Below, in pieces: positions 1 through 64,000 of a stretch of 64,000 nt of DNA. The notes below the pieces were generated by a model. That model was not told where the DNA came from. It was given only the letters and a program-made list of their open reading frames with translations, and searched no databases. Both the position numbers and the translations under genes were made by a program. Every line of letters begins with the position of its first letter. Position 1 is the first letter of the stretch. The stretch comes from Bacteroidaceae bacterium (GTDB taxonomy: Bacteria > Bacteroidota > Bacteroidia > Bacteroidales > Bacteroidaceae). Where the stretch lies: the NCBI GenBank assembly GCA_017548075.1, contig JAFYNL010000027.1, positions 40,719-104,718 of the forward strand, given 5' to 3'.

Positions 1-1
1 C

Positions 2-838
2 AGCGACAATGATTCGGTGGCTACTGTTGATGACGAGGGTTTGGTGACTGCATTAAACGAGGGTGTTGCTAATATCACGGCCATTGCAAATGATAGTATC
101 ACTGCAACTTGTACTGTGACAGTGACTCTGCTCAACGAGGTTCCAGACATTGCTTCGTTCCTTGCTATGGATGAGGGAGATGATGCTCTTCTTTTGTTGA
201 CCGATGCACAAGTGCTCTATGTCTTTAACGACGAGATCTATCTGCGTGATGCAACTGGTAGCATAATTCTCAAAGGAACGGGTCTCAGTGTCAGTAAGTA
301 TGATGTGCTTAACGGAAACATACTTGGTAAGTTGAGTTATAACAATCTTATGCCGCAACTTATACCTGCCGACGGCGAATTGACTACGCAGGATATCTCC
401 ATCAGTAGTGGCGAGACACCTCTGCCCAAGGAAATCTTTGGCGACGAACTTACTGCTGATCGTTATGCCGATATGGTTCTTGTGAAAGGATTGACGTTGG
501 TTCGCGATGGTGGCATTTTTGCTGTTATTGATGACCGTCGAGTGCGTCTTTGGAACAAGTTCCAGATTAAATCGCCCAAGATTAGCTTGCCTTCGAACAT
601 TGTTGGCAAGTTTTATGATGTTACTGCCATCTATGGCACTGACGTAATTAATGGCGAAGTTGTTGATGAACTTTATGTGCTTAGTTCGCCTGTGGAAGGC
701 GAAGATCCTGATGCTATCAGCGCTCCTCTGGCGCAAGAGCCTTCCTCGCAAGCCCTTTATAACTTATATGGGCAGAAGGTTGGCAAGTACTACAAGGGCA
801 TTGTGGTAAAGAGCGGACATAAGTTCATTCAGAAGTAA
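2..838 (+). CDS. Secreted BIG2-domain protein, 3' part only
   Basis: The reading frame is open to the left edge (from base 2), so the start lies outside the window and about 278 codons are visible. The first 40 residues look like the end of a bacterial Ig-like BIG2 domain (AT-V-D-G-V-A-G-A-NITA pattern). About 200 residues without a recognised domain follow. The last 27 residues (ALYNLYGQKVGKYYKGIVVK) resemble the short C-terminal tails of Bacteroidales surface proteins, often called Por or T9SS-like sorting tails. Secretion or surface display is inferred from the tail and the BIG2 domain; the signal peptide is not in view. Substrate or function cannot be told. It converges with the ppiD-like gene, with a 22-bp repeat array between them. 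Confidence 0.75.
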   Translation, partial: SDNDSVATVDDEGLVTALNEGVANITAIANDSITATCTVTVTLLNEVPDIASFLAMDEGDDALLLLTDAQVLYVFNDEIYLRDATGSIILKGTGLSVSKYDVLNGNILGKLSYNNLMPQLIPADGELTTQDISISSGETPLPKEIFGDELTADRYADMVLVKGLTLVRDGGIFAVIDDRRVRLWNKFQIKSPKISLPSNIVGKFYDVTAIYGTDVINGEVVDELYVLSSPVEGEDPDAISAPLAQEPSSQALYNLYGQKVGKYYKGIVVKSGHKFIQK

Positions 839-847
839 AAAAAAGAT

Positions 848-990
848 CTGCAGTGAAGTTTGTAAAGATCACGTGTGAAGTTTGCAAAGTTCACACGTGA
901 AGATGAGCAACTTCACGTGTGTTGTTTGAGAACTTAACGTGCTTAGTTGGCAAACTTAACGTGTCTAGTTGACCAACTAGACGTGCCTAA
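848..990. repeat. 22-bp phased intergenic array A (six cores)
   Basis: Hexamer cores ACGTGT, ACACGT, ACGTGT, ACGTGC, ACGTGT, ACGTGC begin at 871, 893, 915, 937, 959 and 981, exactly 22 bp apart. CTGCAG at 848 lies at the left boundary. Half-way between cores are TTGCAA-like centres (TTTGCAAA, TTGGCAAA). This is the longest and most diverged of the seven arrays in the window. It occupies the gap between two convergent genes and ends just before a terminator hairpin. Confidence 0.9.
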
Positions 991-995
991 TAAGA

Positions 996-1031
996 AAAGC
1001 CCCCTGCAAGCGTTTGCTGCAAGGGGCTTTC
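996..1031 (-). terminator. Rho-independent terminator of the ppiD-like gene
   Basis: An inverted repeat with arms AAAGCCCC and GGGGCTTT, extended by a TGCA pairing after one mismatch, lies 20 bp past the stop of the minus-strand gene. Read on the minus strand the stem runs straight into TTTTCTTA, giving a U-rich tail. Confidence 0.85.
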
Positions 1032-1050
1032 GTTTGTGTAAGATTCTTCT

Positions 1051-3204
1051 TTAGAAGAAGATGTATCGCTTGTCGCTAATGTTAGCTTTCTTGAGGAGTT
1101 CGTTGGTGAAGTTAGAAACGTTGCGAGCAATGCTCTGTTGCAACTTCTGCTTTTCTTCCTTCTGGTCGAACTTCGATTCAGTCTTCTTCTGATCGAGCAC
1201 TTGGTAAGCATAAACGGCAGTCTTACCCTTAATGCCAGACTTGAACTCACCCTTCTTGGCTTTGCTTACAGAACCGCTCAATGCAGGCTCACTAGCTCCA
1301 AGCTTAGAAACAAAGGCGTTGCTGGCGAAAGTGATGTGGCTGATGGTATCGGTGACTGCACCTTCCATCTTTGCAACATCGGCTACACTCTTCGCGCTCT
1401 TCATCTTCTCTGCCAGAAGGGCTGCCTTCTTGTCCTTCATAACCTCGCCAGTCAGGAAGGTACGAATCTGCTCGTCATCCCAAGCAAGATAGCCTTTCTT
1501 GTGGATACCTGTGAGCATGAGAACAAGCAAATGGTTGTTTTCGCCACACTCATAGAGGGGAGATACGTCGCCAACCTTGGTCTTCTCATCGAAGATCCAG
1601 CGCAAAGCATCGCGAGTGCTACGTACATTTGCTACATTATGCTCTGTGCTGCTCATGTTTTCGCGAGTCTGTACGTTGTAGCCAGCCTGTGCAGCGTTGG
1701 CTTCAATGTCTTCTGCCTTAGGATTGCCAGCAAGGAAGCTGCTGAAGTCGTTGTAAGCCTTTCCGTATGTATCCTTGCTGAAGTCGATGGCACGCTTGAT
1801 GACAACTGCGTCATACTTGGCAATGATGTTGCGACGATCAGTAATCTGAGCTACGATGACACCTTGTCCGTCAAGCACAATCTTGTTGTAGCTACCTACT
1901 GCAGCAGTTGTGATGGTGCTCAAGAACTTGCGGTTGTTCTCGTCGATAGTCTGACCTTCATACTGACTGCTTGTGATCCAAGTCTTGGTAGCGGGTTGGT
2001 CGTACTTCTTAGCGATAGTGTCGAAGTTAGCACCAGCAGCGAGAGCATTCATAATGCTGTCAGCAGTCTTCTCGATGGCAGCCATATCGTTGCCAGGAGC
2101 AGCAATCTGACGAACCTCTACAGAGTCAGGAAGATTAACTTTATTAATGAGGCGAACAATGTTGATGGTATTGTCATGCTCGTGTACGAAAGGACCTACC
2201 TGATCACCTACACTCAGTGAATCGAGTTTCTCAGCAATGTCGTGAGGCAGAGCCTTTGCGCTTACAGGCAGAACGCTATAAGGCACTTGGCTTGCAGCTT
2301 CGCGGACAGTCTTGGCAGGATCTGCACCTTCAGCAAGAGCCTGAGCATAGCCTTCCATCTCTTTCTGCAGATTGGCCTTATCAGCTTCGCTAGCAGTAAC
2401 GTTAATGTCAATGTACTTGATGTCGCGAGTTTCCTGATCAGCAAGGAACAACTCCTTCAGCTCCTCATACTTAGCCTTGAGCTCACTATCCTCAACCTTC
2501 ACGTCGTCATCCTTGATGCTGGAGAAGGGGAGAGCTGCCATGTAGATGTCGCTTTCGTTGGTACGACCTTCGAAACTAGCTTGTGCAGCTACAGGGTTGC
2601 TGACCATCAAACCGGTAAGCAAAGCCTGATACTTGTTGCCAAGAGTCTGGCGACGAATGGTCTTCTCAATGAACTTCCAGTAGTTGTTCATTTGCTGGTA
2701 CTGTTCCTTAACTTCACTACTAAGTTGAGGATTAGTCATAACCTCATTGTACTGGTTCAGGAACTGCTTGAGCGCATTCACGTCGAAAGTGCCTTGCTGA
2801 GTGCGGAAAGGCGTCTGAGCAAGCAACTGGCTGCGTCCGTTATTGATAATGTCCTGCATCTCTGCATCGGTAACGGTAATGCCGAGCTTCTCACATTCGT
2901 GCTCCATGAGTTTGTCGTTGACAAGAGTCTGCCAAACCTGATCGCGCATCATGGAAACTTGGTCGTCGGACAAAGTGTTGACACCTTGGGTAAACTTCAC
3001 AACGTCGGTGTATTCCTCAACCTGAGAATTGAATTCCTGTACGTTGATTTTCTCGCCGTAGATCTTGCCGACACGTTGGTGACGCTCCGTCTGAGTGTAA
3101 GAGAGAGAGCGCACAAACTCTTCAGCAATGAAGGCGAACAGAGCAAGACCTACAGTAGCGATGAGAATCTTACCTCTGTTACGAATTTTTTGTAATGTTG
3201 CCAT
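1051..3204 (-). CDS. PpiD/SurA-type periplasmic peptidyl-prolyl isomerase
   Basis: The 717-residue protein starts with a short basic stretch and one membrane segment (about residues 12-30), as in PpiD, which anchors a large periplasmic chaperone body to the inner membrane. A SurA_N/PpiD-like helical region follows (about 35-200), then a parvulin-like PPIC region around residues 340-460, and a long C-terminal part. The family helps outer-membrane and secreted proteins fold after Sec export. It has its own promoter (-7 box at 3247-3254) and a strong terminator, so it is probably monocistronic although it lies downstream of secA. The match is to family architecture; which isomerase residues are active was not judged. 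Confidence 0.85.
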   Translation of the reverse strand: MATLQKIRNRGKILIATVGLALFAFIAEEFVRSLSYTQTERHQRVGKIYGEKINVQEFNSQVEEYTDVVKFTQGVNTLSDDQVSMMRDQVWQTLVNDKLMEHECEKLGITVTDAEMQDIINNGRSQLLAQTPFRTQQGTFDVNALKQFLNQYNEVMTNPQLSSEVKEQYQQMNNYWKFIEKTIRRQTLGNKYQALLTGLMVSNPVAAQASFEGRTNESDIYMAALPFSSIKDDDVKVEDSELKAKYEELKELFLADQETRDIKYIDINVTASEADKANLQKEMEGYAQALAEGADPAKTVREAASQVPYSVLPVSAKALPHDIAEKLDSLSVGDQVGPFVHEHDNTINIVRLINKVNLPDSVEVRQIAAPGNDMAAIEKTADSIMNALAAGANFDTIAKKYDQPATKTWITSSQYEGQTIDENNRKFLSTITTAAVGSYNKIVLDGQGVIVAQITDRRNIIAKYDAVVIKRAIDFSKDTYGKAYNDFSSFLAGNPKAEDIEANAAQAGYNVQTRENMSSTEHNVANVRSTRDALRWIFDEKTKVGDVSPLYECGENNHLLVLMLTGIHKKGYLAWDDEQIRTFLTGEVMKDKKAALLAEKMKSAKSVADVAKMEGAVTDTISHITFASNAFVSKLGASEPALSGSVSKAKKGEFKSGIKGKTAVYAYQVLDQKKTESKFDQKEEKQKLQQSIARNVSNFTNELLKKANISDKRYIFF

Positions 3205-3246
3205 TTGTTATTTATGTTTTGTTTATTATTTTTCGCTTAAAGCGCA

Positions 3247-3254
3247 CAAAGGTA
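3247..3254 (-). promoter_or_regulatory. -7 box of the ppiD-like gene
   Basis: TACCTTTG on the minus strand fits the Bacteroidetes -7 consensus TAnnTTTG and lies 43 bp upstream of the ATG. No convincing -33 element was identified. Confidence 0.65.
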
Positions 3255-3355
3255 CGCATTTTTTTTCATATAACGGTAATTTACATGAAGAAAAAGTGCG
3301 TTCCAGTTGTGTTTTTGCTTTGCAAACGTCGTTGCAGTGTTTGCCGCAAGTCAAC

Positions 3356-3796
3356 TCAATCCTCCAATAATTGTTTAAGGAAAGCATCCAAGTCTTCCTC
3401 AAGCCCGTCGAGCAGAGTACTGTCGAGCATTACTGTTTCCTCGCTATCGATGATAACCAAATCCTGCAACGTTTCATGATCCTCATCGATGAGAACGAAA
3501 CTGAAAGGCTGCATGATGCTCATCTGTTCGATGCTTGGACGCATGTTCTCGATGCAACTGCGCAGGATGGGGACAATGTCCTCGTAGAATTCCTCGTCGG
3601 AACTCTTTATCCATTCCTCCACGACACAACGGTCGAGTTCCTCGTCATCGTCGTTGTAGGTGCGTATCTCGCCTGTATAGTTGCTCACCAAGAGGTGAAT
3701 GTCAGTCATAACAGGCTCTGCTTCAGCAGGAAACTTGGCGATGACTTTGCGCAGAGTGCGCTCAATCTGCTGGATTGTCTGTGTGCTTGCTTCCAT
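3356..3796 (-). CDS. Conserved hypothetical acidic protein
   Basis: A 146-residue, strongly acidic cytoplasmic protein without signal peptide or membrane segment. Its coding evidence is a clean frame placed 24 bp downstream of secA on the same strand, with the next promoter lying beyond its stop. I do not recognise a domain. The acidic C terminus (LLDGLEEDLDAFLKQLLED) and the regular alternation of acidic and hydrophobic residues suggest a compact helical fold. Linkage to secA hints at an export or quality-control role, but that is inference from position only. Confidence 0.7.
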   Translation of the reverse strand: MEASTQTIQQIERTLRKVIAKFPAEAEPVMTDIHLLVSNYTGEIRTYNDDDEELDRCVVEEWIKSSDEEFYEDIVPILRSCIENMRPSIEQMSIMQPFSFVLIDEDHETLQDLVIIDSEETVMLDSTLLDGLEEDLDAFLKQLLED

Positions 3797-3820
3797 AGTA
3801 TAGTAGCTAGATGTAATTGC

Positions 3821-6800
3821 TTAGATGTTTCTTCCGTGACACTGCTTGAACTTTTTGCCGCTACCGCAAGGACAGGGATCGTTACGTCCAGGCAGGTTCT
3901 CACGACGAATGGGTTGTACAGGCTGACGATCACGAGTGTCTCGAGCCGCAGCTTGTTGCATTCCTGCATCAGTAAGTTCTCCGCGAGACTCTTGCAGACG
4001 AGGTTGCTCTCGACGAGGCATTTCCTGTTGAGGTGCGCCCTGAATCTGAAGTTCAGGTATCATGGCGCGCATGATGATTCCTACAGTGCGGTCGTTTATC
4101 TGATTAATCATGTCGTCGAACAACTTGGCACTCTCCAGTTTGAAGATGAGCAGGGGGTCTTTCTGCTCGTAGCTGGCATTGTGTACGCTGTGCTTGAGTT
4201 CGTCGAGCAATCGCAGGTTCTCCTTCCATGCGTCGTCAATAATGTGAAGGATGATGGCTTTGTGGAAAGCGGTCACGACAGAGCGCGACTGACTCTCATA
4301 AGCTTCCTTGAGGTTCGATGGGATGTTGTATTGGCGGTTGCCTGCAATGACGGGCACCATGAGGTTTTCATACATTGCTCCCTGCGGCCCTTCGTAGATG
4401 GCTGTCACGACTTTATGAGCATTGTGCATCATGATTTCCGTCTTTTGCTGGAAGCGCTCCAATACCTTCTGGTAAGCGAGTTCAGCCACATCGTCGAGTT
4501 TCATTGTTTCCAACTGCTCGGCTGTGAAAGGAACTTCCATTGCCATGATTTCAAGGAAACGCAAGCGGCAACCCTCGTAATCGTTGTTCTCAAGGATGTT
4601 GCAGACGCGGTCCCAAATCATGTTACTTATGTCCATGCCGAGACGTTCGCCGATGAGGGCGTGACGACGCTTCTCGTAGATAACCGTACGTTGCTTGTTC
4701 ATCACGTCATCATACTCCAGCAAGTTCTTACGAATACCGAAGTGGTTTTCCTCGACACGCTTCTGTGCATTCTCAATGCTGCGAGTAATCATGCTGTGCT
4801 CAATCATCTCGCCATCCTTGAAGCCAAGACTGTCCATCACTCTGGCAATGCGTTCGCTGGCAAAGAGACGCATCAACTTGTCCTCGATACTAACGAAGAA
4901 GACGCTGCTGCCTGGGTCACCTTGACGACCGGAACGTCCGCGCAACTGCCTATCCACACGACGGCTTTCATGACGTTCTGTGCCGACAATAGCCAAACCG
5001 CCTGCTTCCTTTACTTCAGGCGAGAGCTTAATATCCGTACCACGACCTGCCATGTTAGTGGCAATTGTCACAGTGCCAAGCATGCGTTCCTCAGTTGTTA
5101 TGAGTTCTGCGGCATCGTTGGGCTCACGCTTCTCCTTCTTGGCGATTTCTGCCTCGATGCGTGTCTGATAGTTGATGGCAGCACTTCGTTCCGTAAAAGC
5201 TCGACCATTGGTGGCAACATAGACGGTGCCCATTGCACTTTGACCTGCCAAAGCAACGATGTCGGCTTCCTTTTGGTGAAGTTTTGCATTCAATACCTGA
5301 TGAGGTATCTTGCGCATCTGAAGCATCTTGGAGAGCATCTCGGAAATCTCCACGCTCGTAGTACCTACAAGAACGGGACGGCCACTGGTGCGCATGAGTT
5401 CAACCTCTTCGATAACTGCCTTATATTTCTCTCGCTGGGTACGATAGACGCGGTCGTTCATATCCTTACGAACAACGGGACGATTGGTGGGAACCTCAAC
5501 GACATCGAGTTTATAGATATCCCAGAACTCGCCTGCCTCTGTGACTGCAGTACCCGTCATACCAGCCAACTTGTGGTACATACGGAAGTAGTTCTGTAGG
5601 GTAATGGTGGCATAAGTCTGTGTGGCGGCCTGCACTTGAACATGTTCTTTTGCTTCGACAGCCTGATGAAGTCCATCGCTCCAACGACGACCTTCCATGA
5701 TACGGCCAGTCTGTTCATCCACAATCTTGACCTCGCCATCTTGAATGACATACTCATCATTGAGGTTGAACATTGTATAAGCCTTCAGCAGCTGCTGAAT
5801 GGTATGAACGCGTTCGCTCTTGGTAGCATAGTCATTGAAGATGCGGTCCTTCTCCTCGAGCTTTTCTTCATCGGTCTTGGTTGAATGATCGATTTGCGAA
5901 AGAATAGTGGCAATGTCGGGCAAGATGAAGAGTTCGGGGTCGTTGACCTGCGAAGCCAACCATTCGTTACCCTTGTCGGTCAGTTCCACACTATTCATCT
6001 TCTCGTCCACTACAAAGTAGAGCGGGTCGGTAGCCTCGTGCATACGGCGGTTGTTGTTCTCCATATAAATCTCTTCTGTGGAGAGCATACCTGCCTTGAT
6101 GCCAGGTTCGGAAAGGAACTTGATAAGTGGTTTGTTCTTAGGCAGAGCCTTGTGACTGCGGAAGAGAGCGAGGAAGCCTTCGGCTGTCTTCTGCTTGTCG
6201 TTGGCCTCTGTGCCTTCGGTAATCTGCTTCTTAGCATCGGCAAGATACTGCGTGGCCAATTGCCTTTGCACACCAACGAGACGCTCAACCAAAGGCTGGT
6301 ACTGCTCAAACTGCTGGTCGTCTCCCTTTGGAACAGGACCAGAGATTATAAGAGGTGTACGAGCATCATCGATAAGGACGGAGTCCACCTCATCGACAAT
6401 TGCATAGTTATGAGAGCGTTGCACAAGGTCTTTCGGGTCTTGCGCCATGTTGTCACGCAGATAGTCGAAACCGAACTCGTTGTTTGTGCCGAAGGTAATG
6501 TCGGCGAGATAGGCTTTGCGGCGCTCAGGACTGTTGGGCTGATGCTTATCGATACAATCTACACTCAAGCCGTGGAACATATAGATGGGGCCCATCCATT
6601 CGGAGTCACGCTTTGCCAGATAGTCGTTGACGGTGACAACGTGAACGCCGTTGCCTGTAAGGGCATTCAGGAAGACGGGGAGTGTGGCGGTAAGTGTCTT
6701 ACCCTCACCCGTGAACATCTCGGCAATCTTGCCTTGATGAAGCACTGTACCACCAAAGAGCTGAACGTCGAAGTGTATCATGTCCCACTTCAAATCGTTT

Positions 6801-7285
6801 CCGCCAGCCACCCAGTGATTGTGATAGATAGCCTTGTCGTCCTCGATATCCACAAAGTCGTGCTTTGCTGCGAGGTCGCGGTCAAAGTCGTTTGCAGTAA
6901 CTTCCACCGTCTCGTTTGTAGCGAAGAGTTCTGCAGTACGCTTAACGATAGCAAAAACCTCTGCACGCTCTTTGTCGAGAGCCTTTTCGAAGGTTTCGAG
7001 TACGTCCTTCTCCAACTTGTCAATCTGAGCGAAGATGGGAGCACGGTCCTGTATGTCGGTCGATGGAATCTTGTCTTTTAAAACTTGTATTTGCCCACGC
7101 AAATCCGTAACGGAGTCTTGAATGCGTTGGCGGATTGCCTTAGAGCGTTCGCGAAGCTCGTCGTTCGAAAGAGCCTGAATCTCGGGATAGACCTGCAACA
7201 CCGCCTCTACCATGGGGCGATAGGCTTTCAGGTCGCGGCTTTTCTTGTCACCAAATATCTTTACTAAAAACTTGGAAATGTCCAT
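3821..7285 (-). CDS. secA: Preprotein translocase ATPase SecA
   Basis: SecA drives unfolded preproteins through SecYEG with ATP. The 1154-residue protein has the Walker A motif GEGKT near residue 194, the DEVD box, a helicase-type [10 protein letters not shown] motif, and the C-terminal zinc/SecB-binding motif [14 protein letters not shown] at the very end. It is much longer than the roughly 900-residue proteobacterial protein. Walker A sits about 90 residues further in than in Escherichia coli, because of a charged, probably coiled insertion around residues 55-145; long forms like this are normal in Bacteroidetes. It follows the phosphatase-fold gene after 33 bp and precedes the small acidic gene, so the three probably share a transcript. 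Confidence 0.98.
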
Positions 7286-7318
7286 ATATTATAAATGTAT
7301 TGTGCGTTGATAAATGTT

Positions 7319-8920
7319 TCAATAGTTAAGTGGAGCTTGCGGACAAGCGTTCGGAGCACGGATGCGAAGTGTCTGTGCAATGGTGGGTGCAACATGGTCG
7401 ATGCTGACGGGAATGCGAACCTTTTCCGGCACGATGTTTGCCCCAAAGAAGAAGAGCGGGAAGCTCAAATAGGATTCGCGGCTGAGCGTTTGTTCGTGTG
7501 TGTTCTCGTTTTTGAGAAGCCAGCCGGGAGAAACTTGTATTAGAATGTCGCCCGAACATTTCGGGTTGTAAGCGTTGCGAAGTTTGCTGATGCCTGTCGT
7601 TCCTGCACCAAGAGCGAGACGCTGACTTGTGTAAACGTCCTTGACGCCGCTCAGTTGGATGAGGAAAGCGCTGCAGCGGTCGAGCACCTCTGTCAGGTTG
7701 AGATTGCGGTTCTCAATGAGTTTGAGGTTGAGATAGAGCTGATTGTCGATGGCCGTCTCAACATAATCGCCTGGGCCATAAACGGCGATGAGATACATAT
7801 TGAGCAGAGCCTGAGCCTTCGTGATGGAGAAAACACCTGTGGGAATGCGGTATTTGCTCAGGTCCATCAGCTCTTCGGAATCGAAATACCCCGTGCTGGT
7901 AACGATGAACAAAGTCTTGTCCATGCCAACCTTTTCCTCAACGAAGTCGAAGAGTTCCTCCAGTTGGCGGTCGAGCCGAGCATAGGTGTCCTGCATTTCC
8001 ATGCCGTACTTTGCAGCCGTCTGATGGTCGTAGGCTCCGGCATAGTAGGTGAGCGTCAGCAGGTCGGTTACTGCGTCTGTGCCAAGTCCTGCCTTTTCGA
8101 TGGTTTGCTTGGCAAAGAGGTTGATTTCGTCGTTGACGCAAGCCGTTGCCTTAAACTCGCGGAACTTGCGGCCACTCTTGAACTTGTGGCTGAAAGGCTT
8201 GGCTTTTGCTCCGTCCGAAACAAAGTAGTGGAAGTTCGCTACCTGCTCGTTGAGAGGCTCCCAACGGATATCGTCGATGCGGTCTTCAAGGGAAGACTGC
8301 CTGTCGTATTCTGTTGCCCAATCGGGATAGTCGTCGTAGTAACAAGTCGTTGCCCACTTGCCCGTCCAGTCGTCGAGCCAGAAAGCGCCGTTCCCGGCGT
8401 GTCCTGCACCCAGAATGGCAGATTCGCGAGAAGGAGCGATGGAGTAGATGAGGCTCTTTCCCTCGGAAGACACCTTCAACTCATCTCCGATAGTAGAGAC
8501 GGCAAGATGCTTGGGCGAGGACTTCTCGTCGGTAAGGATGCCAGGATAGGTCTCGTCGTCCACACAGAAGACAGGCAAGAGCGTCTGTCGGTCGAGCCAA
8601 TGTGTGCCTACAATCCCGTTAGCATAAGGACTTGTGCCCGTCATCAGGCAAGCCATTGCAGAGGCTTGGTCGGGCGAACTGAACGGATATTCTGCTTGAG
8701 AGTAGAAGCGTCCCTGTTCCTTGAGCCTTTGGAATCCTCCTTGTCCATAAAGCGGAGTGAAGGCGTCCATATAGTCGCTCCTCAACTGGTCGATGACAAT
8801 GTTTACAACCAGCGATGGAACTTGTGGCGCATCCTGTGCCTGTGCACTAATGGACAACAGACAACAGACGGCGGACAACGGACCGCAGACGACAGACAAT
8901 AGACGCTCTTTATTTTTCAC
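7319..8920 (-). CDS. Secreted alkaline-phosphatase-fold protein, probably inactive
   Basis: A 533-residue protein with signal peptide (cleavage likely after SISAQA) that follows the whole length of PafA-type alkaline phosphatases (VVNIVIDQLRSDYM, TSPYANGIVG, SGDILIQVSPGW). The first metal aspartate (IDQ) is kept. The other catalytic positions are not: the nucleophile segment TVTAxGH reads FSSPDQ, the DYVGH segment reads YYAGAYDH, the ADHG segment reads TSTG, and the DSHIPLLF segment reads YLSFPLFF. The comparison is with the family from memory. It is therefore probably a non-catalytic relative. The GTG start overlaps the stop of the DUF4105 gene by 11 bp, implying coupled translation. The signal-peptide codons consist largely of a CAACAGACAAC-type repeat. 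Confidence 0.85.
   Translation of the reverse strand: MKNKERLLSVVCGPLSAVCCLLSISAQAQDAPQVPSLVVNIVIDQLRSDYMDAFTPLYGQGGFQRLKEQGRFYSQAEYPFSSPDQASAMACLMTGTSPYANGIVGTHWLDRQTLLPVFCVDDETYPGILTDEKSSPKHLAVSTIGDELKVSSEGKSLIYSIAPSRESAILGAGHAGNGAFWLDDWTGKWATTCYYDDYPDWATEYDRQSSLEDRIDDIRWEPLNEQVANFHYFVSDGAKAKPFSHKFKSGRKFREFKATACVNDEINLFAKQTIEKAGLGTDAVTDLLTLTYYAGAYDHQTAAKYGMEMQDTYARLDRQLEELFDFVEEKVGMDKTLFIVTSTGYFDSEELMDLSKYRIPTGVFSITKAQALLNMYLIAVYGPGDYVETAIDNQLYLNLKLIENRNLNLTEVLDRCSAFLIQLSGVKDVYTSQRLALGAGTTGISKLRNAYNPKCSGDILIQVSPGWLLKNENTHEQTLSRESYLSFPLFFFGANIVPEKVRIPVSIDHVAPTIAQTLRIRAPNACPQAPLNY
8851..8904. repeat. CAACAGACAAC-type simple repeat inside a signal-peptide coding region
   Basis: Imperfect copies of ACAACAGAC and GGACAACGGAC run for about 54 bp. 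On the minus strand they encode the hydrophobic core of the signal peptide (SVVCGPLSAVCCLLS). A similar run lies at 13706-13739 inside another secreted protein. Confidence 0.75.
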
Positions 8921-10079
8921 GCTTTACTTTGTAATAACTTATAGGTCTTGTGAGCAAACACAATGCCAAAGGTACGGTTATTTTCGCAAATACTTGCGGT
9001 ATCCACGGAGAAAATAACAAGAATAGTGCCAAAACGACAAAATAGAAGGCGTACCAGAGTGTTCGCTTATGGTTGATGGCAGCTTTTATGACAAGAGGAA
9101 TACCTATCAGGAAGATGGGATTCAGCAGCCAAACCTGCCAATTTGAGTCCACTGCGGGGTGTTTCGAGAAGAAAAACATGAAGGCGAGTAGGGTGCCTGC
9201 GGAGCCTTGAAGGAGCAGAAGCAGGACGTCCCAAAGCCAGAAGAGACGATTTGTCCAAAACTCGAGCAGCATGATGACGATGCAAATTGCTGCAAAGACA
9301 AGCATTGCCTGATAGGGAGAGAGCGGGAACTCTTTTTCAACGACCTGCGGCTTTGCTTCCAGAAGGACGGCGGTCTGCTTCACAAGAGGACGCATATCGC
9401 CTTTGGGATTGCAGATGAAGGCTCCGCCAAAGGCCTGCATCATGTTTTCGGGGATGAACATTGCGGCGTGTTCCGACATAATTGTGTCCACTTCCGCACC
9501 AAGCAAAAGGTCGTTCCCTTCCTGTGCCCATGGGTGCTCGGCTGTATAATTGTGCAGAATTTCGCGAGCCGTTAGGTGGGGTAGGTTGTCGGGGTATTGA
9601 ATGCGGCCTGCTACGACCTTTTCCACCAAGTCGCGCACCATCGTCGTGCAGTTCTTATAGAGGAAACTGTATCGGTACTCGCAGTTCTCCGGAAGGCTGT
9701 TTTCTATGAGCAGGCTCGTCAGTTTTTGTGCTTCGAAGGGTGTCAGGTTCAGTTCCTGCTCCGTGATGCTCGAACCTCGTTCCTCATAATCCCTAACAAA
9801 ATAGTTCCAAGGAATGGGTTGCACCATGTAATCGGTCTGCCCGAGCACAAAATGCCATGCAAAATGAGGTTTCGACATATCGAAAACGCCATAATTGAAG
9901 ATGGCATCGAGGCCTTTATTGGGTTGTTGACAGCGAATTGCGGTGTGTCCATAGAGTTCGTAGACCTCCTGACCTGGCGAACAGGTGAGAAGCGTCACTC
10001 GAATGCTGTCTTCTGCGGCAAAATTCTGCCCCCAAACGCCCAAAATAAGGCTCAAAAATATGACTATTTTCTTAAACAC
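8910..10079 (-). CDS. DUF4105 (Lnb N-terminal-like) membrane protein
   Basis: A 389-residue protein from the chosen GTG start: a signal sequence (IVIFLSLILGVWGQNFA), a periplasmic DUF4105 domain (LLTCSPGQEVYELYGHTAIR, the later FLYKNCTTMVRDLV) over roughly residues 25-230, then four or five membrane helices to the C terminus. The domain contains conserved His and Cys residues resembling a papain-like or NlpC-like arrangement; the function is unknown to me. A longer frame runs up to 10139, but the -7 box TAACTTTG at 10085-10092 lies inside it, so the GTG at 10079 is preferred. It heads a cluster with the phosphatase-fold gene and secA. Confidence 0.8.
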   Translation of the reverse strand: MFKKIVIFLSLILGVWGQNFAAEDSIRVTLLTCSPGQEVYELYGHTAIRCQQPNKGLDAIFNYGVFDMSKPHFAWHFVLGQTDYMVQPIPWNYFVRDYEERGSSITEQELNLTPFEAQKLTSLLIENSLPENCEYRYSFLYKNCTTMVRDLVEKVVAGRIQYPDNLPHLTAREILHNYTAEHPWAQEGNDLLLGAEVDTIMSEHAAMFIPENMMQAFGGAFICNPKGDMRPLVKQTAVLLEAKPQVVEKEFPLSPYQAMLVFAAICIVIMLLEFWTNRLFWLWDVLLLLLQGSAGTLLAFMFFFSKHPAVDSNWQVWLLNPIFLIGIPLVIKAAINHKRTLWYAFYFVVLALFLLFSPWIPQVFAKITVPLALCLLTRPISYYKVKREK

Positions 10080-10084
10080 GGGCG

Positions 10085-10092
10085 CAAAGTTA
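10085..10092 (-). promoter_or_regulatory. -7 box abutting a GTG start (DUF4105 gene)
   Basis: TAACTTTG on the minus strand, with only five bases between it and the GTG codon at 10079. The transcript would begin at or very near the start codon. The same spacing occurs at coaX. Confidence 0.6.
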
Positions 10093-10187
10093 CGAATAAG
10101 TGAGCAAATAGCCAAATTTATTTGTGTATTTCCGAGCAAAAATGTGGCTCGACGAGGTCAATATCCTCAGTGTCGTGGGCAAACTTA

Positions 10188-10259
10188 ACGTGTTACGATG
10201 GCGAATGTAACGTGTTGCGTTTGCATTTTTAACGTGTGACGTGGACCAATTTCATGTGC
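10188..10259. repeat. 22-bp phased intergenic array B
   Basis: Cores ACGTGT at 10188, 10210 and 10232 and ATGTGC at 10254, each 22 bp apart, with GGCAAA, TTTGCA and similar centres between. The recognisable sequence extends to about 10170 on the left and 10270 on the right. The array lies between two divergently transcribed genes, outside both promoters. No ACT-type end motif was identified here. Confidence 0.85.
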
Positions 10260-10319
10260 CATGAGTGCAAAAATCGCCCATTTCATCGAGAATTTTGACA
10301 TTTCTAAGGCAGTATTAGA

Positions 10320-10507
10320 GTGACTCAGATATCAGATATCAGTTTTCTCATGAGCACATGTCAGGATAAGAAAATATAGGTTATAATATTTATTATATAT
10401 AATATAATAATTATAATATACTCCTTTACCGTTCGGTTTAGTTCTCTTTTTCTAACTTGAATGTACACCCTACCTCCAAAAAAACTGATATCTGATATCT
10501 GAGTCAC
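10320..10507. mobile_element. 188-bp element with perfect 27-bp inverted ends (MITE-like)
   Basis: Bases 10320-10346 and 10481-10507 are perfect reverse complements over 27 bp (starting GTGACTCAGATATCAG). Each arm contains two GATATC palindromes in tandem. The interior is very AT-rich (runs of TATAATAT) and has no reading frame of note. No clear target-site duplication is visible in the flanks, and no transposase is nearby. It could be a miniature element or a large cruciform-forming regulatory structure. It lies 70 bp upstream of the esterase promoter. Confidence 0.6.
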
Positions 10508-10551
10508 AAAGAAAAAATACTCCACGCACTTACACTTTTTGTGTAAAAGTC

Positions 10552-10582
10552 TTGCAAATTCCGAAAAAATGTTGTATCTTTG
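10552..10582 (+). promoter_or_regulatory. Promoter of the double esterase gene
   Basis: -33 TTG at 10552-10554 and -7 TATCTTTG at 10575-10582 are separated by 20 bp, a good Bacteroidetes promoter. The ATG at 10626 is 43 bp downstream. Confidence 0.7.
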
Positions 10583-10625
10583 TAGTCGAAAAAGAACTAA
10601 CAACAAGCTAACAACTGTCTGCAAT

Positions 10626-13600
10626 ATGAAAAGATTTCTTTCGTTTTTAATGTGTGCTACGCTCGCGCTAGTGTATACGTCCCTGCGAGCTGAACTGGTG
10701 TGGAAGAAGGGCGAGGCTCTGATTACGGATGCTTCGCAGATAACGGGTACGCCGCCTCAGGACTCGCGTTTCACCGTGGCCAATCTCATCCGTCCCGAGA
10801 GCGATGGCGTGGGCACGAACCAGTACATCTATCATACTGCTTGGAGCGGAGACGATATGATAGGGCCGGATGTAGATCCGTTCCTGCAGTTCCATCTCCC
10901 CAAAGCTGAGCAACATCTCATTTTCTCTATGATTGGTTCGGCTTGGCAAGCTACCTACGACACGCCGACGGAAGTGGTCATTCAGGCTGCCAACCTGCCA
11001 GGAGAGTGGACGGATATCATAACGCTCACAGATATGGGAGAGGACTTTACTTCCTATAACCCAGAGCGTTACACCTCGCCGCACATCGACCTCGGAGCCG
11101 AATATACCGACGTGAAGTTCCTCGTCAAGAAGACTTATGCCAACAGAAGGCAGTCGGCAGGCGGTTTGTTGCTTTCTTTGGGCAGATTCCAGATTTATGA
11201 GGCTTACGAAGGCGAGCCCGATCCCCTCGGGCCGGTTTGGAAGAAGGACGAGGCTCTGCTGACCGATGCATCCCAGATAACTGCCAACAGCTGGCAGAGC
11301 GGCTTCCCGCCAAGCAACCTGCTGCGTCCTGAGAGCGACGGCGTAGGCACCAATCAGTACATTTGGCACACGGCTTGGAGCAATCCGGCACCGCTTCCTG
11401 CTAATACCGACCCCTATCTGCAGGTTCATCTCAACCAGCCTGAGACGGACATCATCTTCACCATGATTGGAACCACTTGGGGCAGTGCCAACGATACACC
11501 TACGGATGTAATTATCGAAGCAGCCAACCTGCCCGACGACAACTGGACAGAGGTGGAGCATCTGACGGGCATGAATGCGGACTTCACTGGCTATAGTCCC
11601 GACCGATATCAGTCGCCTCACATTGCCCTCGGAGCTGGTTATACCGACCTCCGCTTCGTGGTAAAACAGACTGTCAATGTGGCCAAGGCTGACCGCTACG
11701 ATGCCAATGGAAATCCCTTCGTAGCACTTGGCCGCTTCCAAGTTTATCGTGCGGTTGAAGGAGAGCCCGACCCAATCGACCCGAAGGACAACATCAACCT
11801 GCTCTTCATCGGCAACAGCATCACGGCTGGAGCCACGCTCAGCAACGCCTCCACACAGGCTCCGCCCATCGTTTGCCGCGCTTTGATAGAAGAGGCAACG
11901 GGGGTAACGACGAACGTTTATAACGGCGGACATTCCGGCATCACCACTTGGGGCTACCTGCCTGGCCGTGATGACTTCACCCGTATCATCAATAATGCAA
12001 GGGTCTTCAAGAAGCAGAATGGTGGTCTTATCTACATCTCAATCATGCTTGGTACAAACGATAGTGCCTGCACAACAACGGAAGGAGCACCTGTTTCGCC
12101 CGATACCTACGCCGATAACATCAGGACAATCATCAATAAACTCCTTGAGTCTGTGCCCGATTGCAAGATTCTCCTCAACTATCCTATCTGGTATAGTCCC
12201 AGCACTTACAACGGAGCGATGTATCTGCAGGAAGGCCTCGACCGCCTGCGCAGCTACTATCCCTACCTGGATGCCATAGTGGAGGAATACGACCAAGTCT
12301 ATGCCGGTAATCGCGGAGTTTGGGAATATTTCGAGAACAATAAGGCTCTCTTCACTCGCGAAAACGGCAATGCGGGCTACTTCTACCTGCATCCCAATGT
12401 GAATGGTGCAAAGCGTCTGGCCGAGATATGGGCAAAGAGTCTCCTCGAACTCATTGAGGCTGACGGCATTGAGGTGAAGAATCCGCTTCCCGAGTGGAAC
12501 ACTTTCAAGCCTCAGAACAACAAGAAGTACAGCATGAAAACTCCTCGAGGCGATATGGGAACCTTGGACGGAAAGATGTCGAGTACCGTAAAGACCGGCA
12601 TCGGCGCCACCAAAGGTGAATTCGCTTTCATCACCTACGAAGGGCAGCTCTACCTCTATAGCATTGCCGACCATTCGTTCATGTATCGCGACCCCATTTC
12701 CTACTCTAGCGACTGGAGCAATATCATCTGCTCGAACGAATATCTGCAGCCCATCAAGGTGAACTATACGGGCATTCCCGAGGACTATCCCTACTACCTG
12801 ACGATGGACGAATACGTCTTCAATAGCGCATCCAGCACTCAGACAGGCATTTGTGCAAACACCTATACGCCGCACGACGAGGGCAATCAGACTGCCATTA
12901 CCGAAGAGGGTGACTTCGATCCGACTGAGGCACTCGAAATCCTCGCAAACTATGTCGCCAAGCAACCTACCGTTTATAACGTGCAACTCCCTACTGGTGC
13001 TAGGCTCCAGATGTTTTGTGTGAACGAGGAGAAGGCGAACGGCAAAGCGGTGATTATCATTCCTGGAGGCGGCTATGCTTATGTTGCGGGGGAGTACGAA
13101 GGTGCTGATTGGGCCCCTTTTTACAACGACCTCGGGTTCACAGCAGCGGTGCTCACTTATAATCTCCCTAATGGAAACCCCGAGGTTCCCTTGAACGATG
13201 GCCGAGCAGCCTTGCAATACTTGCGCGACCATGCAGAAGAACTCTATATTGAGCCCGACCTGATAGGCGTGATGGGGTTTAGTGCAGGCGGACATTTGGC
13301 TAGTACCATAGCCACACATCTTACCGGAAGCGAGTTGCCGGCCTTCCAGATATTGTACTATCCCGTCATCACTATGGACAGCCGCTACACCCATGCGGGT
13401 TCTCGCGAAAACCTCCTGGGCAGCAATCCCAGCGACGAACTCGTAGAACTCTACAGTAGCGATAAACAAGTGACTGCAGAAACGCCTCCAGCCTACCTCT
13501 GCTGGGCAAGCGACGACAGCACCGTAAAGCCTACCAATAGCTTGATGTATAAGAAAGCTTTGACCAACGCAGGCGTGTCTGTCAAGAACAGGACCTTCAC

Positions 13601-13832
13601 TTCTGGCGGTCACGGCTTTGGCTTCAAAACCACTTTTACCTACCATACCCAAATGGTTCAGCATCTGACAAATTGGCTGCTTGGATTGGATGAGATTATT
13701 ACGGGGATAGACAACAGGCTACAGACAACAGACAACGGCGTGCAGGCCATCTATAATCTTGCAGGTCAGCGCGTCATGAACCCGCAGCACGGCATCTACA
13801 TCATGCAGGGCAAGAAGGTTCTGATTAAATAG
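10626..13832 (+). CDS. Secreted two-catalytic-domain carbohydrate esterase
   Basis: A 1068-residue protein with signal peptide, two tandem copies of a roughly 185-residue beta-sandwich-like module (both contain LLRPESDGVGTNQYI-like text), and an SGNH hydrolase domain. In the SGNH domain the nucleophile block is LLFIGNSITAG, the GTND block is MLGTNDS, and a late DxxH-like LHPNVNGAK block closes the domain. After a linker comes an alpha/beta-hydrolase of the BD-FAE/acetylxylan-esterase kind, with oxyanion HGGG-like IIPGGGYAY, nucleophile GFSAGG and a final GGHGFG. A Por-like tail (IYNLAGQRVMNPQHGIYIM) ends the protein. It probably removes acetyl or feruloyl groups from plant polysaccharide outside the cell. 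The ATG at 10626 is chosen because it starts the signal peptide. Confidence 0.85.
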   Translation: MKRFLSFLMCATLALVYTSLRAELVWKKGEALITDASQITGTPPQDSRFTVANLIRPESDGVGTNQYIYHTAWSGDDMIGPDVDPFLQFHLPKAEQHLIFSMIGSAWQATYDTPTEVVIQAANLPGEWTDIITLTDMGEDFTSYNPERYTSPHIDLGAEYTDVKFLVKKTYANRRQSAGGLLLSLGRFQIYEAYEGEPDPLGPVWKKDEALLTDASQITANSWQSGFPPSNLLRPESDGVGTNQYIWHTAWSNPAPLPANTDPYLQVHLNQPETDIIFTMIGTTWGSANDTPTDVIIEAANLPDDNWTEVEHLTGMNADFTGYSPDRYQSPHIALGAGYTDLRFVVKQTVNVAKADRYDANGNPFVALGRFQVYRAVEGEPDPIDPKDNINLLFIGNSITAGATLSNASTQAPPIVCRALIEEATGVTTNVYNGGHSGITTWGYLPGRDDFTRIINNARVFKKQNGGLIYISIMLGTNDSACTTTEGAPVSPDTYADNIRTIINKLLESVPDCKILLNYPIWYSPSTYNGAMYLQEGLDRLRSYYPYLDAIVEEYDQVYAGNRGVWEYFENNKALFTRENGNAGYFYLHPNVNGAKRLAEIWAKSLLELIEADGIEVKNPLPEWNTFKPQNNKKYSMKTPRGDMGTLDGKMSSTVKTGIGATKGEFAFITYEGQLYLYSIADHSFMYRDPISYSSDWSNIICSNEYLQPIKVNYTGIPEDYPYYLTMDEYVFNSASSTQTGICANTYTPHDEGNQTAITEEGDFDPTEALEILANYVAKQPTVYNVQLPTGARLQMFCVNEEKANGKAVIIIPGGGYAYVAGEYEGADWAPFYNDLGFTAAVLTYNLPNGNPEVPLNDGRAALQYLRDHAEELYIEPDLIGVMGFSAGGHLASTIATHLTGSELPAFQILYYPVITMDSRYTHAGSRENLLGSNPSDELVELYSSDKQVTAETPPAYLCWASDDSTVKPTNSLMYKKALTNAGVSVKNRTFTSGGHGFGFKTTFTYHTQMVQHLTNWLLGLDEIITGIDNRLQTTDNGVQAIYNLAGQRVMNPQHGIYIMQGKKVLIK
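13706..13739. repeat. CAACAGACAAC-type repeat in the linker before the esterase tail
   Basis: GACAACAGGCTACAGACAAC-type copies encode the linker GIDNRLQTTDNG directly before the C-terminal tail. The same unit forms the signal-peptide repeat at 8851-8904. Confidence 0.7.
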
Positions 13833-13906
13833 GGCTGCATTTTGCGTTAACAATAAAAATAAGTTAATTTATTTTATATTGTTTTCGCTTATTCATACCT
13901 TTTTCG

Positions 13907-13914
13907 TAACTTTG
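13907..13914 (+). promoter_or_regulatory. -7 box abutting the coaX GTG start
   Basis: TAACTTTG ends five bases before the GTG at 13920, the same spacing as at the DUF4105 gene. This predicts a leaderless or nearly leaderless transcript. The -33 region is weak. Confidence 0.6.
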
Positions 13915-13919
13915 CAGCC

Positions 13920-14645
13920 GTGAAATTGATTATAGACATAGGAAACACTGTCGTGAAGATGGTTGCTTTCCGTGGCGATGAGCCTGTCGATGTGGTGCGG
14001 GCAGAGGATGGTATGCTCTCTGGCCTCGACGATTTTGTGGCTAAACATAGTTTCAGCAAGGGTATTGTGGGGAGCGTTCGCAATCTCACCCCTGGCGAGG
14101 AAGCGGCACTTGGCCGTTTGCAGTTCCCACTCTTGCGTTTCTCTTCCGACACACCTGTCCCCATAACGAATCGTTATCGCACACCAGAAACGCTGGGTAG
14201 CGACCGCTTGGCTGCTGTGATTGGTGCCAGTTCTCTGAGGCCAGGCAAGGACCTCCTCATCATCGATGCGGGCACTTGCATTACCTACGAGGTGATTGAT
14301 GCTCGCGGCAACTACTGGGGCGGCAACATTGCTCCGGGCATGCAGATGCGACTGAGGGCTTTGCACGAGTTCACGGCTCGTCTCCCTCTCGTAGATGCGG
14401 AAGGCGAGGTGCCTGGAATGGGCTACAACACCGAAACGGCCATTCGCAGTGGTGTGCTCAGAGGCATGAAGTACGAGATTGAGGGCTACATCAAGTCCAT
14501 GCGCTCCAAGTTCCCGCATCTGGAAATCTTCCTGACTGGCGGCGATCAGATCAACTTCGACACAAACATCAAGAACCTGATTTTCACTGATAAGTACATT
14601 GTCCCAAGAGGACTCAATAAGATACTGGACTTTAATTCAAAATGA
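13920..14645 (+). CDS. coaX: Type III pantothenate kinase CoaX
   Basis: Phosphorylates pantothenate, the first step of coenzyme A synthesis. The 241-residue protein has the type III signatures: phosphate-binding DIGNT near residue 6, GSDR near residue 92, and DAGTC followed by GGNIAPG. The length is normal. The start is GTG, placed immediately behind the -7 box. The stop overlaps the next ATG by four bases, so it leads an operon with an outer-membrane protein, lptC and a CorC-like gene, an arrangement usual in Bacteroidales. Confidence 0.95.
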   Translation: MKLIIDIGNTVVKMVAFRGDEPVDVVRAEDGMLSGLDDFVAKHSFSKGIVGSVRNLTPGEEAALGRLQFPLLRFSSDTPVPITNRYRTPETLGSDRLAAVIGASSLRPGKDLLIIDAGTCITYEVIDARGNYWGGNIAPGMQMRLRALHEFTARLPLVDAEGEVPGMGYNTETAIRSGVLRGMKYEIEGYIKSMRSKFPHLEIFLTGGDQINFDTNIKNLIFTDKYIVPRGLNKILDFNSK

Positions 14646-15949
14646 GAAAAATCAAATTTCAGATATTCCTGTTAGCCAGCCTCCTTTCTTTAACTGTGCA
14701 GGCTCAAACGGCGGGCACCATCTCGTCTTATTCCCGCTTCGGGCTTGGTGTGCTCAGCGACCAGTCCAATGGCTTCAATAAGACAATGGGCGGCGCCGGT
14801 GTGGGTGTGCGTATAGGCAACAGGATAAACACAATCAATCCTGCCTCTTATTCCGCTATCGACTCGCTGAGTCTCATTCTCGATGCAGGTATGAGCGGCT
14901 CGTTCGGAAGGATGACTCAGGGCGCAACAAAGGTGGGAGTGAACAATGCGTCGCTCGACTACGTTCATGTGGGCATGCATATTGCCAAAAGGCTTGGTCT
15001 GGCGCTCGGCTATATGCCTTATACAAGTATAGGATACGACTTCTCGTCACCAGAAACTCCCATTACGACCGATGCCAACACAACTCAAACAATTACTGCA
15101 AGCAACGCTTATAGTGGCAGTGGAGGCCTGAATCAGGCTTATCTGGGTTTAGGTTGGAAGGCGTTCAAGAACTTCTCTATAGGTGTGAATGCCAGTTTCC
15201 TTTGGGGGCAGTACAATCATTCCCTCGTGCCTATGTTTAGGGAAGACGGCACAACGAGTGACTCGTACAGTAGAACTATCAAGAACTACAATGCCTCGAT
15301 AAAGACATATAAGATAGATTTGGGCGTGCAATATCCCGTCCGCCTCACACCTCAGGACTGGTTATATTTGGGTGCGACTGCTGGCATCGGACATAAGATT
15401 GCTCAGGACGCCACGCTCATGCTCTATACCACAAAAGGCGATACGACTACCTATACTGCACCTAAGGCTTTCGACCTTCCCTATACTTTTGCGTTTGGTG
15501 CTGCTTGGCAACACAAGAACACGCTTTTGGTGGCTGCCGATGTGCATTATGATCTTTGGGAAGATTGCCGTATGCCAGTTGAGACGATAGGCGGCTATGT
15601 GTCCTCGAAAGACTGCTACAAGAATATGATGAAGGTGGCTGTGGGTGCTCAGTGGACACCCAATCCCTTCGGCAAGTTCGTGGAGCGCATCCAGTATCGT
15701 GCAGGCATGAACTTCTCTACTCCTTACCTGAAAGTGAACGAACAGGACGGACCTTACGAAATGCGCATGAATGTGGGTGCAGGCATACCTATTACAAACA
15801 AACTGAACAACCGCTCTGTTGTTAATGTGGGGCTTGGATGGCTCAGGCGTTCGGCAAGCGGAGCAGGCATGATAAAGGAAGATTATTTCGTCCTGAACTT
15901 GGGTGTGACATTCAATGAACGCTGGTTCATGAAGTACAAGATTAACTGA
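14642..15949 (+). CDS. Outer-membrane beta-barrel protein
   Basis: A 435-residue protein with signal peptide (cleavage near VQAQ). After it come the features of an OmpP1/FadL-like or related barrel: alternating strands with aromatic girdles, the YSRFGLGVLS and NPASYSAIDSLS segments seen in Bacteroidetes barrel proteins, and an aromatic last strand (FNERWFMKYKIN). Cargo is unknown. It overlaps coaX by four bases and lptC by one base. Its place directly before lptC suggests an envelope role, which is inference. Confidence 0.8.
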   Translation: MRKIKFQIFLLASLLSLTVQAQTAGTISSYSRFGLGVLSDQSNGFNKTMGGAGVGVRIGNRINTINPASYSAIDSLSLILDAGMSGSFGRMTQGATKVGVNNASLDYVHVGMHIAKRLGLALGYMPYTSIGYDFSSPETPITTDANTTQTITASNAYSGSGGLNQAYLGLGWKAFKNFSIGVNASFLWGQYNHSLVPMFREDGTTSDSYSRTIKNYNASIKTYKIDLGVQYPVRLTPQDWLYLGATAGIGHKIAQDATLMLYTTKGDTTTYTAPKAFDLPYTFAFGAAWQHKNTLLVAADVHYDLWEDCRMPVETIGGYVSSKDCYKNMMKVAVGAQWTPNPFGKFVERIQYRAGMNFSTPYLKVNEQDGPYEMRMNVGAGIPITNKLNNRSVVNVGLGWLRRSASGAGMIKEDYFVLNLGVTFNERWFMKYKIN

Positions 15950-16557
15950 TGAAACGCCTCTTCAAAGCAAGCCTCCTTCCTCTCCTCTTTGCGCTTTTGC
16001 TGATTCCCTACGGTTGTTCCAACGAGGTAGAGCATTTAGCGGAGCCCATCACAGGAAAGGATACGCTCCTCTTCATGCATGCATCGGGCATCAATACGTT
16101 TATCAGCGATAGCGGCGTGATGCGTTACCACATGGTAGTAGAGGAGTGGGACATCTATAATGGTGCAAACGGGGAACCTCCATCCTGGTATTTCCTGAAA
16201 GGCCTGCTGATGGAACGCTATGACGAAACATTCCATATAGACCTCTTCGTGCAGGCCGATACCGCATATCTCCACAAACAACAGCTCTGGGAACTGCGAG
16301 GCAGAGTAGTGGTGCGCAATGTGAATGGTGATGTTTTCCGCACAGAAGAACTCTTTTGGGACTTGAACTTGCACGAGATGTGGAACACCCAATATATGCA
16401 TATCACGACTCCTGAACGAGAATTGGAGGGTACGGAGTTTCATAGCAATGAACAAATGACGCGATATACTGTGTTTAATTCCATAGGTGCATTCCCCGTT
16501 GCAGAGACGGAAGCAGCCACTCCTTCCTCAGGTCCCTCAAAGGCGAAGGGAAGGTAA
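15949..16557 (+). CDS. lptC: LPS export periplasmic protein LptC
   Basis: LptC links the inner-membrane LptBFG extractor to the periplasmic LptA bridge. The 202-residue protein has a lipoprotein-like signal (LIPYGCSN, cysteine near residue 23) and the LptC/OstA-like beta-jellyroll pattern (GVMRYHMVVEEWDIYN, HGRVVVRN-like repeats, late THEMW-like strand). The first base overlaps the stop of the preceding barrel gene. The C terminus (TPSSGPSKAKGR) is encoded by a GC-rich imperfect inverted repeat and looks non-conserved. Confidence 0.85.
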   Translation: MKRLFKASLLPLLFALLLIPYGCSNEVEHLAEPITGKDTLLFMHASGINTFISDSGVMRYHMVVEEWDIYNGANGEPPSWYFLKGLLMERYDETFHIDLFVQADTAYLHKQQLWELRGRVVVRNVNGDVFRTEELFWDLNLHEMWNTQYMHITTPERELEGTEFHSNEQMTRYTVFNSIGAFPVAETEAATPSSGPSKAKGR

Positions 16558-16573
16558 CATAAGAAAAAGGTAA

Positions 16574-17878
16574 ATGAACATAGATTCTTCAATCATAATA
16601 GCCACAATAGCCATCCTGATTCTCTCGGGTTTCTTCTCGGGAATGGAGATTGCCTTTGTCTCGAGCAGTAAGCTTCGCTTCGAGATGGATAGGGAGGAAC
16701 AAGGCTTTTCGGCCCGACTTATCGACACTTTCTATCGCCATCCCAATAGTTTCATCTCGACGCTTTTGGTGGGAAACAATATTGCTTTGGTCATTTACGG
16801 CATTTTGATGGCAAAGATTGTGAGCGCGCTCATTCTCATTCCTTCAGGCATCCATCAACCCGACGGCAATTGTCCGAACGAAGCACTCTGCCTCTTCCTG
16901 CAAACGATTCTCGCCACACTTATTGTGCTCGTTACCGGCGAGTTCCTTCCAAAGACGCTCTTCCGTATTAATCCTAACAAGATGATGCGCATTTTCGCCT
17001 TGCCCGCTTACATCTTTTATATTCTGCTCTGGCCAATCAGCAAGTTTACGAGTTCGCTGGGAAAACTTTTGTTGTGGATGATGGGCAAGAAAGTGAAGAA
17101 AGCCGAACTGGAAAAGACATTCAGTAGGGAAGACTTGGACTACCTCATTCAAAGCAACATCGATAAGGCAACCGACGAGGAAGACATCGAGGACGAGGTG
17201 AAGATCTTCCAGAATGCACTCGATTTCAGTTCGGTTAAAGTGCGAGATTGCATAGTGCCGCGAACCGAGATAACTGCCGTTTCTGCCGATACTTCCTTGC
17301 AAGATCTTCGTGCTCAGTTTGTGGAAAGTGGTCATAGTAAAATTCTCGTCTATAAAGAAGATATTGACGACATTGTGGGTTACATCCATACGGTAGAGAT
17401 GTTCCGCCTTGAAGAAGGTGAGGATTGGACAAAGCACGTTCGCGAAGTCTCAATTGTGCCTGAAACGATGAATGCTCAAAAGTTGCTCGGCATCTTTATT
17501 AACCAGAAGCGTTCGCTTGCAGTTATTGTGGATGAGTTCGGCGGAACAAGTGGAATCGTCACAATGGAAGACCTTGTGGAGGAAATCTTTGGTGAGATAG
17601 AGGACGAGCATGACAGTAAGAATTATACTGCTCGCCAGACTGCTCCTAACGAATACCTGCTTTCAGGACGACTTGAGATTGCTCAAGCCAACGAACTTCT
17701 CGACCTTGATTTGCCTGAAAGCGACGAGTATCTGACCGTAGGTGGACTTATTCTTCATGAATTCCAGAACTTCCCCAAACTGAATGAGCCTGTTCGATTT
17801 GGGCATTGGGAGTTCAAAGTCACCAAGAAGACCACTACAAAGATAGAACTTGTTCAGTTGCGAGTTCTTGACGATTGA
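16574..17878 (+). CDS. CNNM/CorC-type transporter with CBS domains
   Basis: A 434-residue protein. A DUF21/CNNM membrane domain with about four helices (residues 1-190) is followed by two CBS domains (about 205-330, including VPRTEITAVSADTSL and VDEFGGTSGIVTMEDLVEEI) and a C-terminal CorC_HlyC domain (about 345-430). The family is linked to magnesium or cobalt export and ion homeostasis. It is often annotated as hemolysin or gliding protein GldE. It is the last gene of the coaX operon, 17 bp after lptC. Confidence 0.9.
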   Translation: MNIDSSIIIATIAILILSGFFSGMEIAFVSSSKLRFEMDREEQGFSARLIDTFYRHPNSFISTLLVGNNIALVIYGILMAKIVSALILIPSGIHQPDGNCPNEALCLFLQTILATLIVLVTGEFLPKTLFRINPNKMMRIFALPAYIFYILLWPISKFTSSLGKLLLWMMGKKVKKAELEKTFSREDLDYLIQSNIDKATDEEDIEDEVKIFQNALDFSSVKVRDCIVPRTEITAVSADTSLQDLRAQFVESGHSKILVYKEDIDDIVGYIHTVEMFRLEEGEDWTKHVREVSIVPETMNAQKLLGIFINQKRSLAVIVDEFGGTSGIVTMEDLVEEIFGEIEDEHDSKNYTARQTAPNEYLLSGRLEIAQANELLDLDLPESDEYLTVGGLILHEFQNFPKLNEPVRFGHWEFKVTKKTTTKIELVQLRVLDD

Positions 17879-17940
17879 GGCTTTTCCTCTCGTCGAAAAG
17901 TGTCTTTTTCCTTAAATATGCAGGCAAAACACCCTTATTA

Positions 17941-18015
17941 TGCAGAAAAAAGCACAAAATAGCGCATATTATGCGTGAAAAGTTGTGCAGTTTTGCATAA
18001 AATGTTATAACTTTG
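17941..18015 (+). promoter_or_regulatory. Arginine operon promoter with probable ArgR operator
   Basis: The -7 box TAACTTTG lies at 18008-18015 with a possible -33 TTG at 17983-17985. Overlapping and upstream are dyads: CGCATA-T-TATGCG at 17963-17975 and TGCA-GTTT-TTGCA at 17986-17997, plus further TTATGCA half-sites to about 17920. Several half-sites facing each other over the -33 region directly before argR are what an autoregulated ArgR operator would look like, although the sequence differs from the proteobacterial ARG box. Confidence 0.6.
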
Positions 18016-18047
18016 TGCCCGCAAACTCACAAAATGGAGGAAAGATT

Positions 18048-18527
18048 ATGCAAAAGACATTCAAAAGGCTGGACAAGAAGACGAGACTCCAAGCGATTCG
18101 CCGTATTGTAAGCACAAACAGCCTGGAAAGCCAAGAAGATCTGCTTAACGCACTCAAAGAGGAAGGCTATATCAGTACACAAACTACGCTGAGCCGCGAC
18201 CTCAAGGCGTTGCGCATCAGTAAGGTGAGAGCCCGTAGTGGACTTAATGTTTATGCTTTGCCTCGCGAAGGACAGTTCGACATAGTTCCTACACTTGAGG
18301 AGATTAACCAGGCAAAATGGCGTCTCAACTTCTCAGGGAACTTGATGGTGGTTCACACTCCACCCGGACACGCCAGTATGGTTGCTTATGATGTGGATAA
18401 CGTCAAGCATCCATCCTTCCTTGGAACCATTGCTGGCGACGATACGGTTCTTGTCGTGTTGACTGAAGATGCAGACAAAGAAGAGGCTGCCAACATTGTT
18501 CGCGACTTGTTCCCTAAGTTGTCATAA
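18048..18527 (+). CDS. argR: Arginine repressor ArgR
   Basis: A 159-residue regulator. The winged-helix N terminus contains the family motif TTLSRDLKALRISKV (about residues 45-60). The C-terminal oligomerisation and arginine-binding domain has GTIAGDDTVLVV, with the two adjacent aspartates that contact arginine. The ATG at 18048 is preferred over an in-frame start at 17985 because GGAGG lies eight bases upstream and the promoter lies between the two. It opens the arginine operon and probably represses it when arginine is plentiful. Confidence 0.95.
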   Translation: MQKTFKRLDKKTRLQAIRRIVSTNSLESQEDLLNALKEEGYISTQTTLSRDLKALRISKVRARSGLNVYALPREGQFDIVPTLEEINQAKWRLNFSGNLMVVHTPPGHASMVAYDVDNVKHPSFLGTIAGDDTVLVVLTEDADKEEAANIVRDLFPKLS

Positions 18528-18566
18528 GGACTTTTCACATTATTATATTATTAAGGAGACGTTTTG

Positions 18567-19190
18567 ATGATGAAAGATATAAAGGTTGAAGACATACAAG
18601 TGCTTGTGGCTGATGTTGAGCACGAAAAGTATGTGGATACTATTATCAACACTATTCGAGATGCCGCTCGCAAGCGTGGAACAGGTATTGCCGAGCGAAC
18701 TCACGAATATGTGGCTACCAAGATGCGTGAAGGCAAAGCGGTTCTGGCCCTTCATGGCGATAAGTTTGTGGGCTTCAGCTATATCGAGACTTGGGGCAAC
18801 AAACATTATGTCACCACTTCAGGCCTGATTGTTCATCCCGATTATCAGGGACTTGGAGTGGCAAAGCGCATTAAGGACTATACTTTTACGCTGGCTCGTT
18901 TGCGTTGGCCTCATGCTAAGATATTCAGTCTGACGAGTGGAGATGCCGTCATGAAGATGAATACGGCTCTCGGATATGTGCCCGTCAGCTTCAATCAGCT
19001 TACCGACGATGATGCTTTCTGGCAAGGATGTCAGGGATGCATCAATCATGATATCCTTGAAGCAAAAGGCCGCAAGTTCTGTGTTTGCACAGGTATGCTA
19101 TGGGACCCAGACAAACATAAGGGCGAGCCGACTTCCCTCGAGGTCATCAAGGATGTAATGAGAACTTTGGTTTTACGTGGAATTGCATAA
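18567..19190 (+). CDS. GNAT N-acyltransferase, candidate first enzyme of arginine synthesis
   Basis: A 207-residue GNAT-fold protein with the acyl-CoA binding loop VHPDYQGLGVAKRIKDY (about residue 92). It has an AAGGAG ribosome site nine bases before the ATG. It sits between argR and argG, where other Bacteroidales also keep an acetyltransferase. As I recall, mutant-fitness work in Bacteroides linked that neighbour to the first acylation of glutamate. Because the downstream carbamoyltransferase is of the succinylornithine type, the acyl group may be succinyl. Function is inferred from family and context. Confidence 0.75.
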   Translation: MMKDIKVEDIQVLVADVEHEKYVDTIINTIRDAARKRGTGIAERTHEYVATKMREGKAVLALHGDKFVGFSYIETWGNKHYVTTSGLIVHPDYQGLGVAKRIKDYTFTLARLRWPHAKIFSLTSGDAVMKMNTALGYVPVSFNQLTDDDAFWQGCQGCINHDILEAKGRKFCVCTGMLWDPDKHKGEPTSLEVIKDVMRTLVLRGIA

Positions 19191-19204
19191 TACGACAAAC
19201 AGAT

Positions 19205-20407
19205 ATGGAAAAGAAGAAAGTAGTTGTTGCCTTTAGCGGAGGCTTGGATACCAGTTACACAGTCATGTATCTGGCTAAGGAAAAGGGTTATGAGGTGTAT
19301 GCCGCTTGCGCAAATACTGGGGGCTTCAGCGAGGAACAACTCAAGACAAACGAGGAGAACGCCTACAAGTTGGGAGCAAAAGCTTACGTTACCCTCGATG
19401 TAACTCAGGAATATTACGAGAAGTCTCTGAAATATATGGTGTTTGGAAATGTGCTTCGCAACAACTGTTATCCTATTTCAGTAAGTAGCGAACGCATCTT
19501 CCAGGCTTTGGCTATTGCCCGATATGCAAAGGAAATAGGTGCCTCGGCTATTGCTCATGGCTCTACTGGAGCAGGAAACGACCAGATTCGCTTCGATATG
19601 ACTTTCCTCGTTATGTGTCCTGGAGTTGAGATTATCACTTTGACTCGCGACGGAAATCTCTCGCGTCAAGAGGAAGTAGACTACCTCAACAAGAACGGTT
19701 ACTTTGCCGATTTCACCAAACTGAAATACAGTTATAATGTAGGTCTTTGGGGGACAAGCATTTGCGGTGGCGAGATCCTCGACTCGAAACAGGGTTTGCC
19801 CGAAAGTGCTTACCTGAAGCATCCTACCGAAGAAGGCCCGGAGTTGCTCAAGATAGGCTTCGAGAAGGGAGAGATTTACTCTGTGAATGGAGAGCATTTC
19901 GACGATAAGATCAAGGCGATACAAAAGGTTGAGGAAATTGGTGCTCGCTATGGAATTGGTAGAGATTGCCATGTTGGCGATACGATTATCGGCATTAAAG
20001 GTCGTGTAGGCTTTGAGGCTGCGGCACCTATGCTCATCATTGGAGCCCATCGTTACCTCGAGAAGTTTACCCTCTCAAAGTGGCAACAGTACTGGAAAGA
20101 GCAGGTTGCAAACTGGTACGGAATGTTCCTCCACGAAAGCCAATACCTGGAGCCTGTAATGCCGGATATAGAGGCGATGCTGACAAGCAGTCAGAGGAAT
20201 GTGACGGGCGAAGTGACGCTCGAACTCCGTCCTCTTTGCTTCCAAACCGTCGGAGTTGACAGTCCTAACGATCTCGTCAAGAATAAACTTGGCGAATATG
20301 GTGAGACGGCAAAGGCTTGGACGAGCGAAGATGCCAAAGGTTTCATCAAGGTTACGTCCACAGCTTTGCGAGCATATTATCTTGCTCATCCCGACGAAAG
20401 AAAGTAA
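19205..20407 (+). CDS. argG: Argininosuccinate synthase
   Basis: Joins citrulline and aspartate with ATP to form argininosuccinate. The 400-residue protein begins with the PP-loop motif AFSGGLDTSY (residues 9-18) and carries the citrulline/aspartate site blocks (AHGSTGAGNDQIRF, YSYNVGLWGTSICGGE). Length is normal. It begins 14 bp after the GNAT gene and is followed by a 156-bp gap holding 22-bp array C before argC. Confidence 0.98.
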   Translation: MEKKKVVVAFSGGLDTSYTVMYLAKEKGYEVYAACANTGGFSEEQLKTNEENAYKLGAKAYVTLDVTQEYYEKSLKYMVFGNVLRNNCYPISVSSERIFQALAIARYAKEIGASAIAHGSTGAGNDQIRFDMTFLVMCPGVEIITLTRDGNLSRQEEVDYLNKNGYFADFTKLKYSYNVGLWGTSICGGEILDSKQGLPESAYLKHPTEEGPELLKIGFEKGEIYSVNGEHFDDKIKAIQKVEEIGARYGIGRDCHVGDTIIGIKGRVGFEAAAPMLIIGAHRYLEKFTLSKWQQYWKEQVANWYGMFLHESQYLEPVMPDIEAMLTSSQRNVTGEVTLELRPLCFQTVGVDSPNDLVKNKLGEYGETAKAWTSEDAKGFIKVTSTALRAYYLAHPDERK

Positions 20408-20429
20408 AACGAGTGAAGATGTAAAACGA

Positions 20430-20525
20430 CTGCAGTTAAGTTGGTCAACGTAACACGTTAACTTTGCAAACGTAACACGTTAAGTTTGCGATTTAACCAC
20501 GTTAACTTTGGCAACTTCACTAAGG
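20430..20525. repeat. 22-bp phased array C between argG and argC
   Basis: CTGCAG at 20430, then ACACGT at 20453 and 20475, CCACGT at 20497, and ACTAAG at 20519, all on a 22-bp phase from 20453. Centres are TTGGTCAA, TTTGCAAA and TTTGCGA. This is the only array between co-directional genes and it lies inside the arginine operon. Confidence 0.9.
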
Positions 20526-20563
20526 TAGTTTGAAAGAAGAGCGAGTTACGACAGAAAAGTACT

Positions 20564-21532
20564 ATGATTAAGATAGGAATATTAGGTGCAGCCGGCTATA
20601 CTGGCGGCGAGTTGATAAGGGTTTTGCTCTGTCATCCGGAGGCGAAGATTGTGTTTGCCAATAGCGAGAGCAACGCAGGAAATCCTGTCTGCGAAGTGCA
20701 TGAAGGACTAATCGGCGAGACTGACCTTTGCTTCACAGACAAGATGCCTTTCGACGAAGTGGATGTCGTCTTCCTTTGTTTCGGACATGGGAAGAGCGAA
20801 CAATTCCTTTCGGAACACAAGATTCCTGCAAGCGTGAAGATTATCGACCTTGCTCAGGACTTCCGCATAGCCGCAGATAATCACGACTTCATCTATGGTC
20901 TTCCAGAGACTCATCGCGAGCAAATCCGTTCGGCTCAGCACCTTGCAAACCCGGGTTGCTTCGCTACTTGCATTCAGTTGGCTATGCTTCCTGCCTTGAA
21001 GGCCGGCATCATTAGCGGAGACATCCATGTGAACGGTATTACAGGAAGTACGGGAGCGGGGCAGAAACCTGCGTCAACCACCCATTTTTCTTGGCGAAAC
21101 GATAATATTTCGGTCTATAAAACCTTCACTCATCAGCACCTTCTCGAGATAAATCAAACTGTTCAGGAACTTTGTCCGGGCTATGATGGAAGGGTGCTTT
21201 TCGTTCCTCAAAGAGGGTGTTTCACTCGCGGAATCTTCGTTACGGCTTATGCAAAGTGCAATCTTCCCCTCGAGGAAGTGCAGAAGATTTATGCCGACTA
21301 CTATAAGGACGCGGCTTTCACGCACTTTGTCATCAAGAGTCCCGATATGAAGCAGGTCGTCAACACAAACAAAGCAGTTGTTTATGTGGAGAAATTCGAA
21401 GACCAGTTGCTCATGATTTCCTGTATCGACAACCTCCTCAAAGGAGCCGTCGGTCAGGCAGTTCAGAATATGAATCTCATGTTTGGCCTCGATGAAAAGG
21501 CTGGGTTGAACTTAAAAGCAAGCGCATTCTAA
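20564..21532 (+). CDS. argC: N-acyl-gamma-glutamyl-phosphate reductase
   Basis: Reduces the acylglutamyl phosphate to the semialdehyde with NADPH. The 322-residue protein has the nucleotide-binding start ILGAAGYTGGELIRVL and the catalytic cysteine block NPGCFATCIQLAMLPAL near residue 130. Length is typical of the shorter ArgC class. The stop is directly followed by the argD ATG (TAAATG), so the two are translationally linked. Given the pathway variant here, the natural substrate may be the succinyl derivative. Confidence 0.95.
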   Translation: MIKIGILGAAGYTGGELIRVLLCHPEAKIVFANSESNAGNPVCEVHEGLIGETDLCFTDKMPFDEVDVVFLCFGHGKSEQFLSEHKIPASVKIIDLAQDFRIAADNHDFIYGLPETHREQIRSAQHLANPGCFATCIQLAMLPALKAGIISGDIHVNGITGSTGAGQKPASTTHFSWRNDNISVYKTFTHQHLLEINQTVQELCPGYDGRVLFVPQRGCFTRGIFVTAYAKCNLPLEEVQKIYADYYKDAAFTHFVIKSPDMKQVVNTNKAVVYVEKFEDQLLMISCIDNLLKGAVGQAVQNMNLMFGLDEKAGLNLKASAF

Positions 21533-22660
21533 ATGGAATTATTCGACGTATATCCCCTTATGGATGTGACCATAGCCAGGGGCAAAGGTTGCAAGGTTTG
21601 GGATTCTGAAGGTCAGGAATACCTCGATCTTTATGGTGGACATGCAGTCATTAGCGTGGGCCATTGCCATCCTCATTATGTGGAGGCAATGACCAAGCAA
21701 CTGCAAACGCTTGGCTTCTACAGTAACTCTGTGCAAAATCCTTTGCAGAAGGAGTTCGCGAAGCGTTTAGGAAAAGCTTGCGGCTATGAAGATTACAAGC
21801 TCTTTCTCGTAAATTCTGGTGCCGAAGCGAACGAAAATGCCCTGAAGTTGGCATCATTTTATAATGGTAGGACCCGCATTTTGTCACTTGAAAAGGCTTT
21901 CCATGGTCGCACATCTTTGGCTGTGGAAGCAACTGCGAATCCCAAGATTATTGCCCCCATCAATGCGAACGGGCACGTTACTTACCTTCCTCTCAACGAT
22001 ATAGAGGCTTGGAAGACTGAACTCGAGAAGGGAGATGTCTGCGCTTGCATTCTGGAATGCATACAAGGAGTGGGCGGCATACGCTTGGTCGAAGCCGATT
22101 TCCTGCAAGAACTTCAAAGGCTTTGCCACACTTACGGAACCGTCCTGATTTGTGACGAGATTCAATGCGGCTATGGTCGAAGCGGCAAATTCTTCGCTCA
22201 TCAGCATCTCGGAGTTCGTCCCGATATGATTACTGTCGCGAAAGGTATCTGCAATGGATTCCCCATGAGTGGTCTTCTCATCAGTCCCGAGTTCACTCCT
22301 GTCTATGGTCAACTCGGTACGACCTTCGGAGGAAATCATCTTGCTTGTGCAGGAGCCATCGCAGTTCTCGAGATTATGGAAGAGGAAAGACTCGTCGAGA
22401 ATGCCGCCGAAGTTGGTGAATATTTGATGCAAAGCATTCGAGAAGCGCAGATTCCGCATGTCGTAGAAGTTCGTGGACGAGGTCTTATGATTGGCATCGA
22501 ACTGGATATTCCTTATAAGGAACCGCGTCAGAAACTTGTTAAGGAACAACATTGTTTCACAGGTTGCTCGGGAACTAATGTTCTGCGACTGCTTCCACCT
22601 CTCTGTTTAACTAAGGTCGAGGCCGATTGCTTCGTGGAAAAACTAAGAAAAGTACTATGA
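21533..22660 (+). CDS. argD: N-acylornithine aminotransferase
   Basis: A class III PLP aminotransferase of 375 residues that converts the acylglutamate semialdehyde to N-acylornithine. Visible motifs: GAEANENALKLA (phosphate site), DEIQCGYGRSG (PLP ring aspartate), VAKGICNGFPMSG (Schiff-base lysine) and TTFGGNHLACAG. It begins immediately after argC and overlaps proC by four bases. Ornithine-type enzymes look similar, but the context fixes the role. Confidence 0.93.
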   Translation: MELFDVYPLMDVTIARGKGCKVWDSEGQEYLDLYGGHAVISVGHCHPHYVEAMTKQLQTLGFYSNSVQNPLQKEFAKRLGKACGYEDYKLFLVNSGAEANENALKLASFYNGRTRILSLEKAFHGRTSLAVEATANPKIIAPINANGHVTYLPLNDIEAWKTELEKGDVCACILECIQGVGGIRLVEADFLQELQRLCHTYGTVLICDEIQCGYGRSGKFFAHQHLGVRPDMITVAKGICNGFPMSGLLISPEFTPVYGQLGTTFGGNHLACAGAIAVLEIMEEERLVENAAEVGEYLMQSIREAQIPHVVEVRGRGLMIGIELDIPYKEPRQKLVKEQHCFTGCSGTNVLRLLPPLCLTKVEADCFVEKLRKVL

Positions 22661-23397
22661 AAATAACTGTTATAGGCGCGGGAAATATGGGTGGAGCCCT
22701 CGTGAAAGGATGGGCAAAGGCTGGTTTGTCGACCAATCTTACCGTTACTGCTCGCACACAAGAAACGCTCGACCGGCTCGTTGAGGCTTGTCCTGGCATT
22801 ACGACTATGCTTGATAACAAGCAGGCTACAAAAGGAGCGGATGTCGTTTTACTTGCTGTAAAACCTTGGCTTGTAGAGCAGGTAATAGAAGAGATAAAGC
22901 CTGAATTGGCAGACAAACTGCTTATTTCCGTCGCCGCAAATGTGCGTCATGAACGCATCAATGTCTATGCGATGCCCAACATAGCTGCCGAATTTGGTGA
23001 GAGCATGACTTTCATCGAGGAGGCAGAACAGGCAAATGTAGCTGCCGACCTCTTTGGCAAGTTGGGACAAAGCAAGATTGTTCCGCAGAGATTGATGGAT
23101 GCGGGCATGATGATGGCAGGTTGCGGCATTGCTTACGTCATGCGTTTCTTACGTGCCATGATGGAAGGAGGAGTCGAGATGGGCTTCTATCCCGACGAAG
23201 CAAAGGCGATAGCCATGCAGACCATGCAAGGTGCAGTTACTATGCTTCGCCAGACTGGTTTGCATCCGGAGGCAGCCATCGATAAAGTCACAACTCCTGG
23301 CGGAATCACTATTAAAGGCTTAAATGAACTGGATCATGCTGCTTTCAACTCGGCAGTAATACGTTGCCTCAAGGCAGGCTTAAGTAATAATAAATAG
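22657..23397 (+). CDS. proC: Pyrroline-5-carboxylate reductase
   Basis: Last step of proline synthesis. The 246-residue protein begins KITVIGAGNMGGALVKG (dinucleotide fold) and contains the C-terminal dimer domain signature (TMQGAVTMLRQTG, VTTPGGITIKGLNEL). The ATG overlaps the argD stop (ATGA), which fixes this start rather than the in-frame start 30 bases upstream. Its place in the arginine operon links proline and arginine synthesis, as in other Bacteroidales. Confidence 0.95.
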   Translation: MKITVIGAGNMGGALVKGWAKAGLSTNLTVTARTQETLDRLVEACPGITTMLDNKQATKGADVVLLAVKPWLVEQVIEEIKPELADKLLISVAANVRHERINVYAMPNIAAEFGESMTFIEEAEQANVAADLFGKLGQSKIVPQRLMDAGMMMAGCGIAYVMRFLRAMMEGGVEMGFYPDEAKAIAMQTMQGAVTMLRQTGLHPEAAIDKVTTPGGITIKGLNELDHAAFNSAVIRCLKAGLSNNK

Positions 23398-23413
23398 GTA
23401 AGGGACAATAAGT

Positions 23414-23974
23414 ATGAAAGATATGAATGATATAAAGCAAATCGCTCAACGCTTGAAGGGCTTGCGAGAGATATTTGACATTCCTGTCGAAAAGATGGCT
23501 GAGGTCTGCGAAACGACTGTTGAGCACTATCGTCGCATAGAAAATGGAGAAAGTGACCCGGGAGTTTATCGTCTCACTCGCATTTCCAAGGAGTATGGTA
23601 TCGCTCTTGATGTCCTTCTCTATGGTGAGGAACCTCGCATGAATGGCTATTTCGTCACTCGTCGAGGCAAAGGTCTGGAGGTGGACAGGCACAATGATTA
23701 TAAGTACAAATCGTTGGCTAGCGGCTTCAAAGGAAGGGCGATGGAGCCTTTCTTCACAGAGATAGAACCTCTTCCGGAAGGAAAGAATCATGCAAAGAAC
23801 GTTCATGACGGACAAGAATTCATCATTGTCTTCGATGGCGTGCTTGAGATAACGATTGAAGACAAAGTGATAGTCTTGCAGTTTGGCGACAGTATCTACT
23901 TCGATACGACTCGTCCTCATTGCATGCGAGCCCTTGAGAATAAGCCCGTTAGATTCTTGACTGTAATCATTTAA
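23414..23974 (+). CDS. XRE-family regulator with cupin domain
   Basis: A 186-residue protein: helix-turn-helix (about residues 10-65, IPVEKMAEVCETTVEHYRRIE) followed by a cupin barrel (about 110-185, KNHAKNVHDGQEFIIVFDG and FGDSIYFDTTRPHCMRA). Such proteins sense a small ligand or metal through the cupin. It lies 16 bp after proC and 14 bp before the acyl-CoA ligase, a pair often seen together in Bacteroides, so it probably regulates the ligase. Confidence 0.88.
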   Translation: MKDMNDIKQIAQRLKGLREIFDIPVEKMAEVCETTVEHYRRIENGESDPGVYRLTRISKEYGIALDVLLYGEEPRMNGYFVTRRGKGLEVDRHNDYKYKSLASGFKGRAMEPFFTEIEPLPEGKNHAKNVHDGQEFIIVFDGVLEITIEDKVIVLQFGDSIYFDTTRPHCMRALENKPVRFLTVII

Positions 23975-23988
23975 GCACTCGAAAGCAG

Positions 23989-25662
23989 ATGACAGACAAC
24001 CCTATATTAAGTCGGTTTCTGAAGCAAACGACCTTTGTTTCGGAGGAAGACTACCGGAAGAACCTAGAGTTCATCATTCCCAACAACTTCAATTTCGCTT
24101 ATGATGTTGTAGATGCTTGGGCGGAAGTGGCTCCCGATAAGATTGCGCTTCTGTGGACAAATGATGAGGGTGACGAGAGAAGACTTTCCTTCTCCGACCT
24201 TAAGCGAATGAGCGACCAAGCTGCTTCCTACCTGAAGAGCCTTGGAATTGATCGCGGAGATATGGTGATGCTGATAGAGAAGCGTCGCTTGGAATGGTGG
24301 ATTACGATGCTTGCTCTTCACAAACTGGGTGCAGTTCCCATTCCCGCAACACACATGCTCACCAGTCACGACATTGTTTATCGCAATAATGCGGCTTCTG
24401 TAAAGGCAATCATTTGCGTGGGTGAACCTTATGTTCTTGGCGAGGTTCAGAAGGCTATGCCAGATAGCCCTACTGTAGATATACTCGTTTCCATCGGTCC
24501 TAATGTGCCTGAAGGCTTCCATGACTGGCATAAAGAGATAGACAAAGCTCCGGCCTTCCGCCGTCCTCGCTTTGTGAATGCCAACGGAGACACAATGATT
24601 CTTTATTTTACCTCAGGTACTTCTGGCGAACCTAAGATGGTGTCGCACGATTTTCTCTATGCTCTTGGACACCTTACAACTGGCGTCTTTTGGCATAATC
24701 TCACGCCAGATAGCATACATCTCACAGTCGCAGATACCGGTTGGGGCAAGGCTGTTTGGGGTAAGTTCTACGGACAATGGTTCGCAGGAGCTTGCGTCTT
24801 TGTCTTCGACCATGAGAAGTTTACGGCGGAAAAGATACTTCGTCAGATGGAGAAGTACCATATAACGAGTTTCTGTGCACCCCCAACTGTCTATCGTTTC
24901 TTGGTTCGTGAGGACTTTAGCCACTACGACTTGTCCGCTTTGCGCTATTGTACGACTGCTGGAGAAGCGTTAAATGCAGCCGTTTACGAGCGTTTCTATC
25001 AGTTGACAGGCATTCGTTTGATGGAAGGCTTTGGCCAAACTGAGACGACTATGACGCTTGGAACATTCCCTTGGATGGAGCCTAAGCCCGGAAGTATGGG
25101 CAAACCTAATGCGCAATACGAGATAGCTTTGCTTCGACCAGACTTGACACCTTGCGAAGATGGTGAGAAAGGCGAGATAGCTGTCCGCTTAAATGAGGGC
25201 CGAAAGGCAATCGGCTTGTTCAAAGAATACTATCGCGACAGTAATATTACCTACGAGGCTTGCCATGATGGGTATTACTTTACAGGAGATATGGCTTGGC
25301 GCGACAAGGATGGTTACTACTGGTTCGAGGGAAGAGCCGATGATGTCATCAAGAGTAGTGGCTATCGTATTGGCCCGTTCGAAGTGGAGAGTGCTTTGAT
25401 GACGCATCCTGCAGTAGTGGAATGTGCCATTACTGGTGTGCCTGACGATACTAGAGGCATGGTGGTGAAAGCAACTGTAGTGCTTGGCAAGGAATGGAAA
25501 GATAAAGCTGGAGATGCCCTTGTTGCGGAGTTGCAGGCACATGTAAAGCATGTAACGGCTCCCTACAAGTACCCTCGCATCATTGAGTTTGTGGACGAAT
25601 TACCTAAGACAATTAGCGGCAAGATTCGCCGTGTAGAGATAAGAGAAAAGGATAATAAATGA
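23989..25662 (+). CDS. AMP-forming acyl-CoA synthetase
   Basis: A 557-residue ANL-superfamily ligase. The AMP-binding motif YFTSGTSGEPKMVSH lies near residue 205. GFGQTETT, YWFEGRADDVIKSSGYRIG and the C-terminal lysine block KTISGKIRR are intact, so it should be active. It resembles the medium-chain/aryl acid group (ACSM or benzoate-CoA ligase-like); the substrate cannot be read from sequence. It overlaps the carbamoyltransferase gene by four bases (ATGA), an unexpected tight link between an acyl-CoA ligase and arginine synthesis. Confidence 0.88.
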   Translation: MTDNPILSRFLKQTTFVSEEDYRKNLEFIIPNNFNFAYDVVDAWAEVAPDKIALLWTNDEGDERRLSFSDLKRMSDQAASYLKSLGIDRGDMVMLIEKRRLEWWITMLALHKLGAVPIPATHMLTSHDIVYRNNAASVKAIICVGEPYVLGEVQKAMPDSPTVDILVSIGPNVPEGFHDWHKEIDKAPAFRRPRFVNANGDTMILYFTSGTSGEPKMVSHDFLYALGHLTTGVFWHNLTPDSIHLTVADTGWGKAVWGKFYGQWFAGACVFVFDHEKFTAEKILRQMEKYHITSFCAPPTVYRFLVREDFSHYDLSALRYCTTAGEALNAAVYERFYQLTGIRLMEGFGQTETTMTLGTFPWMEPKPGSMGKPNAQYEIALLRPDLTPCEDGEKGEIAVRLNEGRKAIGLFKEYYRDSNITYEACHDGYYFTGDMAWRDKDGYYWFEGRADDVIKSSGYRIGPFEVESALMTHPAVVECAITGVPDDTRGMVVKATVVLGKEWKDKAGDALVAELQAHVKHVTAPYKYPRIIEFVDELPKTISGKIRRVEIREKDNK

Positions 25663-26669
25663 GAAGTTTCTTGAATGTAGAAGACCTGGGCAACCTCAAA
25701 GAGGCCCTTCAGGAAGCCGTCGAGATAAAGAACGACCGCTTTAAATACGACACTTTAGGCAAGAACAAGACACTTTTGATGGTGTTCTTCAACAATAGCT
25801 TGCGCACTCGTCTTAGCACACAAAAGGCTGCGATGAATCTTGGCATGAATGTAATCGTGCTTGATGTCAATGCTGGAGCTTGGAAACTGGAGACTGAGAG
25901 AGGCGTTATAATGGATGGCGACAAGAGCGAACACTTGCTTGAAGCTATTCCAGTTATGGGCAGTTTCTGCGATGTGATAGGTATTCGCTCCTTTGCAGGC
26001 CTTTCTGATCGCGACTATGATTATGCTGAGACGGTTTATCATCAGTTTGAGAAGTATAGTGGAAAGCCAGTCTTTGCTATGGAAACGGCTACTGTTCACC
26101 CTCTTCAGGCCTTTGCCGACCTCTTTACTATCGCGGAATATGCCCCCAAGAGGAACAAGCGTCCTAAGGTTGTCCTTACTTGGGCTCCTCATCCAAAAGC
26201 TTTGCCACAAGCCGTTCCCAACAGTTTTGCGCAATGGATGATTGCCGCAGAAAAGCAATCTCTCACTCTTGGTGGAGTAGGGGAATGCGCTGGAATGGAC
26301 TTCGTTATTACCCATCCTGAAGGTTATGAACTTGATCCTGCTTTTACGAAGGGTGCTACGATTGAATACGACCAACGCAAAGCCTTCGAGGGAGCCGACT
26401 TCATCTATGCTAAGAACTGGAGTTGTCCTGGCGTAAAGAATCGTGAAGATTATGGCAAGATCTTGTCGAAGGATATGAGTTGGTGTGTTGACGAGGAACA
26501 TATGAGTTGGACTAATAATGCCCATTTCATGCATTGTTTGCCTGTAAGACGAGGAATGATTGTGACAGACGAAGTCATAGAGGCTCCAACCTCCATTGTA
26601 ATCCCAGAAGCAGCCAATCGCGAAATCTCTGCTACAGTTGTTTTGAAACGTATTCTTCAAAGCCTGTAA
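25659..26669 (+). CDS. N-succinylornithine-type carbamoyltransferase
   Basis: Transfers a carbamoyl group to an N-acylated ornithine. The 336-residue protein matches the Bacteroides fragilis succinylornithine enzyme nearly throughout: carbamoyl-phosphate motif SLRTRLSTQK (residues 47-56), ETATVHPLQAFAD and HCLPVRR. By counting, the residue that sets acyl specificity, Pro90 in the B. fragilis enzyme and Glu in N-acetylornithine enzymes, is Ser90 here (GDKSEHLLEA). Published mutants, as I recall, show that Ser at this place also gives succinylornithine activity. There is an extra segment of about ten residues before GMDFVITHPEGYELDP. No argB or deacylase is in the window. Confidence 0.92.
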   Translation: MRSFLNVEDLGNLKEALQEAVEIKNDRFKYDTLGKNKTLLMVFFNNSLRTRLSTQKAAMNLGMNVIVLDVNAGAWKLETERGVIMDGDKSEHLLEAIPVMGSFCDVIGIRSFAGLSDRDYDYAETVYHQFEKYSGKPVFAMETATVHPLQAFADLFTIAEYAPKRNKRPKVVLTWAPHPKALPQAVPNSFAQWMIAAEKQSLTLGGVGECAGMDFVITHPEGYELDPAFTKGATIEYDQRKAFEGADFIYAKNWSCPGVKNREDYGKILSKDMSWCVDEEHMSWTNNAHFMHCLPVRRGMIVTDEVIEAPTSIVIPEAANREISATVVLKRILQSL

Positions 26670-26690
26670 TTCAAAAAAACTCGCGAAATC

Positions 26691-26722
26691 TTTTGTACTT
26701 TAGGATATAAATCGTAACTTTG
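26691..26722 (+). promoter_or_regulatory. Promoter of the 139-residue secreted protein
   Basis: -33 TTTTG at 26691-26695 and -7 TAACTTTG at 26715-26722 with 19 bp between. The ATG follows 27 bp later. Confidence 0.75.
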
Positions 26723-26749
26723 CGACATAGTTCATAAGAAAAAACTGCT

Positions 26750-27169
26750 ATGAAAAAACTTATTCTTTCGCTGCTGACCCTATTCGCAACAACTGCAATT
26801 TGGGCAGAAACGGCTCTGTTTGTTCACTTGGAATCTGGGGAAGTTGTGGAGATTTCCTTTGCCGAAAAGCCCGTAGTAACCTATAATGAGAGCCGACTCG
26901 TCATTTCGGTAGAGAACGCTTCTGTGTCGTTCCCTCTCGAAAACATGCAGAAGTTTACCTTTGGCGAAGTGGATGAAGATGTGACTCGCATTGTTGCTCC
27001 TACAAACGCAACTCCTCAGCCTACCTATATTTTTGGTATAGACGGCAAACTCATGTGTACCTACAAGCCTGGAGAAAATGGCTCTACTTCAGCTTCTCTC
27101 GAGGGCCTTCCTGCTGGAACTTATGTCATCAAGAATGGCAATGTGAGTTATAAGTATCTGAAACGCTAA
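26750..27169 (+). CDS. Small secreted protein with Por-like tail
   Basis: A 139-residue protein with a clear signal peptide (cleavage after IWAE) and no recognised domain. The middle part has regular beta pattern (ALFVHLESGEVVEISFAEKP). The end (IFGIDGKLM...GLPAGTYVIKNGNVSYKYLKR) is the short tail seen on many Bacteroidales extracellular proteins, here following almost no passenger domain. It has its own good promoter directly after the arginine operon. Function unknown. Confidence 0.8.
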   Translation: MKKLILSLLTLFATTAIWAETALFVHLESGEVVEISFAEKPVVTYNESRLVISVENASVSFPLENMQKFTFGEVDEDVTRIVAPTNATPQPTYIFGIDGKLMCTYKPGENGSTSASLEGLPAGTYVIKNGNVSYKYLKR

Positions 27170-27218
27170 AGGAAGAATCGAGGGAAACGCACTCATTTCC
27201 CATCTATAAGGAATCGCT

Positions 27219-27728
27219 ATGAATCAGCTTTTAGACGTAATAAGGCATCGTTACAGTTGTCGCAGCTATCTCGACAAGCCTGTTGAGGAGAAGAAACTTG
27301 CTTACATAGAGGAATGTATGAGGTTGGCTCCGTCGGCAGTAAACAGGCAACCTTGGAAGTTCCGCATAGTCCGCAGTTTGAAGGGCAAGCAAAAACTTCA
27401 GTCGTGCTACACTCGTCCTTGGTTTAGCGAAGCTCCTTTGTACATTCTGGCCTCGTTGCTTCATGAGCAAGAGTGGGTGAGAGAGGATGGAAAGCCTCAT
27501 GGAAACATAGATGTAGCCATTGCAGTAGAGCATTTGTGTCTGGCTGCAACGGAACAAGGACTTGGAACTTGTTGGGTTTGTAACTTCGATGCCAAACTTT
27601 GTCACGAGCTTTTCCAAATGCCTGAAAATGAGGAACCTGTCGTGATTATCCCGATTGGTTACCCCTCTTTTGCAGAGTCGTCGTCCAGAACTCGCAAGCC
27701 AATCCAGGAAGTCTTTGTGGAAGAATAA
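27219..27728 (+). CDS. Nitroreductase-family flavoprotein
   Basis: A 169-residue FMN-dependent oxidoreductase of the short nitroreductase class. Motifs: RHRYSCRSYLDKPV at the N terminus, RLAPSAVNRQPWKFRIV (FMN phosphate contacts), and EHLCLAATEQGLGTCWVCNFD, followed by IPIGYPS. The substrate is not predictable. It lies 49 bp after the small secreted protein and converges with cutC across 22-bp array D. Confidence 0.92.
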   Translation: MNQLLDVIRHRYSCRSYLDKPVEEKKLAYIEECMRLAPSAVNRQPWKFRIVRSLKGKQKLQSCYTRPWFSEAPLYILASLLHEQEWVREDGKPHGNIDVAIAVEHLCLAATEQGLGTCWVCNFDAKLCHELFQMPENEEPVVIIPIGYPSFAESSSRTRKPIQEVFVEE

Positions 27729-27739
27729 AAAAGAACCCT

Positions 27740-27834
27740 AGTTACGTTGCCAAACTTAACACGTTAAAAAGGCAAACATAACACGTTAACTTTGGCAACT
27801 TAACACGTTAACTTTGCCATCGTAACTGCAGTAG
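27740..27834. repeat. 22-bp phased array D
   Basis: ACACGT at 27760, 27782 and 27804 and ACTGCAG at 27826, all on a 22-bp phase. Centres are TTGCCAAA, GGCAAA and TTGGCAA. The left end begins CTAGTTACG, the right end TAACTGCAGTAG, giving partly inverted ends. It occupies the gap between two convergent genes. Confidence 0.92.
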
Positions 27835-27846
27835 TTTTCCGACTTA

Positions 27847-28524
27847 TCAGGCAGGATTGAAAATCAAGGCCTTACAAGTTGCTCGAACCAACTCGGAATC
27901 TGTATGTCCATTCCTGCGAAGAGAGCCGTGGATTTCGTGGGCTCCAGTCGCAGAAAGGATGTTTCTGGCGTTCTTTTCATTCACTCCTGCTCCAGGCATA
28001 ATGATGATTCTTCCTGCAGATTGCTCGACTAATTGCTTCAGTAGGGGAATCCCTTGTTCTGCAGAAGCAGCCTGACCAGAAGTGAGCAAGCGGTTGCAAC
28101 CTAAAGAAATAATCTTTTCCAGAGCCTCCAAAGGCTGCGAACAGACATCGAAAGCACGATGAAAAGTGATACTGAGGCCTTTTGCTTCATCCACAAGACG
28201 ACGAATCGTCTCCTCATCTATCGTTCCATCTTTCCTCAAAGCCCCAATCACAACTCCATTCGCGCCCAATTCCTTTGCAAGTCGAATATCGCGAATCATG
28301 CTTTGAACCTCTTCTTCATTGTAAACGAAATCACCCTCTCTAGGCCGAATCAACACTTGAACGGGAATCCTAAGACTTATTGCAGACTCCATCATCGCTT
28401 TTGATGGCGTTAAACCATCCACTTCGAGCGACCTGCACAGCTCAATTCTGTGTGCTCCTCCCTCTATGGCTGCTTTTACACTCTGCAAGTCTGCGCAACA
28501 AACTTCTAAATTTATCTGTTCCAT
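27847..28524 (-). CDS. cutC: CutC family protein
   Basis: A 225-residue TIM-barrel protein, start chosen at MEQINLEVCCADL. It has the family blocks AAIEGGAHRIELCRSLEVDGLTPS, VQVLIRPREGDFVYNEEE, GANGVVIGAL, ITFHRAFDV and LLTSGQAASAEQGI. CutC was named for copper homeostasis, but its biochemical role remains uncertain. A long, probably structured leader separates it from its promoter. Confidence 0.93.
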   Translation of the reverse strand: MEQINLEVCCADLQSVKAAIEGGAHRIELCRSLEVDGLTPSKAMMESAISLRIPVQVLIRPREGDFVYNEEEVQSMIRDIRLAKELGANGVVIGALRKDGTIDEETIRRLVDEAKGLSITFHRAFDVCSQPLEALEKIISLGCNRLLTSGQAASAEQGIPLLKQLVEQSAGRIIIMPGAGVNEKNARNILSATGAHEIHGSLRRNGHTDSELVRATCKALIFNPA

Positions 28525-28545
28525 TCGGCTTTTGGTCTTTAATTC

Positions 28546-28664
28546 GTTCAACCTGTTTCGTCAGCAATTATAAACGAAAGAAGAGAGTGGCTTCGCAGCT
28601 GCTCTCTTCCCAATCGGTATTAGCTTTGTTTAAGGTAAAAAGATTGTTTTCAGGATAACGGATG
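28546..28664 (-). ncRNA. Structured RNA or leader upstream of cutC
   Basis: Downstream of the -7 box at 28665-28672 the minus-strand transcript contains two adjacent perfect stems: GAAGAGAG/CTCTCTTC enclosing a GCT-GCGA-AGC mini-hairpin with a GNRA loop, then TTTCGT/ACGAAA. CCTG and CAGG could close the whole unit. A conserved-looking single-stranded part (CTTAAACAAAGCTAATACC) precedes the stems. It could be a free small RNA or a regulatory leader. It reminds me of Bacteroidales-specific structured RNAs, but I cannot assign a family. Confidence 0.5.
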
Positions 28665-28672
28665 CAAAGTTA
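28665..28672 (-). promoter_or_regulatory. -7 box of the cutC leader
   Basis: TAACTTTG on the minus strand, with a -33 CTTG 20 bp upstream (complement of CAA at 28693-28695). The cutC ATG lies about 140 bases downstream, leaving room for a structured RNA. Confidence 0.65.
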
Positions 28673-28752
28673 GGGAATTATTATGCAGTCTGCAAGCCAT
28701 TATTCTATGTTATTTAACATATTTCGACATTTTGCGCAAGATAGTATAAGAT

Positions 28753-29604
28753 TTAATGTTCGAGCTGATGATATTGTACAATTGCTTCGATGGGACACCG
28801 CAAAATACGGCCTAATTGCATGTTTTCTGCGACTACAGCTTCTTCAAATTCCTCTTTAAACTGATAAGCGATGCCTCCAACACAGTTTATTGGCAATTCT
28901 TTATGCTCGTAAATGGCAATGTTTCGCTTGATGAACAGTCGGAAAGACTCGACTAACATGCTGTGAATGGCAGGGTTAGAGCGATGTCCGACGATGAATG
29001 GAACCAAAGAAGCAAGGAAAGCGTTGGCTGCAGGCTGACGATAAACTCGCTCTATAATATCAGGCATCGACAGATTAAACTTGTTGCAGAAGTCCTCTTT
29101 GAGTGCTTCAGGAAGCGTTCCTTTGAAGAGACCATTCAGCAAAGTCTTGCCGAGATAGGAACCGCTGCCTTCGTCTCCAAGTATGTAACCCATTGGCGGA
29201 GTGTGCTTTACGATGCCTTTCCCGTCGTAGAAACAACTGTTGGAGCCCGTTCCTAAGATGCAAGCAATACCAGGTCCGTGTCCGCAAAGAGCTCGAGCAG
29301 CTCCCAATAAGTCGCTCTCAACCTCACTATGGCAACCAGGAAAGAGTTCGTCGAGAACACTCTTAACTGCCTGACTGAACGGCTCTATGCAGCCAGCTCC
29401 ATAGAAATAAACGGCTTGAAGTCCTTCAGATTGCGGCAGTTGAGTCAGCAAATCGTGGTACAATACATTATATATATATTCGCGCGTATCGCGAGCAGGA
29501 TTGATACCGTCGGTATGCAACTCAGTCTTTGAGCCGTCGGAAGCAATGAAAAGCCAATCCGTCTTAGTCGAACCGCTATCTGCAATAAGTAGTGCTTTGC
29601 TCAT
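28753..29604 (-). CDS. BadF/BadG-type N-acetylglucosamine kinase-like protein
   Basis: A 283-residue ASKHA-fold kinase. PHOSPHATE-1 motif LIADSGSTKTDWLF at the N terminus, PHOSPHATE-2 motif ACILGTGSNSCFYDGKG near residue 110, then GYILGDEGSGSYLGKTLL. These place it with the BadF/BadG/BcrA family that includes N-acetylglucosamine kinases. It probably phosphorylates an amino sugar in the cytoplasm. Its ATG lies only three bases beyond the U-rich tail of the secG terminator, so any transcript must come from read-through or a start inside that hairpin region. Confidence 0.88.
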   Translation of the reverse strand: MSKALLIADSGSTKTDWLFIASDGSKTELHTDGINPARDTREYIYNVLYHDLLTQLPQSEGLQAVYFYGAGCIEPFSQAVKSVLDELFPGCHSEVESDLLGAARALCGHGPGIACILGTGSNSCFYDGKGIVKHTPPMGYILGDEGSGSYLGKTLLNGLFKGTLPEALKEDFCNKFNLSMPDIIERVYRQPAANAFLASLVPFIVGHRSNPAIHSMLVESFRLFIKRNIAIYEHKELPINCVGGIAYQFKEEFEEAVVAENMQLGRILRCPIEAIVQYHQLEH

Positions 29605-29607
29605 AAT

Positions 29608-29640
29608 AAAAAAAATCCTCCCCTTTATAGTGGGGAGGTT
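29608..29640 (-). terminator. Terminator of the rlmN-secG operon
   Basis: Seven-base-pair stem CCTCCCC/GGGGAGG with an eight-base loop, followed on the minus strand by ATTTTTTTTATT. The T-run ends three bases before the kinase ATG. The same CCTCCCC-loop-GGGGAGG unit recurs as an in-frame insert at 60470-60511. Confidence 0.9.
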
Positions 29641-29660
29641 AAGCTAAGTTTTGCTTTGGT

Positions 29661-30011
29661 TTACTGAGCTGGAGCCTCTGCTGGAGCCTCTTCAGTTGCT
29701 GCGGGTTGCTCCATAGCGGGCACGTTGCCAGGATTGGTGGCTGCCTGCTCGATAGCTTGCTGCTGCATTACAGATTCGTTGTGACCTGCACCAGGCAGGA
29801 AAGCTACACTAATGACACTGAGGAAAATCATGGCACCAGCAAGGAACCAAGTGGCTTTCTCAATGAAATTAGTTGTCTTGGGAGCACCAAGAATCTGGTT
29901 GTTGTTGGAGTAATCAGCAGCCAAACCGCCGCCTTTTGATTCCTGAATAAGTACGATAAGGCACATAAGAATGGAGGCCAGCACAATCAGGATTACGATA
30001 GATGTGTACAT
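29661..30011 (-). CDS. secG: Preprotein translocase subunit SecG
   Basis: SecG is the small, two-helix subunit of the SecYEG channel. The 116-residue protein has a first helix (residues 3-22), the conserved QESKGGGLA loop, a second helix (about 53-75), and an Ala/Pro/Glu-rich periplasmic or cytosolic tail (PATEEAPAEAPAQ) longer than in proteobacteria. It is the last gene of the operon, one base after the preceding stop, and is followed by a strong terminator. Confidence 0.95.
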   Translation of the reverse strand: MYTSIVILIVLASILMCLIVLIQESKGGGLAADYSNNNQILGAPKTTNFIEKATWFLAGAMIFLSVISVAFLPGAGHNESVMQQQAIEQAATNPGNVPAMEQPAATEEAPAEAPAQ

Positions 30012-30012
30012 G

Positions 30013-30744
30013 TTATTTGTGTTTGTTATTTATGATTAGTTTCTCTAAAAATCGAATTTGGTCTGCAAAGTAACGATTTTTTTTTGGATATTTCAAGGAA
30101 AGTTGCCTGATAATTTTCACTGCGTTCTCATATTTGCCTTGTTTAATGTAAATTCCGGCCATTATTTCAGTCAAAATTTCATTATTTTCATCATTTTGAG
30201 ATGTTTGGCTCTCGCTTGTTTGACTCTCTTCGAATTCGTCATTATCATCAAGGACAATCCTTCCTGTTTCATTTTCAAGGAAATCTTCTACAACGCCTCC
30301 ACCATTCATGGGCAATTCCTCTTGTCTCTTTCCGCCTTGCAGACTTTCTTGTTGCAACAGGTAGCCAATGTAATCTTGGGCAGCATCGATGGGATGATTA
30401 ACTGGTGTCGTAGACTTCTGTGCCTCGAGGAAATTGTCGATGAGACTTACTGTCCGAGAAGCAGAGGCTTCTTCTGTCTCATCATAGCGCTTATGTTCCT
30501 CTGCCTGAGTATAGTGAGGCTCTTCTGTAAGACGGAAGATAGCTTCCCGATTTGGAACGAGGATAGCACTTCGACGCAAAGTCTCATCGTAAGCAGGGTC
30601 GTGCTTTTTGTAGAGAGCCTGCAAAAGCAAGATGCGAGCGACATGAAAGTAAGGATGCTCTTTCGTGAGAGCTTGCAACTGACTTATTGCTTCATCATCG
30701 ATGGTGTCAGGTCGTCTTATATAGTCTATGATGTGTCTTTGCAT
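30013..30744 (-). CDS. Conserved protein between lptE and secG
   Basis: A 243-residue cytoplasmic protein. The N-terminal half (AISQLQALTKEHPYFHVARILLLQALYKKHD) and the last 50 residues (IYIKQGKYENAVKIIRQLSLKYPKKNRYFADQIRFLEK) look like tetratricopeptide helical repeats, joined by an acidic, low-complexity linker. The same kind of gene is found at this place in other Bacteroidales, but I know no assigned function. A scaffold or adaptor role in envelope assembly is a guess from context. Confidence 0.8.
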   Translation of the reverse strand: MQRHIIDYIRRPDTIDDEAISQLQALTKEHPYFHVARILLLQALYKKHDPAYDETLRRSAILVPNREAIFRLTEEPHYTQAEEHKRYDETEEASASRTVSLIDNFLEAQKSTTPVNHPIDAAQDYIGYLLQQESLQGGKRQEELPMNGGGVVEDFLENETGRIVLDDNDEFEESQTSESQTSQNDENNEILTEIMAGIYIKQGKYENAVKIIRQLSLKYPKKNRYFADQIRFLEKLIINNKHK

Positions 30745-30763
30745 AGGTGTGCTTTGAGGATGT

Positions 30764-31276
30764 TTACCAGTTAGCTACTGTGGCATTGAAGATTTGGTCG
30801 GTAATGTCTTTTACCATTTGTGTTACAAGTTCTTCCTGAACTGCATTAAGTTGTTGAGAAGAATCGTATTCGGTGGTTGCCGTAAACTGTCGTTCGAAGT
30901 CATCGGTATGCTTCTTATTGTTAACGAAACGAACATTGACAGTCATTTTAAGCTGTACCAAATTACTGTAACCGTTACTGGAGATGCCTTTGTTGAACTG
31001 GTCGAAGCCTGTAATCTCACCCGACAATTGCAAATCACCATTCTTCTTTACCTGACGAAGCTTAGTCTGGTTGGCGTAGATGTCTGTGAGTCTGTTCTGG
31101 AAGATGCTTTGCATCGGAGCCCAAACATAGGCACTTCGAATGGGAAAGTTATCTATCTGGATGGTTTTCGTTGTTGCATAATCGATGCTGGCACCATTGA
31201 ATCGATAGCTGATGGTACATGCCGAAAAAAACAAGACCATCAGGAATAGTAGGGCAAAGCTATGTCTTCTATTCAT
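30764..31276 (-). CDS. lptE: LptE-like LPS-assembly lipoprotein
   Basis: A 170-residue lipoprotein (lipobox LFFSACTISY, cysteine near residue 19). The LptE fold is visible in YRFNGASIDYATTKTIQIDNFPIRS, the long helix with SIFQNRLTDIYANQTKLRQV, and the sheet region after GDLQLSGEITGF. LptE plugs the LptD barrel during LPS export. The ATG overlaps the stop of the sigma-54 activator by eight bases. The gene pairs logically with lptC elsewhere in the window. Confidence 0.85.
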   Translation of the reverse strand: MNRRHSFALLFLMVLFFSACTISYRFNGASIDYATTKTIQIDNFPIRSAYVWAPMQSIFQNRLTDIYANQTKLRQVKKNGDLQLSGEITGFDQFNKGISSNGYSNLVQLKMTVNVRFVNNKKHTDDFERQFTATTEYDSSQQLNAVQEELVTQMVKDITDQIFNATVANW

Positions 31277-32483
31277 CAATGCCATAAGCTTTAATCTTTC
31301 TGTAAAGCGTTCTCTCGCTGATACCAAGTTCTTCTGCAGCTAGTTTGCGTTTGTAATGGTTGCGCTGAAGAGCAAGAAGGATGTTCCGCTTCTCCATATC
31401 TCCAATGTTGAGCGTATCGTCATCGACAATTTCTTCTGCCGTAGGAATATCCAAGTCCTCAGGTTGTGTTTGTTGAACCTTCTTTTGTGTGGAAACAGGA
31501 ACAGGTAATGTCGTGTTGGCAGGAGCTTCATGCCAATTGTGTCCTTGCAATTTCTCCTTGAGTTCTTGCACTTCTGAACGAAGTTCGAAGACTGCATGAG
31601 CAAGTATCTTAATCTCTTGTTCATAGTCGTGCTGAGAGTTGGAGTTGCTTCCACCAATAGTCGCGATACCAGTATCTTCATCAGAGTTTGGTGTGATGCC
31701 GTATTCTGCAAGCACTTCCGGCGTGATGCTTCTGCTCTCGGAAAGAATGCTTAGTTGCTCTGTAATGTTGCGCAACTGACGAATGTTGCCAGGCCATTTG
31801 TAGGAATTGACAACTTCCTCAGCCTCTGGGGTAAGTCGAATCGGTTCAGGAATGCCATATCGATTGGCAATATCAAGAGCGAACTTTTTGAAGAGAAGCA
31901 CAGCATCTCCTTGTCTCTTCCGCAAAGCAGGGATCTTGATGTTGATGGTGCACAGACGATAATAAAGGTCTTCACGGAAACGTCCATGCTTGATGGCATT
32001 GGGAATATCAACATTGGTGGCAGCTACAATACGAACATTAGTCTTTCTCGGAGTACTGCTACCAACTCTCAGATACTCGCCAGTTTCCAGAACTCGAAGC
32101 AATCTTGCCTGAGTACTCAAGGGTAGTTCGCCAACTTCATCAAGGAAGAGTGTTCCTCCATCTGCAGCGGCGAAATAACCTTCATGCTCACCAATTGCAC
32201 TAGTGAATGCTCCTTTTTCATGTCCGAAGAGTTCACTATCTATGGTACCCTCAGGAATTGCGCCACAGTTAATCGCTATATAGGGTTTGCTGCGACGTTT
32301 GCTGTGGTCGTGAATGATGCGAGGAATGACTTCCTTGCCCACACCGCTTTCGCCTTGAATGAGCACAGAGAGGTCGGTTGGGGCGACCAGAACAGCTGTG
32401 GCAAGAGCTTCGCGAAGTGCTTCGTTACGCCCCACTATACCATAGCGGTTCATTAAAGTCTGCATATCGGAATTAGTGGTCAT
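31269..32483 (-). CDS. Sigma-54-dependent transcriptional activator
   Basis: A 404-residue enhancer-binding protein with no receiver domain: the AAA+ domain begins almost at once (VGRNEALREAL, Walker A GESGVGKE near residue 44, Walker B GGTLFLDEVGELPL). The sigma-54 contact loop reads GAFTSA instead of GAFTGA. A Gln/Thr/Pro-rich linker (about 275-350) leads to a Fis-type helix-turn-helix (AAEELGISERTLYRKIKAYG). Without a sensor domain it may be always active or controlled by a partner. It overlaps both neighbours, so it is part of the envelope operon. Confidence 0.93.
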   Translation of the reverse strand: MTTNSDMQTLMNRYGIVGRNEALREALATAVLVAPTDLSVLIQGESGVGKEVIPRIIHDHSKRRSKPYIAINCGAIPEGTIDSELFGHEKGAFTSAIGEHEGYFAAADGGTLFLDEVGELPLSTQARLLRVLETGEYLRVGSSTPRKTNVRIVAATNVDIPNAIKHGRFREDLYYRLCTINIKIPALRKRQGDAVLLFKKFALDIANRYGIPEPIRLTPEAEEVVNSYKWPGNIRQLRNITEQLSILSESRSITPEVLAEYGITPNSDEDTGIATIGGSNSNSQHDYEQEIKILAHAVFELRSEVQELKEKLQGHNWHEAPANTTLPVPVSTQKKVQQTQPEDLDIPTAEEIVDDDTLNIGDMEKRNILLALQRNHYKRKLAAEELGISERTLYRKIKAYGIDE

Positions 32484-33274
32484 GATGCCTGTTCTGTGTT
32501 TTCTGTGGTTTCGTTGTTAGGGATTGGCTGAGGAGCCTCGTTTTGTTTGCGGTCTTCACGCTTGTCGCGGAAGAGTTTGGGAAGAGGATCTTGCCGAACT
32601 TCATCGAAGAAAGCTCGATTGCGAACAATATCAATTGCCGTATAGATGGGATGAGTCAGTTTGGAAACCTCTTCCATCTCATCCGTTTGGACAGAAGAAT
32701 AGGGTGCGGTAACAACTTCTTCTCTGCCTGCAAAGTAACGAACTGGAACTTCCTGCGAAACATTTGTAACGAGAGTGCTGTCTTCGGGAACGATGATGCC
32801 GTCGAAGTGACAGGCAATGTCCTCATTCTGAATTTGTTCAGAGGTATAAGGGCCGTATGTGTTAATACTTTGTTCGGTCGTAACTTGGTTTGCGAGTTCT
32901 GGGTTTTGCATCGAGTTTTCCTGAACAATGGCGATACGAGGATTGCGAACATCAAAGTCTCGCTCCAAGATATCTCGAAGCTTAACGATGTCTTCCTCTG
33001 TCGGCTCTTTAGTTAGAGGCATGAAACAGGTCTTCTCGGTTACAACAACCTCAGTCGCATCAGCGGGACACTTCACTGGCTCCTCTGTTGGAGCATACAC
33101 CAAAGCATCCACATTGCCTTCTTCGAGGTCTTGCAACGCGGCCTTCATGCTATCTGCACTATCATAAGTGATAGGCGTGCAAAGCTCGAACAGAGTGGGG
33201 TCTTCAAAAGCATTGTGGAAGAATTCCTCGCTTGTTTCGCTGCCTTGAGTAATGGCTATTTTGAGTTTTTCCAT
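32480..33274 (-). CDS. Degenerate PdxA-like protein
   Basis: A 264-residue protein. The start KIAITQGSETSEEFF resembles KIGITHGDxNGIG of 4-hydroxythreonine-4-phosphate dehydrogenase, and the later HFDGIIVPEDSTLVTNVSQ lines up with the YDGMVAMYHDQGLTPFK block. The segment after THPIYTAIDIVRNRAFFDE matches the C-terminal helix of Bacteroidetes PdxA. The metal-binding histidine motifs (GHTE, YHDQ) are missing and the protein is about 70-100 residues short, ending in an acidic low-complexity tail. It is therefore unlikely to be an active PdxA. It is translationally joined to the sigma-54 activator (ATGA), hinting at a sensory or partner role. The assignment is from memory of the family. Confidence 0.65.
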   Translation of the reverse strand: MEKLKIAITQGSETSEEFFHNAFEDPTLFELCTPITYDSADSMKAALQDLEEGNVDALVYAPTEEPVKCPADATEVVVTEKTCFMPLTKEPTEEDIVKLRDILERDFDVRNPRIAIVQENSMQNPELANQVTTEQSINTYGPYTSEQIQNEDIACHFDGIIVPEDSTLVTNVSQEVPVRYFAGREEVVTAPYSSVQTDEMEEVSKLTHPIYTAIDIVRNRAFFDEVRQDPLPKLFRDKREDRKQNEAPQPIPNNETTENTEQAS

Positions 33275-34333
33275 TTATTTCTTTCCTTCTTTAGTCTTGG
33301 TGGCTTCTTCCTCAAGACCTGTCTCGATGAGAGAGTATTGTTCTTGGGGAAGTTGTAGAGTATAGAGCGAACCTTCAAGTCTGCGAATCAAACCACGCTT
33401 CATCTTTTCAGGAGCATAGACAAATCCTTCGACCACAATGACACGATTCGTTTCTGTATCTACGCGAGAATGACTGACATAAGGACCGCCCATGCAATCA
33501 TTTTCCATATACCAGAGGCCACGCATCTCCATCGCATAACTATTGTGTACGTTGATGGGCTTGACGATTGTGCAGAGCGAATCAGTCTTCATATACATTC
33601 CTGGCTTCTCGCCAGGCAAGTTTGCCTTCATTACAGAATCGCGCTTTGCCACCATATACTCTTTATTGAACGTCTCGGGACCTTCATAAGGATAGCTATA
33701 CATGCAGATGTTCTCCAATCCACTTGCAGTATTGTTGCTCGTCCAGAAGAACTGCTCGCCTTTCTTGTAGCTGGTCAGTTCCTTTGGAGCATGGAAGCGA
33801 CAAGTGAAAATCTGCCATGCAAGGTCATAGGTCACCTTTGAGTATTTAGTTTCCAGTTCTTTGATGAGACGGTTCATCTCAGAGCGTGTCAGGAAGTCAA
33901 TAACTTCTTGCTTGTGGTCGATACAGAACTGCCGCAAGTCCTCTTGGCTAGGGCTGTTGATGGTGAGTACAATTTGATCCATTGCATACTTGTTACGCAT
34001 GAATCGCATACCTGTCCTAGAGTACTGTGTCTTGTCGATGTTAACTAGAATGATATTGCGAAAGATACTGAAGTTCGCGCTCAGATCTTTCGGCTCAATT
34101 TGAGTTATATGGAACGAACGTTCGCTTTGAGGCAAGCAAGGCACATCTGTGTCAAGGATATCAAACAGAGCCCGACCTGCAGGAGCGTTCCAAATCTGAT
34201 TCTCAAGTACAACGAGTACTTCATAAGGACGACCGCTTGCTTGCGGAAAGAATTGCTCTTTTTTGCATCCAGTCAAGAGAAGCAGGCAGCAAAGTGCTGA
34301 CAGCGAGAAGATGTAGTGTCTCATATCTTTCAT
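33275..34333 (-). CDS. DUF4837 lipoprotein
   Basis: A 352-residue lipoprotein (CLLLLTGCKKEQ, cysteine near residue 23) of the Bacteroidetes-specific DUF4837 family: SGRPYEVLVVLENQIWN near the start, and the later NRVIVVEGFVYAPEKMKRGLIRRLEG. Function is unknown. It begins one base inside the rlmN stop (ATAATG overlap) and abuts the PdxA-like gene. Its place in an operon with lptE and secG argues for an envelope role. Confidence 0.88.
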   Translation of the reverse strand: MKDMRHYIFSLSALCCLLLLTGCKKEQFFPQASGRPYEVLVVLENQIWNAPAGRALFDILDTDVPCLPQSERSFHITQIEPKDLSANFSIFRNIILVNIDKTQYSRTGMRFMRNKYAMDQIVLTINSPSQEDLRQFCIDHKQEVIDFLTRSEMNRLIKELETKYSKVTYDLAWQIFTCRFHAPKELTSYKKGEQFFWTSNNTASGLENICMYSYPYEGPETFNKEYMVAKRDSVMKANLPGEKPGMYMKTDSLCTIVKPINVHNSYAMEMRGLWYMENDCMGGPYVSHSRVDTETNRVIVVEGFVYAPEKMKRGLIRRLEGSLYTLQLPQEQYSLIETGLEEEATKTKEGKK

Positions 34334-35361
34334 TATTTTATTCTTTCATTTTTCTTAGCATGCAATAGCCCGCAGGCTGCGAAGATGTCTTGTCCACGAC
34401 TAGCTCGGATAGTGGTTGTTACACCATGATGCGTCAGGTAATCTCTCAGCCACACCATCTTATCTTCCGAAGCTCCTTGATAGGTCGAGTCCGGAATTTG
34501 GTGGAAACGTATCAGGTTGACTCGGCATTCTATCGGAGAGAGAAGTTTGACCAATTCCTTTGCATGCCTCTCTGAGTCGTTCAAGCCACCAAAGACGATG
34601 TACTCGAAACTAAGCCTGCGTTGATGACTCCAATCTTGTTTACCAAGCAGGGTAATCATGTCGGAAAGACTACAAGCTTTCTCGGCTGGCATCATCTGGA
34701 GTCGCTCTTCTGGGAATGGGTTGTGCAGACTGATAGCCAAGTGGCAATCGCTCTCTTTTAAGAAGCGTTCTAAGCCTTTCCGCATCCCGACAGTTGAGAC
34801 GGTGATGCGTTTCGGACTCCAAGCCCAGCCGTTTTCATCTGTGAGCAACTGAGTGGCTTTCAGTACGGCATCGAGGTTGTCAAGAGGCTCACCTTGTCCC
34901 ATGAAGACAATGTTTGTGAGCTGTTCGCTTCCTGGCACGGAATAGACCTGATTCAGTATGTCCGTTACAGAGAGGTTTCCGCTGAAACCTTGCCGGCCTG
35001 TCATGCAGAAACGGCAACCCATCCTGCATCCTACCTGACTGCTGACACAAAGCGTAGCTCTTTCTCCATCAGGAATGAAGACGCATTCCACCATTTGCCC
35101 GCTTTCGGTAGGGAAGAGATATTTCGCTGTTCCATCGATGCTTTGCTGAACATCTGAGGGAGGGACGCAGCCTATTTCGTAGTGTTCAGCAAGAGCAACT
35201 CTACCTTTCTTTGAGAGGTTAGTCATTTCGTCTATGCTCCTGACTCGCTTGCCGTACACCCATTCGGCTATCTGCTTTGCGGCATAACTGGGCAGTCCCA
35301 CCTCTGTGGCGGCAGCCTTAAGCTCGTCGAGTGTCATGCCAAGCAGCTTTTTTCTCTCCAT
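34333..35361 (-). CDS. rlmN: 23S rRNA/tRNA adenosine C2 methyltransferase RlmN
   Basis: A radical-SAM enzyme that methylates A2503 of 23S rRNA and A37 of some tRNAs. The 342-residue protein carries CRMGCRFCMTGRQG (the CxxxCxxC cluster motif), FMGQGEPLDNLDAV, and the late catalytic cysteine in ASRGQDIFAACGLL. The ATG encoding MERKKLLG is chosen; another ATG lies nine bases upstream, close to the -7 box. It leads the operon that ends at secG. Confidence 0.95.
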   Translation of the reverse strand: MERKKLLGMTLDELKAAATEVGLPSYAAKQIAEWVYGKRVRSIDEMTNLSKKGRVALAEHYEIGCVPPSDVQQSIDGTAKYLFPTESGQMVECVFIPDGERATLCVSSQVGCRMGCRFCMTGRQGFSGNLSVTDILNQVYSVPGSEQLTNIVFMGQGEPLDNLDAVLKATQLLTDENGWAWSPKRITVSTVGMRKGLERFLKESDCHLAISLHNPFPEERLQMMPAEKACSLSDMITLLGKQDWSHQRRLSFEYIVFGGLNDSERHAKELVKLLSPIECRVNLIRFHQIPDSTYQGASEDKMVWLRDYLTHHGVTTTIRASRGQDIFAACGLLHAKKNERIK

Positions 35362-35379
35362 ATTGGGCATTTTACCTTG

Positions 35380-35387
35380 CAAAGGTA
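35380..35387 (-). promoter_or_regulatory. -7 box of the rlmN-secG operon
   Basis: TACCTTTG on the minus strand, 18 bp before the chosen ATG and nine bases before an alternative ATG at 35370, so the leader is very short. Confidence 0.65.
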
Positions 35388-35482
35388 CATTATAATTATG
35401 TAAAAGAAGACATACATGGAGAAAAAGTTGTCATTTTTCACTTCTTTTGTACGAAAAGAGCGAGACTTTAGGAAACTTTTAC

Positions 35483-35490
35483 TATCTTTG
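35483..35490 (+). promoter_or_regulatory. -7 box of the GH109-like gene
   Basis: TATCTTTG, 27 bp before the ATG at 35518. The -33 region is poor (TTTA around 35467). Confidence 0.6.
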
Positions 35491-35517
35491 TGCAGCAAAT
35501 ATACTAAAACTAATAAT

Positions 35518-37101
35518 ATGAAACTTAAACACATTTTAGCCGCTTTTCTTGCGGTTTCATTCTTCTGCCTCACCTCTTTGGCACAGAGTCTCAGTCCCAG
35601 CACCAAGTACCATTTTGACAAGGGGACTCTCGTAGTTGATACTCCCACTCGTCCTGCAGGACAGCAGCATGTTCTCGGTCTGACTGCTCCTAAGATGGCT
35701 ACGGTTCGCGTGGCTTTCGTTGGATTAGGTATGCGTGGCCCTGGTGCAGTAGGGCGTTTCTGTTATATTCCTGGCGTTAAGATAGTTGCGCTTTGCGATT
35801 ATGAGGAGACTCGAGCCGAGGCTTGTCAGAAGTATCTTCGTAATGCAGGCCTTCCGCCAGCAGACATCTATAGTGGTGAGAAGGGTTATGAGGAACTTTG
35901 CAAGCGTCCTGATATCGACCTCGTTTATGTGGCAACCGACTGGGACCATCACTTCCCTGTTGCCAAGTGCGCACTTCAGAACGGCAAACATACTGCTATC
36001 GAAGTGCCTTCTGCTATGAATCTTGAACAATGTTGGGAACTTATCGAACTCTCTGAGAAGACGCGTCTCCATTGCATGATTCTCGAGAATTGTTGCTACG
36101 ATTGGTACGAACTCAATACGCTCAACATGGCTCAGAATGGTGTCTTCGGCGAAGTGCTTCGTGGCGAGGGTGCTTACATCCATAACCTCGACGACTTCTG
36201 GGACTACTACTGGAAGAACCCCGATGGCTCTGATCCTGAAAAACTCGGCTGGCGTATGAAGTATAATATGGAGAATCGAGGTGACGTCTATGCCACTCAC
36301 GGACTTGGTCCCGTTGCTCTCGCAATGAACATTCATCGTGGAGACCGTTTCAAAACTCTCGTTGCAATGGACACCAAGAGTGCTCATGGCAAGGAGTATG
36401 TGGAGAAGAAGACTGGCAAACCCTGCAACAACTATCGTAATGGTGACCAGACGACTACTCTGATGCGTACTGAAGAGGGTAAAGTCGTTGAGATCCAGCA
36501 CAATGTGATGAACCCGCAGCCCTACAATCGTCTTTATAAGTTGACTGGCACGAAGGGTTATGCCACCAAGTATCCTGAACAACATTATGCCCTCGACAAG
36601 AGCCAACTTGCTGCCAGTGGAGTCGCTCCCAAGGTGGATGATCTCAGTTCTCACGGCTTCCTGCCAAAGGCTGAACAAGATGCTCTTGTTGCCAAGTACC
36701 AGCATCCTATTATTAAGAAGTATGGTGAGATGGCTCAGAAGGTAGGTGGTCACGGCGGTATGGACTTCTTCATGGATGCCCGCCTCGTTTATTGCCTGCA
36801 GAATGGCCTGCCTCTCGATATGGATGTTTACGATCTTGCAGAGTGGTGCTGCCTCGCAGAATTAGGCGCTCTCTCAATGGATAACAACTGTTGCTCCGTA
36901 GCTTTCCCCGACTTTACTCGTGGCTATTGGAATGTTCAAAAAGGCTACCAGTTTGCATGGGCAAGTCCAGAGGATGAAGCAATTGCAGCAGCTGCAGCCG
37001 AGGCTAGCACTCAAGCTCAAAAAGACCTCTGTGCTAAGAAGAAACTGTGGGAAAAGTACGACAAAGCTAAAGAAAAGGCCGCAAAGAAGGCTAAGAAATG
37101 A
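35518..37101 (+). CDS. Secreted Gfo/Idh/MocA-family (GH109-like) protein
   Basis: A 527-residue protein with signal peptide (cleavage near SLAQS). The NAD-binding Rossmann motif VAFVGLGMRGPGAVGRF lies near residue 65, then VALCDYEE, VATDWDHHFPVAKCAL and the AIEVPSAMNLEQCWEL block. The pattern fits the NAD-dependent glycosidase family GH109 (alpha-N-acetylgalactosaminidase-type), though the exact substrate is open. The last 40 residues are Ala/Lys-rich (KEKAAKKAKK) and look like an appended basic tail. The final four bases overlap the 5-FCL gene. Confidence 0.8.
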   Translation: MKLKHILAAFLAVSFFCLTSLAQSLSPSTKYHFDKGTLVVDTPTRPAGQQHVLGLTAPKMATVRVAFVGLGMRGPGAVGRFCYIPGVKIVALCDYEETRAEACQKYLRNAGLPPADIYSGEKGYEELCKRPDIDLVYVATDWDHHFPVAKCALQNGKHTAIEVPSAMNLEQCWELIELSEKTRLHCMILENCCYDWYELNTLNMAQNGVFGEVLRGEGAYIHNLDDFWDYYWKNPDGSDPEKLGWRMKYNMENRGDVYATHGLGPVALAMNIHRGDRFKTLVAMDTKSAHGKEYVEKKTGKPCNNYRNGDQTTTLMRTEEGKVVEIQHNVMNPQPYNRLYKLTGTKGYATKYPEQHYALDKSQLAASGVAPKVDDLSSHGFLPKAEQDALVAKYQHPIIKKYGEMAQKVGGHGGMDFFMDARLVYCLQNGLPLDMDVYDLAEWCCLAELGALSMDNNCCSVAFPDFTRGYWNVQKGYQFAWASPEDEAIAAAAAEASTQAQKDLCAKKKLWEKYDKAKEKAAKKAKK

Positions 37102-37631
37102 CAAAAAGAGAACTGCGTCAGCAAATAAGGGCGCAGAAGAGGAAATGGACTTCTCAATTGCCTGAGTTGTCCGATCAGATTTGCAGTAAAGTGCTTGCTC
37201 TTGCCTCTTGGCAGGAAGCGGGCACTCTGCTTATGTATTACCCTTTGCCTGATGAAGTCGATGTGCGTCCCTTGATAAAGGAGGCTTTCGAGAGTGGCAA
37301 ACGCGTTCTTCTGCCTGTTGTAAAGGGCGAAGAACTCGAGCTGCATCTTTATGAAGGTGAAGGCTCTTTGAAGGAAGGAGCATTCGGCATTATGGAGCCA
37401 ACTGGAAAGAAGTTCATAGAGAAGGACTATTCCAGCATCCAACTTGCCCTCATTCCTGGAATGGCGTTCGATAGAGTGGGGCATCGTTTGGGAAGAGGAA
37501 AAGGTTATTACGACCGTCTATTGCCTAAACTCACAAACACTCGACTACAAGGCATTTGCTTCCCTTTCCAACTTCTTAACGAGGTTCCTGCAGAGTCTCA
37601 CGACATCTCAGTTTGGGAAGTCATTTGCTAA
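37098..37631 (+). CDS. 5-formyltetrahydrofolate cyclo-ligase
   Basis: Recycles 5-formyl-THF to 5,10-methenyl-THF with ATP. The 177-residue protein has the N-terminal KRELRQQIRAQKRKW helix, LMYYPLPDEVDVRPLI, and the ATP site block AFDRVGHRLGRGKGYYDRLLP near residue 130. It overlaps the oxidoreductase gene by four bases and ends before 22-bp array E. Confidence 0.93.
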   Translation: MTKRELRQQIRAQKRKWTSQLPELSDQICSKVLALASWQEAGTLLMYYPLPDEVDVRPLIKEAFESGKRVLLPVVKGEELELHLYEGEGSLKEGAFGIMEPTGKKFIEKDYSSIQLALIPGMAFDRVGHRLGRGKGYYDRLLPKLTNTRLQGICFPFQLLNEVPAESHDISVWEVIC

Positions 37632-37644
37632 GAATCAAAACATA

Positions 37645-37716
37645 ACGTGTTATGTTGCCAATCATAACACGTTACGATTGCAAAGTTAACGTGTTACGTT
37701 TGACAACTTAACTGGC
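37645..37716. repeat. 22-bp phased array E
   Basis: ACGTGT at 37645, ACACGT at 37667, ACGTGT at 37689 and ACTGGC at 37711, exactly 22 bp apart, with TTGCCAA, TTGCAAA and TTTGACAA centres. Neighbouring cores are in opposite orientation here, making inverted repeats. The array lies between two convergent genes. Confidence 0.9.
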
Positions 37717-37742
37717 GTCGATGAGATGTGTCTTTCAGGCTA

Positions 37743-39749
37743 CTACACTTTGACTTTGATTGTATCGCCTGACTTTATGGTGTAAGTCTTGATAGTCTTA
37801 CGGTTCTTTTCTATCCTTACCAAAAGCTTCCCTTTCCCGTTGCGAAATACCTCGATGTTGATGGGTAAGTCTGTGCAGGCATAGATGTTGTCAAGACTGT
37901 ACTCGTTCCATTCTGTTGGCATTTGAGGGGTGAGGGTAAAGCTGCGGAAACCTGTGGGCCGGAACCCAAGCAGACCTTCTGTGATGATGCGGCAATAGAG
38001 TCCACTCTCGGCTGCGAGATGCCTTTGGCCGCCTTCTGGCCAAGCCTCCACGACATAAGGAACATGTTCGCCAAGCAGACGAATCGTGCTGAACTTCTTC
38101 AGGTACTCCAACGCCTTATCCGCATAACCTGCTGCAAAGGCTCCTCGGAAGCCATAGAGGGTAGAACGGTCCCAGAATATCTTGTCGCCACTCTGCGAGA
38201 GCATTCCGTTCTCAGTCCATAGTTGAGGCGAGAACATAGCTTGCAAAGTTCCTTCTGCTCGGTCGTAAATGCCCATCGTCAAAGGGATGCAGATCCATGA
38301 GCGAAGCACATCGTTGCCCTCATAATAACGATATGTATCGTAGCCCTCAACTGTTGAATGGAAGAATTTATCAATGTTTTGGCGTAGTTCTGCGGCTTGT
38401 AAGCGATAAATCTCCGCTTCTTTCTTGCTTTTGCCTAACTCCTCTGAAAGCCAAGCACTACTGAGCAAAGCATCGTAGTAAAGACTGCTTGTACAGAGAT
38501 TGGCATCGCCACTTGGCAGTCGATGCTCCAGTTCATCAGCATCGCTGGCAACCACTCCGTTCTTGTTGAGCTTGCGATGGCAATACTCTAGGCACCATTC
38601 GATAAGCGGCCAAACTTGCTCGGCAATCTCTTTATCGCCTCTTTCCAAACAATATCGACTGGCTCCGTAAGCAAGCATCGCAGCATCGCCTCTATCAAAG
38701 GGACCGAAGACATCATCGCCTCCGCAAATGATGCTCCAAGGCACGAACTTGTACTCGGGATTGATATACTTTAAGTAGCTGAGCCAAGTAGTCATTGCGC
38801 TTTCGTTTCCTTTGTCGTAACCCAAGAAGGGGAAGAAGGGATTGACATATTCGGCTTGGTCGTTGCACCACATTGCCGCATAGTACGATTCGCCTCCAGG
38901 AGCGTGCATGAGGCCACCTTGCGTGTAGAAGATGCTCTCGCTGGCTCGAATCTTACTCATTTGGAAAAGCGTTTGGATGGTTTGGTTGGGACAAGAGAAG
39001 GTCAGCTTCTTCATTGTTACCTCGTCCACATAAGCTTCGCGCTTTTCCAACTCCTCCTCTACATTCATTGCAATCTCTTTTTCGTCGGCCAAAGCAAAAG
39101 CTTGAACAGAGCAATAGAAGGAAGTACTTTCGCCTGGCTCCAAAGTCTTCTTGAAGTCTTCTTGGAACTCTGTTCGAGCCACTAAGCAGTATGAGCCACG
39201 AGTGCCGTCTTCTTTGTTCGTGGTGCGAACCTGATGTATGGCAGGGACAAGGACGGTTTCTTTCTTCTTGCCAATGTTTTTGATGATATATTTCTCGCAG
39301 ACTGCCGTTTGCTTGGTGCTGGGGAAATACATTCTCGTCAACTCGAAGTCGTTGCCGTCACCTGTAACGATACCAGACACATTAAGTGTGCCGTTGATGG
39401 TCACAGCCTTTATTTGTTGTGGACTTATGTATCGTTTGTTGGCAGTCATTCCTTTTAGGAAATCGACGTCACAACGAGGCATCCAGCTTGCATGAGTGTT
39501 GTTGGGAATCGTCCTAAGCATGGGGAAGACCAGATGTCTGTCCATGTGAAATTGCTTCTTCTCGTCCACTCCCCAATAGTAAACCACAGAAGCCCTGAGG
39601 CCCGACATTTCAATATGGTCGTAATAAGGTAACGCGCCATTCGAGGTGTCCCATTGCACAGAGTGACTATCGTTTACTTTCCACCTGTTTTCCGTTGCCT
39701 GAAGCGTAATTGCGCCAAGCAGAGCGATGATTAAGATTATCTTTCTCAT
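37743..39749 (-). CDS. Secreted six-hairpin (alpha/alpha)6 glycoside hydrolase
   Basis: A 668-residue protein with signal peptide (cleavage near LQATEN). An N-terminal beta-sandwich-like part (about 25-250) is followed by a long helical barrel region (about 260-570; GGLMHAPGGESYYAAMWCNDQAEYV, VPWSIICGGDDVFGPFDRGDAAML, SDADELEHRLPSGD, VVEAWPEGGQRHLAAESGLYCRIITEGLLG) and a short C-terminal sheet. Acidic residues in these blocks are candidate catalytic residues. It resembles the six-hairpin families; I cannot fix the GH number. It overlaps the stop of the GH5-GH43 gene by four bases, so both act on the same glycan, probably a xylan or arabinoxylan-type polymer. Confidence 0.78.
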   Translation of the reverse strand: MRKIILIIALLGAITLQATENRWKVNDSHSVQWDTSNGALPYYDHIEMSGLRASVVYYWGVDEKKQFHMDRHLVFPMLRTIPNNTHASWMPRCDVDFLKGMTANKRYISPQQIKAVTINGTLNVSGIVTGDGNDFELTRMYFPSTKQTAVCEKYIIKNIGKKKETVLVPAIHQVRTTNKEDGTRGSYCLVARTEFQEDFKKTLEPGESTSFYCSVQAFALADEKEIAMNVEEELEKREAYVDEVTMKKLTFSCPNQTIQTLFQMSKIRASESIFYTQGGLMHAPGGESYYAAMWCNDQAEYVNPFFPFLGYDKGNESAMTTWLSYLKYINPEYKFVPWSIICGGDDVFGPFDRGDAAMLAYGASRYCLERGDKEIAEQVWPLIEWCLEYCHRKLNKNGVVASDADELEHRLPSGDANLCTSSLYYDALLSSAWLSEELGKSKKEAEIYRLQAAELRQNIDKFFHSTVEGYDTYRYYEGNDVLRSWICIPLTMGIYDRAEGTLQAMFSPQLWTENGMLSQSGDKIFWDRSTLYGFRGAFAAGYADKALEYLKKFSTIRLLGEHVPYVVEAWPEGGQRHLAAESGLYCRIITEGLLGFRPTGFRSFTLTPQMPTEWNEYSLDNIYACTDLPINIEVFRNGKGKLLVRIEKNRKTIKTYTIKSGDTIKVKV

Positions 39750-42700
39750 TTGACGGCGACCTTTTTATTACCTATAATATATATACCTCGAGGCAAGTTG
39801 CCATTAGTGACTTTTCGACCAGCGAGGTCGTAAATGGCATCAGACTCCCTAGTCATTCCTCCTTCGATTTTCTCGATTCCATCAGGAGTTTCGCGAGTAT
39901 AATCGTCGTTATTTGTCAAGTACATATCCTCGACAAGAATTCTGGCGTTGTCTGCCCAGAATGATACGATGCGGATATTCTTTGTGTCGAGAGACTCTCC
40001 TGTCTTGTCGCCACTAGTATAGGTGGCAGTTTGTAAGTTGACGACAATTTGCTTCTTGTTGCCAAAGTTGGGAGTAGCGCAGCAGTCGCTCCATATGCTT
40101 GGGGCGGTAAATATATTTAGATGTGCTCCGCTGGCAGCACTTCTCAATTTGACGACTAGATACTTGTACCCAGACATATCGGCTCCATTGGCGTATTCCC
40201 ATCCTATCTGTCCATACTGGCCAGTCTTGAAGATATAGTAGCCGTTTGCGTTATAGCTGAATGAACCAGTGGAGAAGAGCGAAGTATTGATGTATTCAGC
40301 TGCAAGCGGGAAGAATGATGAGCGTACATTGCCAGTGGTCTGGAACTCGTTGCCTAATGGATCGGTATAGGTGGCTGTGACATTAGTGCTCCCTTCTCCC
40401 AAGCCGCGAACCATTCCACCTTGCATCGCAACTATACCATCTATGTCTGCAGAGTATTCTGCTTTAGCGCTAACATCTTCTGTATGGCCGTCGGCAAAGG
40501 TGGCGATAAGAGTTATTGGTTTGTTATTGCCCACCATTACTTCCATTTCCTCTGCAGCCATTTCTATCTTTTCAGCAGTAAGCATTTCTGGACTGAAGGC
40601 GTCGAAGGTTGAAGGGTAGAATGAGTCTTCGTCGAACGAATTTTCTGTAGAGAACCAATCAAAGTCGGCATAACCATTGCTGCCATTTGCTGTATTGTAG
40701 CAGAACAGTCCGAAACGGGCTCCAACAAAGACTGTGAGACTGTACTTTAGGGTTGTCTGGTCGCCCAGATCAGTAAAGGTTTGATTGTCGAGCGAGTAAG
40801 AGAACTGCGTCTTGCTAGTGCTGTAAGTGGTGGCAGCTCGCAGATATATAACACTATCTATCTCTATTTCCTGCGTTTGTTGAGATGGTGTGAAACTGTC
40901 GTCAACTCGAAGCGTATCTTGCCACCAAACAAGTTGGTATCTGTCGTTCTTCTTTTCAACTGCGATTGCGGCATATGGATCTTGCAGGATGCAAATGCCG
41001 GCCCGGTCACCTTCTTGCAGGTTTCTTACATCGAGACGAATGGTTCCTCTGGATGGTTGTGTTGATTTGTCGTGAAGAGCAAAGATGCGTTGAGTAAGCA
41101 TATTGCGGGCTTGTGTCAAACGATTTGCAGTTCCTGATGGCCTCAAACGTAGCCAGCCTTGACGTTCAAACAAGCTCCAAGTCCCATCATCGGGATTGTG
41201 GTTCCATTGCCATTGCATACCTAACGGATAGGAACGGAAGTTGTCGTTTGTAGGCAGAGTGGCGCGAGGAGAGCAAGAACCTGTGTTAGGCTTCGTTTGT
41301 GCGGTAGTGTAGGGCTTTCCGTTATTTGCAATTATGGGCCAACCATCTTTCCAATTCACAGGTTGCAGGTTAGGCATACGACCCAAAGCTCCTAAGTCTT
41401 CCTGAAGGATGGTCCACCATTCGCCTGTTTGTGTCTCAACGAGTGCGCCTTGATGAATCGTGTTTGGATTGTTGTTGATGACTTTTTCTATGAGCATCTT
41501 CTCTTCATAAGGTCCAAAGATATTCTCTGAGCGGAAGACGGTTTGACCAGAAGGCCATCCGCCATAAGTAGCATAGATGTAGTAGTAATCGCCAATCTTA
41601 TAGAGATGAGAACCTTCTAACCCGTCTTTGTTCTGGATGACCGTCTGTTCTCGAATGAAGTTAAAGTTCTCGTCGAGTTCGCATATCTGAATGTTGCCAA
41701 TACCGCAAGCAACATAGACTTTGCCGTTGTCGAAGAGCATTCCTGGATCGTAATAGATGCGAGAGAGCTGTTTCTTCTCCCATTTACCTTCAGGATCGGA
41801 GGCAGAGAGGACAAAGCCACCAGCATCGTTACCATTGATGAGGATGTAGAACTTGCCGTCGTGCCAAGTCATAGAGCAAGCCCACATTCCGGCTGCATAA
41901 GCATTCTTGTCATTAAGCAGATTGTAACGATCCTTTGTGGAAAGTTGTTCCAGAGGCTGAGCGCAGTATTCCCAGTTCACTAAGTCCTTCGACTTCAGGA
42001 TGGTTGCACCTGGGAAGTGATGCATCGTAGTAGATATCATATAATAGGTATCCTCTACTCGAATCACATCTGGATCAGGGAAGTCGGCAAAGATGAGCGG
42101 GTTCTTGTATTTGCCATTGCCTTGATCGCTATAAGTTACATTCTTGAAGTCTGGATGCGCCCAATCTTCATTATAGTATTCTGCGTACCAATCCATACAG
42201 GCTTTACCGCAAGCTTCCTCGTATCCATCGAAGGCTGGGACGACTTGGCCTGTGTTAAGAAGGGTGGGGATATCAATAAGACAATGTGTGCCAGAAAGCG
42301 TCATCGAGATGTTTCCATAGTAATCGAGCATAGCTTTATATGCTTTGCCCCACTTCGAGGTTGAGCCTGTTGCCCAAGTACCCCAGTTCGATTCTACCCA
42401 ATCTCCATGCTCATTATAGTGACCTGTGCCTTCTTTCTTCGGACTCCAGTCAACCTCTGTGATGATGATGGGAGCCGTCTCTACCACAGGAACCTGCTTC
42501 TTGAACTGATTGATCTTGTTTTGAGGGTTTGGCGTAGCATCACTACATCCGTACCAACCGCAGTAGTCGTGAACCGCATAACCAATGTTTGCTCCCTCTA
42601 TCGGATAGCTTTCATAGCTGGTATAGTTAGCTTGCCAACCAGTTCCAGGAGCCCAAATGATGCCAGAAAAGCCGTTTTCTCGGATCTTGTTCACAATAGG

Positions 42701-43411
42701 CTGGAAGTAGTCGTGCAGAGCTTTCGGATCATCCTGCCCGTCAGCATTCTTCAGCGAAACAGGCTCGTTTGCCAGTTCGATGCTGATTTGCCCAGCATAC
42801 TTCTTGATGTTGGAGTTCGAGGAAAAGATGTCCCAAACCTTCATCAAGTATTCGTTGTAGTAGTCTCCAACTTTAAGCGAACCCGGACAAACTCCTGGGG
42901 GACGCACCACAACATAGAGTTTGTGGTTCATAGCTTTTTGAATGAGCGGCCAATAAAGCGAAGAGAGGAAGTTCTTCAAGCGGTTGGGGTTGAATTTCGA
43001 AATGTCAGCTTCGCCACCAGTACCTTCAGGTTGCCCTTCCGAACCTACATAAACATAGCCATCTGTAGGGTCGTTCGTCCAAGCTGGGTCCATATGAAGG
43101 CGAAAGACGTCGCAATTGGACTTCTCCAAAGCAGTAAAGACCTTCTCGAAATAAGCGAGACAGTTAGTAACGCCAGTAGAGTTGTAGCCTCCCGACCAAT
43201 AGCTGTGGTGGCCATCCTCATCGTCATAGCCGTTAAACCACATGCTTGGAGTATCCATTACACCATGCAGAACCACATGATTTCCATGGCTGTCGCAAAG
43301 CCATTTCCCTTCTACATGCAGGGTGGGCAAAGGCTTCGAGAGCTGAGCTCCCAAGTTTGTGACGAACAGGAATGCTCCTAAGAACAGAATCAGTTGTCTT
43401 ATTGATTTCAT
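39746..43411 (-). CDS. Secreted GH5-GH43 bifunctional glycoside hydrolase
   Basis: A 1221-residue protein, start chosen at the signal peptide (MKSIRQLILFLGAFLFVTNLGAQ). Residues about 25-430 form a GH5 domain with the acid/base block ISIELANEPVS and the nucleophile block IIITEVDW. Residues about 440-740 form a GH43 five-blade propeller: base Asp in FADFPDPDVIRVEDTYYM, DPGMLFD, and acid Glu in GLEGSHLYK. A beta-sandwich C2 module follows (to about 940), then a BIG2 domain (ITLIATFADGHTEDVSAKAEYS), another sandwich and a Por-like tail (IYDLAGRKVTNGNLPRGIYI). One polypeptide thus joins an endo-acting and a side-chain- or exo-acting enzyme. A promoter lies at 43439-43446. Confidence 0.9.
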   Translation of the reverse strand: MKSIRQLILFLGAFLFVTNLGAQLSKPLPTLHVEGKWLCDSHGNHVVLHGVMDTPSMWFNGYDDEDGHHSYWSGGYNSTGVTNCLAYFEKVFTALEKSNCDVFRLHMDPAWTNDPTDGYVYVGSEGQPEGTGGEADISKFNPNRLKNFLSSLYWPLIQKAMNHKLYVVVRPPGVCPGSLKVGDYYNEYLMKVWDIFSSNSNIKKYAGQISIELANEPVSLKNADGQDDPKALHDYFQPIVNKIRENGFSGIIWAPGTGWQANYTSYESYPIEGANIGYAVHDYCGWYGCSDATPNPQNKINQFKKQVPVVETAPIIITEVDWSPKKEGTGHYNEHGDWVESNWGTWATGSTSKWGKAYKAMLDYYGNISMTLSGTHCLIDIPTLLNTGQVVPAFDGYEEACGKACMDWYAEYYNEDWAHPDFKNVTYSDQGNGKYKNPLIFADFPDPDVIRVEDTYYMISTTMHHFPGATILKSKDLVNWEYCAQPLEQLSTKDRYNLLNDKNAYAAGMWACSMTWHDGKFYILINGNDAGGFVLSASDPEGKWEKKQLSRIYYDPGMLFDNGKVYVACGIGNIQICELDENFNFIREQTVIQNKDGLEGSHLYKIGDYYYIYATYGGWPSGQTVFRSENIFGPYEEKMLIEKVINNNPNTIHQGALVETQTGEWWTILQEDLGALGRMPNLQPVNWKDGWPIIANNGKPYTTAQTKPNTGSCSPRATLPTNDNFRSYPLGMQWQWNHNPDDGTWSLFERQGWLRLRPSGTANRLTQARNMLTQRIFALHDKSTQPSRGTIRLDVRNLQEGDRAGICILQDPYAAIAVEKKNDRYQLVWWQDTLRVDDSFTPSQQTQEIEIDSVIYLRAATTYSTSKTQFSYSLDNQTFTDLGDQTTLKYSLTVFVGARFGLFCYNTANGSNGYADFDWFSTENSFDEDSFYPSTFDAFSPEMLTAEKIEMAAEEMEVMVGNNKPITLIATFADGHTEDVSAKAEYSADIDGIVAMQGGMVRGLGEGSTNVTATYTDPLGNEFQTTGNVRSSFFPLAAEYINTSLFSTGSFSYNANGYYIFKTGQYGQIGWEYANGADMSGYKYLVVKLRSAASGAHLNIFTAPSIWSDCCATPNFGNKKQIVVNLQTATYTSGDKTGESLDTKNIRIVSFWADNARILVEDMYLTNNDDYTRETPDGIEKIEGGMTRESDAIYDLAGRKVTNGNLPRGIYIIGNKKVAVK

Positions 43412-43438
43412 ATAAAATGTATATTTTAGTTTTGTCTG

Positions 43439-43446
43439 CAAAGTTA
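43439..43446 (-). promoter_or_regulatory. -7 box of the GH5-GH43 operon
   Basis: TAACTTTG on the minus strand, 27 bp before the ATG at 43411. The divergent sigma-factor promoter lies about 200 bp away, with array F between. Confidence 0.65.
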
Positions 43447-43525
43447 CGAAAAAGATTATACCCTTACAAATTCTAACGCGAAAAAGGAGAGGATTTTTCA
43501 CTCAAAATGGTGGAAGATGGAACTT

Positions 43526-43620
43526 CTGCAGTTATGATTGAAAAGTTAACGTGTTATGATGGCAAACTTAACCTGTTACGTTGGCAAAGTTAACGTGTTA
43601 AGTTGAGCAACTTCACTGGC
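43526..43620. repeat. 22-bp phased array F
   Basis: CTGCAG at 43526, ACGTGT at 43549, ACCTGT at 43571, ACGTGT at 43593 and ACTGGC at 43615. Phase is exactly 22 bp from 43549. Centres are GGCAAA, TTGGCAAA and TTGAGCAA. It lies between two divergent promoters. Confidence 0.92.
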
Positions 43621-43636
43621 GATGTTTTTAATCTCT

Positions 43637-43666
43637 TGCAGGAGTGAGAAAAAATGTGTAATTTTG
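43637..43666 (+). promoter_or_regulatory. Promoter of the ECF sigma operon
   Basis: -33 TTG at 43637-43639 and -7 TAATTTTG at 43659-43666 with 19 bp between, about 60 bp before the GTG start. Confidence 0.55.
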
Positions 43667-43729
43667 CAGAAGGATTTTTGACTTTTTCCTACCTCGGTCG
43701 TATAATGATTAGACAACTGGCAGAAAACT

Positions 43730-44272
43730 GTGCAGACAGAAACGGACATAATAATAAAATGTAAGAGCGGCAACAAAGAGGCCTTCCGAGAGATAGTGCA
43801 AAGGCATCAACGACTGGTTTTCTCGTTGGCTCTAAAGATGCTTTGCGACGAGGAAGAGGCAAAGGATATTGTGCAAGAGACTTTCATTCGAGTCTGGCAA
43901 AACATAGAGGATTACGACTCCAAACGGCCTTTCGTCACTTGGCTTTACACCATCGCTTCCCGTCTTTGCTTGGACAGATTTAAACAAATGAAGCGCATCC
44001 TTCCTCTTCCATCTGATGAAAGAGTGTTGCAAAACTTCGCTTCCGATAGCCAAAAGACTTTGGAGAATCGCGAATGGGCAGCCATCGTCAGAATGTTGGC
44101 CGAAGGTCTTAGTCCGAAGCAAAAGCTTGTGTTCACTCTCAGTCAGTTAGAAGGTTTGCAGTCTTCTGAGGTAGAACAGATAACAGGCTTGGATGCCAAG
44201 CAGGTAAAGAGCAACCTTTATGTGGCTCGACAAACAATTCGTGAACGATTAAAACACTTGGGTTATGAATAA
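43730..44272 (+). CDS. ECF-type RNA polymerase sigma factor
   Basis: A 180-residue group IV sigma factor. Region 2 (about 10-75: FREIVQRHQRLVFSLALKML, EAKDIVQETFIRVWQNI, WLYTIASRLCLDRFK) and region 4 (about 115-175: LSPKQKLVFTLSQLEGLQSSEVEQITGL, then KSNLYVARQTIRERL) are complete. The apparent start is GTG at 43730 with no strong ribosome site. It overlaps the next gene by eight bases, which encodes a single-helix protein typical of an anti-sigma partner. Confidence 0.93.
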   Translation: MQTETDIIIKCKSGNKEAFREIVQRHQRLVFSLALKMLCDEEEAKDIVQETFIRVWQNIEDYDSKRPFVTWLYTIASRLCLDRFKQMKRILPLPSDERVLQNFASDSQKTLENREWAAIVRMLAEGLSPKQKLVFTLSQLEGLQSSEVEQITGLDAKQVKSNLYVARQTIRERLKHLGYE

Positions 44273-44624
44273 GACAGACGATATACTGGAAAGGTTGAAA
44301 GGCCAGATGCCCTCGATTGACAACCCAGATGAACTGACGGAACAGATTATGGAGAAGTTGGACTCACTTCCAGCAAAGAGGAAATCCATTCTCCTTCCCC
44401 TCGTTCGAACAGTTCTTTCCCTCGCAGCAATGTGGATTGTAGGTCTCTTCATCTTCCTGCAATTCGAAACTACAACTCCGAAAGAAGAAAGGGGTTTCAC
44501 TCTTTCCGAACTCCCTCAAGGTGGAGCGACTCTAAGGGAAGTGTATAAGAATCGCCTTTGTCGAGAATGTAAGAAAACAATTAGCTACACCAAAATAAGA
44601 AGTTTGCTTTATGAAAACAAGTAA
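44265..44624 (+). CDS. Single-helix membrane protein, probable anti-sigma partner
   Basis: A 119-residue protein: a cytoplasmic N terminus of about 45 residues (DDILERLKGQMPSIDNPDELTEQIMEKL), one membrane helix (about 46-66, SLAAMWIVGLFIFLQF) and a short outer part that contains CRECKK. Size, topology and overlap with the sigma gene fit an anti-sigma factor, but no known anti-sigma domain motif is recognised. The outer CxxC could be redox- or metal-sensing, which is speculation. It overlaps the following lipoprotein gene by 14 bases. Confidence 0.7.
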   Translation: MNKTDDILERLKGQMPSIDNPDELTEQIMEKLDSLPAKRKSILLPLVRTVLSLAAMWIVGLFIFLQFETTTPKEERGFTLSELPQGGATLREVYKNRLCRECKKTISYTKIRSLLYENK

Positions 44625-45690
44625 GATTATTGGAATACTTTTTGGAGCAACCCTGCTCCTTTCCTCCTGCTATCAGCCAAATGTCGTGATGAAAACAGTT
44701 GTCGATTGGAATGGAAACTGCACTCGCGAAGTCTCTTATAGTAATGAAATGTCTAAGGAAGAACGCGACTCTGAACTTGGCGAGCATCTGAATGGGTGGT
44801 CGCAACCTGTGCCTATGTGCCTGAATATTGATGCTTTCTGCAAGAGTAAAACAGTTGTAGGAGAGGGAGATACAGTTACGACAACCTTCGAGCAAGTGTT
44901 TAAGTCTGTAAGCAAAATGTGTGAAGAGACGCCTTTGCAACTCAACGGAACCCAACTCAAGTCGAATGCCCAGCTGAAGAAGCATTTCCGTTGGTTCTAC
45001 ACAGACTATACTTTCACAGAAACATTCTATTGTGTGGGCGATATCTTCAATCTTGCAGACACGGTTTATGCAAGTAATGCCGTCATGAGTTACTGGTTTA
45101 CAGGAGAGCCCAATCTTGTTAAAGGACTTAGCGGAGCTGAAGCTTCGCAGAAACTTAGCGAGATAGAACCATTGGTTACAAGGTGGCTAAACGACAATCT
45201 CTTTCAGGTCGGCTTCGACTATATCGTTGCAAACTATGACTCCATTCCAAATCCGCCAGTCAACAAGGAACGCTTCATCGAACTTCACGACTCGCTTGCA
45301 CACTTCATTTTGGCAGATGCGGAGGACCCTCTGGATATTAATCCTACCGATAAGTTCCGTGAGTTCTTCCACTCAGATGCTTATTCAATGTTCTTCGGAG
45401 AAAATACTCTTCAGGCAGAAGAACTGACTAAAGAGTTAGAGAAACGCATGAACATCTTCTGTTTTAACGTTCCCTACACTCTTGTAATGCCTGGTAAAGT
45501 CGTAGATGCAGGCAATGGATCTCTACAACCTGACGGCTCAATTCTCTATCCCTTTACTGGTGAGCGTCTCATTCCAGAAGACTATACGATTACTGCAACC
45601 TCGCGAAAGACAAATGTTTGGGCTTACATCGTTTCTCTTCTTATTATTCTTCTTGCTGCAGGAAGCTTTTTTTACAGGAAACGCAAGTAG
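44611..45690 (+). CDS. Lipoprotein with C-terminal membrane helix
   Basis: A 359-residue protein. An N-terminal lipobox (LLLSSCYQ, cysteine near residue 20) suggests lipidation, yet the C terminus also has a membrane helix followed by a basic end (WAYIVSLLIILLAAGSFFYRKRK). The roughly 310 residues between have no family I recognise; there are many acidic residues and a pair of cysteines. If both signals are used, the protein is fixed to the inner membrane at both ends. It is in the ECF sigma operon and may be its signal sensor or target. Its last 47 bases overlap the end of mutY on the other strand. Confidence 0.72.
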   Translation: MKTSKIIGILFGATLLLSSCYQPNVVMKTVVDWNGNCTREVSYSNEMSKEERDSELGEHLNGWSQPVPMCLNIDAFCKSKTVVGEGDTVTTTFEQVFKSVSKMCEETPLQLNGTQLKSNAQLKKHFRWFYTDYTFTETFYCVGDIFNLADTVYASNAVMSYWFTGEPNLVKGLSGAEASQKLSEIEPLVTRWLNDNLFQVGFDYIVANYDSIPNPPVNKERFIELHDSLAHFILADAEDPLDINPTDKFREFFHSDAYSMFFGENTLQAEELTKELEKRMNIFCFNVPYTLVMPGKVVDAGNGSLQPDGSILYPFTGERLIPEDYTITATSRKTNVWAYIVSLLIILLAAGSFFYRKRK

Positions 45691-46729
45691 TAGAAGAGCT
45701 TTTGAGCTTCTCTAGAAGTTTTTCCAAAAGGCGAGGAAGAGCATAGTGGTCGAGGAGTTTTTCCTCGACCCATTTCCCTTCCAGTTGTGTTTCAGCAGAA
45801 GGCAAAGTAAGGCAGTAGAAGTCTGTATGAAGGCGTTGATGAGTGAGTTGATGGCGAATGTCGCTTGCAACGAGAGTCAAGGAATATTCCCCCTTGCATT
45901 GAAGGAACTCGTCAACTTGTTTGCTTGTCAACTTGTAGGCTGACTCAATCATTGGGAACTCGAAGAGTCCTTGCCAGATGTCGCCACTTCCTCTGCGATG
46001 GAGGAGAACCTTTCCATCCTCAGTTCGCGTATAAATATAGGTAAAGTAGCGGTCACGCACACTTGTTCGCTTTGCTTTGATGGGCAGTTTGTCAACAAGA
46101 TGCTCCTTTAATGCCTGGCAAGTTTCGGCAAGCGGACAGGCTTCGCAAAGTGGTGAAGTTGGCTTACATTGCAGGGCTCCGAAGTCCATAATGGCTTGAT
46201 TGTAGAGGGCTGGATGCTTGTGGTCGAGCATCTCGTCGGCAAGGGCTCGAAGCAATTTCTTTCCCTGAGTGGAATCGACTGGCTCAGTAATTCCGAAATG
46301 ACGGGCAAGAACCCTTTGCACATTACCATCGAGCACAGCATATGGCTCCTCGAAAGCAAAGCTCATAATGGCTGCAGCAGTATAATCGCCAACTCCTGGC
46401 AAAGCTCGAATGAAGCTGTAATCTTTTGGGAAACAACCTGTTTCTGCAATCTTTTTGGCTGCAGCATGAAGGTGACGAGCACGGCTGTAGTAACCCAATC
46501 CTTGCCAAAGCCGCATCACTTCCTCCTCGCTTGCCTTTGCCAAACTTTCAGCCGTAGGGAATCGCTCGGCAAAGCGAAGGTAGTAACTCATCCCTTGAAC
46601 AATCTGCGTTTGCTGAAGGATGAATTCCGAGAGCATGATGAGGTAAGGGTCGCTTGTCTGCCTCCAAGGTAAATCACGACCATTTGCTTCGTACCAAGCC
46701 TCGAGTTGAGTAGGAAATGATGAAATCAT
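45644..46729 (-). CDS. mutY: Adenine DNA glycosylase MutY
   Basis: Removes adenine mispaired with 8-oxoguanine. The 361-residue protein (start MISSFPTQLEAWY) shows NGRDLPWR, the helix-hairpin-helix LPGVGDYTAAAIMSFAF with LDGNVQRVLAR (catalytic Asp), the iron-sulfur motif C-x6-C-x2-C-x5-C (CKPTSPLCEACPLAETC), and a C-terminal NUDIX-like domain that reads the oxidised base (about 225-345). The C-terminal codons overlap the convergent lipoprotein gene. Confidence 0.95.
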   Translation of the reverse strand: MISSFPTQLEAWYEANGRDLPWRQTSDPYLIMLSEFILQQTQIVQGMSYYLRFAERFPTAESLAKASEEEVMRLWQGLGYYSRARHLHAAAKKIAETGCFPKDYSFIRALPGVGDYTAAAIMSFAFEEPYAVLDGNVQRVLARHFGITEPVDSTQGKKLLRALADEMLDHKHPALYNQAIMDFGALQCKPTSPLCEACPLAETCQALKEHLVDKLPIKAKRTSVRDRYFTYIYTRTEDGKVLLHRRGSGDIWQGLFEFPMIESAYKLTSKQVDEFLQCKGEYSLTLVASDIRHQLTHQRLHTDFYCLTLPSAETQLEGKWVEEKLLDHYALPRLLEKLLEKLKSSSTTCVSCKKSFLQQEE

Positions 46730-46826
46730 GATGCAAAAGTACTGCTTTTTTGCCTTGAATCGAGTCAAGTGGCAACTTTTTTTTAATAAAATGAGTCAAA
46801 ACCTTTCTACTTTAGAAAAATAATCG

Positions 46827-46834
46827 TACCTTTG
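46827..46834 (+). promoter_or_regulatory. -7 box of the small ribosome-associated gene
   Basis: TACCTTTG, 54 bp before the ATG at 46889. The preceding AT-rich region holds no clear -33 element. Confidence 0.65.
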
Positions 46835-46888
46835 CAGTCCGAAATTGTATAAACATATAATTAGTACTAACCATAAACACCCAAAATT

Positions 46889-46978
46889 ATGCCAAACGGA
46901 AAGAAGCATAAGAGGCACAAGATGTCTACGCACAAGCGTAAGAAGAGACTGAGAAAGAACAGACATAAGAGCAAGTAA
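46889..46978 (+). CDS. 29-residue basic AURKAIP1/COX24-type protein
   Basis: ATG to TAA encodes only 29 residues, of which well over half are Lys, Arg or His (MPNGKKHKRHK then THKRKKRLRKNRHKSK). This matches the tiny Bacteroidetes proteins named AURKAIP1/COX24-domain, related to the C terminus of a mitochondrial small-subunit protein, and it is probably a ribosomal component. It has its own promoter and terminator. A gene this short is easily missed by ORF callers. Confidence 0.88.
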   Translation: MPNGKKHKRHKMSTHKRKKRLRKNRHKSK

Positions 46979-46994
46979 ACAACTTCTCAGGCCT

Positions 46995-47028
46995 AAAAGG
47001 TGACAGCACTTAGCTCCGTCACCTTTTT
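46995..47028 (+). terminator. Terminator after the 29-residue gene
   Basis: Stem AAAAGGTGAC/GTCACCTTTT with a 13-base loop and a T-rich end (TTTTTCTTT), 16 bp after the stop and 14 bp before the RNase G start. Some read-through into RNase G may be regulated here. Confidence 0.85.
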
Positions 47029-47042
47029 CTTTGAAAGCAGGA

Positions 47043-48623
47043 ATGGACGTTACAAGCGAACTTTACATCGACGTACAGCCGAAGAAAATCTCTATCGCTT
47101 TGACTGAGGACAAGCGACTGGCAGAGTATCAGGAAGAGGAACAAAGCGTTTCATATTCCGTGGGCAACGTGTATCTGGCGAAAGTCAAGAAGCTCATGCC
47201 TGGACTCAATGCCTGCTTTGTCAATGTAGGTCATGAACGCGATGCCTTCCTGCATTACCTCGACCTCGGCTTGCAGTTTGCATCCTACGCCAAGTACCTT
47301 AAACAAGTACAGAGCGACCGCAAGAATCTCTATTCTTTCGAGAAGGCTTCGCTTTTGCCAGAACTTCCTAAGGACGGAAGCGTGCAGACGACTCTTCAGC
47401 AAGGACAGGAGATTCTCGTTCAGATTGTAAAGGAACCCATCAACACCAAAGGCCCTCGCCTGAGTTGCGACCTCTCTTTCCCTGGTCGTTTCCTTGTCTT
47501 CGAGCCTTTTGGCGACAGGGTTTCCGTCTCCACGAAAATCAAGAGCAGTGCCGAAAGAGCACGCCTGAAGCAAGTCATCGAAAGCATCAAGCCCAAGAAC
47601 TGCAGCATCATTGTTCGTACTGTGGCCGAGGGTAAGCGAACGAGCGAACTGGATGCCGAGATGAAAGTCCTCGTTGCTCGATGGGAAGGAATTCTCCGTA
47701 AAGTGCAGCAGGCCAAGGAGTTGCCGACGCTTGTCCACGAAGAGACGAGCAGAACAGTTGCCATGCTTCGCGACCTCTTCAACCCGAGTTACGAGAATAT
47801 CTACGTCAACAATGCCGATGTCTATAAGGAGGTTCACGATTATGTCAGCCTGATTGCTCCTGAGCGGGCAGGTGTGGTGAAGCTCTACAAAGGCAATCTG
47901 CCCATCTTCGACAACTTCGACATCACTCGTCAGATTAAGTCCGGCTTCGGTCGAACCGTTTCGTACAAGCACGGAGCCTACCTCATCATCGAGCATACGG
48001 AAGCCCTTCATGTGGTGGATGTCAATAGTGGAAACCGAACTCGAAACGCTGATAGTCAGGAAGCAAATGCCCTCGAAGTCAATCTCGGAGCGGCAGACGA
48101 ACTTGCTCGTCAGCTCAGGTTGCGAGACATGGGCGGCATCATCGTCGTGGACTTCATCGATATGAAGTTGGCGGAAGACCGTCAGCAACTTTACGAGCAC
48201 ATGTGTGAGTTGATGAAACGCGACCGTGCTCGCCATAACATCCTGCCTTTGAGCAAGTTCTGCCTGATGCAAATCACTCGTCAGAGGGTGCGTCCCGTTA
48301 TGGATGTGGCAGTTGAAGAGGCTTGCCCGACTTGTCAGGGAACGGGACAAATCAAGAGTAGTTTCCTCTTCCACAAGGTTTTGGAGGGCAAAATTAAGTT
48401 CCTTTACCACAAACTTGGCGTGAAACGTTTCACCCTTCATGTGCATCCTTATGTGGCTGCTTACCTGAATCAGGGTATTTTGAGTCTGCGTAGGAAGTGG
48501 CAACTCAAGTATGGCCTCGGCGTGAAGGTCATTCCAAGTCAGAAACTGGCCTTCCTTCAGTACGAGTTCTACGATAAGGACGGGCAGGAAATCGACATGA
48601 AGGAGGAGGTTGAAATCCGATGA
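47043..48623 (+). CDS. rng: Ribonuclease E/G family protein (RNase G-like)
   Basis: A 526-residue single-strand endoribonuclease for rRNA and mRNA processing. Visible parts: S1 domain at about 35-115 (VGNVYLAKVKKLMPGLNACFVNVGHERDAFLH), the DNase I-like catalytic region with HVVDVNSGN and GIIVVDFIDM (metal Asp residues), and the zinc-link CPTCQGTG near residue 430. ATG at 47043 is preferred to an in-frame TTG four codons earlier because AGGA lies just upstream. The stop overlaps the nuclease/phosphatase gene (ATGA). Confidence 0.95.
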   Translation: MDVTSELYIDVQPKKISIALTEDKRLAEYQEEEQSVSYSVGNVYLAKVKKLMPGLNACFVNVGHERDAFLHYLDLGLQFASYAKYLKQVQSDRKNLYSFEKASLLPELPKDGSVQTTLQQGQEILVQIVKEPINTKGPRLSCDLSFPGRFLVFEPFGDRVSVSTKIKSSAERARLKQVIESIKPKNCSIIVRTVAEGKRTSELDAEMKVLVARWEGILRKVQQAKELPTLVHEETSRTVAMLRDLFNPSYENIYVNNADVYKEVHDYVSLIAPERAGVVKLYKGNLPIFDNFDITRQIKSGFGRTVSYKHGAYLIIEHTEALHVVDVNSGNRTRNADSQEANALEVNLGAADELARQLRLRDMGGIIVVDFIDMKLAEDRQQLYEHMCELMKRDRARHNILPLSKFCLMQITRQRVRPVMDVAVEEACPTCQGTGQIKSSFLFHKVLEGKIKFLYHKLGVKRFTLHVHPYVAAYLNQGILSLRRKWQLKYGLGVKVIPSQKLAFLQYEFYDKDGQEIDMKEEVEIR

Positions 48624-49384
48624 AAAAGACTATTTTCTGCTTGTTAATTGCACTTTTGGGGGCAGTTCTTCCTGCTTCCGTGCAAGCCAAGAAGGTGCGG
48701 AATCTGCGCCTTACATCTTATAATATACAGCATGGCGAAGGTCTCGACAAGAAGATTGACCATGCTCGTCAAGCAAAGATTCTTCGCAAGGCTCATACTC
48801 AAGTGGCTGCCATTCAAGAGGTTGATAGCGTAACAAAGCGTAATGGAGGTCTCTATTCACTTGAGGAGATTGGTCGCAAAGCCAAGATGTTCAGCACCTT
48901 TGCCCCTGCCATCAACTTTCAGGGAGGCAAGTACGGTATCGGCATTCTCAGCAAGAAGCAGCCGATGAGTGTGCATCGCATTCCTCTTCCAGGTCGTGAA
49001 GAGCCTCGAATGCTCTTGGTGGCTGAGTTCAAGCATTATGTTGTGGCTTGCACTCACCTTAGTTTGACCGATGAAGACCGCATGTTGAGCGTTCCTATTA
49101 TTGTAGAAGAGGCGAAGAAGTGGTCGAAGCCTTTCATCTTGATGGGCGACTTGAACGATGAGCCGGGAATGCCTTTCTACAGGGAGATGCAGAAGCATTT
49201 CCTCTTCCTTAACCCGGCTCACGATAAGACTTTCCCTGCCGACGAACCCAACATCTGCATCGACCATGTGGCAATCTTCAGGCCGACTCCAGATGCTACA
49301 ATCTCCTACTATCGCACTTGGGTAGGCGAGGAGACTTCGTCCGACCATCGTCCCCTCCACGCAAGGCTCGGCCTTTATAAATAA
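48620..49384 (+). CDS. Secreted endonuclease/exonuclease/phosphatase-family hydrolase
   Basis: A 254-residue protein with signal peptide (cleavage near SVQAK). EEP-fold motifs: LTSYNIQHGEGLD, AIQEVD, the MGDLNDEP metal and catalytic block near residue 175, ICIDHV and TSSDHRPL at the end. It may cleave nucleic acid or phosphate esters outside the cytoplasm; the substrate is not clear. It is coupled to RNase G by a four-base overlap and converges with the CotH gene across array G. Confidence 0.9.
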   Translation: MKKTIFCLLIALLGAVLPASVQAKKVRNLRLTSYNIQHGEGLDKKIDHARQAKILRKAHTQVAAIQEVDSVTKRNGGLYSLEEIGRKAKMFSTFAPAINFQGGKYGIGILSKKQPMSVHRIPLPGREEPRMLLVAEFKHYVVACTHLSLTDEDRMLSVPIIVEEAKKWSKPFILMGDLNDEPGMPFYREMQKHFLFLNPAHDKTFPADEPNICIDHVAIFRPTPDATISYYRTWVGEETSSDHRPLHARLGLYK

Positions 49385-49387
49385 GAG

Positions 49388-49481
49388 GCACGTCTAGTTC
49401 CCAAACTTAACGTGTTATGTTTGCAAAGTTAACGTGTTACGTTGACCAACTTAACGTGTGTCGTTTGATTCGTAACTAGAG
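49388..49481. repeat. 22-bp phased array G
   Basis: ACGTGT at 49410, 49432 and 49454 and ACTAGA at 49476, each 22 bp apart; a further CACGTC lies near 49389. Centres are CCCAAA, TTTGCAAA and TTGACCAA. The ends read CTAGTT and AACTAG, forming inverted ends. It fills the gap between two convergent genes. Confidence 0.92.
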
Positions 49482-49485
49482 ATGA

Positions 49486-52053
49486 TTAGCGATTGAGTTT
49501 GACTGTGCGGCGGCGGCCATTAAGTTCCCATGTGATGATGTAAAGACCACGAGGCAGGTTGGCAAGTGTTGTGCCATCGCAAGCACGGAAGGTTCGTTGG
49601 AGTCGACCTGTGCTGTCGTAGAGGTACACGGTGAATCGTAGTGTGTTGATGTCATCGGTGCCGAAGTGGAGACGTCCGCTGTAAGGGTCGTAGGCAAGTG
49701 CATAGTCTATGTCACCATTGATGTTGTCTATGGCATCGGGATCAGGATCTACTATGCCCACAGCAGTGATGTCCCAAAGGCGGTTCTTGGACGTGGCGTT
49801 GCGGTCGTTGCTGGTGTAGCTAAGCACTGCCGTGCCATTGGATGCATTGCCGCTGCTTAAGTTGGCAGCATGTTGGGAGAATCGACTAATCAGGTTGAAA
49901 TGGTTGTCGGCCTGTACCACGAAGTCCCATTGCTGTCGCATGTTGAGCGAGTCGCCTTGTGCAGTGTTGAGTTGCGTTCCAACGAGTGTTTCGGCTGTAG
50001 GTTCACCTTCGGTAGGATCATTGAGTGCTAGTCCTGTAGCACGGTTGACGACATACAGGTATCCGTTAGCTAGTGGGAAGATGCGCCATTGCTGGCTTTC
50101 GGCCTCCTCGTTCCTAGCATTGCATACCACAGCATCTGTCTCGGCATTGACATCAAAGACAGTCGCTGTACCAATATTACTAATGGTATAGTAGCTGAGC
50201 GAGTCGGCTGGGAAGTCTGGCACCTTGGGTTGTGGGTCGGGATCGGGTTCTATGTCAGGTTCGTCGGGACACAACTCTGCAAAGGCTCCATCAAGGTATT
50301 TGAGATGCTCATGGATGTAGTAGCGCAGGTCTTTGATGTACTCATTATAAGTCGAATAAAGCACAATCTCGCGCAATGTCCTTTGGTTGATAGACCATCG
50401 CTGGTAGTTGAGTTCCTTTGATTCGTTCAGGAGCACCTCGAGGCTGTCGATTTGCTGGTTGAGGTAACTCTCGAGGCCGTCGTTGACCACTTCGTGGAAG
50501 CGTCGGTTGATGAGCCGCGCAAACCAGGGGTCCTCCCACATCCGGCGTACCCACCTGCGCATATTGTCGTAACCCACATCGGCCATCATCTGATAGAGCG
50601 TGTTGTAGCCCTTGCCTTCGCGGTCGCGGTTGTCGTTGTTGTATGCGATGTCGTAGTCCCAAAGCGGTCCCCAATAGATGTGGTCATCCTGCTGATCCTT
50701 GTTAAAATATGTGCTGTAGAAGCCATCGACATTGCCGCTGATTTCCGTGCAGACATACCAATCGGCGAGCGACGTGGAATCCACAAGGGGACGGTAGCCT
50801 TCGTCCTTATCGTCAAATACATCAGAATAGAGGCGTTGCTCGAAGTTCTGGATGAAATTCTGGATGTAGTTTCTCTGCTCTGAGCTGATTTCGTCCTCTT
50901 CGGGATAGTGGATGCGGATGGGTACGCCCTTATTGGTGCGGAAAGTGACATCCGAGCTGATGGCTTCGAGGAGATAGCCGCCCGTTATGTCGGACGTTTC
51001 GGATAGCGGCCAGTCCTGCTCTGTGACGCCCACGCGGTGCGGTCTCACCTCCACCTGGTCGGAGATTTGGTATGTACCATCGTAGCGGTCGTTGAAGGTG
51101 AGGTCCACGAACTTGGCGGCAGGGTTGAACTCCATCCCCAACCATTCGCCCATTTGGCGGGTTACGGCATTGCGTATGAGCGTCTTGTCGCCGTGGTTGG
51201 CCAGCAGTGTCCATTTCTTTGCCTTGGCATAGCCCTTGCCGAGGAGTTTCTCCTTCTCGTGGAACTTGAGTTTATATGGCTTTTTTGCTAAACCCCATGT
51301 GGCGTTGCCGCGTCCGCGTATTTCCAAAGAGTCGAAGAAGGTCACGTTGTCGTTCTCATCGACATACCACATTCGAGCATAGACGTAAGTGGTCTTGCTG
51401 CTTATGTTGCGTCCGTTGAAGGTATTGATATAAACGTGTGGAAGGTTGGTGAGCCGCTGTACTTCCTTGTCGGATGGGTCACCGGGGTCTGGTGCATCGG
51501 CTATCTTCTCCAGTCGCCAAGTGAACTGTGGCTCAAGAGAATAGTCGGCGTTGGGCAGGTCGTCGCCATCTGTGTCGCTTACTACGTTCCAAAATGAGTT
51601 GGCTCCCCACGAGTCGTATGGAGAATTGGTGGCACGCACGGCATAGGTGTCGCCCTGCTTGTACCATACCTGCCCTTCCCAATTGTCGCGTGCAAGATTG
51701 GCGTTGGTACGGATATGTCCTTCATGCTGCATCCATTCGGTCTGTCCGTTCCTGCAGTCAGGGTTAGTGAAGTATTGATTCACCTGCCAACCCGGCGACC
51801 GGTACAGGTCGCCGCCTTCTATCCTGTGGAATGTGAAGCTACCGGCTGCGTCCTGTTCGTCGGTCAGCCAACCGTCGTCGGTAAGGAAAAACTTTGTATT
51901 GACTTCGCTTGTGCCGTCGTAGAAAGTGTAGATGTGATAAGTTGCCTCTGCTTCGATGGCGGCATTGGCAGCGTTGTACTGTTCGTCGGTCACCTCTTGA
52001 GCGACTGCAGTGACAGTAATTAACGTCAATAACGATAGTAACAATTTCTTCAT
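49486..52053 (-). CDS. CotH-kinase protein with ricin-type lectin domain
   Basis: An 855-residue secreted protein (signal peptide to about VAQEV). After a variable N-terminal part, the CotH kinase domain (about 205-560) shows SLEIRGRGNATWGLAKKPYKLKF, KKWTLLANHGDKTLIRN, and the metal block YWGPLWDYDIAYNND. A ricin-type beta-trefoil follows (about 620-790; three W-containing repeats, QQWRIFPL, QQWDFV, RLWDIT) and a tail LANLPRGLYIITWELNGRR. CotH proteins phosphorylate proteins or act on surface polymers; the lectin suggests binding to a glycan. It is a single gene with its own promoter. Confidence 0.87.
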   Translation of the reverse strand: MKKLLLSLLTLITVTAVAQEVTDEQYNAANAAIEAEATYHIYTFYDGTSEVNTKFFLTDDGWLTDEQDAAGSFTFHRIEGGDLYRSPGWQVNQYFTNPDCRNGQTEWMQHEGHIRTNANLARDNWEGQVWYKQGDTYAVRATNSPYDSWGANSFWNVVSDTDGDDLPNADYSLEPQFTWRLEKIADAPDPGDPSDKEVQRLTNLPHVYINTFNGRNISSKTTYVYARMWYVDENDNVTFFDSLEIRGRGNATWGLAKKPYKLKFHEKEKLLGKGYAKAKKWTLLANHGDKTLIRNAVTRQMGEWLGMEFNPAAKFVDLTFNDRYDGTYQISDQVEVRPHRVGVTEQDWPLSETSDITGGYLLEAISSDVTFRTNKGVPIRIHYPEEDEISSEQRNYIQNFIQNFEQRLYSDVFDDKDEGYRPLVDSTSLADWYVCTEISGNVDGFYSTYFNKDQQDDHIYWGPLWDYDIAYNNDNRDREGKGYNTLYQMMADVGYDNMRRWVRRMWEDPWFARLINRRFHEVVNDGLESYLNQQIDSLEVLLNESKELNYQRWSINQRTLREIVLYSTYNEYIKDLRYYIHEHLKYLDGAFAELCPDEPDIEPDPDPQPKVPDFPADSLSYYTISNIGTATVFDVNAETDAVVCNARNEEAESQQWRIFPLANGYLYVVNRATGLALNDPTEGEPTAETLVGTQLNTAQGDSLNMRQQWDFVVQADNHFNLISRFSQHAANLSSGNASNGTAVLSYTSNDRNATSKNRLWDITAVGIVDPDPDAIDNINGDIDYALAYDPYSGRLHFGTDDINTLRFTVYLYDSTGRLQRTFRACDGTTLANLPRGLYIITWELNGRRRTVKLNR

Positions 52054-52093
52054 GGTCTTTCTTGACAGAGTCGTAAAGGTAACCTTTTGCCTG

Positions 52094-52101
52094 CAAAATT
52101 A
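52094..52101 (-). promoter_or_regulatory. -7 box of the CotH gene
   Basis: TAATTTTG on the minus strand, 40 bp before the ATG. Confidence 0.55.
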
Positions 52102-52156
52102 GACAAATTTACCGAAAGTGCCAAAAAATACCCTGAAAACTATGGCTTGGGATGAC

Positions 52157-52732
52157 TTACAGGCTTGATGGATGACCTTCCTCGACTATCTTCAGGAAAA
52201 GTTTATGGATGCGAGTGTCGTCGGTTAGCTCAGGATGGAAGGCCGTGACGAGCATGTTCTTCTGTCGGGCTGCAATGATTTTCCCTTCGACGGTTGCAAG
52301 AATTTCAACATCATGGCCTGCCTCTTCGATATAAGGAGCGCGGATGAAAGTCATAGGAACTTTGCCGAGACCTTTGAACTCGCCTTCATAATTGAAACTC
52401 CCCAATTGTCTGCCATAAGCATTTCGCTTGGCGAGAATATCCATCACATCGAGGTGAATCCTGTCGAGCATGATGAGTCCAGCGCAAGTTCCCAAGACAG
52501 GAAGACCGCCCAAAATGGCTTCTCTGATGGGCTCGAACAGTCCTTCATCCCTCATAATCCGCATCATGGAAGTGCTTTCGCCGCCTGGAATCACAAGTCC
52601 AACCCCGTTTGAGGACAGAAATGACTGCCAATCGTCGAGGTTTCGGACAAGAATTGTTTCCACACCAAGAAGGTGGAGCATCTGCTCGTGCTCGGCAAAT
52701 GCTCCTTGTAAGGCTAAAATCGCTATCTTCAT
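52157..52732 (-). CDS. pdxT: Pyridoxal 5'-phosphate synthase glutaminase PdxT
   Basis: Supplies ammonia from glutamine to PdxS. The 191-residue protein has PGGEST (residues 49-54), the nucleophile cysteine in GTCAGLIML near residue 82, and the catalytic His-Glu pair in AFHPELTDD. It overlaps pdxS by four bases (ATGA), as in most organisms. Confidence 0.97.
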
Positions 52733-53601
52733 TTTCCGCGTTCTGCCATCAGCAACTCAATTTCACTCTCGTTGATGCCCACCATTGCTTCGCCGAGGTC
52801 TTCGCTTAGTTCGGCAAGAATGGCAGGATTGTTGTAGTTCGTGACTGCCTTCACGATGGCTTGAGCTCGCTTTTCGGGATTGCCGCTCTTGAAGATGCCG
52901 CTTCCTACGAACACGCCTTCTGCTCCGAGTTGCATCATCAGGGCTGCATCGGCAGGCGTAGCCACACCTCCAGCCGCAAAGTTTACGACAGGCAGTTTGC
53001 CGTTCTCGTGAACGAACTTTACCAAATCGAAAGGCACTCGCAACTGCTTTGCAGCCTCGTAGAGTTCATCTTCACTCATCGATACAAGACGGCGTATCTC
53101 GCTCTGCATCAAGCGCATATGGCGGATAGCCTGAATGATGTCGCCCGTTCCAGGTTCTCCCTTCGTACGAATCATCGTGGCACCTTCGTTGATGCGACGG
53201 AGTGCTTCGCCCAAATCCTTCGCTCCGCAGACGAAAGGCACCTTGAACTTGCGCTTGTCGATGTGGTAGATGTCGTCGGCAGGCGAAAGCACCTCGCTCT
53301 CGTCGATGTAGTCAATCTCGATAGCTTCAAGTATCTGAGCCTCAGCAAAATGACCGATTCGGCACTTCGCCATCACGGGAATAGAGACGGCCTGCTGAAT
53401 GCCTTTAATCATTTTCGGGTCGCTCATACGACTCACACCTCCAGCAGCTCTGATGTCTGCGGGAATGCGTTCCAAAGCCATAACTGCACATGCCCCCGCA
53501 GCCTCCGCGATTCGCGCCTGTTCGGGGGTTGTCACATCCATAATCACACCGCCCTTGAGCATCTGTGCTAACTGACGGTTCAAAGTTGTTCTGTCTTCCA
53601 T
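52729..53601 (-). CDS. pdxS: Pyridoxal 5'-phosphate synthase PdxS
   Basis: Builds PLP from ribose 5-phosphate, glyceraldehyde 3-phosphate and ammonia. The 290-residue TIM barrel has the near-invariant blocks [54 protein letters not shown] and [20 protein letters not shown]. The start at MEDRTTLN gives the family length; a longer frame to 53661 would run through the promoter. Its promoter and a hairpin lie just upstream, next to the kinase-AraC gene. Confidence 0.98.
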
Positions 53602-53630
53602 ATTTCGTCTTTTTGTTGGTAAAACTTCGG

Positions 53631-53638
53631 CAAAATTA
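53631..53638 (-). promoter_or_regulatory. -7 box of pdxST
   Basis: TAATTTTG on the minus strand, 29 bp before the pdxS ATG. The -33 position falls in or next to the hairpin at 53651-53672. Confidence 0.65.
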
Positions 53639-53645
53639 GACACAA

Positions 53646-53675
53646 AAAAAGGAACGGACAATCATCCGTTCCCTT
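53646..53675 (-). terminator. Terminator of the kinase-AraC gene, possibly also an operator for pdxST
   Basis: Perfect 8-bp arms GGAACGGA/TCCGTTCC with a six-base loop, followed on the minus strand by seven T. It ends the kinase-AraC transcript, and because it covers the -33 region of pdxST it could also serve as a regulator binding site. Confidence 0.8.
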
Positions 53676-53698
53676 TTGGTAAAACTCTGTGCCGATAA

Positions 53699-54778
53699 TT
53701 ACAAGCGGCTGCGGTATTCGGTTGGCGAGGCGTTTGCTTGATTCTTGAAGAACTTGCAGAAGAGTGCCTGCGAGGAGAAACCCAGTTTGTCCGTGATTTC
53801 CTGAATCGTGAGGCGAGATGTTTCGAGGTAGCTCTTAGCTTCGCTCATCAGATAATCTGCGATGATTTGCTTTGGCGACTTGCCGACGACGTTGTCCGTT
53901 ATCTGCGAAAGGTAGCGAGTTGTGATGCAAAGTTTGTCGGCATAGAAAGAGACGTCGTGAGCCTCGCGATAATGCTCTGCAACAAGCGAAACGAAGGCAT
54001 TGTAGAGGTCGATAGAGCGGCGACTCTTCTCGTCTGTGTCCTTCGCATAAACAACCTGCGAATGGATAAAATCGTGGGCATTTCGGATGGCAGTCGGCAC
54101 ATCATCACCCATTCCGAGACGAACGGTAATAGCCGCAGAAAGTGCTCCTGAAACGCCGTGCTTTTGCCAGCCTTGTGTATTATAAGATGAAAACCATTGA
54201 ACATTGAACATTGAGGATTGAACATTATCCTTTTCTGGTCCAAATAGCAATGCAGTAAGGCGGCCTTTTGTGTGCTGACCTCCACGAAGCAACACCCATT
54301 CTGCTCCCATATCTCGCAATTGCTTTGCGGCTTCGAGCATATCATCGTCGGTCTTGATGGAAAGACCGAGCAACTTCTCAGCATCCTTGCAACGAAGCAT
54401 CAGAAGGAGCGCCTCGGGAACGAGATATCTTGCGATTGCCTTGATTGCTTCGTCGTCAATCATCTGCTTCCCGTCAGCATCAAAGATACCCGGAGCAACC
54501 ACAAGTCGGCGAGTCGCGATAACCTCGTTCCGCAGAAGGCGAATCGTCTCTGCATCCGTCACCAAACCAACCTTAATGGCTTTCGGATGGAAGGTGGAGA
54601 TGATGGAAGAGACTTGAGCGAGGACGACTTCCGAAGGCAGGGCAAAGTCCGAAATGCAGGTTACTGCCGTAAGTGCATGACCTCCTAAGGCAGCAATGGT
54701 CTGGATGTCGGCCTGAATGCCTGATTGACCGGTGCTGTCGGAACCGCTTATGCTAAGTATTGGAGTGGCTTTCCTCAC
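53699..54778 (-). CDS. ThiD/PdxK-like kinase domain fused to AraC regulator
   Basis: A 359-residue fusion. Residues 1-255 follow hydroxymethylpyrimidine/pyridoxine kinases (ISGSDSTGQSGIQADIQTIAAL at the start, VVAPGIFDADGK, LLRGGQHTKG). Residues 270-359 form an AraC DNA-binding domain (ADKLCITTRYLSQI, LTIQEITDKLGFSSQALFCKFFK). The usual anion-hole and catalytic block HGTGCTLSAAI reads HGVSGALSAAI, so the catalytic Cys/Asp is missing and kinase activity is doubtful. A simple-repeat insert precedes this block. Located beside pdxST, it may be a vitamin B6-sensing regulator. It overlaps the GH57 stop by four bases. Confidence 0.85.
   Translation of the reverse strand: MRKATPILSISGSDSTGQSGIQADIQTIAALGGHALTAVTCISDFALPSEVVLAQVSSIISTFHPKAIKVGLVTDAETIRLLRNEVIATRRLVVAPGIFDADGKQMIDDEAIKAIARYLVPEALLLMLRCKDAEKLLGLSIKTDDDMLEAAKQLRDMGAEWVLLRGGQHTKGRLTALLFGPEKDNVQSSMFNVQWFSSYNTQGWQKHGVSGALSAAITVRLGMGDDVPTAIRNAHDFIHSQVVYAKDTDEKSRRSIDLYNAFVSLVAEHYREAHDVSFYADKLCITTRYLSQITDNVVGKSPKQIIADYLMSEAKSYLETSRLTIQEITDKLGFSSQALFCKFFKNQANASPTEYRSRL
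54196..54226. repeat. ATTGAACATTGA-type repeat inserted in frame in the kinase domain
   Basis: Three to four imperfect copies of ATTGAACATTG. On the coding strand they give NVQSSMFNVQWF, just before the altered anion hole. The same unit appears in frame at 61408-61446. Confidence 0.75.
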
Positions 54779-56259
54779 TTTTTAGCTGCCTTCTTTTTGG
54801 CGGGAGCCTTCTTTGCCGCAGGTTTCTTTGCGGGAGCTTTCTTAGGAGCAGGCTTTGCTTTTGGCTCTGCTTTCTTCTTTGCAGGAGCTTTCTTAGGAGC
54901 CGGCTTTTTCTTTGGCTCGGGCTTCGGCTCTTCCTTTGGTGCTTCCTCTTCTTCAGGGCTAAGTTTCTTGAGGCGGGCACGAAGACGACTTATCTCGTTG
55001 TCCTTCACGCTGAGTTCCTCGCCCATGTTTGCAATCTGCGTGTAGAGGCTGTTCAGCTCGTCGTTCTCCACGGAATCTGGGAACATATCCTTCACGCGTT
55101 TGAGGAAGTCGCCGAGGATGTTCATGTAGTTCGTGAACGCGTCATACTCGCTATCGTAGATGCCGCGATAGTTGCCCATGCCGTTGTTCTTGGTCGTCAT
55201 GAAGCGAAAGTTGTCGGTAGCCTGCAGACGGTCCCAATCCAACTGAATGCGGCGGTCACGGCAAGCGAGGATGCGGCCCACGGTATTCTCGTCATAAAGC
55301 TTGTTGAAAGCCTCGCGCTGCATGCCGTTTCCGAGCATACTGCTGGTGTCGCGCTCCTCGTCGTTCCAACTGACGGGATAAATGACTTCGAGCGGACTGA
55401 CGGGCTTGTTCTTTGCGAGCACTTCGGAAGGTGTAGCGAACTGAATTCCCATCTTTCCTGCGAGTTTTGGCAGAGCGCGGAAGAAGTCGAGGATGTGACT
55501 GCTGAGGGGCTGATAATAACCGAGAGCAGCGAGTTCCATCATAATGCCAACCACGTTTTCTCCTTCGGGAAGACCTGCAACCCAACTCAACCATTTATCG
55601 GCCATCAAAGGATATTCCGACCAAGATGCATCGTTGAAGCGAAGGCCGATATCGTCGCTGAGTTTGTAGTCGCGAAGGATAAGCGAGAGGCGAGAGTCTT
55701 GAGCGCAAGAGTAGATGTAGTGCGGACTCTTCCAGCCGAGGATGTGCTTTGCACCTTCCACCATCACGCCTTTGAAGCCCATATCTGCCACCATCGCTCC
55801 AATCTCGTCGTCGTAGATGAGCGAAGAGTTGCGGAAGACTTTCGGGTTCTGTCCGAAGAGTTGCTTGATTTTCTTTGCCTGACGCTTTGTCTCGGCTATG
55901 AAGTTATCGACGTTGCCGAGCGACGAGAGGCCGTGGCTGTAAGGTTCTGCAAGGAACTCCACACAACCCGTTGCAGCCAGACGTCCGAGCAGATCGAGCA
56001 TTTCAGGAGCATATTGTTCGATGAGTTCGAGCGAAACGCCACTAATGCTGAACGCCACCTTGAAAGCCTTTCCGTTCTCGGCAATCATGTCGAGCAACGT
56101 TTGCAGAGCCGGCTTGTAGCTCTTCTCGAAGATTTCGTTGATGACGCGTTCGTTCTCGTAGTCGTCGTAGTAATAGTGGTCGGTACCAATGTCGAAGAAA
56201 CGATAGCGCTTGAGATGAATAGGTTGGTGTATCTCGAAGTATAAGCAAATAGTTTTCAT
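54775..56259 (-). CDS. GH57 family alpha-glucan hydrolase with basic tail
   Basis: A 494-residue cytoplasmic protein. GH57 motifs: YFEIHQPIHLKRYR at the start (HQPxH), then FSISGVSLELI, CVEFLAEPYSHGLSSL (GH57 region with Glu), and the later YPLMADKWLSWVAG. A coiled helix (about 385-430) leads to a 55-residue tail of Pro/Ala/Lys repeats (KKAPAKK, KPAPKKAPAK) like histone H1. The enzyme probably acts on glycogen as an amylase or transferase. It follows the GT4 synthase after 30 bp and overlaps the kinase-AraC gene by four bases. Confidence 0.9.
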   Translation of the reverse strand: MKTICLYFEIHQPIHLKRYRFFDIGTDHYYYDDYENERVINEIFEKSYKPALQTLLDMIAENGKAFKVAFSISGVSLELIEQYAPEMLDLLGRLAATGCVEFLAEPYSHGLSSLGNVDNFIAETKRQAKKIKQLFGQNPKVFRNSSLIYDDEIGAMVADMGFKGVMVEGAKHILGWKSPHYIYSCAQDSRLSLILRDYKLSDDIGLRFNDASWSEYPLMADKWLSWVAGLPEGENVVGIMMELAALGYYQPLSSHILDFFRALPKLAGKMGIQFATPSEVLAKNKPVSPLEVIYPVSWNDEERDTSSMLGNGMQREAFNKLYDENTVGRILACRDRRIQLDWDRLQATDNFRFMTTKNNGMGNYRGIYDSEYDAFTNYMNILGDFLKRVKDMFPDSVENDELNSLYTQIANMGEELSVKDNEISRLRARLKKLSPEEEEAPKEEPKPEPKKKPAPKKAPAKKKAEPKAKPAPKKAPAKKPAAKKAPAKKKAAKK

Positions 56260-56289
56260 CGTCTTTGTCTTTATATTATATATAATGTA

Positions 56290-57597
56290 TTACTTGATAT
56301 TCTTCACTGCATTGAGGTATTCTCCGTTGTCGAACCAGCCGCGGCCCGTAAGTTGATTGTAGCACTCACGGATGCGAAGTCCGACTTTCTCCCAAGTGAT
56401 TTGGTCAACCTCCTTCATGCCTTCTTCTGCCAGGTAGTCGTGCAGAGCGTCGTACTGACAGATGCTGTAGATAGCGTCTGCCATCGCGTCGATGTCCCAA
56501 TAATCTACCTTGATGACGTTGCGGAGAATCTCGCCGCAGCCGCTCTGTTTCGAGATGATGGAAGGACAACCGCATTGCATGGCTTCGAGAGGCGCAATGC
56601 CGAAAGGTTCGCTCACGGAAGGCATGACGAAGACGTCGCTGTTCTTGTAGCACTCGTAGACCTGCTTGCCGCGTTGGAAGCCCGGGAAGTGGCAGCGGTC
56701 GGCAATTCCGTAGCTCGCAGCCAACTCTATCATCGCATTCATCATGTCGCCGCTTCCAGCGAAGCAGAAACGGATGTTGCGACTGCGTTCCAGCACTCTC
56801 TTGGCGGCTTCGAGGAAGTATTCGGGGCCTTTCTGCATGGTGATTCGTCCGAGATAAGTCACCACCTTCTCGCCCTTCTTCTTGTTAGGCACGATGGCTT
56901 GAATCTCTTCGCTGAGCGGATAGACCGCATTATGCATTGCCACGCACTTGCGAGGGTCTTGATGATACTGATTGATGACCGTCTGACGGGTGAGTTCGCT
57001 CACGCACATAATGCAGTCGGCGTGGTCCATTCCGTTCTTCTCGATGCTGTAAACGGTAGGATTCACCTTGCCTCGCGAACGGTCGAAATCCGTTGCGTGA
57101 ACGTGGATGCAGAGAGGTTTGCCGCTCACCATCTTGGCATGAACGCCGGCAGGGTAGGTGAGCCAGTCGTGTGCATGAATGAGGTCGAACTGCTCGCTTC
57201 TTGCAAGCACGCCTGCAATGATGGAGAAGTTGTTGATTTCCTCGTGCAGATTGCCTGGATAGCCTCCTGCGAAGCCTATGCAACCCATATCGTCGAGCCC
57301 TTGCAGATAGTTGAAGTCCGCATACAGATGGTCGCGGAAGCGATAGTAATCCTCAGCCGTATGACCTACGAAGCGGTCCTTGATGTTGTCGTACCACACA
57401 TCTCGCCAAACGACGGGCACCTGGCTCATGTTCACAATCTTGAGGAACTTCTCCTCTTTTCCTGTAGGCTTGGGCATGCAGAAGGTCGTCTCGACGTCTC
57501 CTTGCAGGCTCAGTCCCTTGGTTATGCCGTAGGAAGCCACGGCCAAACCGCCGTATATCTTGGGAGGGAACTCCCAACCGAACATTAGAACTTTCAT
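56290..57597 (-). CDS. GT4-family glycogen synthase
   Basis: A 435-residue GT-B glycosyltransferase. N-terminal sugar-acceptor fold FGWEFPPKIYGGLAVASYGITKGL, IHAHDWLTYPAG, and C-terminal nucleotide-sugar site with YLGRITMQKGPEYFLEAA and the E-x7-E motif SVSEPFGIAPLEAMQCGCPS. It belongs to the glycogen-synthase-like glycosyltransferases of Bacteroidetes and stands between the debranching enzyme and GH57. The start codon abuts a simple-repeat leader that duplicates the one before the debranching gene. Confidence 0.9.
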   Translation of the reverse strand: MKVLMFGWEFPPKIYGGLAVASYGITKGLSLQGDVETTFCMPKPTGKEEKFLKIVNMSQVPVVWRDVWYDNIKDRFVGHTAEDYYRFRDHLYADFNYLQGLDDMGCIGFAGGYPGNLHEEINNFSIIAGVLARSEQFDLIHAHDWLTYPAGVHAKMVSGKPLCIHVHATDFDRSRGKVNPTVYSIEKNGMDHADCIMCVSELTRQTVINQYHQDPRKCVAMHNAVYPLSEEIQAIVPNKKKGEKVVTYLGRITMQKGPEYFLEAAKRVLERSRNIRFCFAGSGDMMNAMIELAASYGIADRCHFPGFQRGKQVYECYKNSDVFVMPSVSEPFGIAPLEAMQCGCPSIISKQSGCGEILRNVIKVDYWDIDAMADAIYSICQYDALHDYLAEEGMKEVDQITWEKVGLRIRECYNQLTGRGWFDNGEYLNAVKNIK

Positions 57598-57599
57598 AT

Positions 57600-57683
57600 C
57601 AGAAAATGTGAAATTTAGAGAATTAGAAAATTAGAAACGTGGATTCTTCCTTTTCTTATTTTCTTCATTTCTTATTATCTTAT
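57600..57683. repeat. Copy 1 of a duplicated leader element (before the GT4 gene)
   Basis: The first 40 bases (57600-57639: CAGAAAATGTGAAATTTAGA onward) are identical to 59640-59679. A pyrimidine-rich half follows with TTTTCTTATTTTCTT-type text. It fills the whole gap between the debranching stop and the GT4 start, reading directly into the ATG on the minus strand. Confidence 0.85.
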
Positions 57684-59636
57684 TTATTCTTCGTTATACT
57701 TATCCAGCAGTTTCACGATTCGCATGATGCCAGAGACGTTCATGGCGAAGCTGATGGCGCCTCGTCCGTGGAAGGGCGGGTTGCCGTCGAACAGCTCGGG
57801 TATGGTGCCGATGCAATGGTAGAAGAGTTCCTCTTCGTAACCCACAAGCAGACGGTCCACATAACTCATCTTGCTAAATCTGTATATCTTCAGGCAAGCC
57901 TCCATGTAGAAAGCCGCGAGCCAAGGCCAAGCTGTGCCCTGATGATAGGCATAGTCGCGTTGAACTTGCGGACCCACATACATCGGGTTGTAGCCGTGAC
58001 TCTTCGGAGAGAGCGAACGCATTCCCTTCGGCGTGATGAGTTCCTTCGTGCAATAGTCGAGCACGCTCTTCTGCTGCACTCTGTCGAGCGGAGAGTAGTC
58101 CAGCGCCACGGCAAAGACCATATTCGGACGCACGTCGTAGTCGCGATAGCCGTCCACGCAATAGTCGCAAAGGTAGCCGTACTCGTTGTAGAACATCGGA
58201 GCGAAGTTCTTCTCGCAAAGCTTGGCTGCAGCCTCCAGTTGCTTGATGAACTTCTTGTCCTTCACAATGCGGCAGACCTCGGCGCTGAACATCAGAGCGT
58301 TATACCAAAGTGCATTGATCTCGACGATGAAGCCCGTTCTGGGAACGATAGGCCGTCCGCCTGCAGAACTGTTCATCCAGGTGACGGCTTTGTCTCTGCC
58401 TTCGCAGCTGACGAGCCCGTTCTTCTCCACGTGGAAGTTGGGGTGCCCTCCTGCTCTGAGCCATTCCATCATGTCCTGAAGGAGTTTGCCGTACTTCTCG
58501 ATGCATTTCTCCATGCTGACGAAGTTGGCGTATTGCTGGATGCACCAGACTGCCCAGAGCAAGACATCGGGATGCTCCATTTCGGTCACGCTGACGGAAA
58601 GTTTCTTCTGCCTGGGGTTCTCCATGAACTCGCGAATCGCCTTCTCCGCAGTCCTCATCACAGCCTCGAACTTCTCCACCTCGTTGTTGGTGAGCGTGAG
58701 TCCAGGCAACGAGACGAACATATCCCTTGCCCTGCACTTGAACCACGGATAGCCTGCCAGCACATAGTCCTCGTGTTCGCGATGGACGATGAACTGATGG
58801 GCGCTGTTCACGAGCGTATTGTAGAAGTTGTCGCGAGGCGTGCGGACACTTACCTCGAAGTCCGCCAACTCAGCCAGCGTGTCGGTATTTATCTCCTCCA
58901 AGCCTGCCGCAAAGACCACGCTCTCGCCCTTCTTGATGTTGAACTCGAAGTAGCCCGGCACATACAGGTCTTCCGTGCTTGCATAGCCGCGTTCCTGCTC
59001 CTTCGGATACTCTAAACCTCTGTACCAGTCGGGACGGAAGACGAACTCGTTCTCCTTGTTGATCTGCATGAAGAGCGTCGGGTAACCCCTGTACATGCAA
59101 GTCGAGATGCCGTTCTGCACCACATTGTAGTTGCGGTTCACCCCTGCGTTCTCGTGCGTGAACTCTCTTACACTACGGAAAGCCAGGAAGGGCTGCAAGC
59201 GGAGTGTCGTCTCGGAATGCGCATCCACAAGCGTGTAGCGGATGATGATGCGGTTCTCGAAGTGTTGGAACATCATTTCCCTCTTCAGGATGACGCCGCC
59301 CACGCGATAGACGGTTGTGGGCACTTGCAGCGAGTCGAACTCGCGGATGTATTTGTGGCCGCGAGGACTGAAGTTGTCGCCGTTGTATTTGTGGAGGCCG
59401 AGGTTGAACTCAGCTCCGTGCTGAATGACGGTTGCGTCGAGGCTCGAGAGCAGCACATGGTTCTCGTCGTCCAACTCGGGCACAGGCACAACCAAAAGTC
59501 CGTGGTACTTGCGCGTATTGCAATCCACCAGCGTCGTGCAGCTGTAGGCTCCCGAGCGGTTCGAGCGCAGCACCTCCTTAGGCAGCGACTCCCGCAGGTT
59601 TGTCATCAGCGTCTTATCGAAACGTAAATAACTCAT
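57684..59636 (-). CDS. Glycogen debranching enzyme (amylo-alpha-1,6-glucosidase type)
   Basis: A 650-residue cytoplasmic protein. An N-terminal bacterial GDE domain (about 15-225; SNRSGAYSCTTLVDCNTRKYHGLLV) is followed by an (alpha/alpha)6 barrel (about 275-640; GYPWFKCRARDMFVSLPG, VTWMNSSAGGRPIVPRTGFIVEINALWYNAL, QGTAWPWLAAFYMEA). The length and domain order fit bacterial GDE_C proteins. It is the first gene of the three-gene glycogen operon. The ATG lies three bases after a repeat-like leader. Confidence 0.93.
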   Translation of the reverse strand: MSYLRFDKTLMTNLRESLPKEVLRSNRSGAYSCTTLVDCNTRKYHGLLVVPVPELDDENHVLLSSLDATVIQHGAEFNLGLHKYNGDNFSPRGHKYIREFDSLQVPTTVYRVGGVILKREMMFQHFENRIIIRYTLVDAHSETTLRLQPFLAFRSVREFTHENAGVNRNYNVVQNGISTCMYRGYPTLFMQINKENEFVFRPDWYRGLEYPKEQERGYASTEDLYVPGYFEFNIKKGESVVFAAGLEEINTDTLAELADFEVSVRTPRDNFYNTLVNSAHQFIVHREHEDYVLAGYPWFKCRARDMFVSLPGLTLTNNEVEKFEAVMRTAEKAIREFMENPRQKKLSVSVTEMEHPDVLLWAVWCIQQYANFVSMEKCIEKYGKLLQDMMEWLRAGGHPNFHVEKNGLVSCEGRDKAVTWMNSSAGGRPIVPRTGFIVEINALWYNALMFSAEVCRIVKDKKFIKQLEAAAKLCEKNFAPMFYNEYGYLCDYCVDGYRDYDVRPNMVFAVALDYSPLDRVQQKSVLDYCTKELITPKGMRSLSPKSHGYNPMYVGPQVQRDYAYHQGTAWPWLAAFYMEACLKIYRFSKMSYVDRLLVGYEEELFYHCIGTIPELFDGNPPFHGRGAISFAMNVSGIMRIVKLLDKYNEE

Positions 59637-59639
59637 AAA

Positions 59640-59726
59640 CAGAAAATGTGAAATTTAGAGAATTAGAAAATTAGAAACGCAGAGCCTCTTTTTCTTATTT
59701 TCTTATTTTCTTGTTATCTTATTTTT
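59640..59726. repeat. Copy 2 of the duplicated leader element (before the debranching gene)
   Basis: The first 40 bases are identical to copy 1, then CTTATTTTCTTATTTTCTTG-type pyrimidine text. On the minus strand it reads into the debranching ATG. The rest of the gap to 59890 is AT-rich; no convincing gene or promoter was seen in it. Confidence 0.85.
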
Positions 59727-59892
59727 ATATGTTCTTGCTCGTAAAATTACAAAATTTTCGACATACATCGAAACATTTCTCTCACAATTTCCATAGGAAA
59801 AGACAAATTAAGGAGCAAAAGATGTTCTACAACACAAAAAACTTCCTCCAAAACCGAAGAAAACAGGGGTTAGCCTATCATTCTGTCAAAAC

Positions 59893-59930
59893 AAAAAAAG
59901 AGAGCGTTACCGATTGGTAGCGCCCTTTCT
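59893..59930 (-). terminator. Terminator at the end of the smalltalk cassette
   Basis: Arms GGCGCTACC/GGTAACGCTC around an AATC loop, followed on the minus strand by TCTTTTTTT. It lies 29 bp past the smalltalk stop, marking the end of the cassette. Confidence 0.8.
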
Positions 59931-59958
59931 TTTCTTAGCTCCGCCTGCGCCTGAGGCT

Positions 59959-60075
59959 TTAGCCGAAAAATGGGCCTCTGCCCATACAGCTTGTGGTTGT
60001 GATTGCCGTCAGGGCTGCCGTTACGGCTGCAACGATGACCTTCAGGATAAGTTCCCAGATGTTGTTTTTTTTCAT
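59959..60075 (-). CDS. Smalltalk-type small protein
   Basis: Thirty-eight residues: MKKNNIWELILKVIVAAVTA then ALTAITTTSCMGRGPFFG. The basic start, single hydrophobic helix and SCMG ending match the Bacteroidetes family named smalltalk protein, found next to muramidase/amidase and HU-like genes. The cysteine after a hydrophobic stretch could be lipidated. The function is unknown. It is encoded on the minus strand as the last gene of the cassette and is too short to stand out in normal ORF calls. Confidence 0.85.
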   Translation of the reverse strand: MKKNNIWELILKVIVAAVTAALTAITTTSCMGRGPFFG

Positions 60076-60155
60076 AGTTGCGGACCCTCTCCCTAACCCT
60101 CTCCCATAATGGCGAGGGAACTGCTTCGCAGGGTCTTGGGCAGTTTGGTTAATTC

Positions 60156-60584
60156 TTAGCGTTTTAAGTTCTGATAGAGATTGTAGGCGGTTTTCAGGAT
60201 GGCGGCGTCGAGGTGCATGCGGCTTTCTATGAGCGCCATCGCCTTGATGAGTGCGGGCCATTCCACTTCTGTCAGCCTTTCCTTGCCGCCAAAGCCTGTA
60301 AGCGCGCAAACTGAGCGGATATAAGCCTCTGTGTTGTTTTCGCTTGGAGGAGCCCAGCGACTGATGATGTCTTCGATGCATACGGCGTGATATTTTCGTC
60401 TGTAAGTGTCAAGAATTTGGTAGGCTGCGCGGATGCCGTGTTCGAGGGTTGTGAACTGGCAGAAGGTAGCCCCCTCCCGACCTCCCCGCAAAGGGGAGGA
60501 GGATTGAGGGAGTTCGCCTTTCCAATGAGTGCCTGGAACTTTTCTGATGTTCAGGGGATTGTTGTTCCGCATGCCAAGTGTCAT
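60156..60584 (-). CDS. Muramidase-like (structural protein P5-type) phage-related protein
   Basis: A 142-residue protein from the start MTLGMRNNNPLNIRK. Proteins of this kind, called structural protein P5 or lysozyme-like, occur in phages and in cassettes with smalltalk. The motif NNNPLNIR is the signature, followed by FTTLEHGIRAAYQILDTYRRKY and TEAYIRSVCALTG. Between WKGEL and FCQF there is an extra QSSSPLRGGREGAT stretch produced by a GC-rich repeat insert, so the fold may be disturbed there. It is preceded directly by a GTGAAGAG-type repeat. Confidence 0.8.
   Translation of the reverse strand: MTLGMRNNNPLNIRKVPGTHWKGELPQSSSPLRGGREGATFCQFTTLEHGIRAAYQILDTYRRKYHAVCIEDIISRWAPPSENNTEAYIRSVCALTGFGGKERLTEVEWPALIKAMALIESRMHLDAAILKTAYNLYQNLKR
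60470..60511. repeat. GC-rich CCTCCCC/GGGGAGG repeat inserted in frame
   Basis: CCCTCCCGACCTCCCCGCAAAGGGGAGG-type text that can fold into a hairpin. Read in frame on the minus strand it gives SSSPLRGGREG inside the muramidase-like gene. Related hairpins lie at 29617-29638 and about 60084-60112. Confidence 0.7.
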
Positions 60585-60586
60585 TA

Positions 60587-60617
60587 ATTCTTCACTCTTC
60601 ATTCTTCACTCTTCACT
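60587..60617. repeat. ATTCTTCACTCTTC tandem repeat before the muramidase-like start
   Basis: Two copies of a 15-bp unit fill the gap between the HU-like stop and the muramidase-like start. On the minus strand they read GTGAAGAGTGAAGAAT, a purine-rich leader right before the ATG. Confidence 0.8.
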
Positions 60618-61078
60618 TATTCGAGTCCCTGAATGGTCTCTTCATTCCTGATTACTTCGATGGCGTCGGCCTGAGCCTTACGGCTAGGAACGAGATTGAA
60701 GGTGGCGTCGGCACGGAGGTTCTTGAACTCCAGTCCTGGCGTCCAGCGCACGTTGACCTCCTTAATCTTCTGCGCGTTGAACTCGTCGGTGGTGTCGGCA
60801 CCTTCGGTGGCAAGTTCGCAATGGAAGCTGCCGAGGTCGCCAAGATTTACCTTGTTGCCTGCGAGAAGCTGCTCGCGAAGACAAGCCACGGCGTCAGTCA
60901 GAATGCCCTTGACAGTACCCTTGGAGAAGGGGCTGTTGTGGTCGGCGATGTGCTTACAGAAAGCGTCGAGGTCGAGCACCTCGTGAACCTGCGCGGTTCC
61001 ATAGGCCTTGGTCTCAGTGATGTCGGCTTTTTTAGTACCAGGTTTGGTACCCATGATGAAAATCGAATAATTAATCAT
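60617..61078 (-). CDS. HU-like DNA-binding protein
   Basis: A 153-residue protein of the extended HU-like group found in Bacteroidetes. The core HU helices and arms are seen at about 30-125 (LDAFCKHIADHNSPFSKGTVKGILTDAVACLREQLLAGNKVNLGDLGSFHCEL), with NVRWTPGLEFKNL taking the place of the arm, and a short acidic end. HU proteins bend or bind DNA. The gene has a promoter (-7 at 61192-61199) and a leader of about 110 bases with a perfect palindrome. It sits inside the mobile-like cassette. Confidence 0.85.
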   Translation of the reverse strand: MINYSIFIMGTKPGTKKADITETKAYGTAQVHEVLDLDAFCKHIADHNSPFSKGTVKGILTDAVACLREQLLAGNKVNLGDLGSFHCELATEGADTTDEFNAQKIKEVNVRWTPGLEFKNLRADATFNLVPSRKAQADAIEVIRNEETIQGLE

Positions 61079-61125
61079 TGTACTAGATTTTTAAGGTTAA
61101 ACATTCTGTTAAGGTCTCAGTAGAA

Positions 61126-61139
61126 ATACCTTAAGGTAT
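61126..61139. promoter_or_regulatory. Perfect 14-bp palindrome in the HU-like leader
   Basis: ATACCTTAAGGTAT, about 50 bases downstream of the predicted transcription start and 48 bases before the ATG. Related half-sites (TTAAGGT, ATACCTTT) lie nearby. It is a candidate operator for autoregulation. Confidence 0.5.
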
Positions 61140-61191
61140 CTGCGCATATACCTTTAGCTAAAACTCAAAGAACCTCTTTTTAAATCCACTA

Positions 61192-61199
61192 CAAAGGTA
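61192..61199 (-). promoter_or_regulatory. -7 box of the HU-like gene
   Basis: TACCTTTG on the minus strand, 113 bases before the ATG, leaving a long leader. Confidence 0.65.
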
Positions 61200-61244
61200 C
61201 GAAATTCTTTCGAATTATGCAAGCGTTTTGTCAATTATTTTTAC

Positions 61245-62156
61245 TCAATTTGAATGTTTTTTTTCGTCCCTCATTTTGAGGTAAAATTCGCTGAAATCTT
61301 TGCATCCCAAGGGCAGTTGATGATGCTCCAGATTGGGCAACAATTCCTTCAGTTGGAGGAAGAGGCGTTCGCCGGGGGCGTCGCGGTCGGGGTACATTCC
61401 TAATTTAATTGAACATTGAGAATTGAAAATTGATAATTGTTCAATGTCCTTGGGTTTGAGCAAGGTTGCCGAGGGGATGGCGATGGCTTTGTGACCGGCT
61501 GAGAGCATGGCCCAGCAGTCGGAGCAGCCTTCGGTGATGTAGAGCGCCTCGCCCTCTTCAAGACTGTTCAGGATGGGCAGGTTGTAGATGCTGCACTCCG
61601 AGCCTTGTGGGAAGCGGAAACGCGGAGAGCCGCCCTTCACGAGGTTGCGGTTCTGAACGCCCACGAGCTTGCCCTCCTTATTATAATAAGGTATCTGCAG
61701 CCAGTCCGTCCCTTGTTTGTCGCGCCACGAAGTCAGGCGGCACCAGCGGACCACTCTGGGATCGAGCCGACGTTCCTCGAAGAGGAAACGGCGGGCTTCT
61801 GCGTTCAGGAAAGGGTGAAGAAAGAAACGCTCGTAGTAACTGCCATCGAACGGCTTGGCAGGCTTTGTTTCGCTCGGCTTGTATTCCGTCAGGATGACGT
61901 TATGTTCGTCTGCGAGCCACCGGCACGCTTCGAGGAAGTCCTTGTTCTCGTGCTGCATCACCAGGTCAATCGTTCCTCCGTGTGCCCCGCAGGCGAAGCA
62001 GCGGAAAGTGTTCCTCGAGACGGAGAACGACAGGCTGGCGTGGTGGTCGTCGTGGAACGGGCAGAGGCATTTGTGGCGGCAGACGCGGAGTCCGAGTCGC
62101 TCCGCGACCCCCTCAATCGGAAGGTCGCGAAGCTTCTGAAGTTCAAATTGTTCCAT
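61245..62156 (-). CDS. DnaG-like primase fragment with CHC2 zinc finger and Toprim core
   Basis: A 303-residue protein. The zinc finger CPFHDDHHASLSFS...FRCFACGAHG lies at about 32-60, and the Toprim motifs ALYITEGCSDCWAML (Glu) and MYPDRDAPGERL (DxD) at about 210-265. It lacks the helicase-binding domain and is half the length of DnaG. Such short primases accompany DUF3987 or VapE-type proteins in mobile elements. An ATTGAAAATTG-type repeat gives EQLSIFNSQCSIK just before the DxD motif. A CTAAACT-type repeat abuts its start. Confidence 0.88.
   Translation of the reverse strand: MEQFELQKLRDLPIEGVAERLGLRVCRHKCLCPFHDDHHASLSFSVSRNTFRCFACGAHGGTIDLVMQHENKDFLEACRWLADEHNVILTEYKPSETKPAKPFDGSYYERFFLHPFLNAEARRFLFEERRLDPRVVRWCRLTSWRDKQGTDWLQIPYYNKEGKLVGVQNRNLVKGGSPRFRFPQGSECSIYNLPILNSLEEGEALYITEGCSDCWAMLSAGHKAIAIPSATLLKPKDIEQLSIFNSQCSIKLGMYPDRDAPGERLFLQLKELLPNLEHHQLPLGCKDFSEFYLKMRDEKKHSN
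61408..61446. repeat. ATTGAACATTGA-type repeat inserted in frame in the primase
   Basis: ATTGAACATTGAGAATTGAAAATTGATAATTG followed by TTCAATGT, of the same kind as at 54196-54226. It encodes SIFNSQCSIK on the minus strand between LKPKDIE and the Toprim DxD motif. Confidence 0.78.
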
Positions 62157-62195
62157 AAAGATAAAGTTTATAGTTTAGGGTTTAGAGTTTAGAGT
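62157..62195. repeat. TTTAGAGTTTAGGG-type repeat before the primase start
   Basis: Imperfect seven-base units GTTTAGA and GTTTAGGG directly before the ATG (minus strand: CTCTAAACTCTAAACCCTAA). A similar ACTCTCAACTATCAAC run lies at about 62247-62303 at the end of the DUF3987 gene. The gap between the two genes (62157-62294) holds only these repeats and a small GCAGCC/GGCTG hairpin. Confidence 0.7.
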
Positions 62196-62294
62196 CAGTT
62201 CGCAAGTGGATAGTGCAGCCTTCGGCTGAGTTCTTTTTAAAACTTATTCAACTTTCAACTATAAAACTGTCTCTAAACACTCAACTATCAACTC

Positions 62295-63602
62295 TCAACT
62301 CTTACCGAGGTAAGCCTCGGTCTTGCTGTACAGTCCCGTCTGCTCGGAGTAGGTGACGAAGCCGCGGAACACCCATTGATATAGCTGGTTTTTTGTTCCC
62401 TCAAGGTTCTTGCCAAGACTGGTACGGAGTGCTTCCAGTTGAGCCTCGTTAAAGGTGCCTGGCAGGTTGTCGAGCATGTTCTTCGGGCCATGACGTTGAG
62501 CCTCACTCACCTGGTCGGCTTCCTTACCGCCAAGCATGTCTGCAAAGAGCTGCATTTTCGACCAGATGTCGTGATAGACGAGCCATTCCACCATTTCGCC
62601 AATCGACTTCGTCCAAGTCTGATTGTTGAGCACCCAGAGTACGCAACCGGCCTTCCAACCCGAGACAAGAGACCTGTGGGAAATCTCGAACAGCAGGTCG
62701 TCATCGGCCAGATCGGCTATGGTCGCCATCTCCTCTGCCAGCTTGTCCGTGAGCTTGTTCAGAGGCTTGATGATGAAGCGACCCTTGCAGGTGTTCAGGC
62801 GCAAAAGGAACTCGTCCAACTTCTGGTAGAACTCGTCCGTATATTTGCCTTGACGAGGGATGCGTCCGTCGCGGCCCTTGCGAGGCTTGTAAGAGAAAAC
62901 CATACGGGCGAAAGTGCCGTTAAAGAGTTCGTTCCTGTAGAAAGTTCGCGTAGCGAAAGGCGTGGACGAAATGGTCAGGTTGGCACGAAGGATGGGGTTG
63001 CCAGTCACACCATCTGCCGTGGCACGAAGGGCTCCAGCCCTCTGCCTGTCGTAGATGTTACGGAGCACCTGAGTCACCTGCCTGTGCCCGCCACACATGC
63101 GGTCGGCCATCTCCACCTCGGGCATATTGATGTACTGTGTGCGCTCGCCCAAAGCCTCCAAGGCCATCGCGTTCTGGATGAAGGCGGGATTCGTTACGTC
63201 TGAAGGTGGGAACCAAAAGGCTACGTCTGGGCGAACGGGTTTTTCCTTGTTCGCACCCTTGGTCTTGACTTGCTTCTGCCACTCCACCAACTTCTTGAGT
63301 TCGGTCTCGTCGTGCAGTCGGAAATCGCGGCAAATTGCCTCTACCAAATAGGACAGTTGGCCCTTATTTCCACCACTTTCGGCCACCAAATTAGCCATCA
63401 TGCCGCATGGTTCCTTCCAAGTGAGGTCGGGATATTGAAATTCTGTGCCGCTAATGTGTGCCCCTAAGATAGGGAAAAGCATAGGAACGAGCGGCTCACG
63501 TACGTCTTTTGAAACCTGCGAGAGCAGGATTTTTATGCATTCTGTCCCTTTTCCGAGCCTTGGCATCGAGGGCGCTGTCTGTTTTGAAATGTCGTATCTC
63601 AT
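62295..63602 (-). CDS. DUF3987 (VapE/primase-helicase-like) protein, short form
   Basis: A 435-residue protein from the start MRYDISKQTAPSMPRL. The blocks LVPMLFPILGAHISGTEFQYPD, AFWFPPSDVTNPAFIQNAM, NPILRANLTISSTPFATRTFY and RMVFSYKPRKGRDGRIPRQG fit the DUF3987 family, which is joined in longer homologues to a VirE N-terminal domain that is absent here. The P-loop region reads AESGGNKGQ with the usual Ser/Thr replaced by Gly, so nucleotide binding may be changed. It starts the cassette of primase, HU-like, muramidase-like and smalltalk genes. Confidence 0.8.
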   Translation of the reverse strand: MRYDISKQTAPSMPRLGKGTECIKILLSQVSKDVREPLVPMLFPILGAHISGTEFQYPDLTWKEPCGMMANLVAESGGNKGQLSYLVEAICRDFRLHDETELKKLVEWQKQVKTKGANKEKPVRPDVAFWFPPSDVTNPAFIQNAMALEALGERTQYINMPEVEMADRMCGGHRQVTQVLRNIYDRQRAGALRATADGVTGNPILRANLTISSTPFATRTFYRNELFNGTFARMVFSYKPRKGRDGRIPRQGKYTDEFYQKLDEFLLRLNTCKGRFIIKPLNKLTDKLAEEMATIADLADDDLLFEISHRSLVSGWKAGCVLWVLNNQTWTKSIGEMVEWLVYHDIWSKMQLFADMLGGKEADQVSEAQRHGPKNMLDNLPGTFNEAQLEALRTSLGKNLEGTKNQLYQWVFRGFVTYSEQTGLYSKTEAYLGKS

Positions 63603-63642
63603 TGTATTACTGCTTTTTAGATGAAAATTTGAATCCAACTTT

Positions 63643-63787
63643 CTTACACTTACAGTTCTTACAGTCGTATTTTTGGTACCCCCTATACTCTTATTATACT
63701 ATATAACTATATATATATTAATTAGTTATAATGTCTTTAGAAAAGGGGTGTATCCCATTTTTTAATTGTAAGAACTGTAATTGTAAG
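63643..63787. repeat. 22-bp inverted repeat around an AT-rich core upstream of DUF3987
   Basis: Arms 63643-63664 and 63766-63787 are reverse complements at 20 of 22 positions (CTTACACTTACAGTTCTTAC against CTTACAATTACAGTTCTTAC). Each contains three TTACA-like iterons. The core holds runs of TATATA and a CCCCCTATAC/GTGTATCCC pair. It is a candidate origin, recombination end or promoter-operator for the cassette. Confidence 0.7.
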
Positions 63788-63807
63788 ATTTTTCGGACAT
63801 GGTTAAC

Positions 63808-64000
63808 TTACTCATTCTCTAAGAGGCTTACTACCAGAAGGAGTTCCTCGGCAGCCTCGCGGCAGAAGTCGCGGAACGTGTAGAACCTCGTGTAGTGGGG
63901 CTGGCGGAAAGTCGGGTAGATAGTCCCGTCGTCCCTGCGGTGCACATTGATAGAATAGCCTTTGTAGACATACGGATTGTGCTTCGTGGTCTTCCTCTCC
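63808..64000 (-). CDS. Unknown protein, 3' part only
   Basis: Sixty-three codons to a TAA, open to the right edge of the window. The visible C terminus (NPYVYKGYSINVHRRDDGTI, FRQPHYTRFYTFRDFCREAA, LLLVVSLLENE) has no family that I recognise. Beta-strands with aromatic and basic residues come first, then a helix. It lies on the same strand as, and upstream of, the DUF3987 gene, with the inverted repeat between them, and probably belongs to the same cassette. Confidence 0.6.
   Translation of the reverse strand, partial: ERKTTKHNPYVYKGYSINVHRRDDGTIYPTFRQPHYTRFYTFRDFCREAAEELLLVVSLLENE

What the first reader, a model, noticed from the sequence alone, without database searches (positions are those of the whole stretch)
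848..990. A family of seven intergenic arrays with an exact 22-bp phase
Seven intergenic gaps carry arrays built on one rule. Hexamers ACGTGT or ACACGT recur every 22 bp; half-way (11 bp) between them lies a TTGCAA-like centre. Six of the seven arrays end in phase with ACTGCAG, ACTGGC, ACTAGA or ACTAAG; no such end was found for array B. Core starts: A 871/893/915/937/959/981; B 10188/10210/10232/10254; C 20453/20475/20497/(20519); D 27760/27782/27804/(27826); E 37645/37667/37689/(37711); F 43549/43571/43593/(43615); G 49410/49432/49454/(49476). Spacing is never off by one while the other bases vary, so the phase, two turns of the helix, is what is kept. That suggests a protein or filament that binds one face of the DNA. 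Four arrays lie between convergent genes, two between divergent genes, one inside an operon. I know of no named family of this kind.
Basis: seen in the sequence. Interest (0 to 1): 0.92.

Follow-up and report, generated by a model that had tools for sequence, protein, structure and literature searches.

The report
Phase-locked 22-bp intergenic DNA arrays
Between the genes of this gut bacterium, about every 8,000 bases, sit short DNA arrays whose repeats are spaced exactly 22 bases apart; related species keep arrays in many of the same places and keep the spacing although the letters differ, which suggests docking sites for an unknown DNA-binding protein.

Summary
The genome has 316 ACRYGT-N16-ACRYGT pairs against 1 for the reversed control. 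In 747 kb examined, exact cores pair 96 times at 22 bp and never at 20, 21, 23 or 24. Exceptions lie at array ends: 14 of 80 recognised end motifs are 1 bp short.

Beyond the claim: (1) period-22 arrays of many unrelated unit sequences occur in 18 of 28 sampled genus members. (2) If one species has an array in a gene gap, the orthologous gap has one in 92 of 140 comparisons, against 39 of 1708 otherwise. (3) Arrays favour convergent gaps and gene ends and are more evenly spaced than random gaps in most contigs. (4) Half-sites here obey a strict degenerate code; strand pairing is not maintained.

Best reading: phase-dependent cooperative docking sites for an unidentified DNA-binding protein. 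Not supported: RNA hairpins, RAYT-driven REP/BIME, BrickBuilt-type MITE, ParB paralogue. Protein and function remain inferred.

The parts
849..1002 (.). Array A: about 7 units of 22 bp, cores at 871,893,915,937,959,981; 5' boundary TGCAGT at 849; convergent gap behind a Big_2-domain ORF and the SurA-like gene
10166..10275 (.). Array B: boundary CTCAGT 10166, cores 10188,10210,10232, degenerate 10254; divergent gap
20431..20540 (.). Array C: boundary TGCAGT 20431, cores 20453,20475, degenerate 20497, end ACTAAG 20519; inside the argG-argC operon
   Evidence: orthologous gap read in relatives
27737..27840 (.). Array D: boundary CCTAGT 27737, cores 27759,27781,27803, end ACTGCA 27825; convergent gap nitroreductase-cutC
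   Evidence: orthologous gap in seven relatives
37623..37732 (.). Array E: cores 37645,37667,37689, end ACTGGC 37711; convergent gap
43527..43636 (.). Array F: boundary TGCAGT 43527, cores 43549, degenerate 43571, 43593, end ACTGGC 43615; divergent gap upstream of an ECF sigma factor
49388..49480 (.). Array G: GCACGT 49388, cores 49410,49432,49454, end ACTAGA 49475 (1 bp out of phase); convergent gap
19205..20407 (+). argG (argininosuccinate synthase), used as anchor for the orthologous gap of array C
   Evidence: Pfam PF00764, PF20979; found in 56 of 61 genomes
20564..21532 (+). argC-type semialdehyde dehydrogenase, other side of array C
   Evidence: Pfam PF01118, PF22698

Best explanation
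Each array is a row of docking sites on double-stranded DNA for a protein that binds cooperatively as dimers or a short filament. Half-sites of 11 bp lie in alternating orientation, so dyads recur every 11 bp and full sites every 22 bp. Neighbouring protein units touch each other, so an inner insertion or deletion that is not a multiple of 22 breaks the row and is lost, while the bases may drift together with the protein. The arrays lie between convergent genes or just behind gene ends, about every 8 kb in this genome, so the likely use is structural: to pin, bridge or insulate the chromosome where transcription ends. Shown: exact inner phase, a strict degenerate half-site code in this species, position and phase often kept between species, even spacing in most contigs, strand pairing not maintained. 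Inferred: the protein, cooperativity and the chromosome-structuring role.
For: Phase: 96 exact core pairs at 22 bp, none at 20, 21, 23 or 24, in 747 kb; 113 at 22 and none at 21 or 23 when the second core may have one mismatch (the 6 each at 20 and 24 there look like the same core read 2 bp off, not checked). Units inside an array are no more alike (0.638) than units of different arrays (0.644), so the phase has outlived much substitution. Half-site code: right of the core the triplet is CGT, TGT, AGT, CGA or TGA in 161 of 169; over both sides, 338 half-sites, there is no G at the first position and no C or G at the third. Half-sites assort almost independently (SD of pair identity 0.0612 against a mean of 0.0559 in block-permuted sets; 4 of 200 sets reach it), more like selected sites than copied elements. 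Other species: period 22 kept in the same gap with other sequence; 92 of 140 against 39 of 1708. Composite arrays change unit family without leaving the phase, e.g. G075:C4 near 108916 and G035:C100 near 72158 (read by eye). Even spacing: CV 0.27, 0.48, 0.33, 0.53 in four G000 contigs against 0.71-0.85 for random gaps, p 0.006, 0.005, 0.006, 0.17; with arrays called by exact cores p 0.0065, 0.068, 0.02, 0.17.
Against: No binding protein was identified; ParB_N finds one gene only. Several unrelated unit families occur in one genome (five kinds by eye among seven G034 clusters), which one sequence-specific protein would not read. Dyad symmetry is clear in only 31 of 88 arrays at p<=0.05. Between G011 and G023 arrays are less conserved (0.78-0.82) than other intergenic DNA (0.84), and alignment gaps in them include pieces of 1-4 bases and 15+8 as well as 22 and 14+30; in the more distant pair G075-G026 gap pieces are irregular. 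The free assortment of half-sites is not complete (only 4 of 200 permuted sets reach the observed spread). 22 bp is not an exact multiple of 10.5. Evenness is weak in some contigs (G034 p 0.27, G011 p 0.33, G000 C3 p 0.17, G026 p 0.085). Ten of 28 sampled genus members gave no lag-22 cluster at the main cut-off in the 7-53 kb read.
Confidence: 0.5

Rival explanations
1. A non-autonomous mobile element with an inner minisatellite (MITE, BrickBuilt-like): copies spread by a transposase in trans, and the 22-bp rows are its repeats.
For: Shared outer boundaries (AAACRAC then CCCAGT/TGCAGT; mirrored at the other end) in many copies. Some array pairs are up to 93% alike, and spread of pair identity slightly exceeds free assortment. 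Unit number differs between G011 and G023 at one orthologous array (gap pieces 14+30). The near clade has an array in argG-argC while several distant members have almost no gap.
Against: Positions are largely orthologous between species. Half-sites assort nearly freely rather than as whole copies. Mostly 3 cores (41 of 61) instead of free copy number. No sharp element end: conservation fades outward in phase. No target-site duplication was shown (not tested).
Confidence: 0.2
2. A plain tandem-repeat process: slippage or unequal exchange in a lineage whose repair or recombination machinery favours 22-bp steps, with no function for the array itself.
For: Period 22 occurs with many unrelated sequences across the genus. 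In some species units are nearly identical within an array (by eye). Arrays evolve faster than other intergenic DNA in one species pair.
Against: In G000 units within an array are not more alike than between arrays. Forbidden bases in half-sites point to selection. Conserved position and even spacing are not expected.
Confidence: 0.16
3. RNA or cruciform hairpins: the arrays act as 3' UTR hairpins, terminators or single-strand folded sites.
For: Position behind gene ends (17 of 21 tandem cases nearer the upstream 3' end). Some arrays fold better than shuffles (z from -0.3 to -5.7 in six arrays). One terminator-like stem lies inside array A.
Against: Native arrays fold worse than half-array chimeras (-31.0 against -34.3 kcal/mol, difference 3.3, s.e. 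0.9, 32 arrays) and no better than sequences drawn column by column (-30.9); pairing about the array centre is below column expectation. Terminator-like sites lie in only 6 of 30 convergent array gaps (13 of 35 without array; tandem 9 of 31 against 14 of 106). No Rfam match in the three stretches searched other than two tRNAs.
Confidence: 0.06
4. REP/BIME-type elements spread by a RAYT transposase and used as gyrase or Pol I sites.
For: Similar layout: intergenic, gene ends, alternating half-sites, species-specific sequence (description of BIMEs in PMC2817692, passages seen).
Against: No Y1_Tnp match in G000, G005, G008, G011, G019 or G023 (these MAGs are only 62-89% complete); G012 has 2. Palindrome pairing, kept in the REPs of that paper, is not kept here.
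Confidence: 0.07

Closest known systems
BrickBuilt MITE/minisatellite of Porphyromonas gingivalis (23 nt; PMC4596501)
   Same: Same order of bacteria by my knowledge; intergenic tandem repeats without spacers; whole-unit expansion and contraction; scattered loci that are mostly shared between strains, with homologues in P. gulae.
   Different: 19 copies, 1 to 22.8 repeats, leader and tail with inverted ends, 0-6% indels inside arrays (passages and sections read). Here roughly one array per 8-12 kb, mostly 3 cores, no leader or tail found, exact inner phase, half-site code, shared positions with unrelated unit sequence.
REP/BIME-2 arrays of enterobacteria and relatives
   Same: Intergenic, alternating orientation, regular spacing, species-specific, proposed role in chromosome organisation (passages).
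   Different: BIMEs go with RAYT genes and keep palindrome pairing; neither was found here.
Dispersed chromosome-organising sites (parS, Noc sites, matS; recalled)
   Same: Palindromic sites scattered over the chromosome; some unit families resemble CACGTG-centred sites.
   Different: Those are single sites of one conserved sequence; here rows of about 4 or more units, exact phase, sequence differing between species; only one ParB_N gene was found in G000.
Iterons and plasmid centromere arrays (22-bp R6K iterons, 11-bp parC repeats; recalled)
   Same: Phased rows of sites for an oligomerising protein.
   Different: One per replicon there, hundreds of matches per chromosome here; no replication or partition gene among the 10 window ORFs checked.

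Membership tests
BrickBuilt MITE | 23-nt unit | tested here: not met
   Period is 22
BrickBuilt MITE | Leader and tail segments with terminal inverted repeats | tested here: not met
   No conserved segment outside the array; information fades within about 22 bp outside the boundary. The boundaries themselves are inverted copies of each other
BrickBuilt MITE | Target-site duplication and empty sites | not tested
   No strains of one species were compared
REP/BIME | Cognate RAYT (Y1_Tnp) gene in the genome | tested here: not met
   0 matches in G000 (88% complete) and in five other array-rich genomes; G012 has 2
REP/BIME | Palindrome pairing kept by complementary change | tested here: not met
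   Pairing below expectation at the array centre, at expectation at unit centres; chimeras fold better
REP/BIME | Regularly spaced units in alternating orientation | tested here: met
   Half-sites of 11 bp in alternating orientation in G000
REP/BIME | DNA gyrase binding | not testable with these tools
   Needs Topo-Seq or in vitro binding
Chromosomal parS or Noc-type sites | ParB-family paralogue to bind them | tested here: not met
   One ParB_N match in G000 and exactly one in 39 of 41 genomes
Minisatellite / VNTR | Head-to-tail units more alike within an array than between arrays | tested here: not met
   0.638 within, 0.644 between in G000, 32 arrays; by eye it does look so in some G075 and G011 arrays
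Known structured RNA | Match to an Rfam family | tested here: not met
   Only two tRNAs in window, L071 and L077, at the gathering cut-off

The most novel reading that the evidence does not exclude
A chromosome-wide system of phase-locked protein rows divides these chromosomes into pieces of about 8 kb at gene ends. Its sites and its 22-bp ruler are inherited for long times while the DNA code read at them is rewritten from species to species, as with satellite DNA and its partner proteins in eukaryotes. Each array may be spelled from a small alphabet of 11-bp half-sites.
Probability: 0.3. Interest if true: 0.92.

Novelty: categorically new. Interest (0 to 1): 0.82.

Why it matters
Site families in bacteria are normally recognised by sequence. 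Here a length is conserved across much of a genus while the sequence is not, often at orthologous places and at fairly even distances. If a protein filament explains it, these genomes carry a chromosome-organising layer that sequence searches cannot see, with hundreds of natural variants for studying how a protein and its sites change specificity together. It also gives a simple test of phase-dependent cooperativity in vivo.

Tried and rejected
RNA hairpin: folding, chimeras and pairing tests spoke against it. In one search the arrays were not yet oriented, so its low pairing value is partly an artefact of orientation; one search repeats it on oriented arrays. Intrinsic terminator: not typical, although one terminator-like stem falls inside array A (892-921). 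RAYT and ParB paralogue: not supported. Phage origin: 0 exact matches of one strict pattern in viral contigs, weak evidence only. Gyrase wrapping as the source of the phase: considered; passages of PMC12393610 describe G/C periodicity around gyrase sites, but 22-bp alternation of two kinds of dyad is not the same thing and nothing here tests it. Universal dyad: only a trend. An early idea that families are replaced very fast was dropped when one search showed the species pairs to average 72-93% identity in protein, so I expect neutral DNA between most of them to be saturated anyway. A plasmid search with one window ORF and the first orientation of the argG gap script (wrong side for minus-strand loci, redone) led nowhere.

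Papers: PMC4596501 outline, passages, sections 5 and 9; PMC2817692, PMC12306157 and PMC12393610 passages only; others seen as listings. The statement that I found no printed report of these arrays rests, an open-access library only.

Full report
WHAT IS THERE. The seven arrays are present with small corrections (D is shifted by 1; 5 of 25 listed cores are inexact; the end of G is out of phase by 1). Genome-wide the pattern ACRYGT-N16-ACRYGT occurs 316 times against 1 for the reversed pattern. In 458 kb (window plus 20 stretches) ACRYGT pairs lie 65 times at 22 bp and 29 times at 44 bp, and at most once at any other distance from 10 to 79. A further 289 kb fetched later gave 31 and 16, and at most 2 elsewhere.

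ANATOMY. In 747 kb there are 61 arrays called by cores, 41 with three cores, i.e. four full units. A boundary motif (TGCAGT, CCCAGT, CCTAGT; mirrored ACTGCA, ACTGGG and so on) often replaces the core at each end, and one more unit outside is still in phase, after which conservation fades (62 of the 100 ends of the first 50 core chains met the motif and edge conditions and were used). Of 122 ends in 747 kb, 65 have ACT in phase, 14 at -1, 1 at -3, 42 none. Arrays have a direction: of 37 arrays with three exact cores, 29 have all three in the same sense. Each unit is two 11-bp half-sites facing each other. Half-sites follow a strict code: right of the core 161 of 169 have CGT, TGT, AGT, CGA or TGA at three positions; left of the core ACT, AGT and AAA dominate (126 of 169); in all 338 the first of these positions is never G and the third never C or G. 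A distant genus member (G008, 86% ArgG identity) has its own similar code (read by eye).

NOT RNA. Natural arrays fold worse than chimeras of two half-arrays (mean -31.0 against -34.3 kcal/mol; 32 arrays; difference 3.34, s.e. 0.93) and mosaics (-34.2, -34.3), and the same as sequences drawn column by column (-30.9). Watson-Crick pairing about the array centre is below the column expectation (0.563 against 0.584) and about as expected at the unit centres. Strand pairing is therefore not maintained and seems to be avoided; a cost of long palindromes is my inference. Terminator-like stems are not typical.

OTHER SPECIES. The argG-argC gap that holds array C was read in 30 genomes (22, the other 8, with the gene on the plus strand). 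G034, G005, G075, G026, G035 and, weakly, G023 and G011 have a 22-bp array there, most with different unit sequences (G005 is close to G000; G075 and G026 share one family). G012 does not, and the more distant members have a short gap or other DNA. In the nitroreductase-cutC gap seven relatives carry 22-bp arrays of five unit families by eye. Over four array gaps of the window, 18 of 20 near-relative gaps reach the lag-22 cut-off (27 of 44) against 0 of 31 control gaps of 60 bp or more; three distant genomes at argG-argC score 18, 9 and 19; 6 of the 18 lie in gaps over 600 bp that hold other DNA as well; over all 205 array-less gap comparisons, short gaps included, 10 reach it. Restricted to gaps of at most 450 bp and all ordered pairs of nine genomes: with an array in the first genome the second has one in 92 of 140; without, in 39 of 1708; for tandem gaps 45 of 72 against 28 of 1390. 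These pairs are not independent.

PERIOD WITHOUT SEQUENCE. A lag scan from 16 to 40 over contigs of eight near relatives and G000 finds 22 and, at any other lag, at most one cluster per contig set. In 20 more stretches from 18 genus members, lag 22 gives 16 clusters and 44 gives 13; 21 gives 7, of which 3 lie in stretches with a 7-bp repeat ladder; 23 gives none. Altogether 18 of 28 sampled genus members, G000 included, have a lag-22 cluster at the main cut-off. The ten without are G001, G004, G006, G007, G008, G009, G020, G022, G030 and G031, in 7-53 kb each; G020 has one at a looser cut-off, and G008 has 319 pattern matches elsewhere. In 20 stretches (257 kb, several very short) from other families of the order, 22 occurs once and 23 twice, other lags at most once. 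Dyad symmetry is a trend (mean 0.55 against 0.47; 31 of 88 at p<=0.05 with 30 permutations each).

WHERE THEY LIE. In the first 458 kb of G000, 18 of 30 convergent, 22 of 60 tandem and 5 of 22 divergent gaps of 100 bp or more hold an array; of 50 core chains 47 fell in gaps, 1 inside an ORF (probably chance) and 2 at stretch edges (ORFs called by a simple script). In tandem gaps 17 of 21 lie nearer the upstream 3' end. Over eight genomes 106 lag-22 arrays: 38 convergent, 47 tandem, 10 divergent, 10 inside script ORFs, 1 not classed. Spacing is more even than random draws from the same gaps: CV 0.21-0.61 against 0.70-0.87 over 11 contigs, 7 of 11 with p<=0.011, the others 0.085-0.33; mean spacing 7.5-8.8 kb in G000 and 7.2-13.0 kb in relatives. 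The contigs of the relatives are partly orthologous, but the four G000 contigs are not (p 0.006, 0.005, 0.006, 0.17). With arrays called by exact cores the same four gave 0.0065, 0.068, 0.02, 0.17.

EVOLUTION. Between G011 and G023 (coding DNA 90.7% identical) array identity is 0.78-0.82 against 0.84 for other intergenic DNA. Gaps inside arrays come as 22, 14+30 and 15+8 bases and as pieces of 1-4 bases, so not all are unit multiples; in more distant pairs gap pieces are irregular and alignments poor. In G000 units of one array are no more alike than units of different arrays, and half-sites assort almost freely, with a small excess of whole-array likeness (4 of 200 permuted sets reach it). 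So sequence changes while the inner phase stays.

MECHANISM. The most economical account is cooperative binding of a protein to phased half-sites on double-stranded DNA, with a structural role at gene ends. The weak points are that no protein is known, that one genome may hold several unit families, and that 22 bp is not two turns of relaxed B-DNA (2.1 turns), which suggests a slowly winding row or slightly unwound DNA. RAYT and a ParB paralogue were not found, as far as MAG completeness allows. Compared with BrickBuilt and BIMEs the resemblance is in layout; the defining features tested are mostly not met.

NOVELTY. Within the searches named, nothing printed describes a sequence-free 22-bp rule kept across a genus.

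Noticed in passing
window 57601-57685 and 59641-59736: The same 8-bp repeats (AGAAAATT and TTTTCTTA type) stand on both sides of the 650-aa ORF 57684-59636, like flanking repeats.
   Followed up: no
L117 (G005:C69 near 12141) and L132 (G035:C100 near 72158): Arrays that switch from an ACGTG-type unit to a GGCCGCCAAAAATATTCA-type unit without leaving the 22-bp phase.
   Followed up: partly
L122 (G075:C4 near 108916): An ACATGTATCTATAATTATACAT block sits in phase inside an ACAGGCTGAGTTTCAAAACTCG array; the switch falls at unit centres.
   Followed up: partly
L194 (G054:C1) near 8222 and 9622: Two arrays with period 23 in another family of the order, unit TCACAAGTTTGTCAGTTTTTA-like.
   Followed up: partly
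L135/L136/L137 (G011) and L140/L141/L142 (G023): A second array family centred on GGTTAACC with period 22 in the same two genomes as the ACGTGT family.
   Followed up: no
L175 (G031), L177 (G036): Lags 21, 28, 35, 42 together: 7-bp repeats, a different repeat class in the genus.
   Followed up: no
window 54800-54861 and 60587-60617: A 30-bp repeat pair inside an ORF region and a 7-bp TCTTCAC repeat.
   Followed up: no
L054 (JADINH010000051.1): A record titled Candidatus Avisuccinivibrio carries the G000-type pattern; may be a binning error.
   Followed up: no
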